A DNA stretch of 46,687 nucleotides from Clostridiales bacterium (lineage in GTDB: Bacteria > Bacillota > Clostridia > Saccharofermentanales > Saccharofermentanaceae): NCBI GenBank assembly GCA_017617525.1, contig JAFZWA010000025.1, positions 1 to 46,687 of the forward strand, given 5' to 3'. The stretch's first letter is position 1, and each line of letters opens with the position of its first letter. The translations under genes were made by a program, and so were the position numbers. The notes under the pieces are model-generated. The model was not told the DNA's origin and searched no databases. It saw only the letters and a list, made by a program, of their open reading frames with translations. Shown here piece by piece: positions 1 through 46,687 of this stretch.

Positions 1-21
1 ACGCCGGAGATCGAACTCTAA
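1..21 (+). CDS. possible C-terminal tail of an upstream gene
   Basis: Frame 1 reads six codons (TPEIEL) and a TAA stop, and a terminator-like hairpin follows about 40 bases later. This fits the end of a gene that begins outside the window. Six codons are too few to identify a product, and another frame is also open here, so the call is weak. Confidence 0.3.
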   Translation, partial: TPEIEL

Positions 22-59
22 GATTGACTGTCTCAATTTCAACACCACATGGGTCAGAA

Positions 60-90
60 GGGCTGCCTTATCGGGGAAGGCAGTCCTTTT
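60..90 (+). terminator. intrinsic terminator
   Basis: The arms 60-69 and 77-86 (GGGCTGCCTT and AAGGCAGTCC) form a 10-bp stem with one G-U pair and a 7-base loop, followed directly by TTTT. It separates the upstream unit from the promoter at 136. Confidence 0.75.
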
Positions 91-135
91 GATTTGTCAA
101 AAGGATAACGAACGTGTTAAGAGATGGCGAAAGAA

Positions 136-164
136 TTGAAGTCGAAAGGCATTTTCGATATAGT
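136..164 (+). promoter_or_regulatory. promoter of the HPr-kinase-like gene
   Basis: TTGAAG (136-141) and TATAGT (159-164) are separated by 17 bp. Transcription would start near 171, so the in-frame codon at 114 cannot be the start. Translation begins instead at ATG 192, behind AGGGGTG. Confidence 0.6.
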
Positions 165-191
165 GTAAAAAGAATTATCAGGGGTGAAGAT

Positions 192-950
192 ATGATCGGT
201 TTTTATAGAATAGCGGATATGATCATACGTGTGGAGTCCATCTATGAGGATGTCCATGAATACTGCCGCAGTTATGGCTGCGAAGAAACGACGCCCGACA
301 TCGATGTCGTGATCACCCCGGACGATCTCCTTTACGAAAGAAAAAAATCCGAAGCCGAAGCGGCCATCAGCCCGAGAGCTTTTCAGGGCGGGACCGATGG
401 CATGCTCGAGGAACTGGCTGTCTATCGAAAGATGTCGGAGACTCTTCCGATCCTTAACGACACGTTCCTTTTCCACGGTTCGGCCATTGCCGCTGACGGA
501 AACGGCTATCTTTTCACGGCATCCAGCGGCACCGGAAAATCCACACATACCGCCCTTTGGAGAAAATACCTCGGCGAACGCGCCGTGATGGTCAACGACG
601 ATAAGCCCCTGATCCGCGTGACGGACGACGGTGCTTTTGTATACGGAACACCATGGAACGGAAAACATCGTCTCGGTAGCAATATCCGTGTTCCGCTGAA
701 GGGGATCTGCATCCTCGAGCGCGGCGAGAAAAACGAGATCAAGAAGGTCGATGCCAAGGACGCGTTTCCGATGCTTTTGCAGCAGGCGTATCGTCCTTCC
801 GATATAAAAGCACTGGAGAAGACCGTGAAGCTTCTTTCGAAACTCACAGAAAACGTCACGCTCTTCCGCTTGAAATGCAACATGGATATCGAGGCGGCGG
901 AAGTGGCCTTTACGTTCATGAGTGAAATGGCCGGGGAGAACCGGAAATGA
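192..950 (+). CDS. HPr kinase/PEPCK-like P-loop protein
   Basis: This 252-residue protein has a P-loop, SSGTGKSTHT, near residue 113. It is followed by DDKPL and by a GTPWNGKHR segment, the layout of HPr-kinase/PEP-carboxykinase-like ATP-binding proteins found in clostridial peptide-maturation cassettes, often beside PqqD-like and S24/S26 peptidase genes. It is not a true HprK, because the N-terminal HprK domain is absent. The start is ATG 192, placed 5 bases behind AGGGGTG and downstream of a good promoter. The stop overlaps the next gene (ATGA), so the two are translationally coupled. I infer phosphorylation or ATP-dependent handling of a small peptide substrate; the substrate itself is not visible here and may lie upstream of the window. 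Confidence 0.65.
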   Translation: MIGFYRIADMIIRVESIYEDVHEYCRSYGCEETTPDIDVVITPDDLLYERKKSEAEAAISPRAFQGGTDGMLEELAVYRKMSETLPILNDTFLFHGSAIAADGNGYLFTASSGTGKSTHTALWRKYLGERAVMVNDDKPLIRVTDDGAFVYGTPWNGKHRLGSNIRVPLKGICILERGEKNEIKKVDAKDAFPMLLQQAYRPSDIKALEKTVKLLSKLTENVTLFRLKCNMDIEAAEVAFTFMSEMAGENRK

Positions 951-1393
951 CGAAGACGATCGCGGAGTTTTTGGAAGAGAACGGAAAGCTGACGTACACG
1001 AATGTCGGCGTTTCCATGATGCCTCTTCTTCGTCAGGGGAAAGATCTGTTCACCATCGAAAAGAATAACGGGCAGCGATATAAAAAAGGCGACGTAGTGC
1101 TTTTCGCGCGGGGATCGAGCAGGTATGTCCTTCACAGGATCATCAAGGTCCTTCCGGACGAATATGTCATCCTCGGCGACAACTGTGTCAGCTGTGAGCG
1201 AGGCATCAAGGACAGCGACATCCACGGCAAGATGGTCAGTTTCGTTCGAAACGGCAAAGAGCATAGCGTGACCGAAAAGCGCTATCGCGCGTACACCGCG
1301 CTCGTTCTGTTTTTCAATCCCGTCCGCGTTTTCTTCAAGCGCATTTGGATCAAATTCAAGCGACTCGTCAAGAAGGTTCTGAGAAGAGCCTGA
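947..1393 (+). CDS. S24/S26-family signal-peptidase-like protein
   Basis: The protein has 148 residues. The nucleophile motif VGVSMMPLL lies near residues 21-29, KKGDVVLFARG near 46-56, then LHRI, then the YVILGDN box typical of type I signal peptidases. Where bacterial SipS enzymes carry the catalytic lysine (KRVIG) this protein has HRI, resembling the Ser-His dyad of archaeal and ER-type signal peptidases. There is no N-terminal membrane anchor; a hydrophobic and basic stretch (TALVLFFNPVRVFFKRIWIK) near the C terminus may bind the membrane. It overlaps the preceding HPr-kinase-like gene by 4 bp. I infer a dedicated peptidase for a product of the same cassette. Confidence 0.7.
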   Translation: MTKTIAEFLEENGKLTYTNVGVSMMPLLRQGKDLFTIEKNNGQRYKKGDVVLFARGSSRYVLHRIIKVLPDEYVILGDNCVSCERGIKDSDIHGKMVSFVRNGKEHSVTEKRYRAYTALVLFFNPVRVFFKRIWIKFKRLVKKVLRRA

Positions 1394-1398
1394 AATTC

Positions 1399-1407
1399 TG
1401 CTATAAT
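1399..1407 (+). promoter_or_regulatory. extended -10 promoter
   Basis: TGCTATAAT is a perfect extended -10 element 43 bases upstream of the lipoprotein start, with no convincing -35. The same TGCTATAAT form precedes metF, the yebC-family gene and the small pilin gene in this window. Confidence 0.6.
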
Positions 1408-1449
1408 AAACTTGTTGGGTTGGCATTTTTATGAGACGGGGGATTGGTT

Positions 1450-3021
1450 ATGGAAAAGAAACTTCACTCTCTTAAAAGAACATTTTCTGTTTTATTGGCA
1501 CTCGTGATCCTGGTCTGTTTTACAGGCTGCATGCGCTACTCGCTTACGGCCAAGGTCGATCGAGACGGAACCGTGGATGTCGTATTCGTTTACGCGATCA
1601 TGGAGGATTACGCGGAGGGAATTACGGAGTCACGGGAGGCCCTGGAAGAGGCATTAGGAGATTCCGACTATGAATTCCGGATCGAAGATTATGATGAGGA
1701 TGGATTCGTAGGATTTACCATCATGATCGACGATGTTGACATCAACGAGCTCGAAGATGTGATGGTTTACGAGCTCGGTATAGATAGTTTCTCTCTTAGA
1801 GAGAAGGATGACGTATATACGATCAAATGGGATACTTCCGCTGAAACGTCTGAAGCAAGTAGTTCCGGAATCGACGCAAGTACGCTTTCAGATTACGACG
1901 GATATATGAAATTCAGCATCGAGCTTCCCGGTAAGGCGTTCGAAGATAATGCCCAGATCGTGTCCGGCAATACATACGAATGGAACCTTATGGATATGGA
2001 TGAGCCGATCTTTATCTCCTTTGCGTTGAGAGGTGCCTTCCCGTTCCCGTACAGCACAAAAGTTACGATCAACAAGGATAAGACCGCGGATCTCGAAGTT
2101 CTGATCGCGGCGGTCGAAGAGGAAGATGACGCGCTTGAAGATCGCATCTCGATCTTCGAGGATAACGACTGGGAGATCACTGAAGAGGATGGAAAGAAGG
2201 TCACCGGGATCTTCGGCGAGAAGCATGGACTCGAGATCGAAGAGATCGGAGAAGAACTCGAAGCACTCGGTATCGGATACGATGGCTTCACGGTAGATTT
2301 TGACGAAGATGAAGGTCTTTATTCTATTGACTGGGACGCTACTCTCACTGCGCAGAACGCAGACACGTCCGAGATCAGTGCTTTCGCGAAGAAAGACTTC
2401 GGAAAGTATATGACATTTGTACTCGAACTTCCGAATTCCGCCGAGGATGAGAACGCGACGGAAGCAGACGGTAAGATCCTAACCTGGGAACTTCTGGCGA
2501 TGGATGAAGAAGTCCATGCCGAGTTTAAGATCAAAAAGTCCGGTATCGCGCCGTGGTTGATCGGCGTGATCATCGGTGGTGTGATCATCCTTGCGGGTAT
2601 CATTGTCATGATCATTATCCTCAGCAAGAGAAAGAGATCCCCGAAGGATCCGGCTCCTGTAGCGGCACCGGTCGTTCCGGCACCGGCTCCGTCCTATATC
2701 CCGACACCGTCATCGTCGGCGACTCCGATCGGTACACCGACGCAGCCGATCTCGCCTTTTGCCGCGCCTTCACAGCCGGCTTCGCCGTTTGCCGCGCCTG
2801 CGCAGCCGAGTCCTGTCGTTCCGCAGGCTCCTTCGCAGAGTATGCTTCCGCAGTTCGGTCAGCCGAACGGCTTCCAGCAGACGAACGGACTGCCGCAGGT
2901 AAACTTCCAGCAGACGATGGGACTTCCGGTCGTAGGCATGCCTTCTTCAAATGAGAGCACGCAGCCGAATAACGATAATCAGCTGCCTCCGACGGAAGAT
3001 CAGAATGAAAATAAGAAGTGA
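1450..3021 (+). CDS. LppM-like lipoprotein with membrane anchor and Pro/Gln-rich tail
   Basis: The 523-residue protein starts at ATG 1450, 6 bases after GGGGGA; a TTG at 1444 lies too close to that site. A basic N terminus, a hydrophobic stretch and the lipobox FTGC predict a lipoprotein. Two related extracellular repeats follow, about residues 30-190 and 200-360. Each has beta-rich segments (SLTAKVDRDGTVDVVF; STKVTINKDKTADLEVL) like the LppM domain. One transmembrane helix (IGVIIGGVIILAGIIVMIII) comes near residue 370, followed by KRKR and a low-complexity tail of about 130 residues rich in P, A, Q and S that should be cytoplasmic. Having both a lipid anchor and a membrane helix is unusual. 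The function is unknown; an envelope sensor or scaffold is possible. Confidence 0.6.
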   Translation: MEKKLHSLKRTFSVLLALVILVCFTGCMRYSLTAKVDRDGTVDVVFVYAIMEDYAEGITESREALEEALGDSDYEFRIEDYDEDGFVGFTIMIDDVDINELEDVMVYELGIDSFSLREKDDVYTIKWDTSAETSEASSSGIDASTLSDYDGYMKFSIELPGKAFEDNAQIVSGNTYEWNLMDMDEPIFISFALRGAFPFPYSTKVTINKDKTADLEVLIAAVEEEDDALEDRISIFEDNDWEITEEDGKKVTGIFGEKHGLEIEEIGEELEALGIGYDGFTVDFDEDEGLYSIDWDATLTAQNADTSEISAFAKKDFGKYMTFVLELPNSAEDENATEADGKILTWELLAMDEEVHAEFKIKKSGIAPWLIGVIIGGVIILAGIIVMIIILSKRKRSPKDPAPVAAPVVPAPAPSYIPTPSSSATPIGTPTQPISPFAAPSQPASPFAAPAQPSPVVPQAPSQSMLPQFGQPNGFQQTNGLPQVNFQQTMGLPVVGMPSSNESTQPNNDNQLPPTEDQNENKK

Positions 3022-3054
3022 AAAAAGTGATACAACTGAGCAGGAAGATTCAAG

Positions 3055-3909
3055 ATGCAGAGAAAACAGATCAAGGGGATGACATTTGACGAGGAGCGCG
3101 CGCTTTATAACGAGACGCACGCCGATGTCGTAAACTGTAATTTCAGCGGTCCCGCAGACGGTGAGTCCGCGTTGAAAGAAGCGCGCGATATCAAGGTGAA
3201 GGAATGCACCTTTTCGCTTCGCTATCCGCTCTGGCATGTCGTTGATTTTTCCGTTGATGAAGTCACCATGGACGATAAGACCCGTGCCCCGATCTGGTAC
3301 GCGAAAAACGGGCGTCTTCAGAACTGCGAGATCTATGGTGTAAAGGCTGTCCGCGAGTGCGAAGATATCAAGATCGAAAACTGCACGATCGATTCCGTGG
3401 AATTCGGATGGAAGTGCGACGGTCTCTCTTTGGAAAGCACCACCGTTACTTCCGAATACATCTTCCTGGACAGTAAAAACGTCAAGCTCAGTAACGTCAC
3501 CATGAAGGGCAAATATTCCTTCCAGTATGTTGACGGACTTACGATCGAAAACTGCGACCTGGATACCAAGGACGCGTTCTGGCACAGCAAAAATGTTGTG
3601 GTGAAAAACTCGACCATCAAGGGCGAATACCTCGGCTGGTTCTCGGAAAATGTCACGCTCGAAAACTGCCGTATCATCGGCACGCAGCCGCTGTGCTACT
3701 GCAAAGGCCTTAAGATCATTAACTGCACGATGGAAGCCTGCGATCTGTCTTTCGAATACTCCGATGTGGACGCCGATGTCATCGGCCGGATCGATTCCGT
3801 GAAGAACCCGAAGTCCGGAAAAGTTATCTGCGACGAAGTAGGAGAGATCATCTCCGGCGACACCGTTATGGAGTGTTCCGGACAGGTGCTTTTGCGTAAG
3901 GATCTGTGA
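3055..3909 (+). CDS. DUF3737 right-handed beta-helix protein
   Basis: This 284-residue soluble protein consists of degenerate repeats of about 20 residues (for example ENCTIDSVEFGWKCDGLSLE and NVTLENCRIIGTQPLCYCKG) with regularly spaced asparagines, cysteines and hydrophobic residues. That is the pattern of a right-handed beta-helix. The overall sequence matches the DUF3737 family common in Firmicutes, whose function is not established. There is no signal peptide. It lies 33 bp after the lipoprotein gene with an AGGAAG ribosome site; a TGATACAAC sequence in the gap could be a weak separate promoter. Confidence 0.75.
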   Translation: MQRKQIKGMTFDEERALYNETHADVVNCNFSGPADGESALKEARDIKVKECTFSLRYPLWHVVDFSVDEVTMDDKTRAPIWYAKNGRLQNCEIYGVKAVRECEDIKIENCTIDSVEFGWKCDGLSLESTTVTSEYIFLDSKNVKLSNVTMKGKYSFQYVDGLTIENCDLDTKDAFWHSKNVVVKNSTIKGEYLGWFSENVTLENCRIIGTQPLCYCKGLKIINCTMEACDLSFEYSDVDADVIGRIDSVKNPKSGKVICDEVGEIISGDTVMECSGQVLLRKDL

Positions 3910-3955
3910 TATTACGTCGCGAAAAGCACCTTTGTACAGCGGTAGTATAACCCGC

Positions 3956-3984
3956 TTGCCAATATCAGGGGCGCGTGTTAGTAT
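3956..3984 (+). promoter_or_regulatory. candidate promoter of the ABC-F leader
   Basis: TTGCCA (3956-3961) and TAGTAT (3979-3984) are 17 bp apart. This would give a leader of about 260 bases before the ABC-F start codon. The leader contains stems at 3995-4009 (GCAGC-GGTAT-GCTGC) and 4101-4119 (AAGACC/GGTCTT). Confidence 0.45.
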
Positions 3985-4058
3985 CGAAAATGTAAGCAGC
4001 GGTATGCTGCGACTTAACTTCAAAGAAAGAGCGCGGGAGCCGCGTTTGGGGTAGACCA

Positions 4059-4070
4059 ATGAGAAAGTGA
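4059..4070 (+). CDS. possible 3-codon leader ORF (uORF) of the ABC-F gene
   Basis: ATG AGA AAG TGA follows GGGGT at 4048-4052 by 6 bases. A second mini-ORF, MKETHF, runs from 4077 to 4097. Short leader ORFs followed by a terminator are the known arrangement for antibiotic-inducible ABC-F genes, where drug-stalled ribosomes favour antitermination. Either mini-ORF, or neither, could be the sensor. Confidence 0.3.
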   Translation: MRK

Positions 4071-4191
4071 TGATCGATGAAGGAAACACATTTTTGAGTA
4101 AAGACCCGGAAGAGGTCTTCTTGTGTGCGCTTCATGGAATCATCGCGGCATTGTTCCTGCTTCAACTGAAGGATATAGGAGAATCGTGTGA

Positions 4192-4224
4192 GTCTGTTTC
4201 TGCGTGCGCAAAAGCAGACTTTTT
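4192..4224 (+). terminator. attenuator terminator in the ABC-F leader
   Basis: Arms 4192-4204 (GTCTGTTTCTGCG) and 4207-4219 (CGCAAAAGCAGAC) pair with one G-U and one C-A mismatch, with the apical pairs open, and TTTTT follows at 4220-4224. The structure ends only 24 bases before the ABC-F start codon, inside its 5' leader, so it should cut off transcription unless it is antiterminated. Confidence 0.65.
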
Positions 4225-4248
4225 GTTTCGGGCAGAAAGAGGACAACT

Positions 4249-5778
4249 ATGGCGAAAATTCAAGTAAATGATCTCACTTTCTCCTATGAGAGCAGCTTCG
4301 ATCCGATCTTCGAGCACGTTTCTTTTACGATCGATACTTCCTGGAAACTCGGATTCATCGGCCGTAACGGAAAGGGTAAGACAACGTTTCTGAACCTGCT
4401 TCTCGGTAAATACGAATACAGCGGCAGTATCTCCTGTGATGTGCCGTGCGATTATTTCCCTTATAGGATCACGAATGAGGATCTCGATAAGACCGCGGAT
4501 GAACTGATGGAAGAGTGGAAGCCGGGCGTCGAGAGCTGGCGCGTCATGTGCGAGATCGCGGATCTTTCCGTCGACGCGGAGCTTCTGTATCGGCCGCTTC
4601 GCACACTGAGTTTCGGCGAGAAGACAAAGGTCATGCTGGCGGTGCTTTTCGCGGGGGAGAATGATTTTCTTCTCATCGACGAGCCGACGAATCACCTCGA
4701 TAAAGAAGCGCGGGAGATAGTGAAATCTTACCTTGCGAAAAAGAAGGGATTCATCCTTGTGTCGCATGACCGTGACCTTCTTGACGCGTGTGTCGATCAC
4801 GTGCTTGTCCTGCAGAGATCTTCCATCGATGTGCAGAGCGGAAACTTTTCTTCCTGGTGGGATAACAAGGAGCGCGCGGATGCTTTTGCGAAGGCGGAAA
4901 ACGAGAAGCACATGAAGGAGATCGGGCGACTCAAGGGCACGATGCAGCAGAGCCAGAGCTGGGCGACGAAGGGCGAGAATACGAAGATCGGATATGATCC
5001 GATCAAGGAGCATGACAGAACAAAAAACGCGCGCACGTATATCAGTTCGAAGACGAAGAAAATGGAAGCGCGCGTGAAGGTTTTCGAACAGCGTATGGAA
5101 AAGCAGATCGTGGAAAAAGAGGGGCTTCTCAATGACGTCGAGCAGATCCGTGATCTGAGGCTTTCACCGATGAAGCATTTCAGGGACAGAGTCGTTGAGA
5201 CGAGGGATCTTTCACTGCAATATAAAGATGCGGAAAGGCCCGTGTTCGAAGGCCTGACATTCGAGATCCGAAACGGAGAAAGAGTATTCCTGCAAGGCAA
5301 AAACGGATGCGGAAAAACGAGCCTCATCAAGGCCATCCTTGCGCAAGCGGAGGAAGGTGAAAAAGAAGAGCAGAGCTTTTCGATCGATGGCACACTTCTT
5401 ACCGCCCCGCACCTGAAGATCTCGTACATCAATCAGGATACCTCGCACCTGCACGGCGATCTTAGGATGCACGCTTTTGAAAACGGCGTGGACTATAGTC
5501 TCTTCCTCGCGGTGCTTCGTCAGCTCGCGCTCGAACAGGCGCAGTTTGAAAAGAACATCGAGGACTTTTCTGAAGGACAGAAGAAGAAGGTCCTGATCGC
5601 GACGAGCCTGCTGACGCCGGCGCACCTTTATATCTGGGACGAACCGCTGAACTACGTCGATGTCTTTTCGCGCATGCAGCTCGAAAAGCTCATCTCGGAG
5701 TATCAGCCGACGATGCTGATCGTGGAGCATGACGTGCGATTCCGTGAGAAGATGGCAACGAAGGTCGTGGAACTGTAA
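4249..5778 (+). CDS. ABC-F ribosome protection protein, Lsa/Vga type
   Basis: The protein has 509 residues and two ATPase domains in one chain with no membrane segments. Domain 1 has Walker A GRNGKGKT, signature LSFGEKTKVM and Walker B FLLIDEPTNHLD. A charged, helical interdomain linker covers about residues 200-320. Domain 2 has Walker A GKNGCGKT, signature FSEGQKKKV and the divergent Walker B YIWDEPLNYVD. That WDEPLNY form is typical of the Lsa/Vga antibiotic-resistance subgroup, whose members displace lincosamides, streptogramin A or pleuromutilins from the ribosome. The drug specificity here is inferred. The start is ATG 4249 behind AAAGAGG; an in-frame GTG at 4204 lies inside the terminator stem and is rejected. 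Expression is probably controlled by the attenuator just upstream. Confidence 0.85.
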   Translation: MAKIQVNDLTFSYESSFDPIFEHVSFTIDTSWKLGFIGRNGKGKTTFLNLLLGKYEYSGSISCDVPCDYFPYRITNEDLDKTADELMEEWKPGVESWRVMCEIADLSVDAELLYRPLRTLSFGEKTKVMLAVLFAGENDFLLIDEPTNHLDKEAREIVKSYLAKKKGFILVSHDRDLLDACVDHVLVLQRSSIDVQSGNFSSWWDNKERADAFAKAENEKHMKEIGRLKGTMQQSQSWATKGENTKIGYDPIKEHDRTKNARTYISSKTKKMEARVKVFEQRMEKQIVEKEGLLNDVEQIRDLRLSPMKHFRDRVVETRDLSLQYKDAERPVFEGLTFEIRNGERVFLQGKNGCGKTSLIKAILAQAEEGEKEEQSFSIDGTLLTAPHLKISYINQDTSHLHGDLRMHAFENGVDYSLFLAVLRQLALEQAQFEKNIEDFSEGQKKKVLIATSLLTPAHLYIWDEPLNYVDVFSRMQLEKLISEYQPTMLIVEHDVRFREKMATKVVEL

Positions 5779-5809
5779 AGAGCGCGTCTCCGTATCTTCC
5801 TTATTCGTG

Positions 5810-5818
5810 TGCTATAAT
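5810..5818 (+). promoter_or_regulatory. metF promoter (extended -10)
   Basis: TGCTATAAT lies 39 bases before the metF start. No clear -35 is visible 17 bp upstream. Confidence 0.6.
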
Positions 5819-5856
5819 GTGTACACGTATTATCCTGTGGGAGGGGTATTCCCGAA

Positions 5857-6750
5857 ATGAAGATCATCGATATTCTGAATAAAAAGAGCATGTCTCTGTC
5901 GTTTGAAGTTTTTCCGCCGAAGAAGGAGACTTCTTTCGAGAGCGTAAAGGAGACGACCGAAAAGATCGCGGAAAGTAAGCCCGCGTTCATGAGCGTTACT
6001 TATGGCGCAGGCGGCGGAACGAGCCGTTTCACACTCGACATCGCGAAGACGATCGAAGAGAAGCACGGCGTGCCGACCATGGCACACCTGACATGCGTCA
6101 GTAGCTCCAAGGACATGATCCACAGTAAGATCGAAGAGATCCATAGTCTGGGTCTTCAGAACATCATGGCGCTTCGCGGCGATCTGACTCCCGAACTCGA
6201 GAATACCGACAGAAGCAAGTGGGATTACCGCCACGCGGTCGAGCTCATCCGTGAGATCAAGGAGAGCGGCTACGATTTCTGCATCGGCGGTGCCTGCTAT
6301 CCGGAGGTCCACCCCGAGAGCTTAAACCAGCACGAAGATATCAAGCACTTAAAGGAAAAGGTCGACGCCGGCGCGGACTTCCTCGTCAGCCAGATGGTAT
6401 TCGACAATAACCTTTTCTATAACTTCCTCTACAAGATCAGAGAGGCCGGTATCACGGTCCCTGTCGTTCCGGGCATCATGCCGATCACAAACGCGATCCA
6501 GGTAGAAAAAGCGATCAAACTCAGTGGCTCTTTCATGCCACAGCGTTTCAAGGCGATCGTCGATTATTTCGGAACGGATCCGGAGTCCATGAAGCAGGCA
6601 GGTATCGCCTACGCGACGGATCAGATCATCGACCTTTATGCCAACGGTGTCACGAACGTGCATGTGTATTCCATGAATAAGCCGGACGTTGCCGAGGCCA
6701 TCATGAACAACCTTTCCAACATTCTCTGGAAAGACTACGGCGTGAAGTAA
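5857..6750 (+). CDS. metF: methylenetetrahydrofolate reductase
   Basis: This 297-residue TIM-barrel flavoprotein reduces 5,10-methylene-THF to 5-methyl-THF, the methyl donor for methionine synthase. Family motifs are FEVFPPK near residue 17 (with the conserved glutamate), SVTYGAGGG, the ALRGD segment and QMVFDN. The length matches bacterial MetF. The start follows GGGAGGGG by about 10 bases. The gene for the MetH reactivation domain begins one base after the stop, and metH lies 1.9 kb further on, so the product feeds directly into MetH. Confidence 0.92.
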   Translation: MKIIDILNKKSMSLSFEVFPPKKETSFESVKETTEKIAESKPAFMSVTYGAGGGTSRFTLDIAKTIEEKHGVPTMAHLTCVSSSKDMIHSKIEEIHSLGLQNIMALRGDLTPELENTDRSKWDYRHAVELIREIKESGYDFCIGGACYPEVHPESLNQHEDIKHLKEKVDAGADFLVSQMVFDNNLFYNFLYKIREAGITVPVVPGIMPITNAIQVEKAIKLSGSFMPQRFKAIVDYFGTDPESMKQAGIAYATDQIIDLYANGVTNVHVYSMNKPDVAEAIMNNLSNILWKDYGVK

Positions 6751-6751
6751 T

Positions 6752-7426
6752 ATGGATCGAAAAGCACTGATCGGGGAAGCTCTTGCTTCTGATAAACAGA
6801 CGATTCCGCAGTATCTCGACTACGAGACTCCCTCGCTTAACGTGACCGAGTGGCTTCGTTATTCCTGCATTCCGATCTACGAGCAGGAGAATGCCGCGAA
6901 GGATCCGGAGCTTGCTTCTTCCATGGAAAAAGCACTGTCCCTGATCAACGGCGCGCTTTCTTTCCGTGTGGGTTTTATGGTCGTTCCGCTTTCCCGGGAT
7001 GAGGATGGGTTCCCGGTCTTTCCGTTTGAGCAAAGGTCCGAGAAACTGAAGAAGAATCTTGAAGGCTGCGACCGGGCGGTGCTTTTCGCGGCGACGATCG
7101 GATCCGGGATCGACCGATTGATCCGAAGATTTGAAAAGGCAGATCCGAAGATGGGACTTCTGCTTCAGGGCTTAGGCGCGGAGAGAGTGGAATCCCTGTG
7201 CGATGCTTTCAACGATGAGGTCAAGGAGATCTGCAAGGAAGCAGGACAGAAGACGCGCATGCGTTATTCGCCGGGATACGGCGATCTTCCGATCGAAGTG
7301 CAGAAGGTTTTCCTGCCTCTTTTAGATGCCGAAAGAAGACTCGGCATCACGCTTTCCGAATCGTGTCTGATGGCGCCGAGCAAGAGCGTCACGGCGATCA
7401 TCGGAATCGCGAACGATCAACAGTAA
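6752..7426 (+). CDS. stand-alone methionine synthase activation (SAM-binding) domain
   Basis: The 224-residue protein matches the C-terminal activation domain of cobalamin-dependent methionine synthase. Key segments are RMRYSPGYGDLPIEVQ near residue 170 and LMAPSKSVTAIIGI at the C terminus, which correspond to the SAM-binding parts of the family. In E. coli this domain is fused to MetH; here it is separate, as in many Clostridia, and the MetH of this window ends after its cobalamin domain. Its role is reductive remethylation of oxidised cob(II)alamin on MetH with SAM. The spacing to metF is one base, so the two are translationally coupled. Confidence 0.85.
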   Translation: MDRKALIGEALASDKQTIPQYLDYETPSLNVTEWLRYSCIPIYEQENAAKDPELASSMEKALSLINGALSFRVGFMVVPLSRDEDGFPVFPFEQRSEKLKKNLEGCDRAVLFAATIGSGIDRLIRRFEKADPKMGLLLQGLGAERVESLCDAFNDEVKEICKEAGQKTRMRYSPGYGDLPIEVQKVFLPLLDAERRLGITLSESCLMAPSKSVTAIIGIANDQQ

Positions 7427-7462
7427 AGACGGGCCGGTTCATTTCTCGGAGGTACCTTAAGA

Positions 7463-8608
7463 ATGAATGACGCCAATACCGGAAGAAAAACGAATAAAAA
7501 GTTCATGGTCCTGTCCGCCATCGGTATCTGCATGGTGGTGGATCTGCACTGCGATAACGCCATCGGTCTTATGACCGCGTTCCTTCCGTATGAGTCGTTT
7601 TTTCTTCCGATGTTCATATTCATTTCCGGCTACTTTAACAAAGTCGATAACCGCACGGATCTTTTCGCGTATCTGAAGAAAAAAACAAAGCGGCTTCTTG
7701 TACCGTATTTTCTCATCGCGTTCGCGACGATCTTTCTGGAATGGGCGATCAACAGCATCAAATTCGGAGTGGCTCAGCCGTTTACGATGGAGAATATCTG
7801 CGTTCCCATCATCAATATTTTTACCGTTGGATATCCGGTACTGCTTTCGAGCCCGATGTGGTTCGTAACGGCGCTGTTTTTGGTTCAGCTTGTATATGCG
7901 CTCATTAAAAAGCCTTTGTATAAGAAATGGAACAGCATAGTCGCTTTTGTTGTATTCTGTCTTCTCAACATCGGCGTGGTCTGGTTTTCTAAATCTTTCG
8001 GAACGGACGATAATTTCATCTTCGCGCTGCAACCCTTGAAGTGTCTGTTCTTCCTGCCGTTTTTGGAACTCGGTATCCTGTACAGAGAGAAGCTGGAACC
8101 GAAAATGGATAAGATCCGCGCGGAGTGGAAACTGATTCTACTGATCCTTCTTCCGCTTCTGAATGTGATAAGGATGATGATCCTTCCCGCCGCTGCGGAT
8201 ATAAGATTCGAATCGATGTATAATCTTGCCGGATTCACAAGTCCGTACTGGATGACCCCGATCATATCCTCTGTCATCGGAATACTTTTCTGGGTGACTG
8301 TGGTCGACTTGATCGGAAGCGCGTTTTACAGTAACCGCATCGTAAACGCTTTATCTGAAAACACATTCTTCATCATGGGTGTCCATCTTGTGTTTATTAA
8401 TCTGGTCAACTGTGTTTTACTCGCGATCCATGATCATCTGACTTCGATCCCGGGTTTTGATGTTGATTCGTTTAGAAACCTGACATACTACATCTGGGAG
8501 AAGTATCCCGCATTTAAACTTGTGTATTTCATAGTGGGTCTCGGAGGAACGCTTCTGATAAAGTGTCTTTTCGATACGGGAAGGCAGGCGCGTCATCCGA
8601 AAATGTGA
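7463..8608 (+). CDS. acyltransferase 3 family membrane protein
   Basis: This 381-residue polytopic protein has about ten hydrophobic segments. The N terminus has the family pattern: first helix with VVDLHCDNAIG, then YESFFLPMFIFISGYF, then KKKTKRLLVPYFLI. That is typical of the acyltransferase 3/OatA-like group, which transfers acyl groups to surface sugars or peptidoglycan. The usual catalytic His near the first helix may be the H of DLHCD. GGAGG (7448-7452) fixes the start. It sits between the two methionine synthase parts without an obvious link to that pathway, and may be a passenger in the operon. Confidence 0.75.
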   Translation: MNDANTGRKTNKKFMVLSAIGICMVVDLHCDNAIGLMTAFLPYESFFLPMFIFISGYFNKVDNRTDLFAYLKKKTKRLLVPYFLIAFATIFLEWAINSIKFGVAQPFTMENICVPIINIFTVGYPVLLSSPMWFVTALFLVQLVYALIKKPLYKKWNSIVAFVVFCLLNIGVVWFSKSFGTDDNFIFALQPLKCLFFLPFLELGILYREKLEPKMDKIRAEWKLILLILLPLLNVIRMMILPAAADIRFESMYNLAGFTSPYWMTPIISSVIGILFWVTVVDLIGSAFYSNRIVNALSENTFFIMGVHLVFINLVNCVLLAIHDHLTSIPGFDVDSFRNLTYYIWEKYPAFKLVYFIVGLGGTLLIKCLFDTGRQARHPKM

Positions 8609-8614
8609 TACAAT
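8606..8614 (+). promoter_or_regulatory. metH promoter (extended -10)
   Basis: TGATACAAT overlaps the last codons of the acyltransferase gene and lies 35 bases before the metH start. I see no SAM riboswitch or other long leader upstream of metH or metF. Confidence 0.45.
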
Positions 8615-8648
8615 CCTCGCATAGACTTGTCTAAACGAGGGGACCTGC

Positions 8649-11096
8649 ATGAATATTCGCGACTACATGAAAGACAATTTCCTGTTCCTTGACGGAGGAA
8701 TGGGCACGCTTCTTCAGGAGGCGGGACTTCAGCCGGGAGAGCTTCCGGAAAGATGGAACGTGACTCATCCGGAGGAGATCATCAGGATCCAGAAGTCCTA
8801 CTATGACGCAGGTTCCAATGTTGTTTTAAGTAATACCTTCGGCGCGAACGGATTGAAGTTCGACGACGAAGAACTCGAGCAGCTCGTCACGGCGGCGGTT
8901 AAGAACGCACGTGAAGCGGCCCGCCAGAGCACGGGCACCCAGGAAAAGTATGTCGCGCTAGACATCGGCCCCTTAGGAAAACTCCTCAAGCCTTATGGCG
9001 ATTATGAATTCGAAGACGCGGTCGCGATGTACAGTAAGACCGTAAAAATCGGTGTGGCCGCGGGTGTCGATCTCGTATTCATCGAGACCATGAACGACAG
9101 CTATGATACGAAGGCCGCGCTCCTTGCGGTAAAAGAAAACACGGATCTTCCGGTGTTTGTTTCCAATGCCTATGGTGCCGACGGAAAACTCATGACGGGC
9201 GCGTCCCCGGCCGCGATGGTCGCGATGCTCGAGGGAATGCATGCTGACGCGATCGGCGCGAACTGCTCACTTGGTCCGGACCAGCTGATCGGCGTTGTGG
9301 AAGAGTATCTCGAATATGCTTCCGTACCGGTGCTTTTGAAGCCGAACGCGGGCCTTCCGAGATCCGAGAACGGAAAGACCGTTTACGATGTATTCCCGCC
9401 CGAGTTCTCCGAGTCTGTCGGAAAACTTCTCGAAAAAGGCGTGCGCATCGCGGGCGGCTGCTGCGGTACGACACCTGACTATATCCGCGCAGTGGTCGAA
9501 AAATCAAAGTCCATCACGCCGGTTCCGGTGACCGAAAAGAACCTGTCCCTCGTTTCGTCTTATACGCACGCGGTCAAGTTCGGCGAGAGCCCGATCCTGA
9601 TCGGTGAACGCATCAATCCTACGGGAAAGAAGCGCTTCCAGCAGGCACTTCGCGAAAACGATATCGACTATATCCTCGGTGAAGCCTTGAAACAGCAGGA
9701 CGCGGGAGTCCAGCTTCTCGACGTTAACGTCGGTCTTCCCGAGATCGACGAGCCGGCTTTCCTGCTTCGCGCGGTCAGGGAACTCCAGGCAGTAACGGAT
9801 CTTCCGCTGCAGCTCGACACGACCGACCCGATCGCCATGGAAGCAGGACTTCGCGCTTATAACGGAAAAGCAATGGTCAACTCCGTGAACGGTAAAGAAG
9901 AAGTCATGAGCGTGATCTTCCCGCTCGTTGCCAAGTACGGCGGTTTCGTTGTTGCCCTGACACTCGATGAGGGCGGTATCCCGGATACGGCAGAAGAACG
10001 TGTGGCGATCGCCGAGAAGATCATTAAGAGAGCGGCCGATTTCGGCATCTCAAAAAAGGATCTCATCTTCGACCCGCTGGCCATGACGATCTCCGCGGAC
10101 ACAACGGCGGCACTTGCCACGATGCAGGCCGTTCACCGCATCCGTCACGATCTGAAAGTAAATACATCGCTCGGTATCTCGAATGTTTCTTTCGGACTTC
10201 CGAGCAGAAATATCATTACGTCGACTTTCTTCGCCCTTTGTCTTCAGGACGGACTTTCGGCGGCGATTATGAACCCGTACTCCCAGGAGATGATGAATGT
10301 TTACCATGCGTTCCGCGCGCTGCATAACATGGATGAGAACTGCATGGACTACATCAGTTACGCGCAGAATCTTCCGGCTCCGACCATGACGGCACCGGCA
10401 TCGGGAGCTCCCGCGGAGGCGCCGAAAGCATCCGGGGAGAGCGGCGAAGGCCCGACCTCGGAACTTCAGAAAGCGATCGTAAGAGGACTGAAGGAAAAGA
10501 CGGGGGCACTCACCAAGGCGATGCTCGCCGAGAGAAAACCGCTCGAGATCATCCAGTCGGAAGTAATCCCGGCACTGAATATCGTCGGCGCGGATTTCGA
10601 AAAGAAGAAAGTTTATCTTCCGCAGCTCCTTATGGCGGCAGAAGCAGCGAAGAGTGCTTTTGAAGAAGTAAAGGTAGCGATGGCGGCAAGTGAAGACGGA
10701 AACGCGGGATCCTCGCGCTGCGCCTTCGTAATCGCGACCGTACACGGCGACATCCACGATATCGGCAAGAACATCGTCAAACTCATCTTGGAGAACTACG
10801 GGTTTGCCGTATCGGACCTCGGAAAGGACGTTCCGGAACAGACGGTCGTCGATGAGGTAGTAAGGCTCCACGCTCCGATCGTCGGACTGTCAGCACTCAT
10901 GACGACCACGGTTCCCGCGATGGAAGAGACCATTAAACTCCTGCGAGAGCAGGCTCCTTGGGCGAAGGTCTGTGTCGGCGGCGCGGTCCTGACACAGGAG
11001 TATTCGGACGCCATCGGCGCCGACAAATATTGCAGAGACGCGATGGAGACCGTCCGTTACGCAGAAGAGATCGATGAGGCATTAAAGAAACAGTAA
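8649..11096 (+). CDS. metH: cobalamin-dependent methionine synthase
   Basis: The 815-residue enzyme transfers a methyl group from 5-methyl-THF to homocysteine through cobalamin. In order it has: a homocysteine S-methyltransferase barrel (about 1-290) with zinc cysteines C206 (GANCS) and C271/C272 (GGCCGTT); a pterin-binding barrel (about 310-570) with the IGERINPTGKK start; a linker rich in Ala, Pro and Gly; a helical cap (about 600-690); and a Rossmann cobalamin domain with DIHDIG, whose H703 is the lower cobalt ligand. The activation domain is missing and is supplied by the gene at 6752-7426. GAGGGG at 8637-8642 fixes the start. Confidence 0.93.
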   Translation: MNIRDYMKDNFLFLDGGMGTLLQEAGLQPGELPERWNVTHPEEIIRIQKSYYDAGSNVVLSNTFGANGLKFDDEELEQLVTAAVKNAREAARQSTGTQEKYVALDIGPLGKLLKPYGDYEFEDAVAMYSKTVKIGVAAGVDLVFIETMNDSYDTKAALLAVKENTDLPVFVSNAYGADGKLMTGASPAAMVAMLEGMHADAIGANCSLGPDQLIGVVEEYLEYASVPVLLKPNAGLPRSENGKTVYDVFPPEFSESVGKLLEKGVRIAGGCCGTTPDYIRAVVEKSKSITPVPVTEKNLSLVSSYTHAVKFGESPILIGERINPTGKKRFQQALRENDIDYILGEALKQQDAGVQLLDVNVGLPEIDEPAFLLRAVRELQAVTDLPLQLDTTDPIAMEAGLRAYNGKAMVNSVNGKEEVMSVIFPLVAKYGGFVVALTLDEGGIPDTAEERVAIAEKIIKRAADFGISKKDLIFDPLAMTISADTTAALATMQAVHRIRHDLKVNTSLGISNVSFGLPSRNIITSTFFALCLQDGLSAAIMNPYSQEMMNVYHAFRALHNMDENCMDYISYAQNLPAPTMTAPASGAPAEAPKASGESGEGPTSELQKAIVRGLKEKTGALTKAMLAERKPLEIIQSEVIPALNIVGADFEKKKVYLPQLLMAAEAAKSAFEEVKVAMAASEDGNAGSSRCAFVIATVHGDIHDIGKNIVKLILENYGFAVSDLGKDVPEQTVVDEVVRLHAPIVGLSALMTTTVPAMEETIKLLREQAPWAKVCVGGAVLTQEYSDAIGADKYCRDAMETVRYAEEIDEALKKQ

Positions 11097-11123
11097 GAGC
11101 AGTACCACGGGGGATGAGGTAAT

Positions 11124-11837
11124 ATGCACTACAGTGTTCTGATCGTAGACGATGAACTCGAGCTTTCCGAGTACACATCGAAGTATTTCAACATGTCGGG
11201 AGTGTCGGCAACTTACGTTACCGACAAAGATTCCGCGCTCGATTTCTTTAACGAAAACACCTGCTCCCTGATCCTTCTGGACATCAATCTCGGCGAAGAT
11301 TCCGGCTTTGAACTCTGCCAGATGATCCGCGCGAAGATGAACGTCCCGATCTTTTTCATCAGCGCCAGATCCGCTGAAGACGACATGCTCCTGGCACTTT
11401 CCATCGGCGGAGATGACTATATCTGCAAGCCCTATTCGCTGGGCGTCCTTCTTGCCAAAGTCAAGGCGGCCTTGAAAAGATACGAAGAGGCGTCACAGAC
11501 TGCATCCGAAAAGAATGATCCGGAGGAAGAGAAGAACCTCGTGAAACTCGGCAATGCGACGATCGATCTACTACGCGCCGTTGTCATTAGAAACGGCGAA
11601 AAGACGCCGCTTAAAGCTATGGAATTCCGTCTTCTGGTCTATATGCTCAACAACAGAAACCGCATCATCAAGAAGGAAGAATTCTTCGAAAAGATCTGGG
11701 GCACTGAGTTTGTCGGTGACGTCACGCTGAACGTTCACATCCGTCACCTTCGTGAGAAGATCGAAGATGACGCGAGCAACCCTGCCTTCATCAAGACGGT
11801 CTGGGGATCCGGATTCATCCTGGAGGATCAGCCGTGA
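11124..11837 (+). CDS. OmpR/PhoB-family response regulator
   Basis: This 237-residue protein has a receiver domain (IVDDE at the N terminus, phosphoacceptor D53 in LILLDINLGED, KP switch lysine in YICKPYS) and a C-terminal winged-helix domain (KEEFFEKIWG, VHIRHLREKIE, VWGSGF). It overlaps the kinase gene by 4 bp. The ABC exporter genes follow the kinase, so they are the probable target. Confidence 0.9.
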   Translation: MHYSVLIVDDELELSEYTSKYFNMSGVSATYVTDKDSALDFFNENTCSLILLDINLGEDSGFELCQMIRAKMNVPIFFISARSAEDDMLLALSIGGDDYICKPYSLGVLLAKVKAALKRYEEASQTASEKNDPEEEKNLVKLGNATIDLLRAVVIRNGEKTPLKAMEFRLLVYMLNNRNRIIKKEEFFEKIWGTEFVGDVTLNVHIRHLREKIEDDASNPAFIKTVWGSGFILEDQP

Positions 11838-13126
11838 AGACGAAGTCCTTCCTGTTATTCGCCGCGTTCTTTCTTCTCGTTCTCGTGGTCGTGTGCTTCC
11901 GCATCAATTCCATCACTTCGCAGAAGATCACTTCCTATCCGACGGAGATCAACCGTCTGACCATCGCGCTCGGAAAAGACTGGGAGAATACGAAGTCCCA
12001 CAAGAAAGATCTCATCCCGACCGATCAGCCGTTTGAGTACGCCGTGATCGATAACGAAGGAAACCTTCTTATCTACACCGAAAAACACATTTCCACGTCT
12101 GTCTCCTCCGCGACGACGAACTATGACGTCATCCGCGACATCGAGACCGAGGACGGAACGGTGGTCGGAAAGCTCCTGGTACATAACGATTACCGCGATC
12201 AGCAGGCCAGTAGGAACCGCCGCATCTCTTTGATCTGCGGAATCGTTTTATTCCTCATGCTGGCAGCGACGCTGGGCTATTTTCTTTATCTTAAGAAACG
12301 CATCGTCGATCCTTTTAACAAGATGCAGCACTTCGCGTCCGAGGTCGCCGCGGGCAATCTCGATGTCCCGATGCAGATGGATCGAAACCACGTATTCGGT
12401 GCTTTTACCGAGAGCTTTGACATCATGCGCGAAGAATTAAAGGCCAGCAAGCTTCGTGAAGCCGAGGCCGTGAATGCTCGAAAAGAACTTGTCGCGCAGC
12501 TTTCTCATGACATTAAGACTCCGGTCACATCCATCAAGGCGATGGCGGAAGTCATGGAACTTTCGGCGCATGACGAGGAAGAGAAGAAAACGATCCGAAG
12601 CATCAATGCCAAGGCCGATCAGATCGACAGCCTGGTATCGAATCTCTTCCACGCGACGCTCGAGGAACTCGAGCATCTGGAAGTAAAGCCCGGTGAAGTG
12701 ACTTCGAAGGATATCGAGCACTTCATCTCGGAAGCCGACTACAAGAAAAAGTTACCGGAGGTTAAAATCGAAGAGGCTGTCGTTTCCGCCGATCCGCTTC
12801 GACTGAATCAGGTCATCAACAATATATTTGCGAATTCCTATAAGTATGCGGACACTGAAATGACGGTCGGAAGCCGCATCGAAAAAGGAGTCGGCAACAC
12901 CCGTTTCCTGGTCGTTGAGATCGGCGATCATGGCGGCGGAGTTCCTGAATCCGAGATCGAGACGGTCTTCGGAAAATACAAGCGCGGAAGCAATGCCGGA
13001 GAAAAAGACGGCGCCGGCTTAGGCCTTTACATCTCCCGCTACCTCATGGAAAAGATGGGTGGCGAGATCACGGCCGCGAACCACGACGGCGGTCTTCTCG
13101 TTGTTTTGAGGCTGCCTCTTTTATAA
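11834..13126 (+). CDS. sensor histidine kinase
   Basis: The 430-residue kinase has two membrane helices (about 5-22 and 128-150) around an extracellular domain of about 105 residues. A HAMP-like linker follows, then the H box with H225 (QLSHDIKTPVTSI), an N box (NQVINNIFANSYKYAD), and G boxes (GDHGGGV, GAGLGLYIS). It pairs with the response regulator it overlaps. The extracellular domain is large enough to bind a ligand directly, unlike the short-loop BceS kinases. Confidence 0.9.
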   Translation: MKTKSFLLFAAFFLLVLVVVCFRINSITSQKITSYPTEINRLTIALGKDWENTKSHKKDLIPTDQPFEYAVIDNEGNLLIYTEKHISTSVSSATTNYDVIRDIETEDGTVVGKLLVHNDYRDQQASRNRRISLICGIVLFLMLAATLGYFLYLKKRIVDPFNKMQHFASEVAAGNLDVPMQMDRNHVFGAFTESFDIMREELKASKLREAEAVNARKELVAQLSHDIKTPVTSIKAMAEVMELSAHDEEEKKTIRSINAKADQIDSLVSNLFHATLEELEHLEVKPGEVTSKDIEHFISEADYKKKLPEVKIEEAVVSADPLRLNQVINNIFANSYKYADTEMTVGSRIEKGVGNTRFLVVEIGDHGGGVPESEIETVFGKYKRGSNAGEKDGAGLGLYISRYLMEKMGGEITAANHDGGLLVVLRLPLL

Positions 13127-13135
13127 GCTCACGAT

Positions 13136-13213
13136 AATCATCGGAAAAACCGAAGGCGCCTCCGCAGGCGCATAGCGACGAGGACCAGCGCCGATAGGTT
13201 TTATCCGATGATT
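13136..13213. repeat. long inverted repeat with an inner hairpin
   Basis: The outer arms 13136-13151 (AATCATCGGAAAAACC) and 13197-13213 (GGTTTTATCCGATGATT) pair almost perfectly. Inside them, 13156-13161 and 13166-13171 (GCGCCT, loop CCGC, AGGCGC) form a perfect hairpin, followed by about 25 unpaired bases. No U tract follows on either strand, so it is not a classical terminator. It fills much of the 176-bp gap between the kinase and the ABC exporter genes, and could be a structured RNA, an RNA-processing site or a small repeat element. Confidence 0.6.
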
Positions 13214-13302
13214 GCAATTAAAAAACGATTAAAACTTCGACAAAGATTTTAAGGACCCACTTCGCTATACTCGAATCGTAACATCGAAAGGAGTCGACAG
13301 AA

Positions 13303-14064
13303 GTGGACAAGAAAGTCATCATCAAAACCGATAAGCTAAGCAAGAGTTTTTCCGTTTCCGGAAAGCAGTATCACATCATCAAGAATCTTGACCTCGAGAT
13401 CTACGAGGGCGATTTTACCGTCATCATGGGTTCCTCCGGCGCAGGTAAATCGACCCTTCTGTATGCCCTTTCGGGTATGGACAAACCGTCTCTCGGACAC
13501 ATCGAATATGCGGGAAAAGAGATCACCGACATGAATGATGACCAGCTCGCGGTCTTTCGACGCAAGCACTGCGGATTTGTGTTCCAGCAGGTACATCTCG
13601 TCGACAGCATGAGCATCATGGACAACGCGATCAGCACGGGCATGCTCATCGGACAGAAGCAGAAAGATCTGAAGAAAAAGGCGACGGCGCTTTTCGAGCG
13701 TGTCGGCATTAATGAAGATATGACGGATAAGTTCCCGGCCCAGGTCAGCGGAGGTGAAGCCCAGCGTGCCGCAATGGTCCGCGCGGTCATCAATGATCCG
13801 GATGTCGTCTTTGCCGACGAGCCGACGGGAGCACTGAATTCAGCCGGCGTTGAGGCCGTTCTCAACGTCTTAACCGACATCAACAACGAAGGCCAGTCCG
13901 TCGTGATGGTCACTCACGATATCAAATCCGCGCGCCGCGCCAACCGTATCCTCTACCTCGAGGACGGCGGCATCAAGGGCGAATGCAACCCCGGCAAATA
14001 TGTAAGCGGAGACAGAAAGAGACATGAGATGATCAGAGGTTTTCTGGAGGAGATGGGATGGTAA
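13303..14064 (+). CDS. ABC transporter ATP-binding protein (MacB/LolD-like)
   Basis: The 253-residue ATPase has Walker A GSSGAGKST, a Q loop in FVFQQVHLV, signature VSGGEAQRAAM, Walker B VVFADEPTGALNS and switch histidine VTHD. The DEPTGALNS form marks the MacB/LolD/BceA export group. It starts at GTG 13303 behind AAAGGAG (spacing 9). A TATACT at 13266-13271 may be its -10, and ACTTCG occurs at 13234 and 13259 as possible regulator half-sites. It overlaps the permease gene by 7 bp. Confidence 0.9.
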   Translation: MDKKVIIKTDKLSKSFSVSGKQYHIIKNLDLEIYEGDFTVIMGSSGAGKSTLLYALSGMDKPSLGHIEYAGKEITDMNDDQLAVFRRKHCGFVFQQVHLVDSMSIMDNAISTGMLIGQKQKDLKKKATALFERVGINEDMTDKFPAQVSGGEAQRAAMVRAVINDPDVVFADEPTGALNSAGVEAVLNVLTDINNEGQSVVMVTHDIKSARRANRILYLEDGGIKGECNPGKYVSGDRKRHEMIRGFLEEMGW

Positions 14065-16415
14065 AGCTGATTCGTGCCAATATGAGGAAGGACAGAAATG
14101 TCCTGACGGCGTTTCTCTTCGTTCTGATACTGACCTCACTCCTTCTGCACACCGGCCTTTTTGTCGGACAGTACAGCTCGATCTACGATGAGAAAGTCGA
14201 AGATACTAAGGAAGCCGACGTCATGTCTTATATCATCGGTTCCGACGAAGATATCACAAAAGCACTTTCCGGTCTTCCCGAGATCTCTGATTTTTCCATC
14301 CAGGATATGGTCATGCCGGGCACCGTGATGCTTCGCATTGAAGGCGAAGACGCGGAGTTTGACCTCGACAGCTCCACGATCACGAGGATCGGTGAATATG
14401 GTGTCTCGGAAGAGTATGCCTTTCTGAAAAGAGATGAATCGGAAGAAGGTCCGAAGATCTATTTTAATTCGTATTATGCGAAGACCAACAACATCAAGGT
14501 TGGCGATAAGATCCACATGCATTCATCCGCAGTAGGAGATATCGACTTTCACGTGGCAGGTATCTACGAAGCCTTGATCGGAGGCAACTCCTACGGCTGG
14601 ATGTCCGTGATGGTCGACGCGGATTCTTTCTCGCAGATGTGGGATTACGCAGAGAAGTCTTATCTGGAAACGAACTTTATTGCGGACAGAAAGATGGTCA
14701 AGATGCACTGCGCGGAAGGTTTTGACCAGAACGAAGTCCTTCAGGCCAGCAGAGACACTCTGGCCGCCGAAGGCCTGGAGTTCTACTCATATGCCCGCGA
14801 TCTTGCAAAGGAAGGCTACACCGCGATCGCGGATATCCTCTCCGGTCTGGTAACGGCATTCTCTGTAGTTGTCCTTGCGGTCTGCCTGATCATGATCGTC
14901 TTTACGATCAATAACAATATTGACAGAGATATCAAAAACATCGGCGCGCTTCGCGCGGTCGGTCACACGATCAGTCAGCTCCGACTGGCCATGACGCTTG
15001 AGTTTGTGATCGTCGGCATGATTGGCGGTGTGATCGGATGTATTCTTTCCTACATCACCATGCCGATCCTCGACAGGGAAGTCTTCCAGACGATCACGGG
15101 TGTCCTGTGGGTACTGCGTTTCTGTCCGGGTACAACGCTCATTATCTTAGGCGGTATCGCGGTCTGCATGATCGTCGTGGTATTCCTTTCCACGATCAAA
15201 CTGAAGAAGCTTCATCCTGCGACAGCCCTTCGTTTCGGCCTGAAATCCAACAGCTTTAAGAAGAACTATCTGCCGCTTAAAGACACGAAAGGCGGACTGA
15301 ATATCCTTCTTGCCCTGAAGAGCATGCTGCAGAGTCAGGGCCAGAACATCATCCTTCTTTCTGTCATGAGCGTGGTCGCTTTCATGATCATGTTCTCGGG
15401 GATCCTCTTTTACAACAGCAAGGTCAATCCGACCGAGTTCGTGCACCTCATCAACGGCGATGTTCCGGATGCGTTCATCAACGTCAACACGGATACCGAG
15501 GAGACCCACCGCATCATCGAACAGATGACGCATGTCGATGGCGTGAAGGAAGTGTACGGATGTAATTTCGCGAACATCTGTATCGAAGGAAACGAGACGT
15601 TCACCTTCTTTACGGATAAGCCGGAATGCATGGACTGTGGCGTGTATGAGGGCGATTCCTTCAAAGAAGACAATGAATGTGTCATCGGAAGCGTCATCGC
15701 GGATCGTCTCGGTGTCGGAATCGGAGATGAGATCGAAGTCCAGTTTGGAAATCACACCGAGCGTTTCATTATCACGGGATTCCAGCAGTCCATCATGAAC
15801 CTCGGCGAGCGTATCTTCATCAGTGAAGAAGGTGCGAAGAAACTCGGTATCGATCCGAACTATGAAATCATCCGTTTCCGCATGGAAGATCCGAGTAATG
15901 AAAGTATCGATCAGGCGCTTACCGATATAAAAGCACTTCTCGGTGAGAAGTGCACGACGACCGAAAATGTGTACAGATCCGTCCATAACGGAGAAGGAAC
16001 GGAGATCTCCGCTGTATCCCTAATCGTCATGATCATGGTCGGGTTGAATATCGCGATCATCCTCCTGGTCATCAAGATCCTTCTGAAGACTCTCTTCATC
16101 AAGAAGGAGAAGGAGTTCGGCATCAAGAAAGCCGTCGGCTTTACCTCCCGCCAGCTGAAGCTTCAGCTCTCTCTTTCGCTTCTTCCGGTCACGCTTATCG
16201 CTTCCGTGCTGGGCGCGCTCCTCGGATTCGTACTGGTCAACCCGCTTATGACCGCGATCCTTTCGGGATTCGGTATGCATAAGATCGACTTCATCATCTT
16301 CCCGGTGCTGATCTTTCTTACGATCGCGCTGATCGGAACTCTGGTATTTGCCATGACCTATGTCATGTCCGGATCGATCAAGAAGGTTTCCGCGTACGAA
16401 CTGATCTCTGAATAA
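14058..16415 (+). CDS. FtsX-family ABC permease, double-module
   Basis: The 785-residue protein has two FtsX/MacB modules. TM1 lies at about 14-33, then an extracellular domain of about 220 residues, then three helices (about 260-385). TM5 lies near 425-445, then a second extracellular domain, then three C-terminal helices (about 660-780) ending in SAYELISE. NIGALRAVGHT and FGIKKAVGFT are the cytoplasmic coupling segments after the first helix of each FtsX bundle. With its ATPase it forms an exporter or mechanotransducer; the adjacent two-component system suggests response to an antimicrobial or envelope stress. The substrate is not evident. Confidence 0.85.
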   Translation: MVKLIRANMRKDRNVLTAFLFVLILTSLLLHTGLFVGQYSSIYDEKVEDTKEADVMSYIIGSDEDITKALSGLPEISDFSIQDMVMPGTVMLRIEGEDAEFDLDSSTITRIGEYGVSEEYAFLKRDESEEGPKIYFNSYYAKTNNIKVGDKIHMHSSAVGDIDFHVAGIYEALIGGNSYGWMSVMVDADSFSQMWDYAEKSYLETNFIADRKMVKMHCAEGFDQNEVLQASRDTLAAEGLEFYSYARDLAKEGYTAIADILSGLVTAFSVVVLAVCLIMIVFTINNNIDRDIKNIGALRAVGHTISQLRLAMTLEFVIVGMIGGVIGCILSYITMPILDREVFQTITGVLWVLRFCPGTTLIILGGIAVCMIVVVFLSTIKLKKLHPATALRFGLKSNSFKKNYLPLKDTKGGLNILLALKSMLQSQGQNIILLSVMSVVAFMIMFSGILFYNSKVNPTEFVHLINGDVPDAFINVNTDTEETHRIIEQMTHVDGVKEVYGCNFANICIEGNETFTFFTDKPECMDCGVYEGDSFKEDNECVIGSVIADRLGVGIGDEIEVQFGNHTERFIITGFQQSIMNLGERIFISEEGAKKLGIDPNYEIIRFRMEDPSNESIDQALTDIKALLGEKCTTTENVYRSVHNGEGTEISAVSLIVMIMVGLNIAIILLVIKILLKTLFIKKEKEFGIKKAVGFTSRQLKLQLSLSLLPVTLIASVLGALLGFVLVNPLMTAILSGFGMHKIDFIIFPVLIFLTIALIGTLVFAMTYVMSGSIKKVSAYELISE

Positions 16416-16427
16416 ACCATTCTACTG

Positions 16428-16475
16428 CGCGGCGCCGCCTTCCCCCAAGGGGCGCGCCGCGTTTCCCCCTCTTTT
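16428..16475 (+). terminator. GC-rich intrinsic terminator
   Basis: Arms 16428-16435 (CGCGGCGC) and 16454-16461 (GCGCCGCG) pair perfectly, with further pairing of CCTT/AAGG inside, and a pyrimidine tract TTTCCCCCTCTTTT follows. It closes the ABC exporter operon. Confidence 0.6.
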
Positions 16476-16497
16476 CAAAAGATATCTGAAAAGTGCT

Positions 16498-16526
16498 TTT
16501 TCATAAGAGTTTTCGTCTGATATAAT
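16498..16526 (+). promoter_or_regulatory. promoter of the GH5 gene
   Basis: TTTTCA (16498-16503) and TATAAT (16521-16526) are spaced by 17 bp, and the -10 is extended (TGATATAAT). Confidence 0.6.
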
Positions 16527-16562
16527 AGCCTTATCATGTTCATATGAGGAGAGGGCACATAC

Positions 16563-17591
16563 ATGAAGACTTGGGAAGGTTATCAGAAGGGTGTCAATCT
16601 GGGCGGCTGGCTGTCCCAGTGCGATGATACCGAAGAAACATACAGCACATTCGTTGTAGAAGAAGACATCAAGGTCATCAAGGGATGGGGCATGGATCAT
16701 GTCCGTCTTCCGTTTGACTACGAACTGATCGAAGACAATGACGGAAACCCTGTCGAAAGCGGCTACGGTCATATCCAGGACGCGATCGACTGGTGTGGCA
16801 AGTACGGTCTGAATTTGGTCTTGGACCTGCATAAGACTATGGGCTATTCCTTCGACGATGCTTTCGGCGAAAGAGGATTCTTCGACAGCGAAGCTCTTCA
16901 GGAAAGATTCTATAAGCTCTGGGAGAATGTAGCAGCGCGCTTCGGAAAATACGAAGACCGAGTCGCTTTCGAACTTCTCAACGAAGTCACCGATAAAGAC
17001 TACTGCGACCGCTGGAACAAGATCTCCTACGAGTGCATCCGCCGTATCAGGAGAATCGCTCCGACCATCAAGATCCTGGTCGGCGGTTACTGGAACAACA
17101 GCGTTGATTCCGTAAAAGATCTGGCGATGCCTTATGACGAGAATATCATTTACAACTTCCACTGCTATGAGCCCTTGATCTTTACACATCAGGGCGCACC
17201 GTGGATCCCTACGATGGATACATCTTTCCGCATCCACATCGATGCTCCGTATAAAGAAATGGATGAAGCAGGTGTGAAGAACCTGTCTCAGGTCACCACG
17301 GGCTTTGCCGGCTTCTCCGGTGATGAGCTTCTTTCCTCGGCATACTTCGAGAAGATCTTTAAAGAGGCGATCGATGTTGCCGAAGAACGCAATGTCGCTC
17401 TTTACTGTGGTGAGTACGGCGTTATCGACCGAGTTGCTCCGGAGGACGCGTTGAAGTGGTATAAGATGATCAATCAGGTCTTTAAGGCAAACGGTATCGG
17501 CCGTTCAGCTTGGAACTACAAGAAGATGGACTTCGGTATTTCCGATGAGCGCATGGACGCAGTAAGAGACGAACTCGTACAGTATCTCTGA
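16563..17591 (+). CDS. glycoside hydrolase family 5 enzyme
   Basis: The 342-residue TIM-barrel glycosidase has the GH5 hallmarks: GVNLGGWLSQC at the N terminus, HVRLPFDY, NLVLDLHK, the acid/base E141 in ELLNEVTD, and the nucleophile E284 in YCGEYGV. There is no signal peptide or binding module, so it should act in the cytoplasm on imported beta-linked oligosaccharides, for example of glucan or mannan type; the exact substrate is unknown. It is monocistronic, with its own promoter and a GAGGAGAG ribosome site. Confidence 0.85.
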   Translation: MKTWEGYQKGVNLGGWLSQCDDTEETYSTFVVEEDIKVIKGWGMDHVRLPFDYELIEDNDGNPVESGYGHIQDAIDWCGKYGLNLVLDLHKTMGYSFDDAFGERGFFDSEALQERFYKLWENVAARFGKYEDRVAFELLNEVTDKDYCDRWNKISYECIRRIRRIAPTIKILVGGYWNNSVDSVKDLAMPYDENIIYNFHCYEPLIFTHQGAPWIPTMDTSFRIHIDAPYKEMDEAGVKNLSQVTTGFAGFSGDELLSSAYFEKIFKEAIDVAEERNVALYCGEYGVIDRVAPEDALKWYKMINQVFKANGIGRSAWNYKKMDFGISDERMDAVRDELVQYL

Positions 17592-17610
17592 TGTGAAAAG
17601 GCGCGGGAGA

Positions 17611-17638
17611 TTGACAAAAAGCGCCTTCATGTTACACT
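17611..17638 (+). promoter_or_regulatory. strong promoter of a small membrane protein gene
   Basis: A consensus TTGACA (17611-17616) is followed 16 bp later by extended TGTTACACT (-10 at 17633-17638). It is the only perfect -35 I noticed in the window. Confidence 0.65.
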
Positions 17639-17701
17639 AAACAGGTCGAAAAGAACTTCCGTCGGCATATGGATCGACGGTCTACGAAAGGGGAAAGAAG
17701 A

Positions 17702-17821
17702 ATGGCAAAGAGAAAAGGCAGCCGCTACAATACAGCCGCAAGAGTCCTTGCGATCGTGCTGGCATTGATGATGCTTTCCTCGATCTTCGTTTTGGTCGCG
17801 ATCGCGCTCCGCATGAAGTAA
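17702..17821 (+). CDS. 39-residue single-pass membrane protein
   Basis: The frame encodes 39 residues. A very basic N terminus (MAKRKGSRYNTAAR) leads into one hydrophobic helix of about 21 residues (VLAIVLALMMLSSIFVLVAI) and ends in ALRMK. A purine-rich ribosome site (AAAGGGGAAAG) precedes ATG 17702 by 4-6 bases. The upstream promoter is strong and an efficient terminator follows, which supports a real, well-expressed small gene. The topology by the positive-inside rule is N-in. I do not recognise a family; a membrane-stress or regulatory microprotein is possible. Confidence 0.65.
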   Translation: MAKRKGSRYNTAARVLAIVLALMMLSSIFVLVAIALRMK

Positions 17822-17840
17822 TAATCGTAAAGTGGATAAC

Positions 17841-17880
17841 AAAAAAAGACTGTCCGGCAACGGACAGCCTTTTTTGTTTT
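17841..17880. terminator. bidirectional intrinsic terminator
   Basis: CTGTCCG (17850-17856), loop GCAA, CGGACAG (17861-17867) is flanked by an A run on the left (17841-17847) and a T run on the right (17870-17875). It can end both the small + strand gene and the - strand foldase-like gene. Confidence 0.85.
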
Positions 17881-17907
17881 GCGTTGTTTTTCTTATAGTG
17901 AGATCCG

Positions 17908-19704
17908 TTATGACGGGATATCGTCGATGTACTTTAATCCTTCCTCATGGAACGTATAGGAGTACTTTCCGATATTGCTGCTGATGAATTCCTGGTAGTT
18001 ATCCATACGGATAAAGCTGTTTACGCGGTCATACCATTCCGGATTCGGAGATGCCTCGACATAGAACAGGATCAGACAGTCATATTCTCTCTGGAGCAGG
18101 ATCTTGTCGCCGGGCTTTCTTTGCGGATCGAAGATCCATTCATCGATCTCGGCGGGATTCTGTCCCGGATACAAAGATGTCTGCTGCGCGGCTCTCATCG
18201 AACCGTCCATAAGTTCGTCCGCATAAGTGGTCTCGAGAGTGATCATGCTCGCTTCGTCCGTAATGCTGTCGAAGATCGTCTGGGAAAGAACGAGGATATC
18301 GCTTCTCGGAACGCCAGGTGTGCCGTTTTCTTCATCTTCCATATTGATGTAGAAGAAGCGGACATTTCGGAGCGGTTCTTCCTGACGTGTGCGCTCGACG
18401 AAACAGAAGACGAGAGGGAATCCGTAATCGTCCGGAATGATGACACAGTCACCCGGCTGGCGGGAAGTGTCGAACAACCAGTTCCTCCATTCGGTATCGG
18501 TCACCTCAGAGTAACGGACTTTCGCGTGGAGCGTGGAATCCGGAACCAGAAGTCTCTGCTGCATCTCGCCGGAGAAATGCTCGGCCGCGACGGACTCGAA
18601 CTTCGTCTGATCGCCGGCTGTGGCGTCGATGATCTGCTGCGCGTGAATGTTCGCTGTCTTGACGTAGCTGTCTTCACGCTGCTCGAATGTGATACGGATC
18701 ATGCGGTAAGAAACCAGGTCGTAAGAGTTTCTGGAATCCTGATATGCCTGCTCTGCCTGTTCCGGCGTCGCTTTCAGCTCCTCCAGCTTCTGATGACCGG
18801 AGTAATCCTCGGCGAAATAGACTTTCGGAAGGATGGAAAGGATCTGGCTCTTACTGACGTAAGGACCGAAAGTACCCTTGATGTATGTGTCCAGATCGAC
18901 ATGGATCGCGTCTGCTTTGGTCTTGAGCCAGTCGACATAAGCCTGCGCACGGTCTTTGTGATCCTGTGTGATGGAATAACCGTGAGCGATGGCGTCGTCA
19001 TAAAGCATATCCGTGGCCTGGATCTCTTTTGCGGTAACATCCAGGAAGTATTCGCGATAGGTGGCGAATCCGTTCTCGCCCGGTGCCTGGAGCATGGCTT
19101 CGGTGTTTTCCTTAAAGATATCTACACCGTTTTCCAGAAGCACATAGTGATACATGAAGCTGAACTCCGCGTTGGATACTTCACGGTCACCGACGGTGAG
19201 AGGACTGCTCATACGCTCGTTGAGATTGCCGAGAGAAATGACCGACCAGATCAGGATCAGAAGAGCGATTACGGCCATGATGATCAGGAACATTCTCGGC
19301 TTCCAGTTCATCTTCTTTCCGCGCTCCGTAGGCGTCGCGTCTGAAGGCTTCGTGGAGATCTCGGAGAAAAGGGGAGCGTCCGGATCGTCATTATCGATCA
19401 CGGTATGGATCTCGTGCTTTCCGAGTTCCATGGTAACCGGCTCGACCTCGACCCAAGGTTCTTCTTCGGCTTCGTCGATATTGAAAAGATCTTCCGACTC
19501 ATCGATCATGTCCGGGTCATCAAGAAGATCCGGATCATTCGCGTCGTAAAGCACTTCAGCTTCATCCTCGATCAATCCGTCCGCGACATCATCCGCGGAA
19601 GACAGATCTTCCACGTCCGGCGCTTCCTGCTCGAAAGGCACTTCCTGCATGTCGTTTCCCGGCAGACTATTTATATCTTTTTCGTTTTCACGTCTCTTTT
19701 TCAT
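17908..19704 (-). CDS. membrane-anchored SurA/PrsA-like foldase with acidic cytoplasmic domain
   Basis: The 598-residue protein starts at ATG 19704, 11 bases after AGGAG. Residues 1-135 are strongly acidic (runs such as DEAEVLYDANDPDLLDDPD) and should be cytoplasmic. One transmembrane helix spans about 136-158, and about 440 extracellular residues follow. These contain a SurA-N-like helical part (FATYREYFLDVTAKEIQATD; DHKDRAQAYVDWLK) and a degenerate parvulin-like part (FESVAAEHFSGEMQQ..., WLFDTSRQPGDCVIIPDDYGFPLVF). The same pattern repeats near the C terminus (WIFDPQRKPGDKILLQREYDCLILFYVE). A peptidyl-prolyl isomerase or chaperone role in folding secreted proteins is likely, but catalytic residues are not clearly conserved. 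It lies downstream of the YidC fusion on the same strand. Confidence 0.6.
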   Translation of the reverse strand: MKKRRENEKDINSLPGNDMQEVPFEQEAPDVEDLSSADDVADGLIEDEAEVLYDANDPDLLDDPDMIDESEDLFNIDEAEEEPWVEVEPVTMELGKHEIHTVIDNDDPDAPLFSEISTKPSDATPTERGKKMNWKPRMFLIIMAVIALLILIWSVISLGNLNERMSSPLTVGDREVSNAEFSFMYHYVLLENGVDIFKENTEAMLQAPGENGFATYREYFLDVTAKEIQATDMLYDDAIAHGYSITQDHKDRAQAYVDWLKTKADAIHVDLDTYIKGTFGPYVSKSQILSILPKVYFAEDYSGHQKLEELKATPEQAEQAYQDSRNSYDLVSYRMIRITFEQREDSYVKTANIHAQQIIDATAGDQTKFESVAAEHFSGEMQQRLLVPDSTLHAKVRYSEVTDTEWRNWLFDTSRQPGDCVIIPDDYGFPLVFCFVERTRQEEPLRNVRFFYINMEDEENGTPGVPRSDILVLSQTIFDSITDEASMITLETTYADELMDGSMRAAQQTSLYPGQNPAEIDEWIFDPQRKPGDKILLQREYDCLILFYVEASPNPEWYDRVNSFIRMDNYQEFISSNIGKYSYTFHEEGLKYIDDIPS

Positions 19705-19813
19705 AGATTCATTTGCTCCTGAGCAAGCATTAGAATTCCTCAATATTTACTCTAACATAAAAGACAGGTGAAAACTATTTCGGTAACGTTACAGAACAGC
19801 CATAAAAGCCCGC

Positions 19814-22621
19814 TTATTGAACTCCGACGGTCTCCCAGTTATCCTTATCGAAAAGATCCTGGCCGGTAAGCGAGCACCAGAGACCGGGGGCGAATGTGTT
19901 TCCTTCGTTGAGGGATGCCTCCCACTTATCCGTATAGAAGACGTACAGCTTCTCGGCGTCTTTCGGGGATGTGTCATCGAGTCTGGTTCCCGTAAAAGGA
20001 TTGACCGGCGAGTCGATGATGCCAGAGAGCGCCAGGGAAGGGGTATCCGCGTTTGTCATGAATGTGTAGTCCGTGGCAAAAGCACCGTTACTGTTAAAAT
20101 CCTTCACAAGGAGAAGCGCGTTATAGACCATGGCATCTTCCGGGTTGAAGTCGGTCTCATCGTTCCAGGTTCCTCCGAAACGCATGCTCTCGAATTGTCC
20201 GAGGCTCTGTCCGTGGTCGGAAACGATAATGATCCTCGTATTGTCGTAAAGCCCCTCTTCACGCAGATAGTCGAGCCATTTTCCGATCTGGATCATGGCG
20301 CACATGTTTGACTGGTAATGCGCCATCAGGTAGGCAGATCCCACATTGATGCTCTCTCCGTTATAGGTCAGCCGGTCCTGATGTGTAAGGTCATATTCGG
20401 TGTTGTCGATGATCAGCGCGGGCTCATATTCCGGCTCGGAAAGAAGAGCGACGTTGTGCGTCATGCTGTTAGTGAGCATGAGGAAATGGTTCGAATCGTC
20501 ATCGGTGGGATTCGTCATTTCCGGGTACGCGGTAAGTGAGTAATATGAGTCCATAAATTCCGTGTTATAGCCGGTCGACTCGCTCATGCTGCTTGTGCGC
20601 TGTACGGATGTCAGACTGTCGTTCGAGAAATAGGTGCCTTCCTGATACGCTGTGTCCTGCAGGAAAAGCGGCATCATCTTCATGAAACTGTAGCAGAAGA
20701 AGTTTCTGCGCCAGATCAGTTCTTTATCGGCGTTGTCGGTCTCAAGGTCGCGGAGCTGGCCGTGCTCGGTATTGTAAGCCTTGATCTGCGGATAGTCGTC
20801 ATAGATCGACAGGTCCGGGATATTGCTGTAACCCGCGTATGGCGGATCGCATACCGTAACATCGAAGCCGCCTTCAGAGAATACGACAGGCATGACCGTA
20901 AGCGCCTCGTTATGCTTGTCCACCATCTTTTCGTCTTTTCTTTTGTTCATCTTCGCAGGCGTATAGTCATATCCGCCGAAAAGCTCCGGCGCGCCGGCGA
21001 TCGTGTTCGCTCCCAGAGAGAGCGTGTTCGGATACCAGGTGAACCCGGAGAACTGCGTTTCAAGTTCGGGCTTTTCCTGGAAGATGTAAGGCAGATACGG
21101 GCTCAGACCTCGGTCGACCATAAGGACGACTACGTTCTGCCCGTTGCGGCTGAGCGTAAAAGAAGGCTCCTCTGTCGTCTGATGCGAAAGCACTGCCTTG
21201 ATCTGCGGGAGTGCGCGGTAGATCTTCACGCTGTTGAAAACTCCCATTCCGAGAACACTCAGAACGAGTACCGGATAGATGAAAGTGACGACTTTGCGGA
21301 ACTTCATGTAGATCTGGAAGAGAAGGACAGTTGAGACCAATACCACAATGGTGTTGATGAGAAACTCAGATGCGGGGATGCGGATCGAGAACACAGCATA
21401 GTGAAGCTCGGAAGTCAGCATTCCCAGTCCTTTTCCGAAGAGGAAGTAATCGATCGCTCCTACGATGGAGAAGATCCATACCGCACAGGAGATATTCTTT
21501 CGGATGCTTCGGCTTCCCAGATAGTAAAGGAGTCCGAGCCAGATCACGAAGAATCCGGTCGAAAGAAGGAGTGACGCGACCAGATGCCAAAGCGGAGAAC
21601 GATAGTAGGAAACAAGGACAAATTCTCCCGGAGAAGAACGTATTACTTCGGAAGGAATAAGAAGTCCCGTCAGAAGAGAAAGGAAGATCGCGCCGAAGAT
21701 AAAGCACTTATTGTGCGACTTTGCATCCTTATCTTCAGCGGCTTTTATCTTCTTTGCTCTGACGGTATTATTCGAGTGCGAACCGAGCTCTTTGTCAGGC
21801 AGCATACGGATCACGGGGATCAGAAAGATAAGCGAGAGCGCGAGCAGGATCGACCGATAGGAAGAGTCTCCGTCAAAGAGCACGAGGGCGTAGAAAAGAA
21901 TGGCTGCGGTGATCAGTGAATAAGCGATACCCGCGGCGACCTTCGGATTCGGAAGCGAGGCAATGATATTTTTGACCAGAGAGAACAGATTGTTCAGTGT
22001 CCAGTAGATGACGAGACCGCTCGGAGAATTGTAGAGCAGTACAAGGAAGATCAGCGCCATACCGTGAAGCTGCAGTCTGTCCTTCAATGACTTGCCTTTA
22101 GAATAGATCTCGCTGGAAATGACGTTGATCAAGGTCATCAGGATCGGAAGAAGGTTGATCGAATGACCGCCGACGGAAAGGAGCTTGTCCGGCGCGCCCA
22201 GGTCCGAAAAACATAAGAAACGGTAGCCGGAAAGCGGAGCCAGATTCGAAAGGAAATGATATGCGGCGATGAAGAACGGTATCTGAAGCAGGAGAGGAAG
22301 AGAACTTCGCAACGCGTAGATCGGCTTATAACCGTTCTCCCGGTAATATGCCTGGATCATCATATAGCGCTCATCGCCGTGGAAAGTCTTCTTGATGTGA
22401 GAAAGGAACGGAGCCATCTGCTTTTGGCGGTCGGCCTCTTCACGCTGGATCGAGTCCGCGCGTTTGTAAAACGGAAGAAGCAGGAGATTCACAGCCAGGC
22501 TCAGTGGGAAGATCGCCCATCCGTAACTTTTGAGAATAATAAAGGAGAAACCGTAGACCACCTCGATCACGATCTCCAGAGGGAAAATTAGCAATTGATA
22601 GAGCAATTGACCGAAAGACAT
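19814..22621 (-). CDS. YidC/Oxa1 insertase fused to an alkaline-phosphatase-superfamily (LtaS/sulfatase-like) domain
   Basis: The protein has 935 residues. Residues 1 to about 230 are a YidC/Oxa1 core. It includes SYGWAIFPLSLAVNLLLLPF, a coiled cytoplasmic hairpin with FHGDERYMMIQAYYRENG, LRSSLPLLLQIPFF with the likely groove arginine, and NSPSGLVIYWTLNNLFSLVK. About five more helices follow (230-480). The C-terminal extracellular part (about 490-935) resembles LtaS-like phosphotransferases and sulfatases. D503 (VVVLMVDRG) is a metal ligand, T540 (GANTIAGAPELFGG) the probable nucleophile, MTHN a likely histidine site, and D802/H803 (IIIVSDHGQS) metal ligands. A normal YidC ends after its core, so the fusion is notable. 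The fused enzyme may transfer phosphoglycerol or modify a polymer at the insertase. It is divergent from two YfhO genes. Confidence 0.8.
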   Translation of the reverse strand: MSFGQLLYQLLIFPLEIVIEVVYGFSFIILKSYGWAIFPLSLAVNLLLLPFYKRADSIQREEADRQKQMAPFLSHIKKTFHGDERYMMIQAYYRENGYKPIYALRSSLPLLLQIPFFIAAYHFLSNLAPLSGYRFLCFSDLGAPDKLLSVGGHSINLLPILMTLINVISSEIYSKGKSLKDRLQLHGMALIFLVLLYNSPSGLVIYWTLNNLFSLVKNIIASLPNPKVAAGIAYSLITAAILFYALVLFDGDSSYRSILLALSLIFLIPVIRMLPDKELGSHSNNTVRAKKIKAAEDKDAKSHNKCFIFGAIFLSLLTGLLIPSEVIRSSPGEFVLVSYYRSPLWHLVASLLLSTGFFVIWLGLLYYLGSRSIRKNISCAVWIFSIVGAIDYFLFGKGLGMLTSELHYAVFSIRIPASEFLINTIVVLVSTVLLFQIYMKFRKVVTFIYPVLVLSVLGMGVFNSVKIYRALPQIKAVLSHQTTEEPSFTLSRNGQNVVVLMVDRGLSPYLPYIFQEKPELETQFSGFTWYPNTLSLGANTIAGAPELFGGYDYTPAKMNKRKDEKMVDKHNEALTVMPVVFSEGGFDVTVCDPPYAGYSNIPDLSIYDDYPQIKAYNTEHGQLRDLETDNADKELIWRRNFFCYSFMKMMPLFLQDTAYQEGTYFSNDSLTSVQRTSSMSESTGYNTEFMDSYYSLTAYPEMTNPTDDDSNHFLMLTNSMTHNVALLSEPEYEPALIIDNTEYDLTHQDRLTYNGESINVGSAYLMAHYQSNMCAMIQIGKWLDYLREEGLYDNTRIIIVSDHGQSLGQFESMRFGGTWNDETDFNPEDAMVYNALLLVKDFNSNGAFATDYTFMTNADTPSLALSGIIDSPVNPFTGTRLDDTSPKDAEKLYVFYTDKWEASLNEGNTFAPGLWCSLTGQDLFDKDNWETVGVQ

Positions 22622-22679
22622 AACCCAACCTTACCTGTTTACTATCCGTTCAGGGTCGTCCCGAAACCCCGAAAAACAC

Positions 22680-22712
22680 AATCATGATATCACGATTGCA
22701 TGGCTTTCTCAA
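22680..22712 (-). promoter_or_regulatory. promoter of the YidC fusion with overlapping palindrome
   Basis: On the - strand, TTGAGA (22707-22712) and TATCAT (22684-22689, with extended TGA) are 17 bp apart. The -10 sits inside a near-perfect 18-bp palindrome, AATCATGATATCACGATT (22680-22697), a candidate operator. Confidence 0.65.
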
Positions 22713-22748
22713 TGAACGCCAGGCTCCCGTGCGTATTCGTTTCCTATG

Positions 22749-22757
22749 TGGTACAAT
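22749..22757 (+). promoter_or_regulatory. promoter of the YfhO operon (extended -10)
   Basis: TGGTACAAT lies 57 bases before the YfhO start codon. The in-frame ATG at 22746 falls within this element, so it cannot be the translation start. Confidence 0.5.
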
Positions 22758-22814
22758 GGTGCTTGCGGAATTTTTATTCCTATATTTATATATCAGGAGT
22801 TTGGGACAAAAGAC

Positions 22815-25649
22815 ATGCGACCTTCAAACAAACGCTTCATGCGTAAGTTATCGGAACGTCAGTTTCACATATATTCATTCTTCATCCCGGTATTCATCAT
22901 GACCGCGATCTTCGCGATCCTGCAGGTACACCCTTTCGGTTCCGGCGAGAACATGATCCTGACGGTCGACTGCTATCACCAGTATGCCCCGTTTCTGATG
23001 GAACTTCGTAACAAGATCCTTCACGGGGACAGTCTGTTCTTTTCCTGGAACGTCGGTATGGGAACAAACTTCTGGGCCGTCTTTGCCAACTACAGCGCGA
23101 GCCCTCTGAATCTTCTTGCCGTCTTTTTTCCTGCGAAATATATCGGCGACTGTGTCGCTTTACTGGCGATTATCCGCTGCGGTCTTACCGGTCTTTTCAT
23201 GTCCTTCCTTCTTACGAAACTCGATAAGAACAGAAAAGATCTTCTTCTGACCGCGTTTTCTTCTTTCTACGCCCTCTGCGGTTGGACGATCTCCTATTTC
23301 TGGAACATCATGTGGCACGATGCCGTAGTGCTCCTTCCGCTGATCGTGCTCGGCCTGATCAAGCTCATGAAAGAGAAGAAGCCGCTTCTTTACTGCCTCT
23401 CTCTTGCAATCTGTCTGATCTCCAATTTCTACTCCGGCTATTTCGTATGCCTGTTCCTGATCTTCTACGCGCCGATCCTTTATGTGTCCATCACGGAAAA
23501 GATCACGCTTAAGAATTTCTGGTCCGCGGTCTGGCGCTTCGGCGCGTATTCCCTGATCGCGGGCGGCCTGTCGGCATTCCTTACGCTGTCGACTTATATC
23601 ACGCTTCAAAAGTCTTCCGCTACCGGCGGCACTTTCCCGAAACAGTTCTCGGTCACGAATGATCTTTTCGATTTCATCAGCCGCTTCCTCGTCGCGCCGA
23701 ACCCGAACATCCGTGACGGTATGGCCAACGTATACAGCGGCATTTTCGTCGCGATGCTGATCCCGCTGTTCTTCCTTTGCAAGAAGATCCGTCTGAGAGA
23801 GCGAATCGCATACGGCGTCGGACTTGCGATCATGTACGTAAGCCTCAGCAGCCGTATGATGACATACATCTGGCACGGCTTCCATTTCCCGAACCAGATC
23901 CCGTACCGTCAGGCGTTCCTTATCTCCTTCATGATCGTGATCATGGGTTATAAGACGCTTCGTAATCTCGGTACTTTTACGAAAAAAGAACTTATTGCTC
24001 CGTGCCTTTGCATGATCGCCTATCTGATCCTCTACGAAAAGGTCGGAGAAGGACAGGAAGGATATCTCGCGATCTGTATCTCATTTGTATTCCTGATCCT
24101 CTACACCGCGATCATGCGTGTGATCGGTGAGAGAAAGAAGAGCGCGATGTTCCAGCAGATCCTTCTGTTCTGCGTCCTTTGCGCGGAACTGGTCGCTTCG
24201 ACATTCGCTACCGTAAGCCTCGTTGCCGCGCACGAGAGCTTTACCGGATGGGATTTCTACGGCTCCCACTACGACGACATCCAGACACTTAAGGACGAGT
24301 CCGAACTTAAAAACGAGTATGGCTTTGAGCGTTCGGAGATCTATCCGGCCTATATCTGTAACGAGCCCGCTCTTTACAACATGAAGGGCATCTCGATCTT
24401 TACGTCTACGGCCAGAGAGAGCTTCGTCAAATTCATCAAGAACCTCGGATTCCACAACAACGGTATCAATAGCATGCGTAACTTCGGTATGACGCAGGTC
24501 ACGGGTACATTGTTCGGTGTAAGGAATATGTTTGATCTCTACGCGAGCTCTCCGATCCCGAACGGTTTCGAGGAAGTCGAAAATGATCTGGGCATCCGCC
24601 ACTTCGTCAACAAGGACTCTCTGTCTCTCGGCTACATGGTCGACGAGGCGATCCTGGAGTATACGATGAACCAGACATCCGTTCCGTTCCTTTCCATCAA
24701 CGCTTTTGTGAAGAGCATGGGTATCGAAAAAGATATCTATGAGCCGATCGAACTGAATTTCGATATGACGGAAGGCGTAAAGGAAGGCGGCGGTGTTCCG
24801 AGAACCGGTTATAAGTACTCTTTCGAGAACAAGAGCGCGGCGACGATCGTGTTTACTCCTGATACTGAGGCCGTAAATGACGGCGACCATCTGTATCTGT
24901 ACCTCGTATCGGCAGATGCCGCGAAGGTCACGATCTCCGATCAGCAGACGGTTCCTTTCGAAACAAAAGAAACAAAGATCAACGCGAAGACATACCAGAT
25001 CGTTGATCTCGGATATTACGAAGAAAGCTTCTCCAAGGTCATCACTTTGGACTTTAACGATGATGACCTCAACGGCAATCTCTGGGTACAGTGCGTACGC
25101 CAGGAAGAGTCGGCATATCAGGAGATGCTCGAAAAGCTCAGTGATGAGCAGCTGTTCGTCAATTCTTATGACTCGACGCACGTCGAGGGTACGATCACGG
25201 CAAAAGAAGACGGCGCTCTCTTCCTGACGATCCCTTATGACGAGAGCTGGGTCGCTACCGTAGACGGTGTCGAGGCCGAGATCCTGCCTGTCGATGACGC
25301 GTTCATGGCGATCCGTGTTTCCGCAGGTCAGCACTCCATCAAGCTGGAGTACTTCCCGGCGAAGTTCGGAATGTGCGTAAAGATCTCCGTTGCGTCGCTT
25401 ATCGTTCTGATCGTCTTTACGATCATCCGCCGCATCATGGAATCGCTCGCGATCAAAAAACGTCTCGAGGAGTCCGAAGATTCCGAGTTCGATGTAGACG
25501 AGGAGGAAGAGAATTCCGAATCCGTTGAAGATAACGCAAATGAACCGAATTCCGAAGTCGAAAAGGATCCACAGGAACAATCGACAGAAGAAGGTTCGGA
25601 ATCTGAAACCGAAGAAGCCGGCAAGCCGGAAGAAGCGGAGGAATCATGA
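22815..25649 (+). CDS. YfhO-family membrane glycosyltransferase (1)
   Basis: The 944-residue protein has a polytopic N-terminal half of about 12 helices, typical of GT-C/YfhO proteins that glycosylate lipoteichoic acid or related surface polymers with undecaprenyl-linked sugars. The first outer loop reads LTVDCYHQYAPF then GDSLFFSWNVGMGTNFWA, and keeps the aspartate expected at the GT-C catalytic site. An extracellular beta-rich domain precedes the last helix (about 860-885). The cytoplasmic tail of about 65 residues is strongly acidic (EEEENSESVEDNANEPNSE). Start: ATG 22815; AGGAG is 15 bases upstream, rather far, but no better codon exists after the promoter. It overlaps the next gene by 4 bp. 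Confidence 0.8.
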   Translation: MRPSNKRFMRKLSERQFHIYSFFIPVFIMTAIFAILQVHPFGSGENMILTVDCYHQYAPFLMELRNKILHGDSLFFSWNVGMGTNFWAVFANYSASPLNLLAVFFPAKYIGDCVALLAIIRCGLTGLFMSFLLTKLDKNRKDLLLTAFSSFYALCGWTISYFWNIMWHDAVVLLPLIVLGLIKLMKEKKPLLYCLSLAICLISNFYSGYFVCLFLIFYAPILYVSITEKITLKNFWSAVWRFGAYSLIAGGLSAFLTLSTYITLQKSSATGGTFPKQFSVTNDLFDFISRFLVAPNPNIRDGMANVYSGIFVAMLIPLFFLCKKIRLRERIAYGVGLAIMYVSLSSRMMTYIWHGFHFPNQIPYRQAFLISFMIVIMGYKTLRNLGTFTKKELIAPCLCMIAYLILYEKVGEGQEGYLAICISFVFLILYTAIMRVIGERKKSAMFQQILLFCVLCAELVASTFATVSLVAAHESFTGWDFYGSHYDDIQTLKDESELKNEYGFERSEIYPAYICNEPALYNMKGISIFTSTARESFVKFIKNLGFHNNGINSMRNFGMTQVTGTLFGVRNMFDLYASSPIPNGFEEVENDLGIRHFVNKDSLSLGYMVDEAILEYTMNQTSVPFLSINAFVKSMGIEKDIYEPIELNFDMTEGVKEGGGVPRTGYKYSFENKSAATIVFTPDTEAVNDGDHLYLYLVSADAAKVTISDQQTVPFETKETKINAKTYQIVDLGYYEESFSKVITLDFNDDDLNGNLWVQCVRQEESAYQEMLEKLSDEQLFVNSYDSTHVEGTITAKEDGALFLTIPYDESWVATVDGVEAEILPVDDAFMAIRVSAGQHSIKLEYFPAKFGMCVKISVASLIVLIVFTIIRRIMESLAIKKRLEESEDSEFDVDEEEENSESVEDNANEPNSEVEKDPQEQSTEEGSESETEEAGKPEEAEES

Positions 25650-28387
25650 ACGTCTTCCGCAAAGACAATCTGATCTCATGGAAAGAAACAAGAACGAAGA
25701 TATGTCTTCTTGCGTCTTTTTTGCTGCCGGTCGTTGTACTTCTTCTTGTGGCGTACAAATTCAAACTGTACCCGTTTACTTCCAACTGCCTGATCACCGA
25801 ATCCATGCAGGAAACGTATCTTCCCGTAGTGACCGAGCTTCGAAGAAAACTCTTCGCCCGCGAGTCCCTGTTCTACACATGGAATGTCGGTGGCGGCGCG
25901 AACTTCTGGGCATGGATCGGCGCTTATGCCATGAGTCCTTTTACTCTGATCTATCTACTGTTCCCGGTAAGTAGAATCGCGCAGGCCACAGAGATCATTT
26001 TTGTTCTGAAGGCAGCGACGGCTTCGCTCTGCTTGTTCCTGATGCTCTGGAAAAAAGAGAACGTCGTTTCGCCGATCAGCGTCGGACTTTCTACCGCTTA
26101 CGGTCTTAGCGCTTACGTTCTTACCTATTCACAGCAGCCTTGGATACTGGATACGGTCATCTTGCTCCCGCTTTTGATCCTGACACTTCACCAGCTGATC
26201 CTCGGCAAAAGGAACTGGGCGTTCGCGATTACCTGCGCGCTGGTCGGTATCACCTGCTGTCAGGCCGGGATCTATATGCTGTTCTTTGTTGTCGCGATCT
26301 TCCCGCTTCTTTACCTTCAGGCCCGTTTTGACGGAAAAGAACTTCCCAAGTTATCGGAGATCATCAAATATTTCTTTATCTATCTGTGCATCGGCGTCGC
26401 GCTTTCCGCCATCGTGTGGGTCCCGTACATCCGCGCTCTTGGACAGACGGTCCCGGGCCATCAGACTCTGGACATCTTCGAAGATCTCAAGGCCGATATC
26501 AAGACATGGGATTTCATCGAGCGGGCAGCATTTTCTCCGTCGCTGATCTTCCCGTCGGACTCCGTGCAGGATCCTTCCGTATACTGCGGCATCTTCACGA
26601 TCATCCTTGCAATCCTGTATGGTCTTTCTTCCAAGATCCGATTCACCGAAAAGCTTTATTCCTATTGCGCGATCGTCGTGATCTACGGCACCATCGCGTT
26701 CCGTCCGACCCGCTTCATCATGAACGGATTCCACTATTCGATCGAAGGTGAGTTCCCGCAGACGATACTGATCTCGTTCCTTCTCGTCTTTATCGCCGGA
26801 CGACTTCTTTCCCGCGGAATACTCATTGAAAACAGAAATCAGCTTTGGTTTGCCGCAGGACTCCTGGCCACTTTCATGACGCTCCGCGCCGCCATCTCCG
26901 ATACCGCTTCGTACGCGTCCTTCGCCGTATACATGGCGATCGCGCTTTTGATCATTTACTTTGCTTCGACATATAAGCTTCACACTTCAAAGAGCAACGA
27001 AACTCCTTTCTGGATGGCGGTCATCGCCCTTGCCATGGTCGTTGAGTCGGGTCTTTCTTTCTATGGCCCGATCAAGGAAAAGTACTGGCATCAGGTTGCT
27101 CAGAGGAACATGCTCTTCGCCGATACTTCGGAAGGATTTGAGCTGACTCCCGAAACGATCGAAGAAGTGAAGAATAACAGGGTCTATCAGATCGACAACT
27201 CTGTGCTCTATAAAGAGTCGGATCCGTCTAAAACAGAATTACTCCGCTCGAAAAGCACTTTCGGACAAAATGGGTCTTTCATGCTCGTCGAGGATCAGAC
27301 CTCAGACAATTACGGACTTCTTTATGGCATTCCGTCGCTTTCTTCCGATTCCTATCTGACACCGAAGCGTTACTCCGAAGTGCTTCGCATGCTGGGAATC
27401 AACAAGAACACCGACGGCACGAAGATCATCCCGCGTTCGGGAACAAGGATCACGGATCTGTTCCTGAACCTTTGGACCTCAAAAGCCGAAAACATTACTG
27501 CCGCTGAAAAAGAACTGGCGGAATCCCTTTACTCAAACGGTTACTTCCTGACGACCCCGAATGTATTTGAAGACATTTTCGTTTCGGATGACCCGTTTGT
27601 GGTACAGAATAACCTCGCTTATCAGCTCGCTTCGGTCAAGCCCTTTACGAAAATGAGGATGGAGACCATTGATACGGATAACATCAGTCAGAGTGACGAC
27701 GGTTCTTTCCGCGCGGTCGAAAAGGACAAGCGCGCGGTGATCGAACTTGAGTCCGAGGACTTCTTAAGCTCTATTAATATTCCTATATATATATGTTGCA
27801 CCAGCTCCTGCGCGGTTGGTATCGATGTTGAACTCGAGGATATCGAAGGCAACGTTAAGGTGATCGATCGTAAGTCAAACGTAAGCGGAGCCATCATCAA
27901 TGTCACAAACGGAGAGACGATCAACAGAAGATTGAGAGTCGTAGTAAATATTTCCATGACTGACGATAAGGATTTCAAAGTCAGTGTCGTTACGGCTGAC
28001 CGTGAGAAGCTGTCATGGATGGAAGAGATGATGAAGAACAACGCGTTTTCGATCACATCCCATAAGTCCGACTCTATGGAAGGTACGATCAACGCGACTT
28101 CTTCCGGCGAAGTGGTATGGGGCATTCCGTTTGACAGCGGCTGGTCCGTTTCCGTCGACGGGAAAAGAACCTATACTTTTGCCGCGTATAAAGCTTTCCT
28201 CGGAATCCATATTCCGACGGGCACTCATGAGATCAAGCTCACTTACACAACTCCGGGATTCGTCCTCGGCGCGTGTGTGTCCACGGGAGCGCTGCTCATG
28301 ATGAGTTTCCTTGCCGTGATGAGTAAACTTCCGAAAAAGAAGAAAGAGGAAGAGACAAAAGAAGAGAAAGAGGACGAGAAAGCATGA
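25646..28387 (+). CDS. YfhO-family membrane protein (2), divergent paralogue
   Basis: The 913-residue protein has the same architecture as the preceding YfhO gene, which it overlaps by ATGA. The landmark SLFYTWNVGGGANFWAWIGA aligns with the first paralogue. In the first outer loop it has ITESMQETYLP where the paralogue has TVDCYHQYAP; aligned back from the shared ELR, the aspartate is replaced by serine with a glutamate next to it. It ends in a charged Lys/Glu tail. A partner subunit, a changed specificity or loss of catalysis are all possible. GGAGG before the start supports active translation. Confidence 0.75.
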   Translation: MNVFRKDNLISWKETRTKICLLASFLLPVVVLLLVAYKFKLYPFTSNCLITESMQETYLPVVTELRRKLFARESLFYTWNVGGGANFWAWIGAYAMSPFTLIYLLFPVSRIAQATEIIFVLKAATASLCLFLMLWKKENVVSPISVGLSTAYGLSAYVLTYSQQPWILDTVILLPLLILTLHQLILGKRNWAFAITCALVGITCCQAGIYMLFFVVAIFPLLYLQARFDGKELPKLSEIIKYFFIYLCIGVALSAIVWVPYIRALGQTVPGHQTLDIFEDLKADIKTWDFIERAAFSPSLIFPSDSVQDPSVYCGIFTIILAILYGLSSKIRFTEKLYSYCAIVVIYGTIAFRPTRFIMNGFHYSIEGEFPQTILISFLLVFIAGRLLSRGILIENRNQLWFAAGLLATFMTLRAAISDTASYASFAVYMAIALLIIYFASTYKLHTSKSNETPFWMAVIALAMVVESGLSFYGPIKEKYWHQVAQRNMLFADTSEGFELTPETIEEVKNNRVYQIDNSVLYKESDPSKTELLRSKSTFGQNGSFMLVEDQTSDNYGLLYGIPSLSSDSYLTPKRYSEVLRMLGINKNTDGTKIIPRSGTRITDLFLNLWTSKAENITAAEKELAESLYSNGYFLTTPNVFEDIFVSDDPFVVQNNLAYQLASVKPFTKMRMETIDTDNISQSDDGSFRAVEKDKRAVIELESEDFLSSINIPIYICCTSSCAVGIDVELEDIEGNVKVIDRKSNVSGAIINVTNGETINRRLRVVVNISMTDDKDFKVSVVTADREKLSWMEEMMKNNAFSITSHKSDSMEGTINATSSGEVVWGIPFDSGWSVSVDGKRTYTFAAYKAFLGIHIPTGTHEIKLTYTTPGFVLGACVSTGALLMMSFLAVMSKLPKKKKEEETKEEKEDEKA

Positions 28388-29403
28388 TGAATGAAAATGT
28401 TTTCCCAATGACCTTTGTTGTATTCGACATGGAATGGAATCAGCCGATCCCGTACATGCCGTCTCCGGTCGACCCCAAGATCCTGCCGGGTGAGATCATC
28501 GAGATCGGTGCCGTGAAGGTACAGATGAATTCCGAAAATGACTACATCCTGTCCCAGCCGTTCTCCATGGTGATACGCCCGACCTACTATCGCATCATGA
28601 ACAAGCAGGTCTCCAAGGTCATCAACAAGAGTACGGATGATCTCAAAAGCGGACTGCCGTTCGAAGAGGTCTACCGCAGATTCACGGAATGGTGCGGGGA
28701 AGACTTTGTTCTTTGTGCGTGGGGAGATTCGGATATTTCTATCTTGAAGGCCAATCTGAAGATCCACGGACTCTCTTCGGAGATCAACGACAGATTCCTG
28801 GATATCCAGCCGCTTTTCGGAAGAGTGGCAGAGAATACGGCCCAGCAGAGAAGTGTCGCGTATGCCGTAGACTTTTACCGGATCCCGAAAACAGACGATT
28901 TCCATAGCGCCGAAAGAGACGCCTGGTACGAAGCCCGCGTTCTGAAAGAGGCATTGATCGATTATTTCGTGATCCGCAGTAAAGATCCGGGAAATGAGAA
29001 GGACTGTCCGCATCTTCGTACGTATATTTCCAATCCGAATCTGACGACTCAGAAGAAATGGCGAAGTGAGGTCTTTTCTTCTGAGAAAGAAGCGATTAAA
29101 ATGACATTGCGCGAACCGATGAATTGTCCGATCTGCGAATCTCCTCTTGATTGTGAGATCGACTGGTTCGCTTCCGGTCACAGCTGGCTTTCGCTGTGGA
29201 TGTGCCCGACACACGGATCTCTTTCTGGAAAGATCAGGGCGAAGAGAACTCCCAAACAGGAATTCTTCGGCGGCGGTCAATTGAGATTCGTAAATGGAAA
29301 TGCAGCACGATATGTTCGTGAAAAATGGCAGGAGAAAAATGAGAAGGAGGATAGATCTGCTGTAATTGCCAACGAATGTGAAGATAATTGTGAAGAAATG
29401 TGA
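28384..29403 (+). CDS. DEDDh 3'-5' exonuclease with C-terminal cysteine cluster
   Basis: The 339-residue protein has an RNase T/DnaQ-type exonuclease fold. Exo I is FVVFDMEWN with D15 and E17, the middle motif is FVLCAWGDSDISIL, and the last motif is RDAWYEARVL. The C-terminal 110 residues contain CPICESPLDC and LWMCPTHGSLSG, which look like a zinc-binding treble-clef or ribbon. It overlaps the second YfhO gene by 4 bp. It may process RNA or DNA ends; why it is coupled to envelope genes is unclear. Its last codons contain one copy of the 19-bp repeat found again at 34056. Confidence 0.75.
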   Translation: MMNENVFPMTFVVFDMEWNQPIPYMPSPVDPKILPGEIIEIGAVKVQMNSENDYILSQPFSMVIRPTYYRIMNKQVSKVINKSTDDLKSGLPFEEVYRRFTEWCGEDFVLCAWGDSDISILKANLKIHGLSSEINDRFLDIQPLFGRVAENTAQQRSVAYAVDFYRIPKTDDFHSAERDAWYEARVLKEALIDYFVIRSKDPGNEKDCPHLRTYISNPNLTTQKKWRSEVFSSEKEAIKMTLREPMNCPICESPLDCEIDWFASGHSWLSLWMCPTHGSLSGKIRAKRTPKQEFFGGGQLRFVNGNAARYVREKWQEKNEKEDRSAVIANECEDNCEEM

Positions 29404-29404
29404 A
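29386..29404 (+). repeat. 19-bp direct repeat, copy 1
   Basis: AATTGTGAAGAAATGTGAA occurs here across the stop codon of the exonuclease gene, and again, identically, at 34056-34074. The 11-mer ATTTCTTCACA at 33846-33856 is part of it in inverted orientation. The two copies bracket the PilX-like gene, the non-coding stretch and the four pilin genes. Confidence 0.7.
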
Positions 29405-29443
29405 CTTTCCAGTTGAAAGGCTTTATTTTTGCATTTATCTAAA

Positions 29444-29449
29444 TATAAT
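29444..29449 (+). promoter_or_regulatory. candidate -10 of the PilX-like gene
   Basis: TATAAT lies in an AT-rich 125-bp gap, 80 bases before the start. A TTTATT 16 bp upstream is only a weak -35. Confidence 0.4.
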
Positions 29450-29528
29450 GATAATTAAGTATAACCAAAAAAATGTAACTTAGAAGAATTGATTCAAAAA
29501 TTGAGACAGAAAATTGGAGGCAACAAAG

Positions 29529-31457
29529 ATGAAGTTGTTACAATTAGATAAGTTTCACAAGAAGAACAACAAGCGAGGCGGCATGCTCGTCCTCGTTCTG
29601 ATGATCTTCGGTGTTTCACTTATCCTCATTTCATCTGCACTGTCGATCACAATGTCCAGCCGTTCCCGTTACTATGTTGACGTGGAGCGCAGCCAGGAAA
29701 GACTGACTCTTACCTGCGCAGCTGAGGCAGTAATCGATGCCATTCAAGCACAGGAACTTACAGACGCCCAGCTTCAGCAGATGTCGTCAAACACTCACGC
29801 CGTGTACAATATTACCGGTTCGACTAAAACATCTGTGAAACAAGGCGCTGCTGCAGCAGATGGTAGTGCTAATATCGCTCCTGGTCTTTCGACCAGCGCG
29901 TCTAATGGTACGACCATGAAGGTAAAACCTGTTACGGGATCACAGGATCTCATCCTTGACTTCCAGACGAAGATCATCGTTACAGGCGATAATACCAAGG
30001 CTGAGGGCCTCAGAGTATACCTGAAGTACACACCGCCGGCCCCGACACCGTCTGTTTGTGAAAACATGGTTACTTGCGGTGAGGATGGTTCTTATAACGA
30101 CATCCCGAAGCTCGAAGTAAACGGTACAGAATCCTTTACAGTATTCCATGGTAACGTAGAGCTCGCATCCGGTTCCGGTTCCTACATCTACAACCCGACA
30201 GTTATTACCGGTGTTGTAAAGGGTGGTGCAGGTACGGTCTACCACAACGACGTTGTTTTCTACGGACCGAATGCAGGTATCGACGTAGTTTCCCCTGGTA
30301 ACGGTGTCACGATCGCTTCCGGCGAAGGTGACTTCTACTTCCTGGGTATTACTATGGGTACTAACTCCTCAAATCAGAGCGTATTCAGAAACTCATCCGG
30401 TTCCGCAGCTGTTCCGAATGGATTTAACGTAAAAGCTGATGGTGCTTACTTCTACAAGGCCAACATGACAGTTAATGACTGGACAATGCGTGATAGCGGC
30501 GCTGGTACAACATACTGGGTATCCGGTTCCGGAAGTAGCCTTAACCGTACAAATAACTGGGGTGGTAACATCGCGATCAAAGATGGCGGTCAAGTAAACT
30601 TCGCTTCTGGCGCTGGTACGGTTTATAACTCCATCTCTGAAGTTAGTGATACTACTACTCAGAACACTTACAATCGTCTGAAGAACAAAGCGGATTACTA
30701 TCTGTCGAGTTCTGCACTTAAAGCAGCTGCTGAGAGAGAAATCCCGACTGCTGCGGAACAGCAGGCGATCTACGGTGCATATAGAACAGGTGAGACGATC
30801 CCGAATATCTCCGGTGTTCAGAATCTGCATGGTAATAAGGCTTACAAGCTTACGGGTGGTACCTATTCTTATGGTCGTGTTCGTATCAATCTTGCTGAAG
30901 GTGATACAACGATCTATGTCGCAGGAAGCTGCACATTCAAGTCGTTCTGCTTTGAAGTATCCAATGCTACTACTCATAAGCTGACATTCGTTCTTGATTA
31001 CGGCGTATCCTTCAAGTTCGTTGATCAGCCTGATTTCTGGAGCAGCGTTACGGATCCTACAACCGGAACAAGTTATCCGTACGTTCAGGGTATCATTGCT
31101 TGTGACGTACGTAACGGATATGCCTTCAACAATCCGCACGGTGGTGACCTCCGTGGTAAGGAAGGTGAAGAGCCGGCAGCAATCGTTGTAGGTCTTGGTA
31201 AGAACGTATTCGAGGCTGGTCGTGCACAGGTTGTAGATGCTTACATCTCTCTGGCCGGTAAAGGCACAGACGCTAGTACGGTAACTCTTAAGGATAAGGT
31301 TCACTTCTATGGTCGTTTTGAGGCTGTAAAAGTTGACACAGGTAACTCTGATAACCTTAAGATGCAGAGCTGCCCGAAGCTCGGTGAAGGACACAACACA
31401 CCGACTCCGTTGACAACTTGCTACACCGCAGAGAAGTACGAGTATTACACTGCGTAA
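29529..31457 (+). CDS. large PilX-like pilus-associated protein
   Basis: The 642-residue protein begins at ATG 29529, 8 bases after GGAGG; a TTG at 29514 is part of that site. The N terminus has NNKRGGMLVLVLMIFGVSLI, then SSRSRYYVDVERSQERLTLT and CAAEAVIDAI. This is the PilX-N pattern: a Gly before a hydrophobic helix, no Glu5, then a helical spine. About 560 residues follow, rich in Gly, Ser, Asn and Thr, with short beta-type repeats (for example GSGSYIYNPTVITGVVKGGAG) that suggest a beta-helix. It is probably a surface-exposed minor pilin or adhesin at the pilus tip. It lies on the strand opposite to the other pilus genes, with terminator-like hairpins after it. Confidence 0.6.
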   Translation: MKLLQLDKFHKKNNKRGGMLVLVLMIFGVSLILISSALSITMSSRSRYYVDVERSQERLTLTCAAEAVIDAIQAQELTDAQLQQMSSNTHAVYNITGSTKTSVKQGAAAADGSANIAPGLSTSASNGTTMKVKPVTGSQDLILDFQTKIIVTGDNTKAEGLRVYLKYTPPAPTPSVCENMVTCGEDGSYNDIPKLEVNGTESFTVFHGNVELASGSGSYIYNPTVITGVVKGGAGTVYHNDVVFYGPNAGIDVVSPGNGVTIASGEGDFYFLGITMGTNSSNQSVFRNSSGSAAVPNGFNVKADGAYFYKANMTVNDWTMRDSGAGTTYWVSGSGSSLNRTNNWGGNIAIKDGGQVNFASGAGTVYNSISEVSDTTTQNTYNRLKNKADYYLSSSALKAAAEREIPTAAEQQAIYGAYRTGETIPNISGVQNLHGNKAYKLTGGTYSYGRVRINLAEGDTTIYVAGSCTFKSFCFEVSNATTHKLTFVLDYGVSFKFVDQPDFWSSVTDPTTGTSYPYVQGIIACDVRNGYAFNNPHGGDLRGKEGEEPAAIVVGLGKNVFEAGRAQVVDAYISLAGKGTDASTVTLKDKVHFYGRFEAVKVDTGNSDNLKMQSCPKLGEGHNTPTPLTTCYTAEKYEYYTA

Positions 31458-31491
31458 GTTATTGCAAGAGAATTAAGACTTGTTAACCTGA

Positions 31492-31513
31492 GGGGGGCTC
31501 GAAAGAGCCCCCC
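31492..31513 (+). terminator. terminator-like hairpin after the PilX-like gene
   Basis: GGGGGGCTC, loop GAAA, GAGCCCCCC is a perfect 9-bp stem with a GNRA-type loop. The bases directly after it are AAATTATT, and a T run comes only at 31531. Termination is likely but not of ideal form. Confidence 0.6.
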
Positions 31514-32094
31514 AAATTATTCCCCGGCATTTTTTTGTACATCCAGTCATTCGATCCGCAATAAAGAGCACGAGAGTACATAAGCAATCCCTCTTAAACA
31601 AAAAGCCTTCCGTCCAAAGAAACGGAAGGCTTTGTTGTATACGAGCTTATTTGGCCGAAAATCACGCGAGAACGTTCAAACAGTATCGTAATCACATATA
31701 TGCATCCACGAAGCTCACGGCACCGTAGAAGACGAAATACGCATATGGCCAACAGGAAGAATTCGCATAGTCTCATACGAGGAAATGAAAGAATCCGGAT
31801 CAGAGTGTATACGTCAGATAAGTAATCTGAACTGGTTGTCGTATAGGCAGACACGCCAGAACGTGCAAATGAGACCTTTCGAGCGAAAATAGATATTGCA
31901 TATGTATCTGTTAAGATCTCGTGAAATAAGACGTATCTGGAGCGCTACAGTGCATATTCATTTTAAGGATCCAACACATATATGAGGCGTTGAGAGCCGA
32001 TTATCTGAAAGAGCAGAGGAATCGGTTGATCACAAAAATATAAAAAGGTGAGAAGCGCTCTATATTAGAACTCATGATCGTAGCAAGAGAACGC
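31514..32094. other. unexplained non-coding stretch between convergent pilus genes
   Basis: No convincing gene is present on either strand. A hairpin at 31602-31633 (AAAGCCTTCCGT/ACGGAAGGCTTT, 8-base loop) could be a second terminator. From about 31640 to 32090 the DNA holds an imperfect 18-bp direct repeat, CACGCGAGAACGTTCAAA (31663-31680) and CACGCCAGAACGTGCAAA (31852-31869). The 10-mer CACATATATG occurs at 31693 and 31975. A non-coding RNA, a decayed gene or a recombination target are all possible. Confidence 0.5.
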
Positions 32095-32124
32095 AAAAAA
32101 AAGGCTGTCTCTTTCGAGACAGCC
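32095..32124 (-). terminator. terminator of the minor pilin operon
   Basis: GGCTGTCTC (32103-32111), loop TTTC, GAGACAGCC (32116-32124) is flanked by AAAAAAAA at 32095-32102, which is a U tract on the - strand. It follows the last minor pilin gene. Confidence 0.85.
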
Positions 32125-32146
32125 TCTTAATCACTTGAAAGATATG

Positions 32147-32689
32147 TCAGCTGATTGGTTCTACTGTTGTGTAACTGCAATACGGAGAATTCGTAAGAGG
32201 TTCGATGTTCTCTGGTTTGCAAGCTGCGAGATAAATCGTTACAGAGTCACTGTATGCTACTCCTGTAGAAGGATCAGCATTGTCAGTCATCTCAATGACA
32301 ACAGTCGCAGTCTTGGAAGCCGCATTTGTCGAGATCTTCAAATTGAGTCTCCATCTTGCATCGCCGCTTGATGTATGGTACTGAGTAAAGCCCGGAAGAG
32401 CACTGGCATTATGAATCAACACATACTCACTGTTTCCGTCCAGCTTAATATCCTCACCACCACCGATAGAATCAGCGTTGCACAACTGCTTCTCGATCGC
32501 CCTCAAGCAAAGTGATGCATAATCGTGCATATCATTTACCACAGTGACCTTCTGATGGCTGAAAGCAACCGTCCTAAAGGTAGAGTAGAGATAGAACGAC
32601 ATCATCATCATGATGGCAATAACCAAAACCATTTCGAGAAGGGTGAAACCAGCTTTTTTCGAGGCTTTGTTTTTACAAATACGAATCAT
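32147..32689 (-). CDS. type IV minor pilin (PilW/PilJ-like)
   Basis: This 180-residue prepilin has a basic leader, then KKAGFTLLEMVLVIAIMMMM. Cleavage is expected after the Gly before F, and the Glu of LLEM is E5 of the mature protein. The head domain of about 130 residues has no close family I recognise and carries three cysteines near the end. GAGGAGGTG precedes the start by 8 bases. It is last in the minor pilin operon. Confidence 0.8.
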   Translation of the reverse strand: MIRICKNKASKKAGFTLLEMVLVIAIMMMMSFYLYSTFRTVAFSHQKVTVVNDMHDYASLCLRAIEKQLCNADSIGGGEDIKLDGNSEYVLIHNASALPGFTQYHTSSGDARWRLNLKISTNAASKTATVVIEMTDNADPSTGVAYSDSVTIYLAACKPENIEPLTNSPYCSYTTVEPIS

Positions 32690-32703
32690 AGCTTTTCACC
32701 TCC

Positions 32704-33210
32704 TCAAGAAAACGCTGCTGAATAAGTGCAACTCGGTTCGGTACACTTTGCAACATACACAATGTTTCCGCCGGAAGTCTCCTGGAAAAATCCCAGAACA
32801 CCACTACATGAAGGACACATTCTTGCCTTATACACAAAACCGTGACGGTTGGTAGTATTCAGGAAGTTCGCATCATCCGTAAAAGAAGATCCGGATGAGA
32901 AGATACTCATTCCGCCTGTTTCAGCGAAAGCATGTACCTGGAAAACACCCTTATAACCGGTACCGGAAACCATAATTGCCGTAGAAGTAGTACCTGGATG
33001 CAAGCTCGTAGTTTCTTGACCCATTGTTCTGTAACACGTACCTGCATTCTGATTGCTGACACGCTCAGCCAACGCAGTATCACCTGCATAGTTAAGAGTG
33101 GTCATGAAACCTTCATATACAATAAGTGTTACGATGAGCAAGAGAGCAACAGAGAGCATTGTCTCAAGCAAAGTAAAACCGCGCTTGGACGCTTTATTTA
33201 CACGAAACAT
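32704..33210 (-). CDS. type IV minor pilin with C-terminal zinc-ribbon-like domain
   Basis: The 168-residue prepilin has leader MFRVNKASKRG and then FTLLETMLSVALLLIVTLIV, with E5 present. The C-terminal 40 residues contain CPSCSGVLGFF and later CTEPSC, a four-cysteine pattern like a zinc ribbon, with an aromatic-rich segment between. Zinc ribbons are unusual in exported pilins; alternatively the cysteines form disulphides. The ribosome site is GAGGAGGT. It sits between the 71-residue pilin and the last minor pilin of the operon. Confidence 0.75.
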   Translation of the reverse strand: MFRVNKASKRGFTLLETMLSVALLLIVTLIVYEGFMTTLNYAGDTALAERVSNQNAGTCYRTMGQETTSLHPGTTSTAIMVSGTGYKGVFQVHAFAETGGMSIFSSGSSFTDDANFLNTTNRHGFVYKARMCPSCSGVLGFFQETSGGNIVYVAKCTEPSCTYSAAFS

Positions 33211-33223
33211 TTATCTGACCTCC

Positions 33224-33438
33224 TCAGAAACCAGCAGCAACAAATGCTGCATTCTTGGCTGCATTGTTAGATTGGAATGTTTCACGTTCTGTTGCGAGGC
33301 TTTCAGATCCCGAACGGCCTCTGGTCATATACCCAGCAATGGAAAATGTAACAACCGCAGCTAACATAACTATAATAGCAATGACAATCACGATCTCTAC
33401 GAGAGTGAAGCCACGCTTCGACTTATAGATTCTGCTCA
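33224..33438 (-). CDS. short type IV pilin-like protein (71 residues)
   Basis: ATG 33438 follows GGAGG by 6 bases; an in-frame ATG at 33451 is part of that ribosome site. MSRIYKSKRG is the leader and FTLVEIVIVIAIIVMLAAVV the start of the mature protein, with E5. Only about 35 residues follow the hydrophobic helix, too few for a normal globular head. It is first in the operon with the two larger minor pilins, behind the promoter/operator at 33466-33494. Confidence 0.75.
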
Positions 33439-33465
33439 TAATTTCCTCCAAGTATAACCACGCTC

Positions 33466-33494
33466 ATTATATCACACCGGAATCACGGTGTGAA
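33466..33494 (-). promoter_or_regulatory. promoter with spacer palindrome for the minor pilin operon
   Basis: On the - strand, TTCACA (33489-33494) and TATAAT (33466-33471, extended TGA) are 17 bp apart. The perfect dyad CACACCG-N6-CGGTGTG (33473-33492) fills the spacer and overlaps the -35, the classic place for a repressor or a spacer-bending activator. Confidence 0.7.
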
Positions 33495-33517
33495 TACCCA
33501 AATTGTTAATAAAGAGT

Positions 33518-33549
33518 TAAAAAAAGAGGGGGCTAAAAGCCCCCCCTCT
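33518..33549 (-). terminator. terminator after the 63-residue pilin gene
   Basis: A G-run/C-run stem (about 33525-33533 with 33539-33549, loop TAAAA) is followed on the - strand by a U tract made by the A run at 33519-33525. It isolates the small pilin gene from the minor pilin operon. Confidence 0.8.
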
Positions 33550-33571
33550 GTTAAGTCTTAACTCTCAACTA

Positions 33572-33763
33572 TTAGGTGATCTCAGAAAGTACATCAGAGA
33601 TAGCCTGATTGTGCTCAGAAATGGATGCTGTAGCGGACTTAGCCTTGTTGAGGTATGTGCTTACTGTAAAGAATACAACTGCAGCAAGGATAACGATGAT
33701 AGCGATAACGAGTACCATTTCAACGAGTGTAAAACCTTTTTTGTTCTTCTGAATCTTCTTCAT
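33572..33763 (-). CDS. very short type IV pilin (63 residues), possible major pilin
   Basis: MKKIQKNKKG is the leader and FTLVEMVLVIAIIVILAAVV the mature start, with E5. The tail (STYLNKAKSATASISEHNQ and about 10 more residues) continues the helix and has no globular head, giving a mature protein of about 53 residues. The gene has its own good promoter, a strong GGAGG site and its own terminator, as expected for an abundant subunit. It could be the major pilin, or a helix-only pilin that needs partner head domains, as in some Geobacter-type pili. Confidence 0.75.
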   Translation of the reverse strand: MKKIQKNKKGFTLVEMVLVIAIIVILAAVVFFTVSTYLNKAKSATASISEHNQAISDVLSEIT

Positions 33764-33803
33764 AAAAAGTTCCTCCTAAATGTTTTTTTGAGTTTGTAAT
33801 TAC

Positions 33804-33831
33804 ATTATAGCAGGTGAATTTTAAAATGCAA
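33804..33831 (-). promoter_or_regulatory. promoter of the short pilin gene
   Basis: On the - strand, TTGCAT (33826-33831) and extended TGCTATAAT (-10 at 33804-33809) are 16 bp apart. The leader is about 35 bases and carries AGGAGG. Confidence 0.7.
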
Positions 33832-34073
33832 TAGCAAATTTGAAATTTCTTCACATTTTTGTGAAAAAAATTCATTTTCAAACAGAGAAAGTGTAAACAG
33901 GACCATCTGGACGGCCGGATCCAATATAGTTTTTTACTTTCTGTCTGCATGGGCACATTGCCGAAAACGCCTTAAAACAGGCGTGTCTGATGCAAAGCGC
34001 TGATCGTAGGATAGAAGAAAGGGATTTATACGCGCAAATTGTTTTGAGCACGCCCAATTGTGAAGAAATGTGA
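33832..34073. other. gene-free region upstream of the short pilin
   Basis: No gene is seen. A possible three-way junction lies at 33946-33994: TGCAT/ATGCA closing stem, GGCA-CAT-TGCC hairpin, GAAA, ACGCC/GGCGT hairpin with an 8-base loop. TTCACATTTTTGTGAA near 33850 is a small palindrome. I compared the region with c-di-GMP riboswitch cores and found no convincing match. Confidence 0.4.
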
Positions 34074-34074
34074 A
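34056..34074 (+). repeat. 19-bp direct repeat, copy 2
   Basis: AATTGTGAAGAAATGTGAA is identical to 29386-29404. The flanking bases differ (CCC before, AAGGGG after), so the identity stops sharply. It ends at the first base of the operon terminator. Confidence 0.7.
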
Positions 34075-34103
34075 AAGGGGATCATCTTACGATGATCCCC
34101 TTT
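34074..34103 (-). terminator. terminator of the pilB-pilO operon
   Basis: AAAGGGGATCATC (34074-34086), loop TTAC, GATGATCCCCTTT (34091-34103) is a perfect 13-bp stem. It lies 25 bases beyond the pilO stop codon. Confidence 0.8.
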
Positions 34104-34127
34104 GGGAAATTTACTTCAACCTGAGAA

Positions 34128-35270
34128 TTAGTCATCCGGAGTAGAAGCTGGCTCGTCGGCCGGCTTTTGACCGGTAAGAGCAGCTAACTGCTGATTGTAT
34201 TCTTCAGTGGAGATTGCACCAATGTGGTAAGCGACCTCAAGTTTAGCAAGGAACGGAGGCTTAGAAGAATTCTCTTCAAGAACAGCCTTAAGAGTCTTCC
34301 ATTCATAACCCCAGTGGCTCCATGCTGCGAAGCAACGATTTACTTCGAAGTCATAAGAGGACAGTGCAAGGTATCTGCCGTAAAGCGGAGAAGACTGCGG
34401 TACGTTGTAGAGATCCGGGTTAGTTACTACGAAGTAACTCGGGAGACCAACGATACCACCGGTTGCGATGTTCTCAGCGCCGACCCATGTCATGTAGTTC
34501 ATGTTTGTCGGAGCAGCAGAGATACGGTCAATAAGGTCGTAAGCAAATACGTCAACAGCTGCTGAGAATTCGCAGAAGCCCTGTCCCATATCTTCTACCT
34601 GGATGGATGCGATCTTAACATAGTCCGGAGCATCAGCCTGAATTGCCTTGATAGCAGCAACGAACTCATCATAACCAACGTAGGTGTTAGATCTGATCTC
34701 GTTAGCACTTGTAAGACCAAGTGCCTGAGCGTCAGGATTTACGGTATTTGTGTCACCCAGCGGGATGGAAAGCTGATTATAGAATACGCGATAGTCGATT
34801 CCACGCTCAATCTCTTCATCATGAGTGATCAACCAACCGTCAGTACCGGATACTCTGATAGTATAACGGGAAGACATTACACGGTTGGGGCTGACCTTAC
34901 CGTCAGTCATGTTTACCAGTTCGTACTCGAGAGGAGTATTGCTGACTTCTACAATAAACGGAATACCAGCATCTTCGAAGTGCTTGAAGAGCTTTCTCTG
35001 GATAGCACTTGTGTAGAGCTCAGGGAGAAGCTTATTCTCGAGAGTCTGAAGCTGATTCTTAAGCTCTTCGCGCTGTGCGTCAAGCTGTTCTGCCTGCTGG
35101 ATGATGGCATCATTCATAGCTTTTTCCTGTTCAACCTGGCTCAACTCTTCTTTGACAGTATTCAGTTTGTCAAGATTCTTCTTGATGATGCACAGATAGC
35201 ATACTGCGCCAAGAGCCAAGATAAGAACCAGAAACAGTAAGAATGTATCTTTACCGCCGGAATTTTTCAT
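34128..35270 (-). CDS. pilO: PilO-like pilus assembly protein
   Basis: The 380-residue protein has a short cytoplasmic N terminus, one membrane helix (TFLLFLVLILALGAVCYLCI) and a coiled coil (about 30-85, with repeated LDKLNTVKEELSQVEQEK-type heptads), then an extracytoplasmic domain. This is the PilO layout, though it is longer than the usual 200 residues, and a C-terminal extension ends in TPDD. Its start overlaps the pilN stop by one base (TGATG), with GGAGGTGA as ribosome site. The assignment rests mainly on gene order pilM-N-O and topology. Confidence 0.65.
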   Translation of the reverse strand: MKNSGGKDTFLLFLVLILALGAVCYLCIIKKNLDKLNTVKEELSQVEQEKAMNDAIIQQAEQLDAQREELKNQLQTLENKLLPELYTSAIQRKLFKHFEDAGIPFIVEVSNTPLEYELVNMTDGKVSPNRVMSSRYTIRVSGTDGWLITHDEEIERGIDYRVFYNQLSIPLGDTNTVNPDAQALGLTSANEIRSNTYVGYDEFVAAIKAIQADAPDYVKIASIQVEDMGQGFCEFSAAVDVFAYDLIDRISAAPTNMNYMTWVGAENIATGGIVGLPSYFVVTNPDLYNVPQSSPLYGRYLALSSYDFEVNRCFAAWSHWGYEWKTLKAVLEENSSKPPFLAKLEVAYHIGAISTEEYNQQLAALTGQKPADEPASTPDD

Positions 35271-36184
35271 CAGGACTCACCTCCATTATCTTTTGTTTCA
35301 GTAGCATACATGAATTCAATATTCGTGTTGCTGGAAATCTTACCAACCAATGCATCGCTTGCGATGATTTCGCTAAGTCTATCTGCAGAAACTGCAGTAC
35401 CGTTGATCTTAACGTTTACCAACTTGTAATCAACGCCATCCTGCGAATATGTAGCGATCTTTTCGAGCTTGTACTCTGCGCCGGAAGAGAAAGACTGAGT
35501 GTGCAGGTTTGTAAGAGGTGTCGGTGTAGATCCGTCAAGGAAAGAAGCGTAAGACAGTGTGAAGTGTCCCTTAAGTGTGCATTCGAAATGGAATGTGTAA
35601 CCGAAGTTAGCATACATCAGGGTTTCTTCATTAAGGTCAAAATCATTCGGATCGAACGGCGCGATCTTATCCTGAACGAAGCTGAACAGATTCTGTTCTT
35701 TCAGAAGGTGGAGATAGTTCATGGCAGCCTCTCTTGTAATGGACTGGCCATCGATCACTACGATTCCGTCTTCATCCTTGTAACCTGTAAGGATAACATC
35801 ATCCGGAAGATTCTCTTTGCAAGTAACGAGAGTCTCGGCAAGTGCTGCGTACTTACCAGCTACTCTGGAATCAAGAGTAGAGAGTACATAGTAGTAAGAG
35901 CGGAGATCTTCGACCTCAGACTGAGACTGGTCTTTAGCGGCAAGTCTCTGCTGATACTCGGCAGAAGCCATTGTCTTCTTGATGTCATTGATCTTATTCT
36001 GCTTATTCATGATCTGAATTCCACATACGATCCATACGATCAATGTGATAGCCAGGATCGCTACTGTGGCAAGCAGGAAGAATGGGAATGATGACGATAA
36101 TTGTTGAGAAGCACCGGAACTGAATTCTGAGAAGAAGTTCATGTCCTTTTTGGAAAAGTCATTTTTTGATTTTGCAAAACTCAT
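35270..36184 (-). CDS. pilN: PilN-like pilus assembly protein
   Basis: The 304-residue protein has a cytoplasmic N terminus of about 35 residues, one membrane helix (FFLLATVAILAITLIVWIVC) and a coiled coil, then a ferredoxin-like segment (LPDDVILTGYKDEDGIVVIDG) typical of PilN. PilN binds PilM through its N terminus and PilO through the periplasmic-side domain. The position between pilM and pilO agrees. AAAGGAGG precedes the start. Confidence 0.7.
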   Translation of the reverse strand: MSFAKSKNDFSKKDMNFFSEFSSGASQQLSSSFPFFLLATVAILAITLIVWIVCGIQIMNKQNKINDIKKTMASAEYQQRLAAKDQSQSEVEDLRSYYYVLSTLDSRVAGKYAALAETLVTCKENLPDDVILTGYKDEDGIVVIDGQSITREAAMNYLHLLKEQNLFSFVQDKIAPFDPNDFDLNEETLMYANFGYTFHFECTLKGHFTLSYASFLDGSTPTPLTNLHTQSFSSGAEYKLEKIATYSQDGVDYKLVNVKINGTAVSADRLSEIIASDALVGKISSNTNIEFMYATETKDNGGES

Positions 36185-36198
36185 AATCTCGCCTCCTT

Positions 36199-37317
36199 TC
36201 AGTTTTCACGAATGAGTGCGCCGCACGCATTCACATAATCACTAAGCATGAAGTCCTTCGGACCCTGAACTGTGTTCAGAGAACCAAGTACTTCAACCTG
36301 TGTACCTAACTGGCGAGCGAGCTCTTTGTCCATCTTTCTGTATCTCGCACCGGATCCGTAGAGGAAGCATGTGCTGATAGCATCGAGATGATACTTGGAG
36401 ATCGAGAACTGAGCTGTTCTGGAAATAGCATCTGTAAGGCTCTTGAAGTAAGCCGATACAGCACTGTTCAGAGAAGGCTCGTCCTTAACGGTCTCGTGCC
36501 ATACATCAATGTCAGAAACATCTACTGTGGAGATGCCTTCACCCTTAACTACCTGCAGACGGCGGGTGAGGATGGAAGACTTGTTCGCGGAGTTACCCTG
36601 AACCTTCTTAACAGTTTCTGCTACCTGACGGATGTTCGAGTGACCGAACTGAAGACGACGTGTCAGTACCGGGAATCCCTTATCGAGAACGGTAATGTTT
36701 GTTGTCTTCGAAGAAAGTTCGATGAGAAGCAGTGTGTTCGAATTGATGTTTGTTGTACCGTTGATCGTACCGCTCTTGAAGAGCTTTCTGATCGCGTTCG
36801 GGTTAACATCCAGAGCAACCGGTGAAAGAGCACTGGTCTTCATGAGCTCACGGAAGTCATTAGCAACATCCTTCGGAATCGCTGTAGCACGAACTTTGTA
36901 CTTCTGCTGCTTGGACTCCTCATCGAGTACCTTATCATAAATAATGTATTCTACGATCATGTCACGATTGTTTGTGCCCTGACCGAGAATTTCGTAGCGG
37001 ACCATGTCGCGGAGCTGATCGCCCTTAACAGCCGGCAGTTCAAGATCTCTTGTGTGAAGATAACTACCCTCAACTGTTAAAATTGCACGCTTGTCCTGAA
37101 TGTTGCTCTTTGCAAGAGCGTTCTTCAGAGCCATTACCACACCAAACTGGTCTGCGATAACGCCATCTGCGATTGTGTCGGACTCGAGCGGGATAAGACC
37201 AAACTTATCGATCGAAACTACACCGGTTTTACGGTTATAGCCGCCGAGTACCATTTTCATGTTTGAGCTGGAGACGTCAATAGATATCTCTCTGCTGGTT
37301 CCAGTTCCAAAAGCCAT
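36199..37317 (-). CDS. pilM: PilM, actin-like pilus assembly ATPase
   Basis: The 372-residue cytoplasmic protein has the actin/FtsA-like fold of PilM: phosphate-1 loop ISIDVSSSNMKMV near the N terminus, the RDMVRYEILGQG segment, LDVNPNAIRKLF, and phosphate-2 LLIELSSKTTNITVL, then FLYGSGARYRKMD. It anchors the PilN-PilO complex to the cytoplasmic motor. AAAGGAG fixes the start. Confidence 0.8.
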   Translation of the reverse strand: MAFGTGTSREISIDVSSSNMKMVLGGYNRKTGVVSIDKFGLIPLESDTIADGVIADQFGVVMALKNALAKSNIQDKRAILTVEGSYLHTRDLELPAVKGDQLRDMVRYEILGQGTNNRDMIVEYIIYDKVLDEESKQQKYKVRATAIPKDVANDFRELMKTSALSPVALDVNPNAIRKLFKSGTINGTTNINSNTLLLIELSSKTTNITVLDKGFPVLTRRLQFGHSNIRQVAETVKKVQGNSANKSSILTRRLQVVKGEGISTVDVSDIDVWHETVKDEPSLNSAVSAYFKSLTDAISRTAQFSISKYHLDAISTCFLYGSGARYRKMDKELARQLGTQVEVLGSLNTVQGPKDFMLSDYVNACGALIREN

Positions 37318-37341
37318 AATTAATCTCCTTTCGAGTTATCA

Positions 37342-38550
37342 TCACATAATGTTCTTGGTCATTGTGAGTACCGGCAGACCGCAGGCACCTACTACGACAA
37401 GAACGACACCGGCCATGATTACGATCATGATAGGCTCCATAGCCGCAGTCATCTTTGCTGTTGCGGCATCGGCTTCATCTTCGAAGAAGTCGGCAGCCTT
37501 ATCCAGGATGCTGTCCAAAGTACCGGATTCTTCACCGATCGCTGTCATTGCGTAAATCATAGGAGGGAACTCCTTGATTCCACGGATTGCTCTGGAAACA
37601 GAAGAACCTTTACGGATCTCGTTTCTGGATTCATAAAGCTGAGCTTCGAGCCATTTGTTTCCAAGAGTATGGCTGGTGATCTCCATGGAGTCCAGAACGC
37701 TGATACCGCTTCGCAGAAGCGTGGACATTGTTCTTGTGAAACGAGCCGCCGCGGTGGCTTTCTGAGCCTTTCCTACGACCGGCATGGAGAGCTTGAACTT
37801 AGCCCAGGCCATGCCACCCTTTTCAGAGTGCTTCCAGAGACGGAAAGCAACTACGATTGCGAGGATACCACCAAGATAGAGATACCAGAAATCAATGAGA
37901 CTGTCACTGAATGCCATTACGGCTTTGGTAAGACCCGGCAGTTCACCGCCCAACTCATCAAGAGTCTTGGCGAATCTCGGAACTACGAGAGTCATCAATC
38001 CGACTGTGATACCTAAGGTAACAACTGCGAGGATGATCGGGTAAACCATAGCGGCACCGACTTTGTTTTTCAACTTCTGTTCTTTTTCAAAGTGTGCAGC
38101 CAGACGGGACATTACTTCGTCGAGACGTCCGGATTCTTCACCTGCCGAGATCATGGATACCATGATGGTCGGGAGAGCTTTAGACTGTTCACGGAAAGCT
38201 TCGGACAGTGTTTTACCGGCTTGGATGGATTCATATACAGAACCGATAACTGTCTTCGCCTTCTTACTCTCTAACTGCTGATAGAGCATATCCAGTGAAC
38301 GGATAACCGTGATACCAGCGCTCAAAAGAGAAGAAAGCTGACGTGTGATGATCATGAGATCCTTCGTCTTCAGCTTCGGACTTCCGATATTCATCGAGAG
38401 AATACCGGCGCCTGTGTCCTGCTCAAGTGAAGCAATGAAACGACCGTCCGCGCGGAGCATCTTTGAAGCATCTGCTAAAGTTGCGGCTTCAATGACGCCT
38501 TTGCTGGAGCGACCCGCTGCATCAACTACTTCATATTTAAAATTTGGCAT
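37342..38550 (-). CDS. pilC: PilC, type IV pilus platform protein
   Basis: The 402-residue protein has two T2SSF domains (about 68-190 and 270-392) separated by membrane helices, the standard GspF/PilC architecture. Motifs are RQLSSLLSAGITVIRSLDML, MISAGEESGRLDEVM and, in the second domain, FTRTMSTLLRSGISVLDSME and AIGEESGTLDSILDKAA. It couples the PilB/PilT motors to pilin polymerisation in the membrane. AAGGAGG precedes the start. Confidence 0.92.
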   Translation of the reverse strand: MPNFKYEVVDAAGRSSKGVIEAATLADASKMLRADGRFIASLEQDTGAGILSMNIGSPKLKTKDLMIITRQLSSLLSAGITVIRSLDMLYQQLESKKAKTVIGSVYESIQAGKTLSEAFREQSKALPTIMVSMISAGEESGRLDEVMSRLAAHFEKEQKLKNKVGAAMVYPIILAVVTLGITVGLMTLVVPRFAKTLDELGGELPGLTKAVMAFSDSLIDFWYLYLGGILAIVVAFRLWKHSEKGGMAWAKFKLSMPVVGKAQKATAAARFTRTMSTLLRSGISVLDSMEITSHTLGNKWLEAQLYESRNEIRKGSSVSRAIRGIKEFPPMIYAMTAIGEESGTLDSILDKAADFFEDEADAATAKMTAAMEPIMIVIMAGVVLVVVGACGLPVLTMTKNIM

Positions 38551-38576
38551 GAAGCGAACCTCCTTCTTTTTTATTA

Positions 38577-39698
38577 TCAGTATTCAAGAGTACTAAACAG
38601 GCCACTTGATACAGAGTTCGCGGAACCTGCAGAAGCCAGGTAACGACGATACTCATCAGGATCTTTACAGCGATTGATCGCTGTCTCGCGGGTGATAAGA
38701 CCTTTCTTTGTGAGCTCGGCGAGATAGTAGTCGAGCGAGCACATACCCATCTTCAGGTTTGTGGCGATCGTGTTATCGATCTGATAGGTCTTACCCTCAC
38801 GGATAAGGTTACGTACAGCGTCATTTGCGATGAGGATCTCAAATGCTGCTACACGTCCGGAACCATCAGCACGCGGCAGAAGTGTCTGAGAGATAACGGC
38901 AACGAGAACGGTACCGAGCTGGACACGGATCTGATCCTGCTGATGCGGAGGGAATACGTCAATAATACGGTTGATGGTATCTGCCGCACCACTTGTGTGG
39001 AGGGTGGACATAACCAAGTGACCGGTTTCTGAAGCGGTGATAGCGGTACTGATCGTGTCAAGGTCACGCATCTCACCGACCATGATAACATCCGGGTCTT
39101 CACGAAGAGCGGCACGGAGGGCGTTTGCGAATGAAAGGGTATCCTCGTGAACTTCACGCTGGTTGATCATCGACTCGCCGTGACGGTGCAGGTACTCGAT
39201 CGGTTCCTCCAGAGTGAGAACGTGACAACGTCTGTTCTGGTTGATGTGGCCAACCATGGCAGCCAGAGTTGTCGACTTACCGGAACCCGTAGGACCGGTA
39301 ACGAGGATCAATCCACGCGGTTTCAGAGCAAGGTCTTTGAAAAGTTCCGGAAGACCAAGTCTCTCGCAGGAAGGGATCTCCGTTGTAATTGTACGAGCAG
39401 CCAGCGTGTAACTTCCGCGCTGCTTAAATACGTTGCAACGGAAACGGCTGTAATCCTTAACTACGTATGAGAAGTCGATCTCACCACGCTCGTTGAGGTA
39501 CTGCTGTCTGGACTTGTCCAACATGGACTTACACAGATACTCAGTGTCACTCTGTGTCAGGATGTTGGAATTCAAGGGCATGAGTTCACCGTGTACGCGG
39601 ATCATCGGTGGCAGACCAACGGTGATGTGCGTATCGGACGCCTGGCGGCGAACAGCCTCTGTGAGAATGGCATCCATACTTAATGTAAATTCTTCCAC
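38577..39698 (-). CDS. pilT: PilT retraction ATPase
   Basis: The 373-residue hexameric ATPase has Walker A GPTGSGKSTT, Walker B DVIMVGEMRD, the His box GHLVMSTLHT and the PilT-specific AVRNLIREGKTYQI, which distinguishes retraction from extension motors. It starts at GTG 39698, 7 bases after GGAGG and 12 bp downstream of pilB. Its presence predicts retractile pili able to support twitching, DNA uptake or surface sensing. Confidence 0.92.
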   Translation of the reverse strand: MEEFTLSMDAILTEAVRRQASDTHITVGLPPMIRVHGELMPLNSNILTQSDTEYLCKSMLDKSRQQYLNERGEIDFSYVVKDYSRFRCNVFKQRGSYTLAARTITTEIPSCERLGLPELFKDLALKPRGLILVTGPTGSGKSTTLAAMVGHINQNRRCHVLTLEEPIEYLHRHGESMINQREVHEDTLSFANALRAALREDPDVIMVGEMRDLDTISTAITASETGHLVMSTLHTSGAADTINRIIDVFPPHQQDQIRVQLGTVLVAVISQTLLPRADGSGRVAAFEILIANDAVRNLIREGKTYQIDNTIATNLKMGMCSLDYYLAELTKKGLITRETAINRCKDPDEYRRYLASAGSANSVSSGLFSTLEY

Positions 39699-39710
39699 TT
39701 TCTTTCCTCC

Positions 39711-41399
39711 TTAACCGTCAATGGAATATGTTACTTTACTCATCTCTGCAACAGTAGTAATACCCTCCAGTACTAACGCTGCAGCTGAGTCGGCAAGCAT
39801 AAGTGTGCCTTCGGAGACTGCCAGAGCGCGCATCTCATCTTCACCTGCGCGACGCTCGAGCAATGCTCTCATAGCCTTTGTCATGATAACTACTTCGTGG
39901 ATAGCGATACGGCCTTTATAGCCTTTCTCACCGCACTCGGAACAACCGGCGCCACGATAGAGTTTCTGTCCGGGCTTAAGTTTCAGAAGTTCGACTTCAT
40001 CCGGACCAGGCGTGTACTCCTCACGGCAGTTGGTGCAGATACGACGAACGAGACGCTGGGCAACAACTCCGATAAGAGCGGTCGAAACCATGAATGGCTC
40101 GATACCCATATCGATCAAACGGTTGATTGAAGAAACAGCGTCGTTGGTGTGAATTGTGCTGAATACCAAGTGACCAGTGATAGCAGCACGCATGGCGATC
40201 TCGGCGGTCTCACCGTCACGGATCTCACCGACGAGGATGATATCCGGGTCCTGACGGAGAATAGAACGCAGACCACTGGCGAATGTCATACCCGCTTTTG
40301 CATTAACCTGTACCTGGTTAATACCTGGGATCTGGATTTCGACCGGGTCCTCAACAGTTACGATGTTCGTTTCAGGAGTGTTCTTCTCGGAGAGAAGGGT
40401 ATAGAGGGTAGTTGTTTTACCGGAACCGGTAGGACCGGAGATAAGACATACACCCTGTGGTACCTTAACAATCTTGTCGATCATCTCATTGTTGTGTTCG
40501 CTGATACCAAGATACTTACGGTTCAGGTTGGCGTCGTTCTTAGCCAAGATACGGATAACCGTTTTTTCACCGTGTACTGTTGGGAGGATGGATACACGCA
40601 TGTCAACCGGTTTGCCGTTGATGGTGGTCTGAACACGACCGTCCTGAGGAATACGCTTCTCGGCAATGTTCATGCCGGAAAGGATCTTAATACGAGTGAT
40701 GATGGCGTCACGGGCGGCAACAGGGTTGCTCATGATCTCCTGGAGCACACCATCGATACGGATACGGACTCGAACGCGATCTTCCATCGGTTCGATGTGA
40801 ATATCTGAGGAATTCGCACGGATAGCAAACTCGATGATGGAGTTAACGAGCTTAACTACAGGTGCGTTGTTTACTTCGTCGGTGATCTCGTCGCCGAGCT
40901 TCTTCATATCGTCGATATCAAGGTCGGAAGCAAGGTCGTCAGCTGCCTGCTTGGCAACTTCTCTACCATAGTTCATCTTGATCGCGGCAAGGATCTGCTG
41001 CTTTGGCGCAAGAAGGGTAACGATGTCTTTTCCGGTACGGAAACGAAGGTCATCGGTTACAAGGATATTGAGCGGGTCGTAAATAGCTACGACGAGTTTC
41101 TTGTTGTCGTCATCTCCGTCAAAAGCAACAGGAATGATCAGGTTCTCCTCGCAATACTGCTCGGTAACAACCTTTGTTGCTTCCTGGTCGATATCTACCT
41201 GTTGAAGATCGATAATAGGGAGATCGTACTGGCTGGAAATTGCTCTTAAGATATCCAGCTCTGTCAAAAGGCCTTTTTCTACGATGATTTCTCCGAGTCT
41301 TTTCTTGGAGCTATCTGCGCGCTGTGCCTCGAGCGCCTCCTGTAATTCAGCCTGTGACAGAAAACCGCTGTCGATAAGAATATCGCCTAATCGTTTCAT
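39711..41399 (-). CDS. pilB: PilB extension ATPase with MshEN c-di-GMP-binding domain
   Basis: The protein has 562 residues from the second of two adjacent ATGs (41399), which is better spaced from GGGAGGG than the first (41402). Residues 1 to about 60 carry two MshEN motifs in tandem: RLGDILIDSGFLSQAELQEA and RLGEIIVEKGLLTELDILRA, each ending in a Q. This is the known c-di-GMP-binding pattern of MshE-type ATPases. The motor domain has Walker A GPTGSGKTTT, Walker B DIILVGEIRD, a His box, and the four-cysteine zinc site (CTNC, CSEC). It powers pilus extension and heads the operon pilB-T-C-M-N-O. Confidence 0.93.
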   Translation of the reverse strand: MKRLGDILIDSGFLSQAELQEALEAQRADSSKKRLGEIIVEKGLLTELDILRAISSQYDLPIIDLQQVDIDQEATKVVTEQYCEENLIIPVAFDGDDDNKKLVVAIYDPLNILVTDDLRFRTGKDIVTLLAPKQQILAAIKMNYGREVAKQAADDLASDLDIDDMKKLGDEITDEVNNAPVVKLVNSIIEFAIRANSSDIHIEPMEDRVRVRIRIDGVLQEIMSNPVAARDAIITRIKILSGMNIAEKRIPQDGRVQTTINGKPVDMRVSILPTVHGEKTVIRILAKNDANLNRKYLGISEHNNEMIDKIVKVPQGVCLISGPTGSGKTTTLYTLLSEKNTPETNIVTVEDPVEIQIPGINQVQVNAKAGMTFASGLRSILRQDPDIILVGEIRDGETAEIAMRAAITGHLVFSTIHTNDAVSSINRLIDMGIEPFMVSTALIGVVAQRLVRRICTNCREEYTPGPDEVELLKLKPGQKLYRGAGCSECGEKGYKGRIAIHEVVIMTKAMRALLERRAGEDEMRALAVSEGTLMLADSAAALVLEGITTVAEMSKVTYSIDG

Positions 41400-41534
41400 C
41401 ATACCCTCCCAAATTGATGTACGTTAGAATTTTGCGGGAAAAACACCCTCCCGCGAGGTTATATGTCGATAATAGTAATTTACACCCAAACGGCGATGTT
41501 TGTATAGTCTTACGAGATAAACAAAAAATTACAA

Positions 41535-41567
41535 TTTCGCTGATACTACCAGCGAAACTGTTATAAT
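41535..41567 (+). promoter_or_regulatory. dyad and extended -10 in the pilB/pilD intergenic region
   Basis: TTTCGCTG (41535-41542), 7-base spacer, CAGCGAAA (41550-41557) is a perfect dyad, followed by extended TGTTATAAT (-10 at 41562-41567) reading toward pilD. The dyad occupies the spacer position of this promoter. Confidence 0.55.
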
Positions 41568-41636
41568 CTTGTAACCCTTTCCCGAACTGACATAGTGCAA
41601 AACCATTGTCTTTTTCTCAATAAATATACATGGATT

Positions 41637-41748
41637 TTGCCATTTTTGCAACTAAAACTGACTATATTGTCAAAAGATTTGCAAAAAACTTTGATAAAAA
41701 CACATTGATTTTGCAACGTTGTTTGCAAAGAAAACGCATTTATACTAT
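41637..41748. promoter_or_regulatory. cluster of TTGCAA repeats before the prepilin peptidase gene
   Basis: The palindromic hexamer TTGCAA occurs at 41646, 41679, 41711 and 41723, with a TTGCCA variant at 41637. The first three intervals of the full copies are 33, 32 and 12 bp, so the larger ones are near three helical turns. TTGTTT (41719-41724) and TATACT (41741-41746), 16 bp apart, may be a second promoter within the cluster. The region is AT-rich and holds no gene. Confidence 0.5.
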
Positions 41749-41780
41749 TGTTATAGAGAAATCAAGAGGAGTGTGAAAGT

Positions 41781-42647
41781 ATGGGTCCCGAGACAGTTTT
41801 AGCAATCTTGAACATCGTGTTGGCAGGGATGTTCGGTGCCGTTATCGGCAGCTTTACCAACGTTTGTATCTACCGAATTCCGGAGCACCGCACGGTCGTT
41901 AAAGGCCATTCGATGTGTATGACATGTGGTCATGAGCTGGGTGCTCTTGATCTGGTTCCGATCTTCAGCTGGCTCTGCCTCGGCGGGAAATGCCGTTACT
42001 GCAAGACTCCGATCTCCTCGAGATATATTAAGATCGAAAGCCTTACGGCTCTGATGTATATTCTGATGGCGGCGACACATCTGTCGATGTTCATGGATCC
42101 GACAGCTGTTGACCCGATGACGAACATCTTCCCGTTCATCGAACTTTGCGCTCTGTTTATCATGATCAACATCATCATCGTTGAAATGATGATCATGCAC
42201 GATACGGGTTCTTCCATGTACGGTCTGTCAGTCGCTCTTCTGATCGATTTTGCGGTCCAGCTCTTCGCGCGCATCATGAACGTTGTCAATAATGACGCTT
42301 CAAAAGAACTGGGATCGAAGATCACGGGATGGGGCATCGAGTTCGTAGTCGGCGCGGCGATCGCTTTCCTCGCTGTCGTGATCGCGGTGCTTTTCTCGAA
42401 TAAGCCGAAAGAACTGAAGAGTTATCTTCACGATAGCAAAGGCAAGGCGCTCCGTACTTCCGACTTGTTCGCGATCGTACTCGGCGGCGTGATCGGAATC
42501 GTTCCTTCGGCAGTCGCTTCGATCGTTTATCTCATCGCAAGGATCGCGATCGGAAACGGAAAGAAAGTAAAGTATCTCGGAAATATCCTGGCGGCCGGCG
42601 CGGCAGTCGGATTCTTCGGATATGCCGCTTATCTGATCATCAAATGA
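41781..42647 (+). CDS. pilD: prepilin peptidase homologue with altered active-site motifs
   Basis: The 288-residue polytopic protein has the N-terminal PilD domain: GAVIGSFTNVCIYRIPEHR, then the CMTC and CRYC pairs of the zinc/methylase segment and SSRYIKIESLTAL. In the peptidase half the first aspartate motif (usually FIDxxxxxxPD) reads IIIVEMMIMHDTG, with Glu at the Asp place. The second (usually GxGDxKL) reads LRTSDLFAI, keeping only the Asp. It should cleave and methylate prepilins if active. GAGGAG precedes the start, and it faces pilB divergently. Confidence 0.75.
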   Translation: MGPETVLAILNIVLAGMFGAVIGSFTNVCIYRIPEHRTVVKGHSMCMTCGHELGALDLVPIFSWLCLGGKCRYCKTPISSRYIKIESLTALMYILMAATHLSMFMDPTAVDPMTNIFPFIELCALFIMINIIIVEMMIMHDTGSSMYGLSVALLIDFAVQLFARIMNVVNNDASKELGSKITGWGIEFVVGAAIAFLAVVIAVLFSNKPKELKSYLHDSKGKALRTSDLFAIVLGGVIGIVPSAVASIVYLIARIAIGNGKKVKYLGNILAAGAAVGFFGYAAYLIIK

Positions 42648-42671
42648 TAAGTTGGCTTATATATAGGTAAG

Positions 42672-42680
42672 TGCTATAAT
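42672..42680 (+). promoter_or_regulatory. extended -10 promoter of the yebC-family gene
   Basis: TGCTATAAT lies 35 bases before the start codon, which is preceded by GGTGGAGG. Confidence 0.6.
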
Positions 42681-42714
42681 ACTGTGTACATTTTTATAAG
42701 GTGGAGGTTTTCCT

Positions 42715-43440
42715 ATGTCCGGACATTCCAAGTGGAATAACATTAAGAGAAAGAAAGAAGCATCCGACGCGGCAAAAGGCGCGGTGTTTACCAAGATCGC
42801 GAAGGAGATCATGGTCGCCGTTAAAGCAGGTGGTCCGGATCCGGAAAATAACTCGAAACTCAAGGACGTTGTTGCCAAGGCAAAATCGGCAAACATGCCG
42901 AACGACAATATCAACCGTGCCATCAAGAAGGCAGCGGGCGCAGGTGAAGGCGATGATTACGAAGAGATCGTATACGAAGGTTACGGTCCGGGCGGAATCG
43001 CCATCATGGTAAGAACACTGACAAATAACCGTAACCGTACGGCGGCGGATGTTCGTCACATCTTCGATAAGTATGACGGAAACATGGGCGTTTCCGGTTC
43101 CGTTTCCTTCATGTTCCAGGAAAAGGGTACGATCCTTATCGACTCCGAGGAGTTCGATGACGAAGAGACCGTTATGATGGACGCGCTCGATTGCGGCGCC
43201 GAGGATTTCAGCGCAGAAGACGGCTATTACGAGATCCTGACGGATCCTTCCGCTTATTACGAAGTAAAAGACGCACTCGAAGGAAAGGGATATACATTTG
43301 TAGATTCCACACTCGGCCCGGTACCGCTCAACTGGTCCAAGGTCGAGGATGAAGAGATCGCGGGCAAGCTCGAGACAATGCTCGAGAAGTTTGACGAGAA
43401 CGACGACGTACAGGAAGTTTTCAATAACTGGGATAACTGA
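42715..43440 (+). CDS. YebC/PmpR family protein
   Basis: The 241-residue protein is full-length for the family and begins with the signature MSGHSKWNNIKRKKEASDAA. It contains NDNINRAIKKAAG, EEIVYEGYGPGG and NRTAADVRHIFDKYDGN. Family members act as transcriptional regulators, and more recently as ribosome-associated factors that relieve proline stalling. It heads the + strand group that continues to the TrmH gene. Confidence 0.92.
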   Translation: MSGHSKWNNIKRKKEASDAAKGAVFTKIAKEIMVAVKAGGPDPENNSKLKDVVAKAKSANMPNDNINRAIKKAAGAGEGDDYEEIVYEGYGPGGIAIMVRTLTNNRNRTAADVRHIFDKYDGNMGVSGSVSFMFQEKGTILIDSEEFDDEETVMMDALDCGAEDFSAEDGYYEILTDPSAYYEVKDALEGKGYTFVDSTLGPVPLNWSKVEDEEIAGKLETMLEKFDENDDVQEVFNNWDN

Positions 43441-43462
43441 TTATTAAAGAGGTATAGTAGGA

Positions 43463-44512
43463 ATGGATCTGCCGAAGCAAAAAGGCAAGGAACAGACTGA
43501 ACACCCGGAAGAGAGGCAGGGAGCTTCCCGCCGGGGCGTGTTCATTCCTGAGCTTCGCGCCACTTTGCGACGTCTCGAGAAGAACGTGGACACACGTGCG
43601 CACGCCAGGACCGAGCGTCAGATCGAGACCGCAGCCAACGACGAAAAAGAGATGAGGGAACTTCTTTCCCAGATCGCGGTTGTCGCGTTTGTAGGTCCTT
43701 CCGGTACCGGTAAGAGCACACGTGCCATTCGTGTCGCCAAACAGAATTCCATTCGTTTCATCATCGACGACGGCCTTCTCATTAACGGAAGCCGTATCGT
43801 CGCAGGTAACTCCGCGAAAAAAGCACCGACCAAGCTCGAGTCGGTAAGACAGGCGCTTTTCGAGGACCCGAGCCGGTCTTCGATCATGCGTCGCGCCCTC
43901 GCGGAGAATCTTCCGTCGACACTCATGATCCTCGGAACCTCTGATGCCATGCTCGAAAAGATCTGCACGAACCTCTGGCTCAATCAGCCGGCGATGCTGA
44001 TCCGTATCGAAGACGTCAGTTCGGAAGAGGAGATCACACAGGCGAAAAATACCCGTATCCGTGAAGGCATGCATACCATCCCGGTTCCGAGCATGGAGAT
44101 CAAACATGAGTTCTCCGGTTATTTTTCCGACCCGCTGAACCGACTTCGCAGAAGATGGGATAAGGAACGTGGCGTCCAGCCTGTCGCTCCGGATACCGAA
44201 CGAACGGTCGTACGACCGACGTTTTCGAGTTTGGGTAGTTATTCGATCTCGGATGACGCGCTCCTTGACCTCGTAAAGATCATCTTAAGAAAAGTCCCGG
44301 GCGTGCACGATGTCGTCGGTTTTTCTTCGGAAAAGCGCGTTTACGGTGTCGTCTTAAGTATCGACCTCGAGCTTTATTACGGATTCAACGCCCAGGAAGT
44401 GCTTTTCAATGCGCAACAGCGTCTGGGCAGATATATTGAGGAATATTCCTCGATCAACATGGTGGCGGTAGATGTGCGGGCCAAGCGCCTGATCCACGAA
44501 GATCCGGCATGA
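43463..44512 (+). CDS. P-loop protein fused to an Asp23/Gls24-like domain
   Basis: The 349-residue protein has a basic N terminus of about 65 residues, a P-loop domain beginning VAFVGPSGTGKSTRAIRVAK near residue 72, and IRFIIDDGLLINGSRI, which may be the Walker B-like strand. The C-terminal 90 residues (SYSISDDALLDLVKIILRKV, then PGVHDVVGF and EVLFNAQQRLGRYIEEY) match the Asp23/Gls24 (alkaline-shock) fold. I do not recognise a named family for the whole. Asp23 proteins are membrane-proximal envelope-stress factors, so an ATP-dependent envelope or regulatory role is inferred. It is 22 bp downstream of the yebC-family gene. Confidence 0.55.
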   Translation: MDLPKQKGKEQTEHPEERQGASRRGVFIPELRATLRRLEKNVDTRAHARTERQIETAANDEKEMRELLSQIAVVAFVGPSGTGKSTRAIRVAKQNSIRFIIDDGLLINGSRIVAGNSAKKAPTKLESVRQALFEDPSRSSIMRRALAENLPSTLMILGTSDAMLEKICTNLWLNQPAMLIRIEDVSSEEEITQAKNTRIREGMHTIPVPSMEIKHEFSGYFSDPLNRLRRRWDKERGVQPVAPDTERTVVRPTFSSLGSYSISDDALLDLVKIILRKVPGVHDVVGFSSEKRVYGVVLSIDLELYYGFNAQEVLFNAQQRLGRYIEEYSSINMVAVDVRAKRLIHEDPA

Positions 44513-44534
44513 TGCCGCCGGGAAGGATATTGAA

Positions 44535-45305
44535 ATGAAAGTTGAAAAGATCTACACCATTCCGGTAAACGACGCATATTCCTCATCCTGCGCCTGCCCG
44601 CTATGCGCGCTGAAGGCAAAGGTAGAGGCAGATTCTCTCGACTACTATCTCGGGCCGTCCCTGATGGAGCCGGATAACCGCGTTTTGACAAATAAGTCAG
44701 GATTCTGCGGCGATCACTTAAACAAGATGTTTGGCCGTGAGATCAACCGTCTCGGCATGGGACTCATGCTTCATACGCATGTCCAGGACGTGAAAAAAGA
44801 GACCGATCCGCTCTGGGAAAAGGCGGCTCCGGCGAAGAGATCGCTTCTTTCCGGAAAGGACGCCGAGTACAAAAAGCGCCTGACGACGCTTGCCGATAAG
44901 ATCGATTCGAGACTGGAATCGTGCATCATCTGTGACAAGATCAACACGACCATGAAGCGTTATATGGAAGTCATCATGTGGCTTTATTTCGAAGACGCGT
45001 CTTTCCGCGAGACATTCGCGACAAAGACCTATCACTGTCTGCCGCATGTGGCGATGCTCCTTCGCGCGGCGGCAGAAGAACTGAACCAGAACCAGGCATC
45101 CGAGTTCGTTGCGGCACTCGCCAAGACACACAACGAGGGACTGGATGAACTCATCAAAGACGTGGAATGGTTCACACTGAAATTCGACTACAGAAATAAG
45201 GAAAAGCCTTGGGGCAACAGCAAAGATGCCGTCCCGAGAGCAATCGCCATGCTGGGCGGACAGTCCGCTGACGCACCTTCCAAGGAAAAGGAGAGCGGGA
45301 AATAA
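44535..45305 (+). CDS. DUF6062-type cysteine-rich protein
   Basis: The 256-residue soluble, mainly helical protein has likely metal-binding sites: CACPLCAL and SGFCGDHLNKM near the N terminus, CIICDKINTTMKRYM in the middle and YHCLPHVAMLL later. The sequence fits the DUF6062 family of Clostridia; function unknown. Its stop overlaps the next start (TAATG). The repeated C-x-x-C and C-x-x-H patterns suggest zinc or a redox cofactor. Confidence 0.65.
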   Translation: MKVEKIYTIPVNDAYSSSCACPLCALKAKVEADSLDYYLGPSLMEPDNRVLTNKSGFCGDHLNKMFGREINRLGMGLMLHTHVQDVKKETDPLWEKAAPAKRSLLSGKDAEYKKRLTTLADKIDSRLESCIICDKINTTMKRYMEVIMWLYFEDASFRETFATKTYHCLPHVAMLLRAAAEELNQNQASEFVAALAKTHNEGLDELIKDVEWFTLKFDYRNKEKPWGNSKDAVPRAIAMLGGQSADAPSKEKESGK

Positions 45306-45736
45306 TGGAAATGGGAAAGATCTTTACCGAGGGAAATACGGAAACTCTTCCGCAGATCGCGCTTTCGTCCCGTGAAGGAAGTCCGAAGCGTGTGGTCCTC
45401 GTATTCGAAAGCGAGATCATCGGCGACAACAAGGGTGACGGCGCTTCCGAAGAACACGGAAAAGAACTGATGCTCCATACATTGCAGAGCTTAAAGGACG
45501 CAAAGATGGTCCCGGATGAGATCATCCTTCTTCACGACGCGGTCAAGCTGATCTTGCCGGAAAGCGAAGTGTATTCCTGCTGGAAAGATATCCTCGACCG
45601 CGAGATCATGGTCAAAGCCTGTAACGAGACGCTTTTTTATTTGGGAAAGATCCCGGAGGATCCGAGGATCATCTGTGAGGATATGTCGGACCTTCTGCAG
45701 AGCATGCTGACGGCCGATCGTGTGATCAGACTGTAA
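45305..45736 (+). CDS. DsrE/YedF-like protein
   Basis: The 143-residue protein resembles the C-terminal DsrE-like domain of YedF-type proteins: RVVLVFESEIIGDNKGDGAS, LMLHTLQSLKDAKMVPDEI, LLHDAVKLILPES and a cysteine in the segment VKACNETLFYL, where DsrE/YedF proteins carry their CGTC-like site. A sulfur- or selenium-transfer role is inferred from the fold only. It is translationally coupled to the DUF6062 gene and 18 bp before the methyltransferase gene, so a role in tRNA sulfur modification is conceivable. Confidence 0.55.
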   Translation: MEMGKIFTEGNTETLPQIALSSREGSPKRVVLVFESEIIGDNKGDGASEEHGKELMLHTLQSLKDAKMVPDEIILLHDAVKLILPESEVYSCWKDILDREIMVKACNETLFYLGKIPEDPRIICEDMSDLLQSMLTADRVIRL

Positions 45737-45754
45737 ATCCCGAGGACGAAAGCA

Positions 45755-46483
45755 ATGGCTACTGTTAAAAGGTATAAGAAAGAAGATATGGTGACATACT
45801 GTCTCGGGGCGACCGTCAGTATGGAATACCTGAACATCCGTCCGAAGGATGTAAAGCAGGTATATATCCACAGTGCTTTTTATGAATCCGAAACGAAAGA
45901 GAAGATTAAGAAGATCTGCGCCGAAAACGGAATCCCCGTTGAAGTCAACGATAAGGTGTTCCAGATCCTTTCTCAGAAGGAGAACTGCTTCGTGATCGCC
46001 ATGATCAGAAAGTACACCTGCCGGCTGGAAAAGGACGCTTCGCACGTCGTTTTAGTCAATCCGGGAAACTCGGGAAACGCGGGCACGATCATCCGCTCGG
46101 CGGCGGGTTTCGGTGTCACGAATATCGCGATTATCCGTCCGGGTGTCGACTTTTTTGATCCGAAGGTGATCCGTGCGTCGATGGGCGCTCTGAGCCGCAT
46201 CAACTTCAAGTACTACGATTCGTGGGAAGAATACGAAAAGACCGACGGGGCAGGGAACAGGCACTTCTATCCGTTCATGCTCGACGGAAGTACACTCCTT
46301 CATGAAACGAAGATCGAAAGTCCGTTTTCCCTGATCATGGGTAACGAAGCCACCGGCCTTCCGGCCTCTTTTTCGAAAGTCGGCTGTCCGGTAAGGATCG
46401 AACATACGGGAAATATCGACAGTCTGAACCTGCCGATCGCCACGAGTATCGGGCTTTATGAGGCGACGAAAGGGAATTTTTGA
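45755..46483 (+). CDS. TrmH/SpoU-family RNA 2'-O-methyltransferase
   Basis: The 242-residue protein has an N-terminal substrate-binding part (about 1-90) and a SPOUT knot with the three SpoU motifs: NPGNSGNAGTIIRSAAGFG, LIMGNEATGLP and IDSLNLPIATSIGLYEA. It methylates ribose in rRNA or tRNA using SAM; the target nucleotide cannot be read from the sequence. Its first residues (KRYKKEDMVTYCLGAT) are atypical. Confidence 0.85.
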   Translation: MATVKRYKKEDMVTYCLGATVSMEYLNIRPKDVKQVYIHSAFYESETKEKIKKICAENGIPVEVNDKVFQILSQKENCFVIAMIRKYTCRLEKDASHVVLVNPGNSGNAGTIIRSAAGFGVTNIAIIRPGVDFFDPKVIRASMGALSRINFKYYDSWEEYEKTDGAGNRHFYPFMLDGSTLLHETKIESPFSLIMGNEATGLPASFSKVGCPVRIEHTGNIDSLNLPIATSIGLYEATKGNF

Positions 46484-46502
46484 CAGAAAAGCAAAAAAAC
46501 TC

Positions 46503-46531
46503 TTGCGCCACTCAATTAAGCATGGTAAAAT
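46503..46531 (+). promoter_or_regulatory. rpsT promoter
   Basis: TTGCGC (46503-46508) and extended TGGTAAAAT (-10 at 46526-46531) are 17 bp apart. Confidence 0.6.
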
Positions 46532-46576
46532 GTCTCGGTGTCTGAATAAAGATTAATACTGATGGAGGTGAAGGAA

Positions 46577-46687
46577 ATGCCGAATATCAAGTCTGCATGT
46601 AAGCGCGTTAAAGTAACTGAAAAGAAGACTTTGGCCAACAAGATGAAGAAGAGCGAGATGCGCACCATTGTCAAGAAGGCAACGGCT
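46577..46687 (+). CDS. rpsT: 30S ribosomal protein S20, 5' part
   Basis: The 37 visible codons start [20 protein letters not shown] and match the basic, helical N terminus of bS20, which binds 16S rRNA. GGAGGTG precedes the ATG by 6 bases. The gene is cut by the window end. Confidence 0.88.

Follow-up and report, generated by a model that had tools for sequence, protein, structure and literature searches.

Introduction

LtaS, GacH, EptA, PptA and PbgA are membrane-anchored members of the alkaline-phosphatase (AP) superfamily. One of them, PptA, is a transferase for phosphocholine on pilin, and the available part of its description (PMC10434233) sets out two routes: Lic-1, which uses CDP-choline and LicD, and the PptA route, for which a lipid donor, phosphatidylcholine, is proposed; the authors state there that there is no evidence of Lic-1 and PptA in the same species. 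For phosphonates, a 2019 study left open the step of attachment to the cell surface. The sections available of PMC6697681 name LicD-like phosphotransferases and glycosyltransferases near Pnt clusters with PntC, and the words 'YidC' and 'sulfatase' are absent from its main text.

A positive charge in the groove is described as strictly conserved among YidC homologues. B. subtilis requires the groove arginine, as does S. mutans YidC2, which has a tryptophan at the neighbouring site, whereas E. coli can dispense with it (PMC8920935, in the part available). According to the accessible portion of a preprint (PMC10491306), purified E. coli YidC scrambles phospholipids in vitro.

Here we analyse a protein family that joins a YidC-derived module to a predicted extracellular AP domain, one member of which lies in the window, the whole stretch of 46,687 nucleotides under analysis. 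Full-text searches, judged by titles and the openings of abstracts and covering few subscription journals, found no paper describing such a fusion; domain databases may well have catalogued this pair of domains by automatic annotation.

A single frame joins a YidC module and an AP domain

The fusion gene and its parts are laid out as follows.

19814..22621, minus strand: YidC-AP fusion gene, 935 aa, stop codon included; one of seven genes in the genome with a fused YidC module
21947..22621, minus strand: YidC/Oxa1-derived membrane module, residues 1-225, with matches to 60KD_IMP (91.7 bits), TIGR03592 (94.9 bits) and the sequences of solved YidCs
22487..22489, minus strand: codon of Asn45, at the place of the YidC groove arginine (N in 92/95 fusions, R in 28/29 ordinary YidCs)
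21701..21946, minus strand: residues 226-307, two extra helices and a K/R-rich stretch, predicted cytosolic, with a low-confidence part at 277-284
21185..21700, minus strand: residues 308-479, five predicted transmembrane helices (the PbgA alignment starts at residue 293)
19817..21184, minus strand: residues 480-935, predicted extracellular AP-superfamily domain with D503, T540, H722, D802 and H803

Like the YidC/Oxa1/Alb3 insertases, the fusion has a 60KD_IMP core that exceeds the Pfam cut-off of 35 bits; nine other scanned fusions score 75.7-88.4 bits, and the cut-off for TIGR03592 is 84.3. The observation of the preliminary description, one 935-residue frame comprising a YidC/Oxa1 core, extra helices and a predicted extracellular AP domain, is confirmed. 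That description also allowed for two genes joined by a frameshift or an assembly error, which we reject: seven genes in the genome carry the fused module, and both modules share a single frame in 72 of 79 loci, these being the best 79 by score, and thus biased towards close relatives, of at least 571 related stretches from an AP-domain scan of GTDB species genomes. Among the same best 79, five loci end at a contig edge (L041, L061, L088, L093 and L105), while in L062 and L089 the frame is interrupted and the YidC part lies immediately upstream. Fusion genes split into two or three frames were seen in uncultured genomes (L062, L089 and L104) and are pseudogenes or sequencing errors. A shorter subfamily of about 870-900 aa (L009 10390-13011; G006, G007, G008 and others) apparently lacks the two extra helices that follow the YidC core and precede the five-helix part; losing both would preserve the parity of membrane crossings.

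The source genome (2.47 Mb, 95% complete) contains eight 60KD_IMP matches, comprising one ordinary yidC in a 353-aa frame and seven fusions, so the idea that the fusion is the genome's only yidC was also rejected. Six of the fusions are complete and one is interrupted by a contig end; an AP-only piece at the end of contig C57 could be its remainder. Identity between the window copy and the remaining five complete ones is 43-51%.

A survey for the same fusion elsewhere revealed a gene family. Strong matches occur in 27 of 59 related genomes, including all 23 of the genus, and an ordinary yidC is kept in each of the 27, in frames of 341-409 aa. Judging by record titles, Bacillota account for 75 of the best 79 of at least 571 loci; carriers are many bacteria, often from rumen and gut samples, and include named isolates, two of them Butyrivibrio (L076 and L090). 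The loci of Butyrivibrio sp. AC2005 and MB2005 each combine a LicC/kinase-type gene, a TagF-like gene and the fusion. Evenly drawn samples of 391 class genomes and 398 phylum genomes contained the AP domain in 12 and 3 cases, respectively. At E <= 1e-20 these 391 and 398 genomes yielded no unfused close relative of the AP domain: the frames measured 847-966 aa apart from one of 632 aa that runs into a contig end; no more than four candidates were scored per genome, and fusion was judged by frame length rather than by checking the YidC module frame by frame.

The fusion usually sits beside a TagF-like gene

Gene neighbours were tallied at 85 loci (the best 79 of at least 571 plus six from the source genome), with families named from representatives. 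A PF04464-type protein with an N-terminal YIDPGTG helix, hereafter the TagF-like partner, lies within five genes of the fusion in 59 of the 85 (79 of which are the best of at least 571), followed in the same set by LicC/kinase-type genes (26), PhnW (10), Ppd-type (9), PepM (6) and YfhO (5). Among 81 loci, again from the best 79 of at least 571 and the source genome, 58 have the PF04464 gene as immediate neighbour of the fusion in the same orientation, amounting to 73 pairs with a median gap of 4 bases and none on opposite strands. An activation gene (LicC-like, choline kinase, PhnW, Ppd or PepM) lies within five genes in only 28 of the 81, of which 10 are of phosphonate type and 18 have LicC/kinase genes only; we count this low share against the reading proposed below. 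The 30 loci with at least five genes on each side, drawn from the same best-79-plus-own set, include 25 with a TagF-like gene and 14 with an activation gene.

These counts tie the family chiefly to a PF04464 enzyme and, at some of the loci, to genes for activation of the CDP-choline or CMP-phosphonate type. Of the proposed connection to a polymer-modifying enzyme, the physical fusion and a link to the cell surface are supported; the link is not one to teichoic-acid polymerisation in general. The partner itself resembles the TagF/TarF CDP-glycerol glycerophosphotransferases in exceeding the PF04464 cut-off in all three proteins scanned, but differs in carrying the YIDPGTG helix and in its TarF equivalog scores, which at 15 and 25 bits come nowhere near the cut-off of 550.

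Individual operons show what kind of company the fusion keeps. Some resemble Lic-1 (LicABCD): L074 encodes a LicC-like protein, a choline kinase, an EamA transporter, the TagF-like partner and the fusion, and L071 is a similar operon with a BCCT transporter. Unlike Lic-1, these operons have the TagF-like and YidC-AP genes at the place where LicD would be expected, although LicD can occur elsewhere in such genomes. Others resemble the Pnt clusters with PntC in placing a PepM-PntC-type fusion, Ppd and PhnW beside the gene, whereas the available part of PMC6697681 names LicD-like phosphotransferases there. For example, L144 has the fusion, TagF-like, LicC-like, PhnW (by eye), PepM-PntC and Ppd genes, and the C57 locus of the source genome has LicC-like, PhnW and PepM-PntC genes, the fusion, a TagF-like gene and the fusion piece. 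This gene company suggests that the fusion helps to attach choline-phosphate or phosphonate groups to the cell surface.

Some of these gene runs contain two nucleotidyltransferase-type genes, one LicC-like, with a winged-helix-like N-terminus by eye, and one a PepM with a fused cytidylyltransferase-like domain (L010 2738-3628 and 4822-6117; L144 7612-8484 and 9657-10952). In two further runs (L156 11644-14121 and L162 12206-14647) the gene after a PepM-PntC-type gene is not the expected PhnW but an iron-containing alcohol dehydrogenase, identified by Pfam in L162 and by eye in L156. Its presence in place of PhnW suggests hydroxyethylphosphonate rather than aminoethylphosphonate.

Co-occurrence follows the same lines. 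Across the 59 related genomes, which are not 59 independent events, the TagF-like protein (E <= 1e-20) is found in 27 of 27 genomes with a strong fusion match versus 1 of 32 others, and that sole exception, G056, bears a YidC-TagF fusion. PEP mutase exceeds its cut-off in 24 of the 27 versus 1 of the 32, uncorrected for kinship. It lies 1.2-2.7 kb from the fusion in 21 of the 25 genomes that have it, on contigs with no LicD match. The others are G023 and G027, in which it is closer to LicD (0.6 and 7 kb) than to the fusion (10 and 22 kb); G034, with no fusion match, in which it is 1.7 kb from LicD; and G017, in which it lies at a contig end carrying neither. LicD had no match in the window's genome and is present somewhere in 20 of the 27 fusion genomes; of its 48 matches in the 59 related genomes, 1 falls within 10 kb of a fusion. 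We considered whether fusion and LicD strictly exclude each other and dropped the idea because of G023, G027 and L157, a phosphonate operon with LicD directly upstream of the fusion. Such coexistence speaks against a clean replacement of LicD.

A predicted AP fold with an invariant candidate nucleophile

In the predicted model the C-terminal half adopts the AP fold, with helix and strand positions that fit it around the catalytic residues. PbgA aligns across the helices and the domain from residue 293 on, whereas residues 1-292 are barely covered (VIA-align on the Foldseek list). The fold assignment rests on this model, as searches of PDB sequences with the AP part gave mostly short matches around D802; a profile comparison with one of the genome's two other PF00884 proteins was negative (hhalign probability 0.5). 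The metal ligands D503 and D802/H803 and the candidate nucleophile T540, singled out in the preliminary description, are kept in 87 of 87 fusions. Which of these act and which bind metal (Thr as nucleophile; Asp and Asp-His) we take from the AP superfamily.

The fusion thus resembles LtaS, GacH, EptA, PptA and PbgA in having helices followed by an extracellular AP domain with Asp, Thr and Asp-His, and differs from them in bearing a YidC module, in usually sitting with a PF04464 gene and in scoring 16.3 bits against the LtaS equivalog (NCBIfam) cut-off of 970. The likeness, extending to the PbgA-like helices, invites the idea of an enzyme of the LtaS or GacH kind, with phosphatidylglycerol as donor for building or capping a glycerol-phosphate polymer that the TagF-like protein primes, and with the phosphonate genes as bystanders; PF04464 is a family of teichoic-acid glycerophosphotransferases, and YfhO neighbours would also suit it. 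We consider this unlikely given the LtaS score, the genome's two other PF00884 proteins (in frames of 866 and 759 aa), which could cover an ordinary LtaS role, and the choline-phosphate or phosphonate type of the activation genes that recur nearby.

The YidC module has lost the groove arginine

At position 45, 92 of 95 fusions of at least 840 aa have Asn, two have Ser and one has Thr, leaving the groove site without Arg or Lys in all 95. The same site in 29 ordinary YidCs from related genomes (31 loci, with two lacking a hit left out) is Arg in 28 and Asn in 1, and it aligns in HMMER with the arginine of solved YidCs, which we take to be the T. maritima and E. coli proteins. In a tree of 33 fusion, 29 ordinary and 5 YidC-TagF sequences (unrooted, no outgroup), three clades are seen and the fusions form one of their own, apart from the ordinary YidCs. 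The fusion departs from the YidC/Oxa1/Alb3 insertases in its separate clade, in the groove asparagine that nearly all members have, and in being joined to five further helices and an enzyme on the outside. Across 87 sequences many positions of the module do not vary, among them a Trp, kept in 87 of 87, at what our alignment reads as the site neighbouring the groove arginine.

The module is also found in other joins. Five genomes (L141, L159, L160, L161 and L162) fuse YidC to PF04464, with both Pfam cut-offs exceeded in all; each of these modules has Lys at the groove site. Three of the five (L141, L160 and L161) have a directly adjoining AP-domain gene, the AP match in L159 being weak and distant and L162 having none by Pfam. 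In L162 the YidC-TagF gene is followed directly by a Ppd-type gene, a LicC-like gene (by eye), PepM-PntC and the iron alcohol dehydrogenase. L165, by comparison, runs through a PepM-NTP transferase, Ppd, LicC-like, PhnW, PF04464 and two AP genes; by eye, none of the nine open reading frames of at least 180 aa there encodes a YidC. The same functions therefore appear as YidC-AP plus TagF-like, YidC-TagF plus AP, or unfused TagF-like plus AP, and the operon without YidC implies that the system can do without the module. Fusion of YidC with the inner enzyme in some lineages, and with the outer one in others, points to a task between the two.

The preliminary description offered two readings, a machine that coordinates membrane protein insertion with polymer synthesis and an insertase fold reused as an enzyme platform. 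The absence of a groove Arg or Lys, the separate clade and the ordinary yidC in 27 of 27 genomes make the second the better fit; loss of the arginine in a separate clade is consistent with reuse of the fold, with loss of insertase activity unproven.

Two alternatives concern the YidC part in particular. First, it could be a working, dedicated insertase or chaperone for the helices of its own AP part or for partner membrane enzymes. Its homology to YidC is clear, by 60KD_IMP, TIGR03592 and matches to solved YidCs, and E. coli YidC remains active when its groove arginine is lost (PMC8920935, available part). We nonetheless think it quite improbable, in view of the 95 arginine- and lysine-free grooves and the ordinary yidC in all 27 fusion genomes. 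S. mutans YidC2, which bears the Trp that the fusions keep by our alignment, requires its arginine (same source and part); moreover, the PF04464 protein to which the module is joined in five genomes should need no membrane insertion, and AP genes without fused YidC exist in L165. Second, the module could be an inert anchor or docking platform for the TagF-like and AP enzymes, with any intermediate flipped by another protein. Joining to either partner suits a scaffold as well as a translocator, and L165 manages with the remaining genes, but the many invariant residues seem more than an anchor needs, and we hold this second alternative to be hardly probable. Neither excludes the alternatives raised for the AP part.

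A proposed relay across the membrane

We tentatively propose that the fusion is half of a two-part system that decorates surface glycans with phospho- or phosphono-groups, the job of LicD in Lic-1 pathways, a proposal that we rate as somewhat short of probable. Inside the cell, cytidylyltransferases would produce CDP-choline-type or CMP-phosphonate donors. The TagF-like protein, tethered to the membrane by its YIDPGTG helix, would put the group on a membrane lipid or lipid-linked carrier, the YidC-derived module would let this intermediate pass across the membrane, and the extracellular AP domain would receive the group on Thr540 and hand it to a glycan. We infer the lipid intermediate, the direction of transfer, translocation by the YidC module and the glycan acceptor; the relay is the simplest reading of some operons, in which genes for CDP-choline or CMP-phosphonate synthesis lie beside an AP enzyme, with TagF-like and YidC parts between. 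Two published findings favour it: the scrambling of phospholipids by purified E. coli YidC in vitro (PMC10491306, a preprint) and the role of PptA, an AP-superfamily enzyme, as the phosphocholine transferase for pilin (PMC10434233).

The relay treats the AP domain as a transferase, which we likewise infer. The nearest structures to the AP part are hydrolases, which counts against a transferase. A shared fold does not fix the type of reaction, though, and a phosphodiesterase, phosphonate-ester hydrolase or sulfatase stripping groups from host or own glycans is very improbable for a membrane-embedded protein with biosynthetic neighbours. In addition, all 87 of 87 sequences have Thr as candidate nucleophile, where sulfatases use a Cys- or Ser-derived formylglycine.

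A further step would see here a surface-decoration machine of a new class, with a YidC fold repurposed solely to carry phospho- or phosphono-groups, linked to a lipid, across the membrane. Some bacteria would have this translocator joined to the TagF-like enzyme that loads the group inside, others to the AP transferase outside; this is possible, if doubtful. If true, an insertase would have been turned into a flippase for lipid intermediates, supplying the missing transfer steps of bacterial phosphonoglycan synthesis. The fusion and its TagF-like partner are two specific enzyme candidates, encoded in operons where genes of the CMP-aminoethylphosphonate pathway are already present. An arginine-less copy joined to an outside enzyme and a related module joined to an inside enzyme also provide a natural test of the YidC fold as a lipid translocator in the cell, and the named isolates among the carriers make both questions testable.

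The window copy and its neighbours

The window copy departs from the family pattern in its surroundings, which are as follows.

22746..25649, plus strand: YfhO-family gene, divergent neighbour (Pfam YfhO, 543 bits)
25646..28387, plus strand: second YfhO-family gene (Pfam YfhO, 263 bits)
17908..19743, minus strand: 611-aa protein, 70 bases downstream of the fusion, with no Pfam match at E <= 1; same family in 4/85 loci
29514-31457, plus strand: frame of 647 aa close to the YfhO pair; no Pfam match exceeds the cut-off

Neither a TagF-like gene nor an activation gene adjoins this copy, which we count against the relay. YfhO adjoins the fusion in three of its four nearest relatives (L032, L033 and L035, not L034; L153, L154 and L155 are apparently the same contigs as L035, L032 and L034 and were counted once). 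The two YfhO genes to which the preliminary description drew attention are thus characteristic of the window paralogue and most of its closest kin, and not of the family as a whole. In other bacteria YfhO acts on lipoteichoic acid. The window paralogue may use another donor, or may serve a polymer glycosylated by YfhO, with the YfhO glycosyltransferases as partners. The 611-aa protein at 17908..19743 is a possible co-transcribed partner; its N-terminus is acidic, it has a single apparent membrane helix and a large C-terminal portion, and by eye the protein resembles an extracellular foldase.
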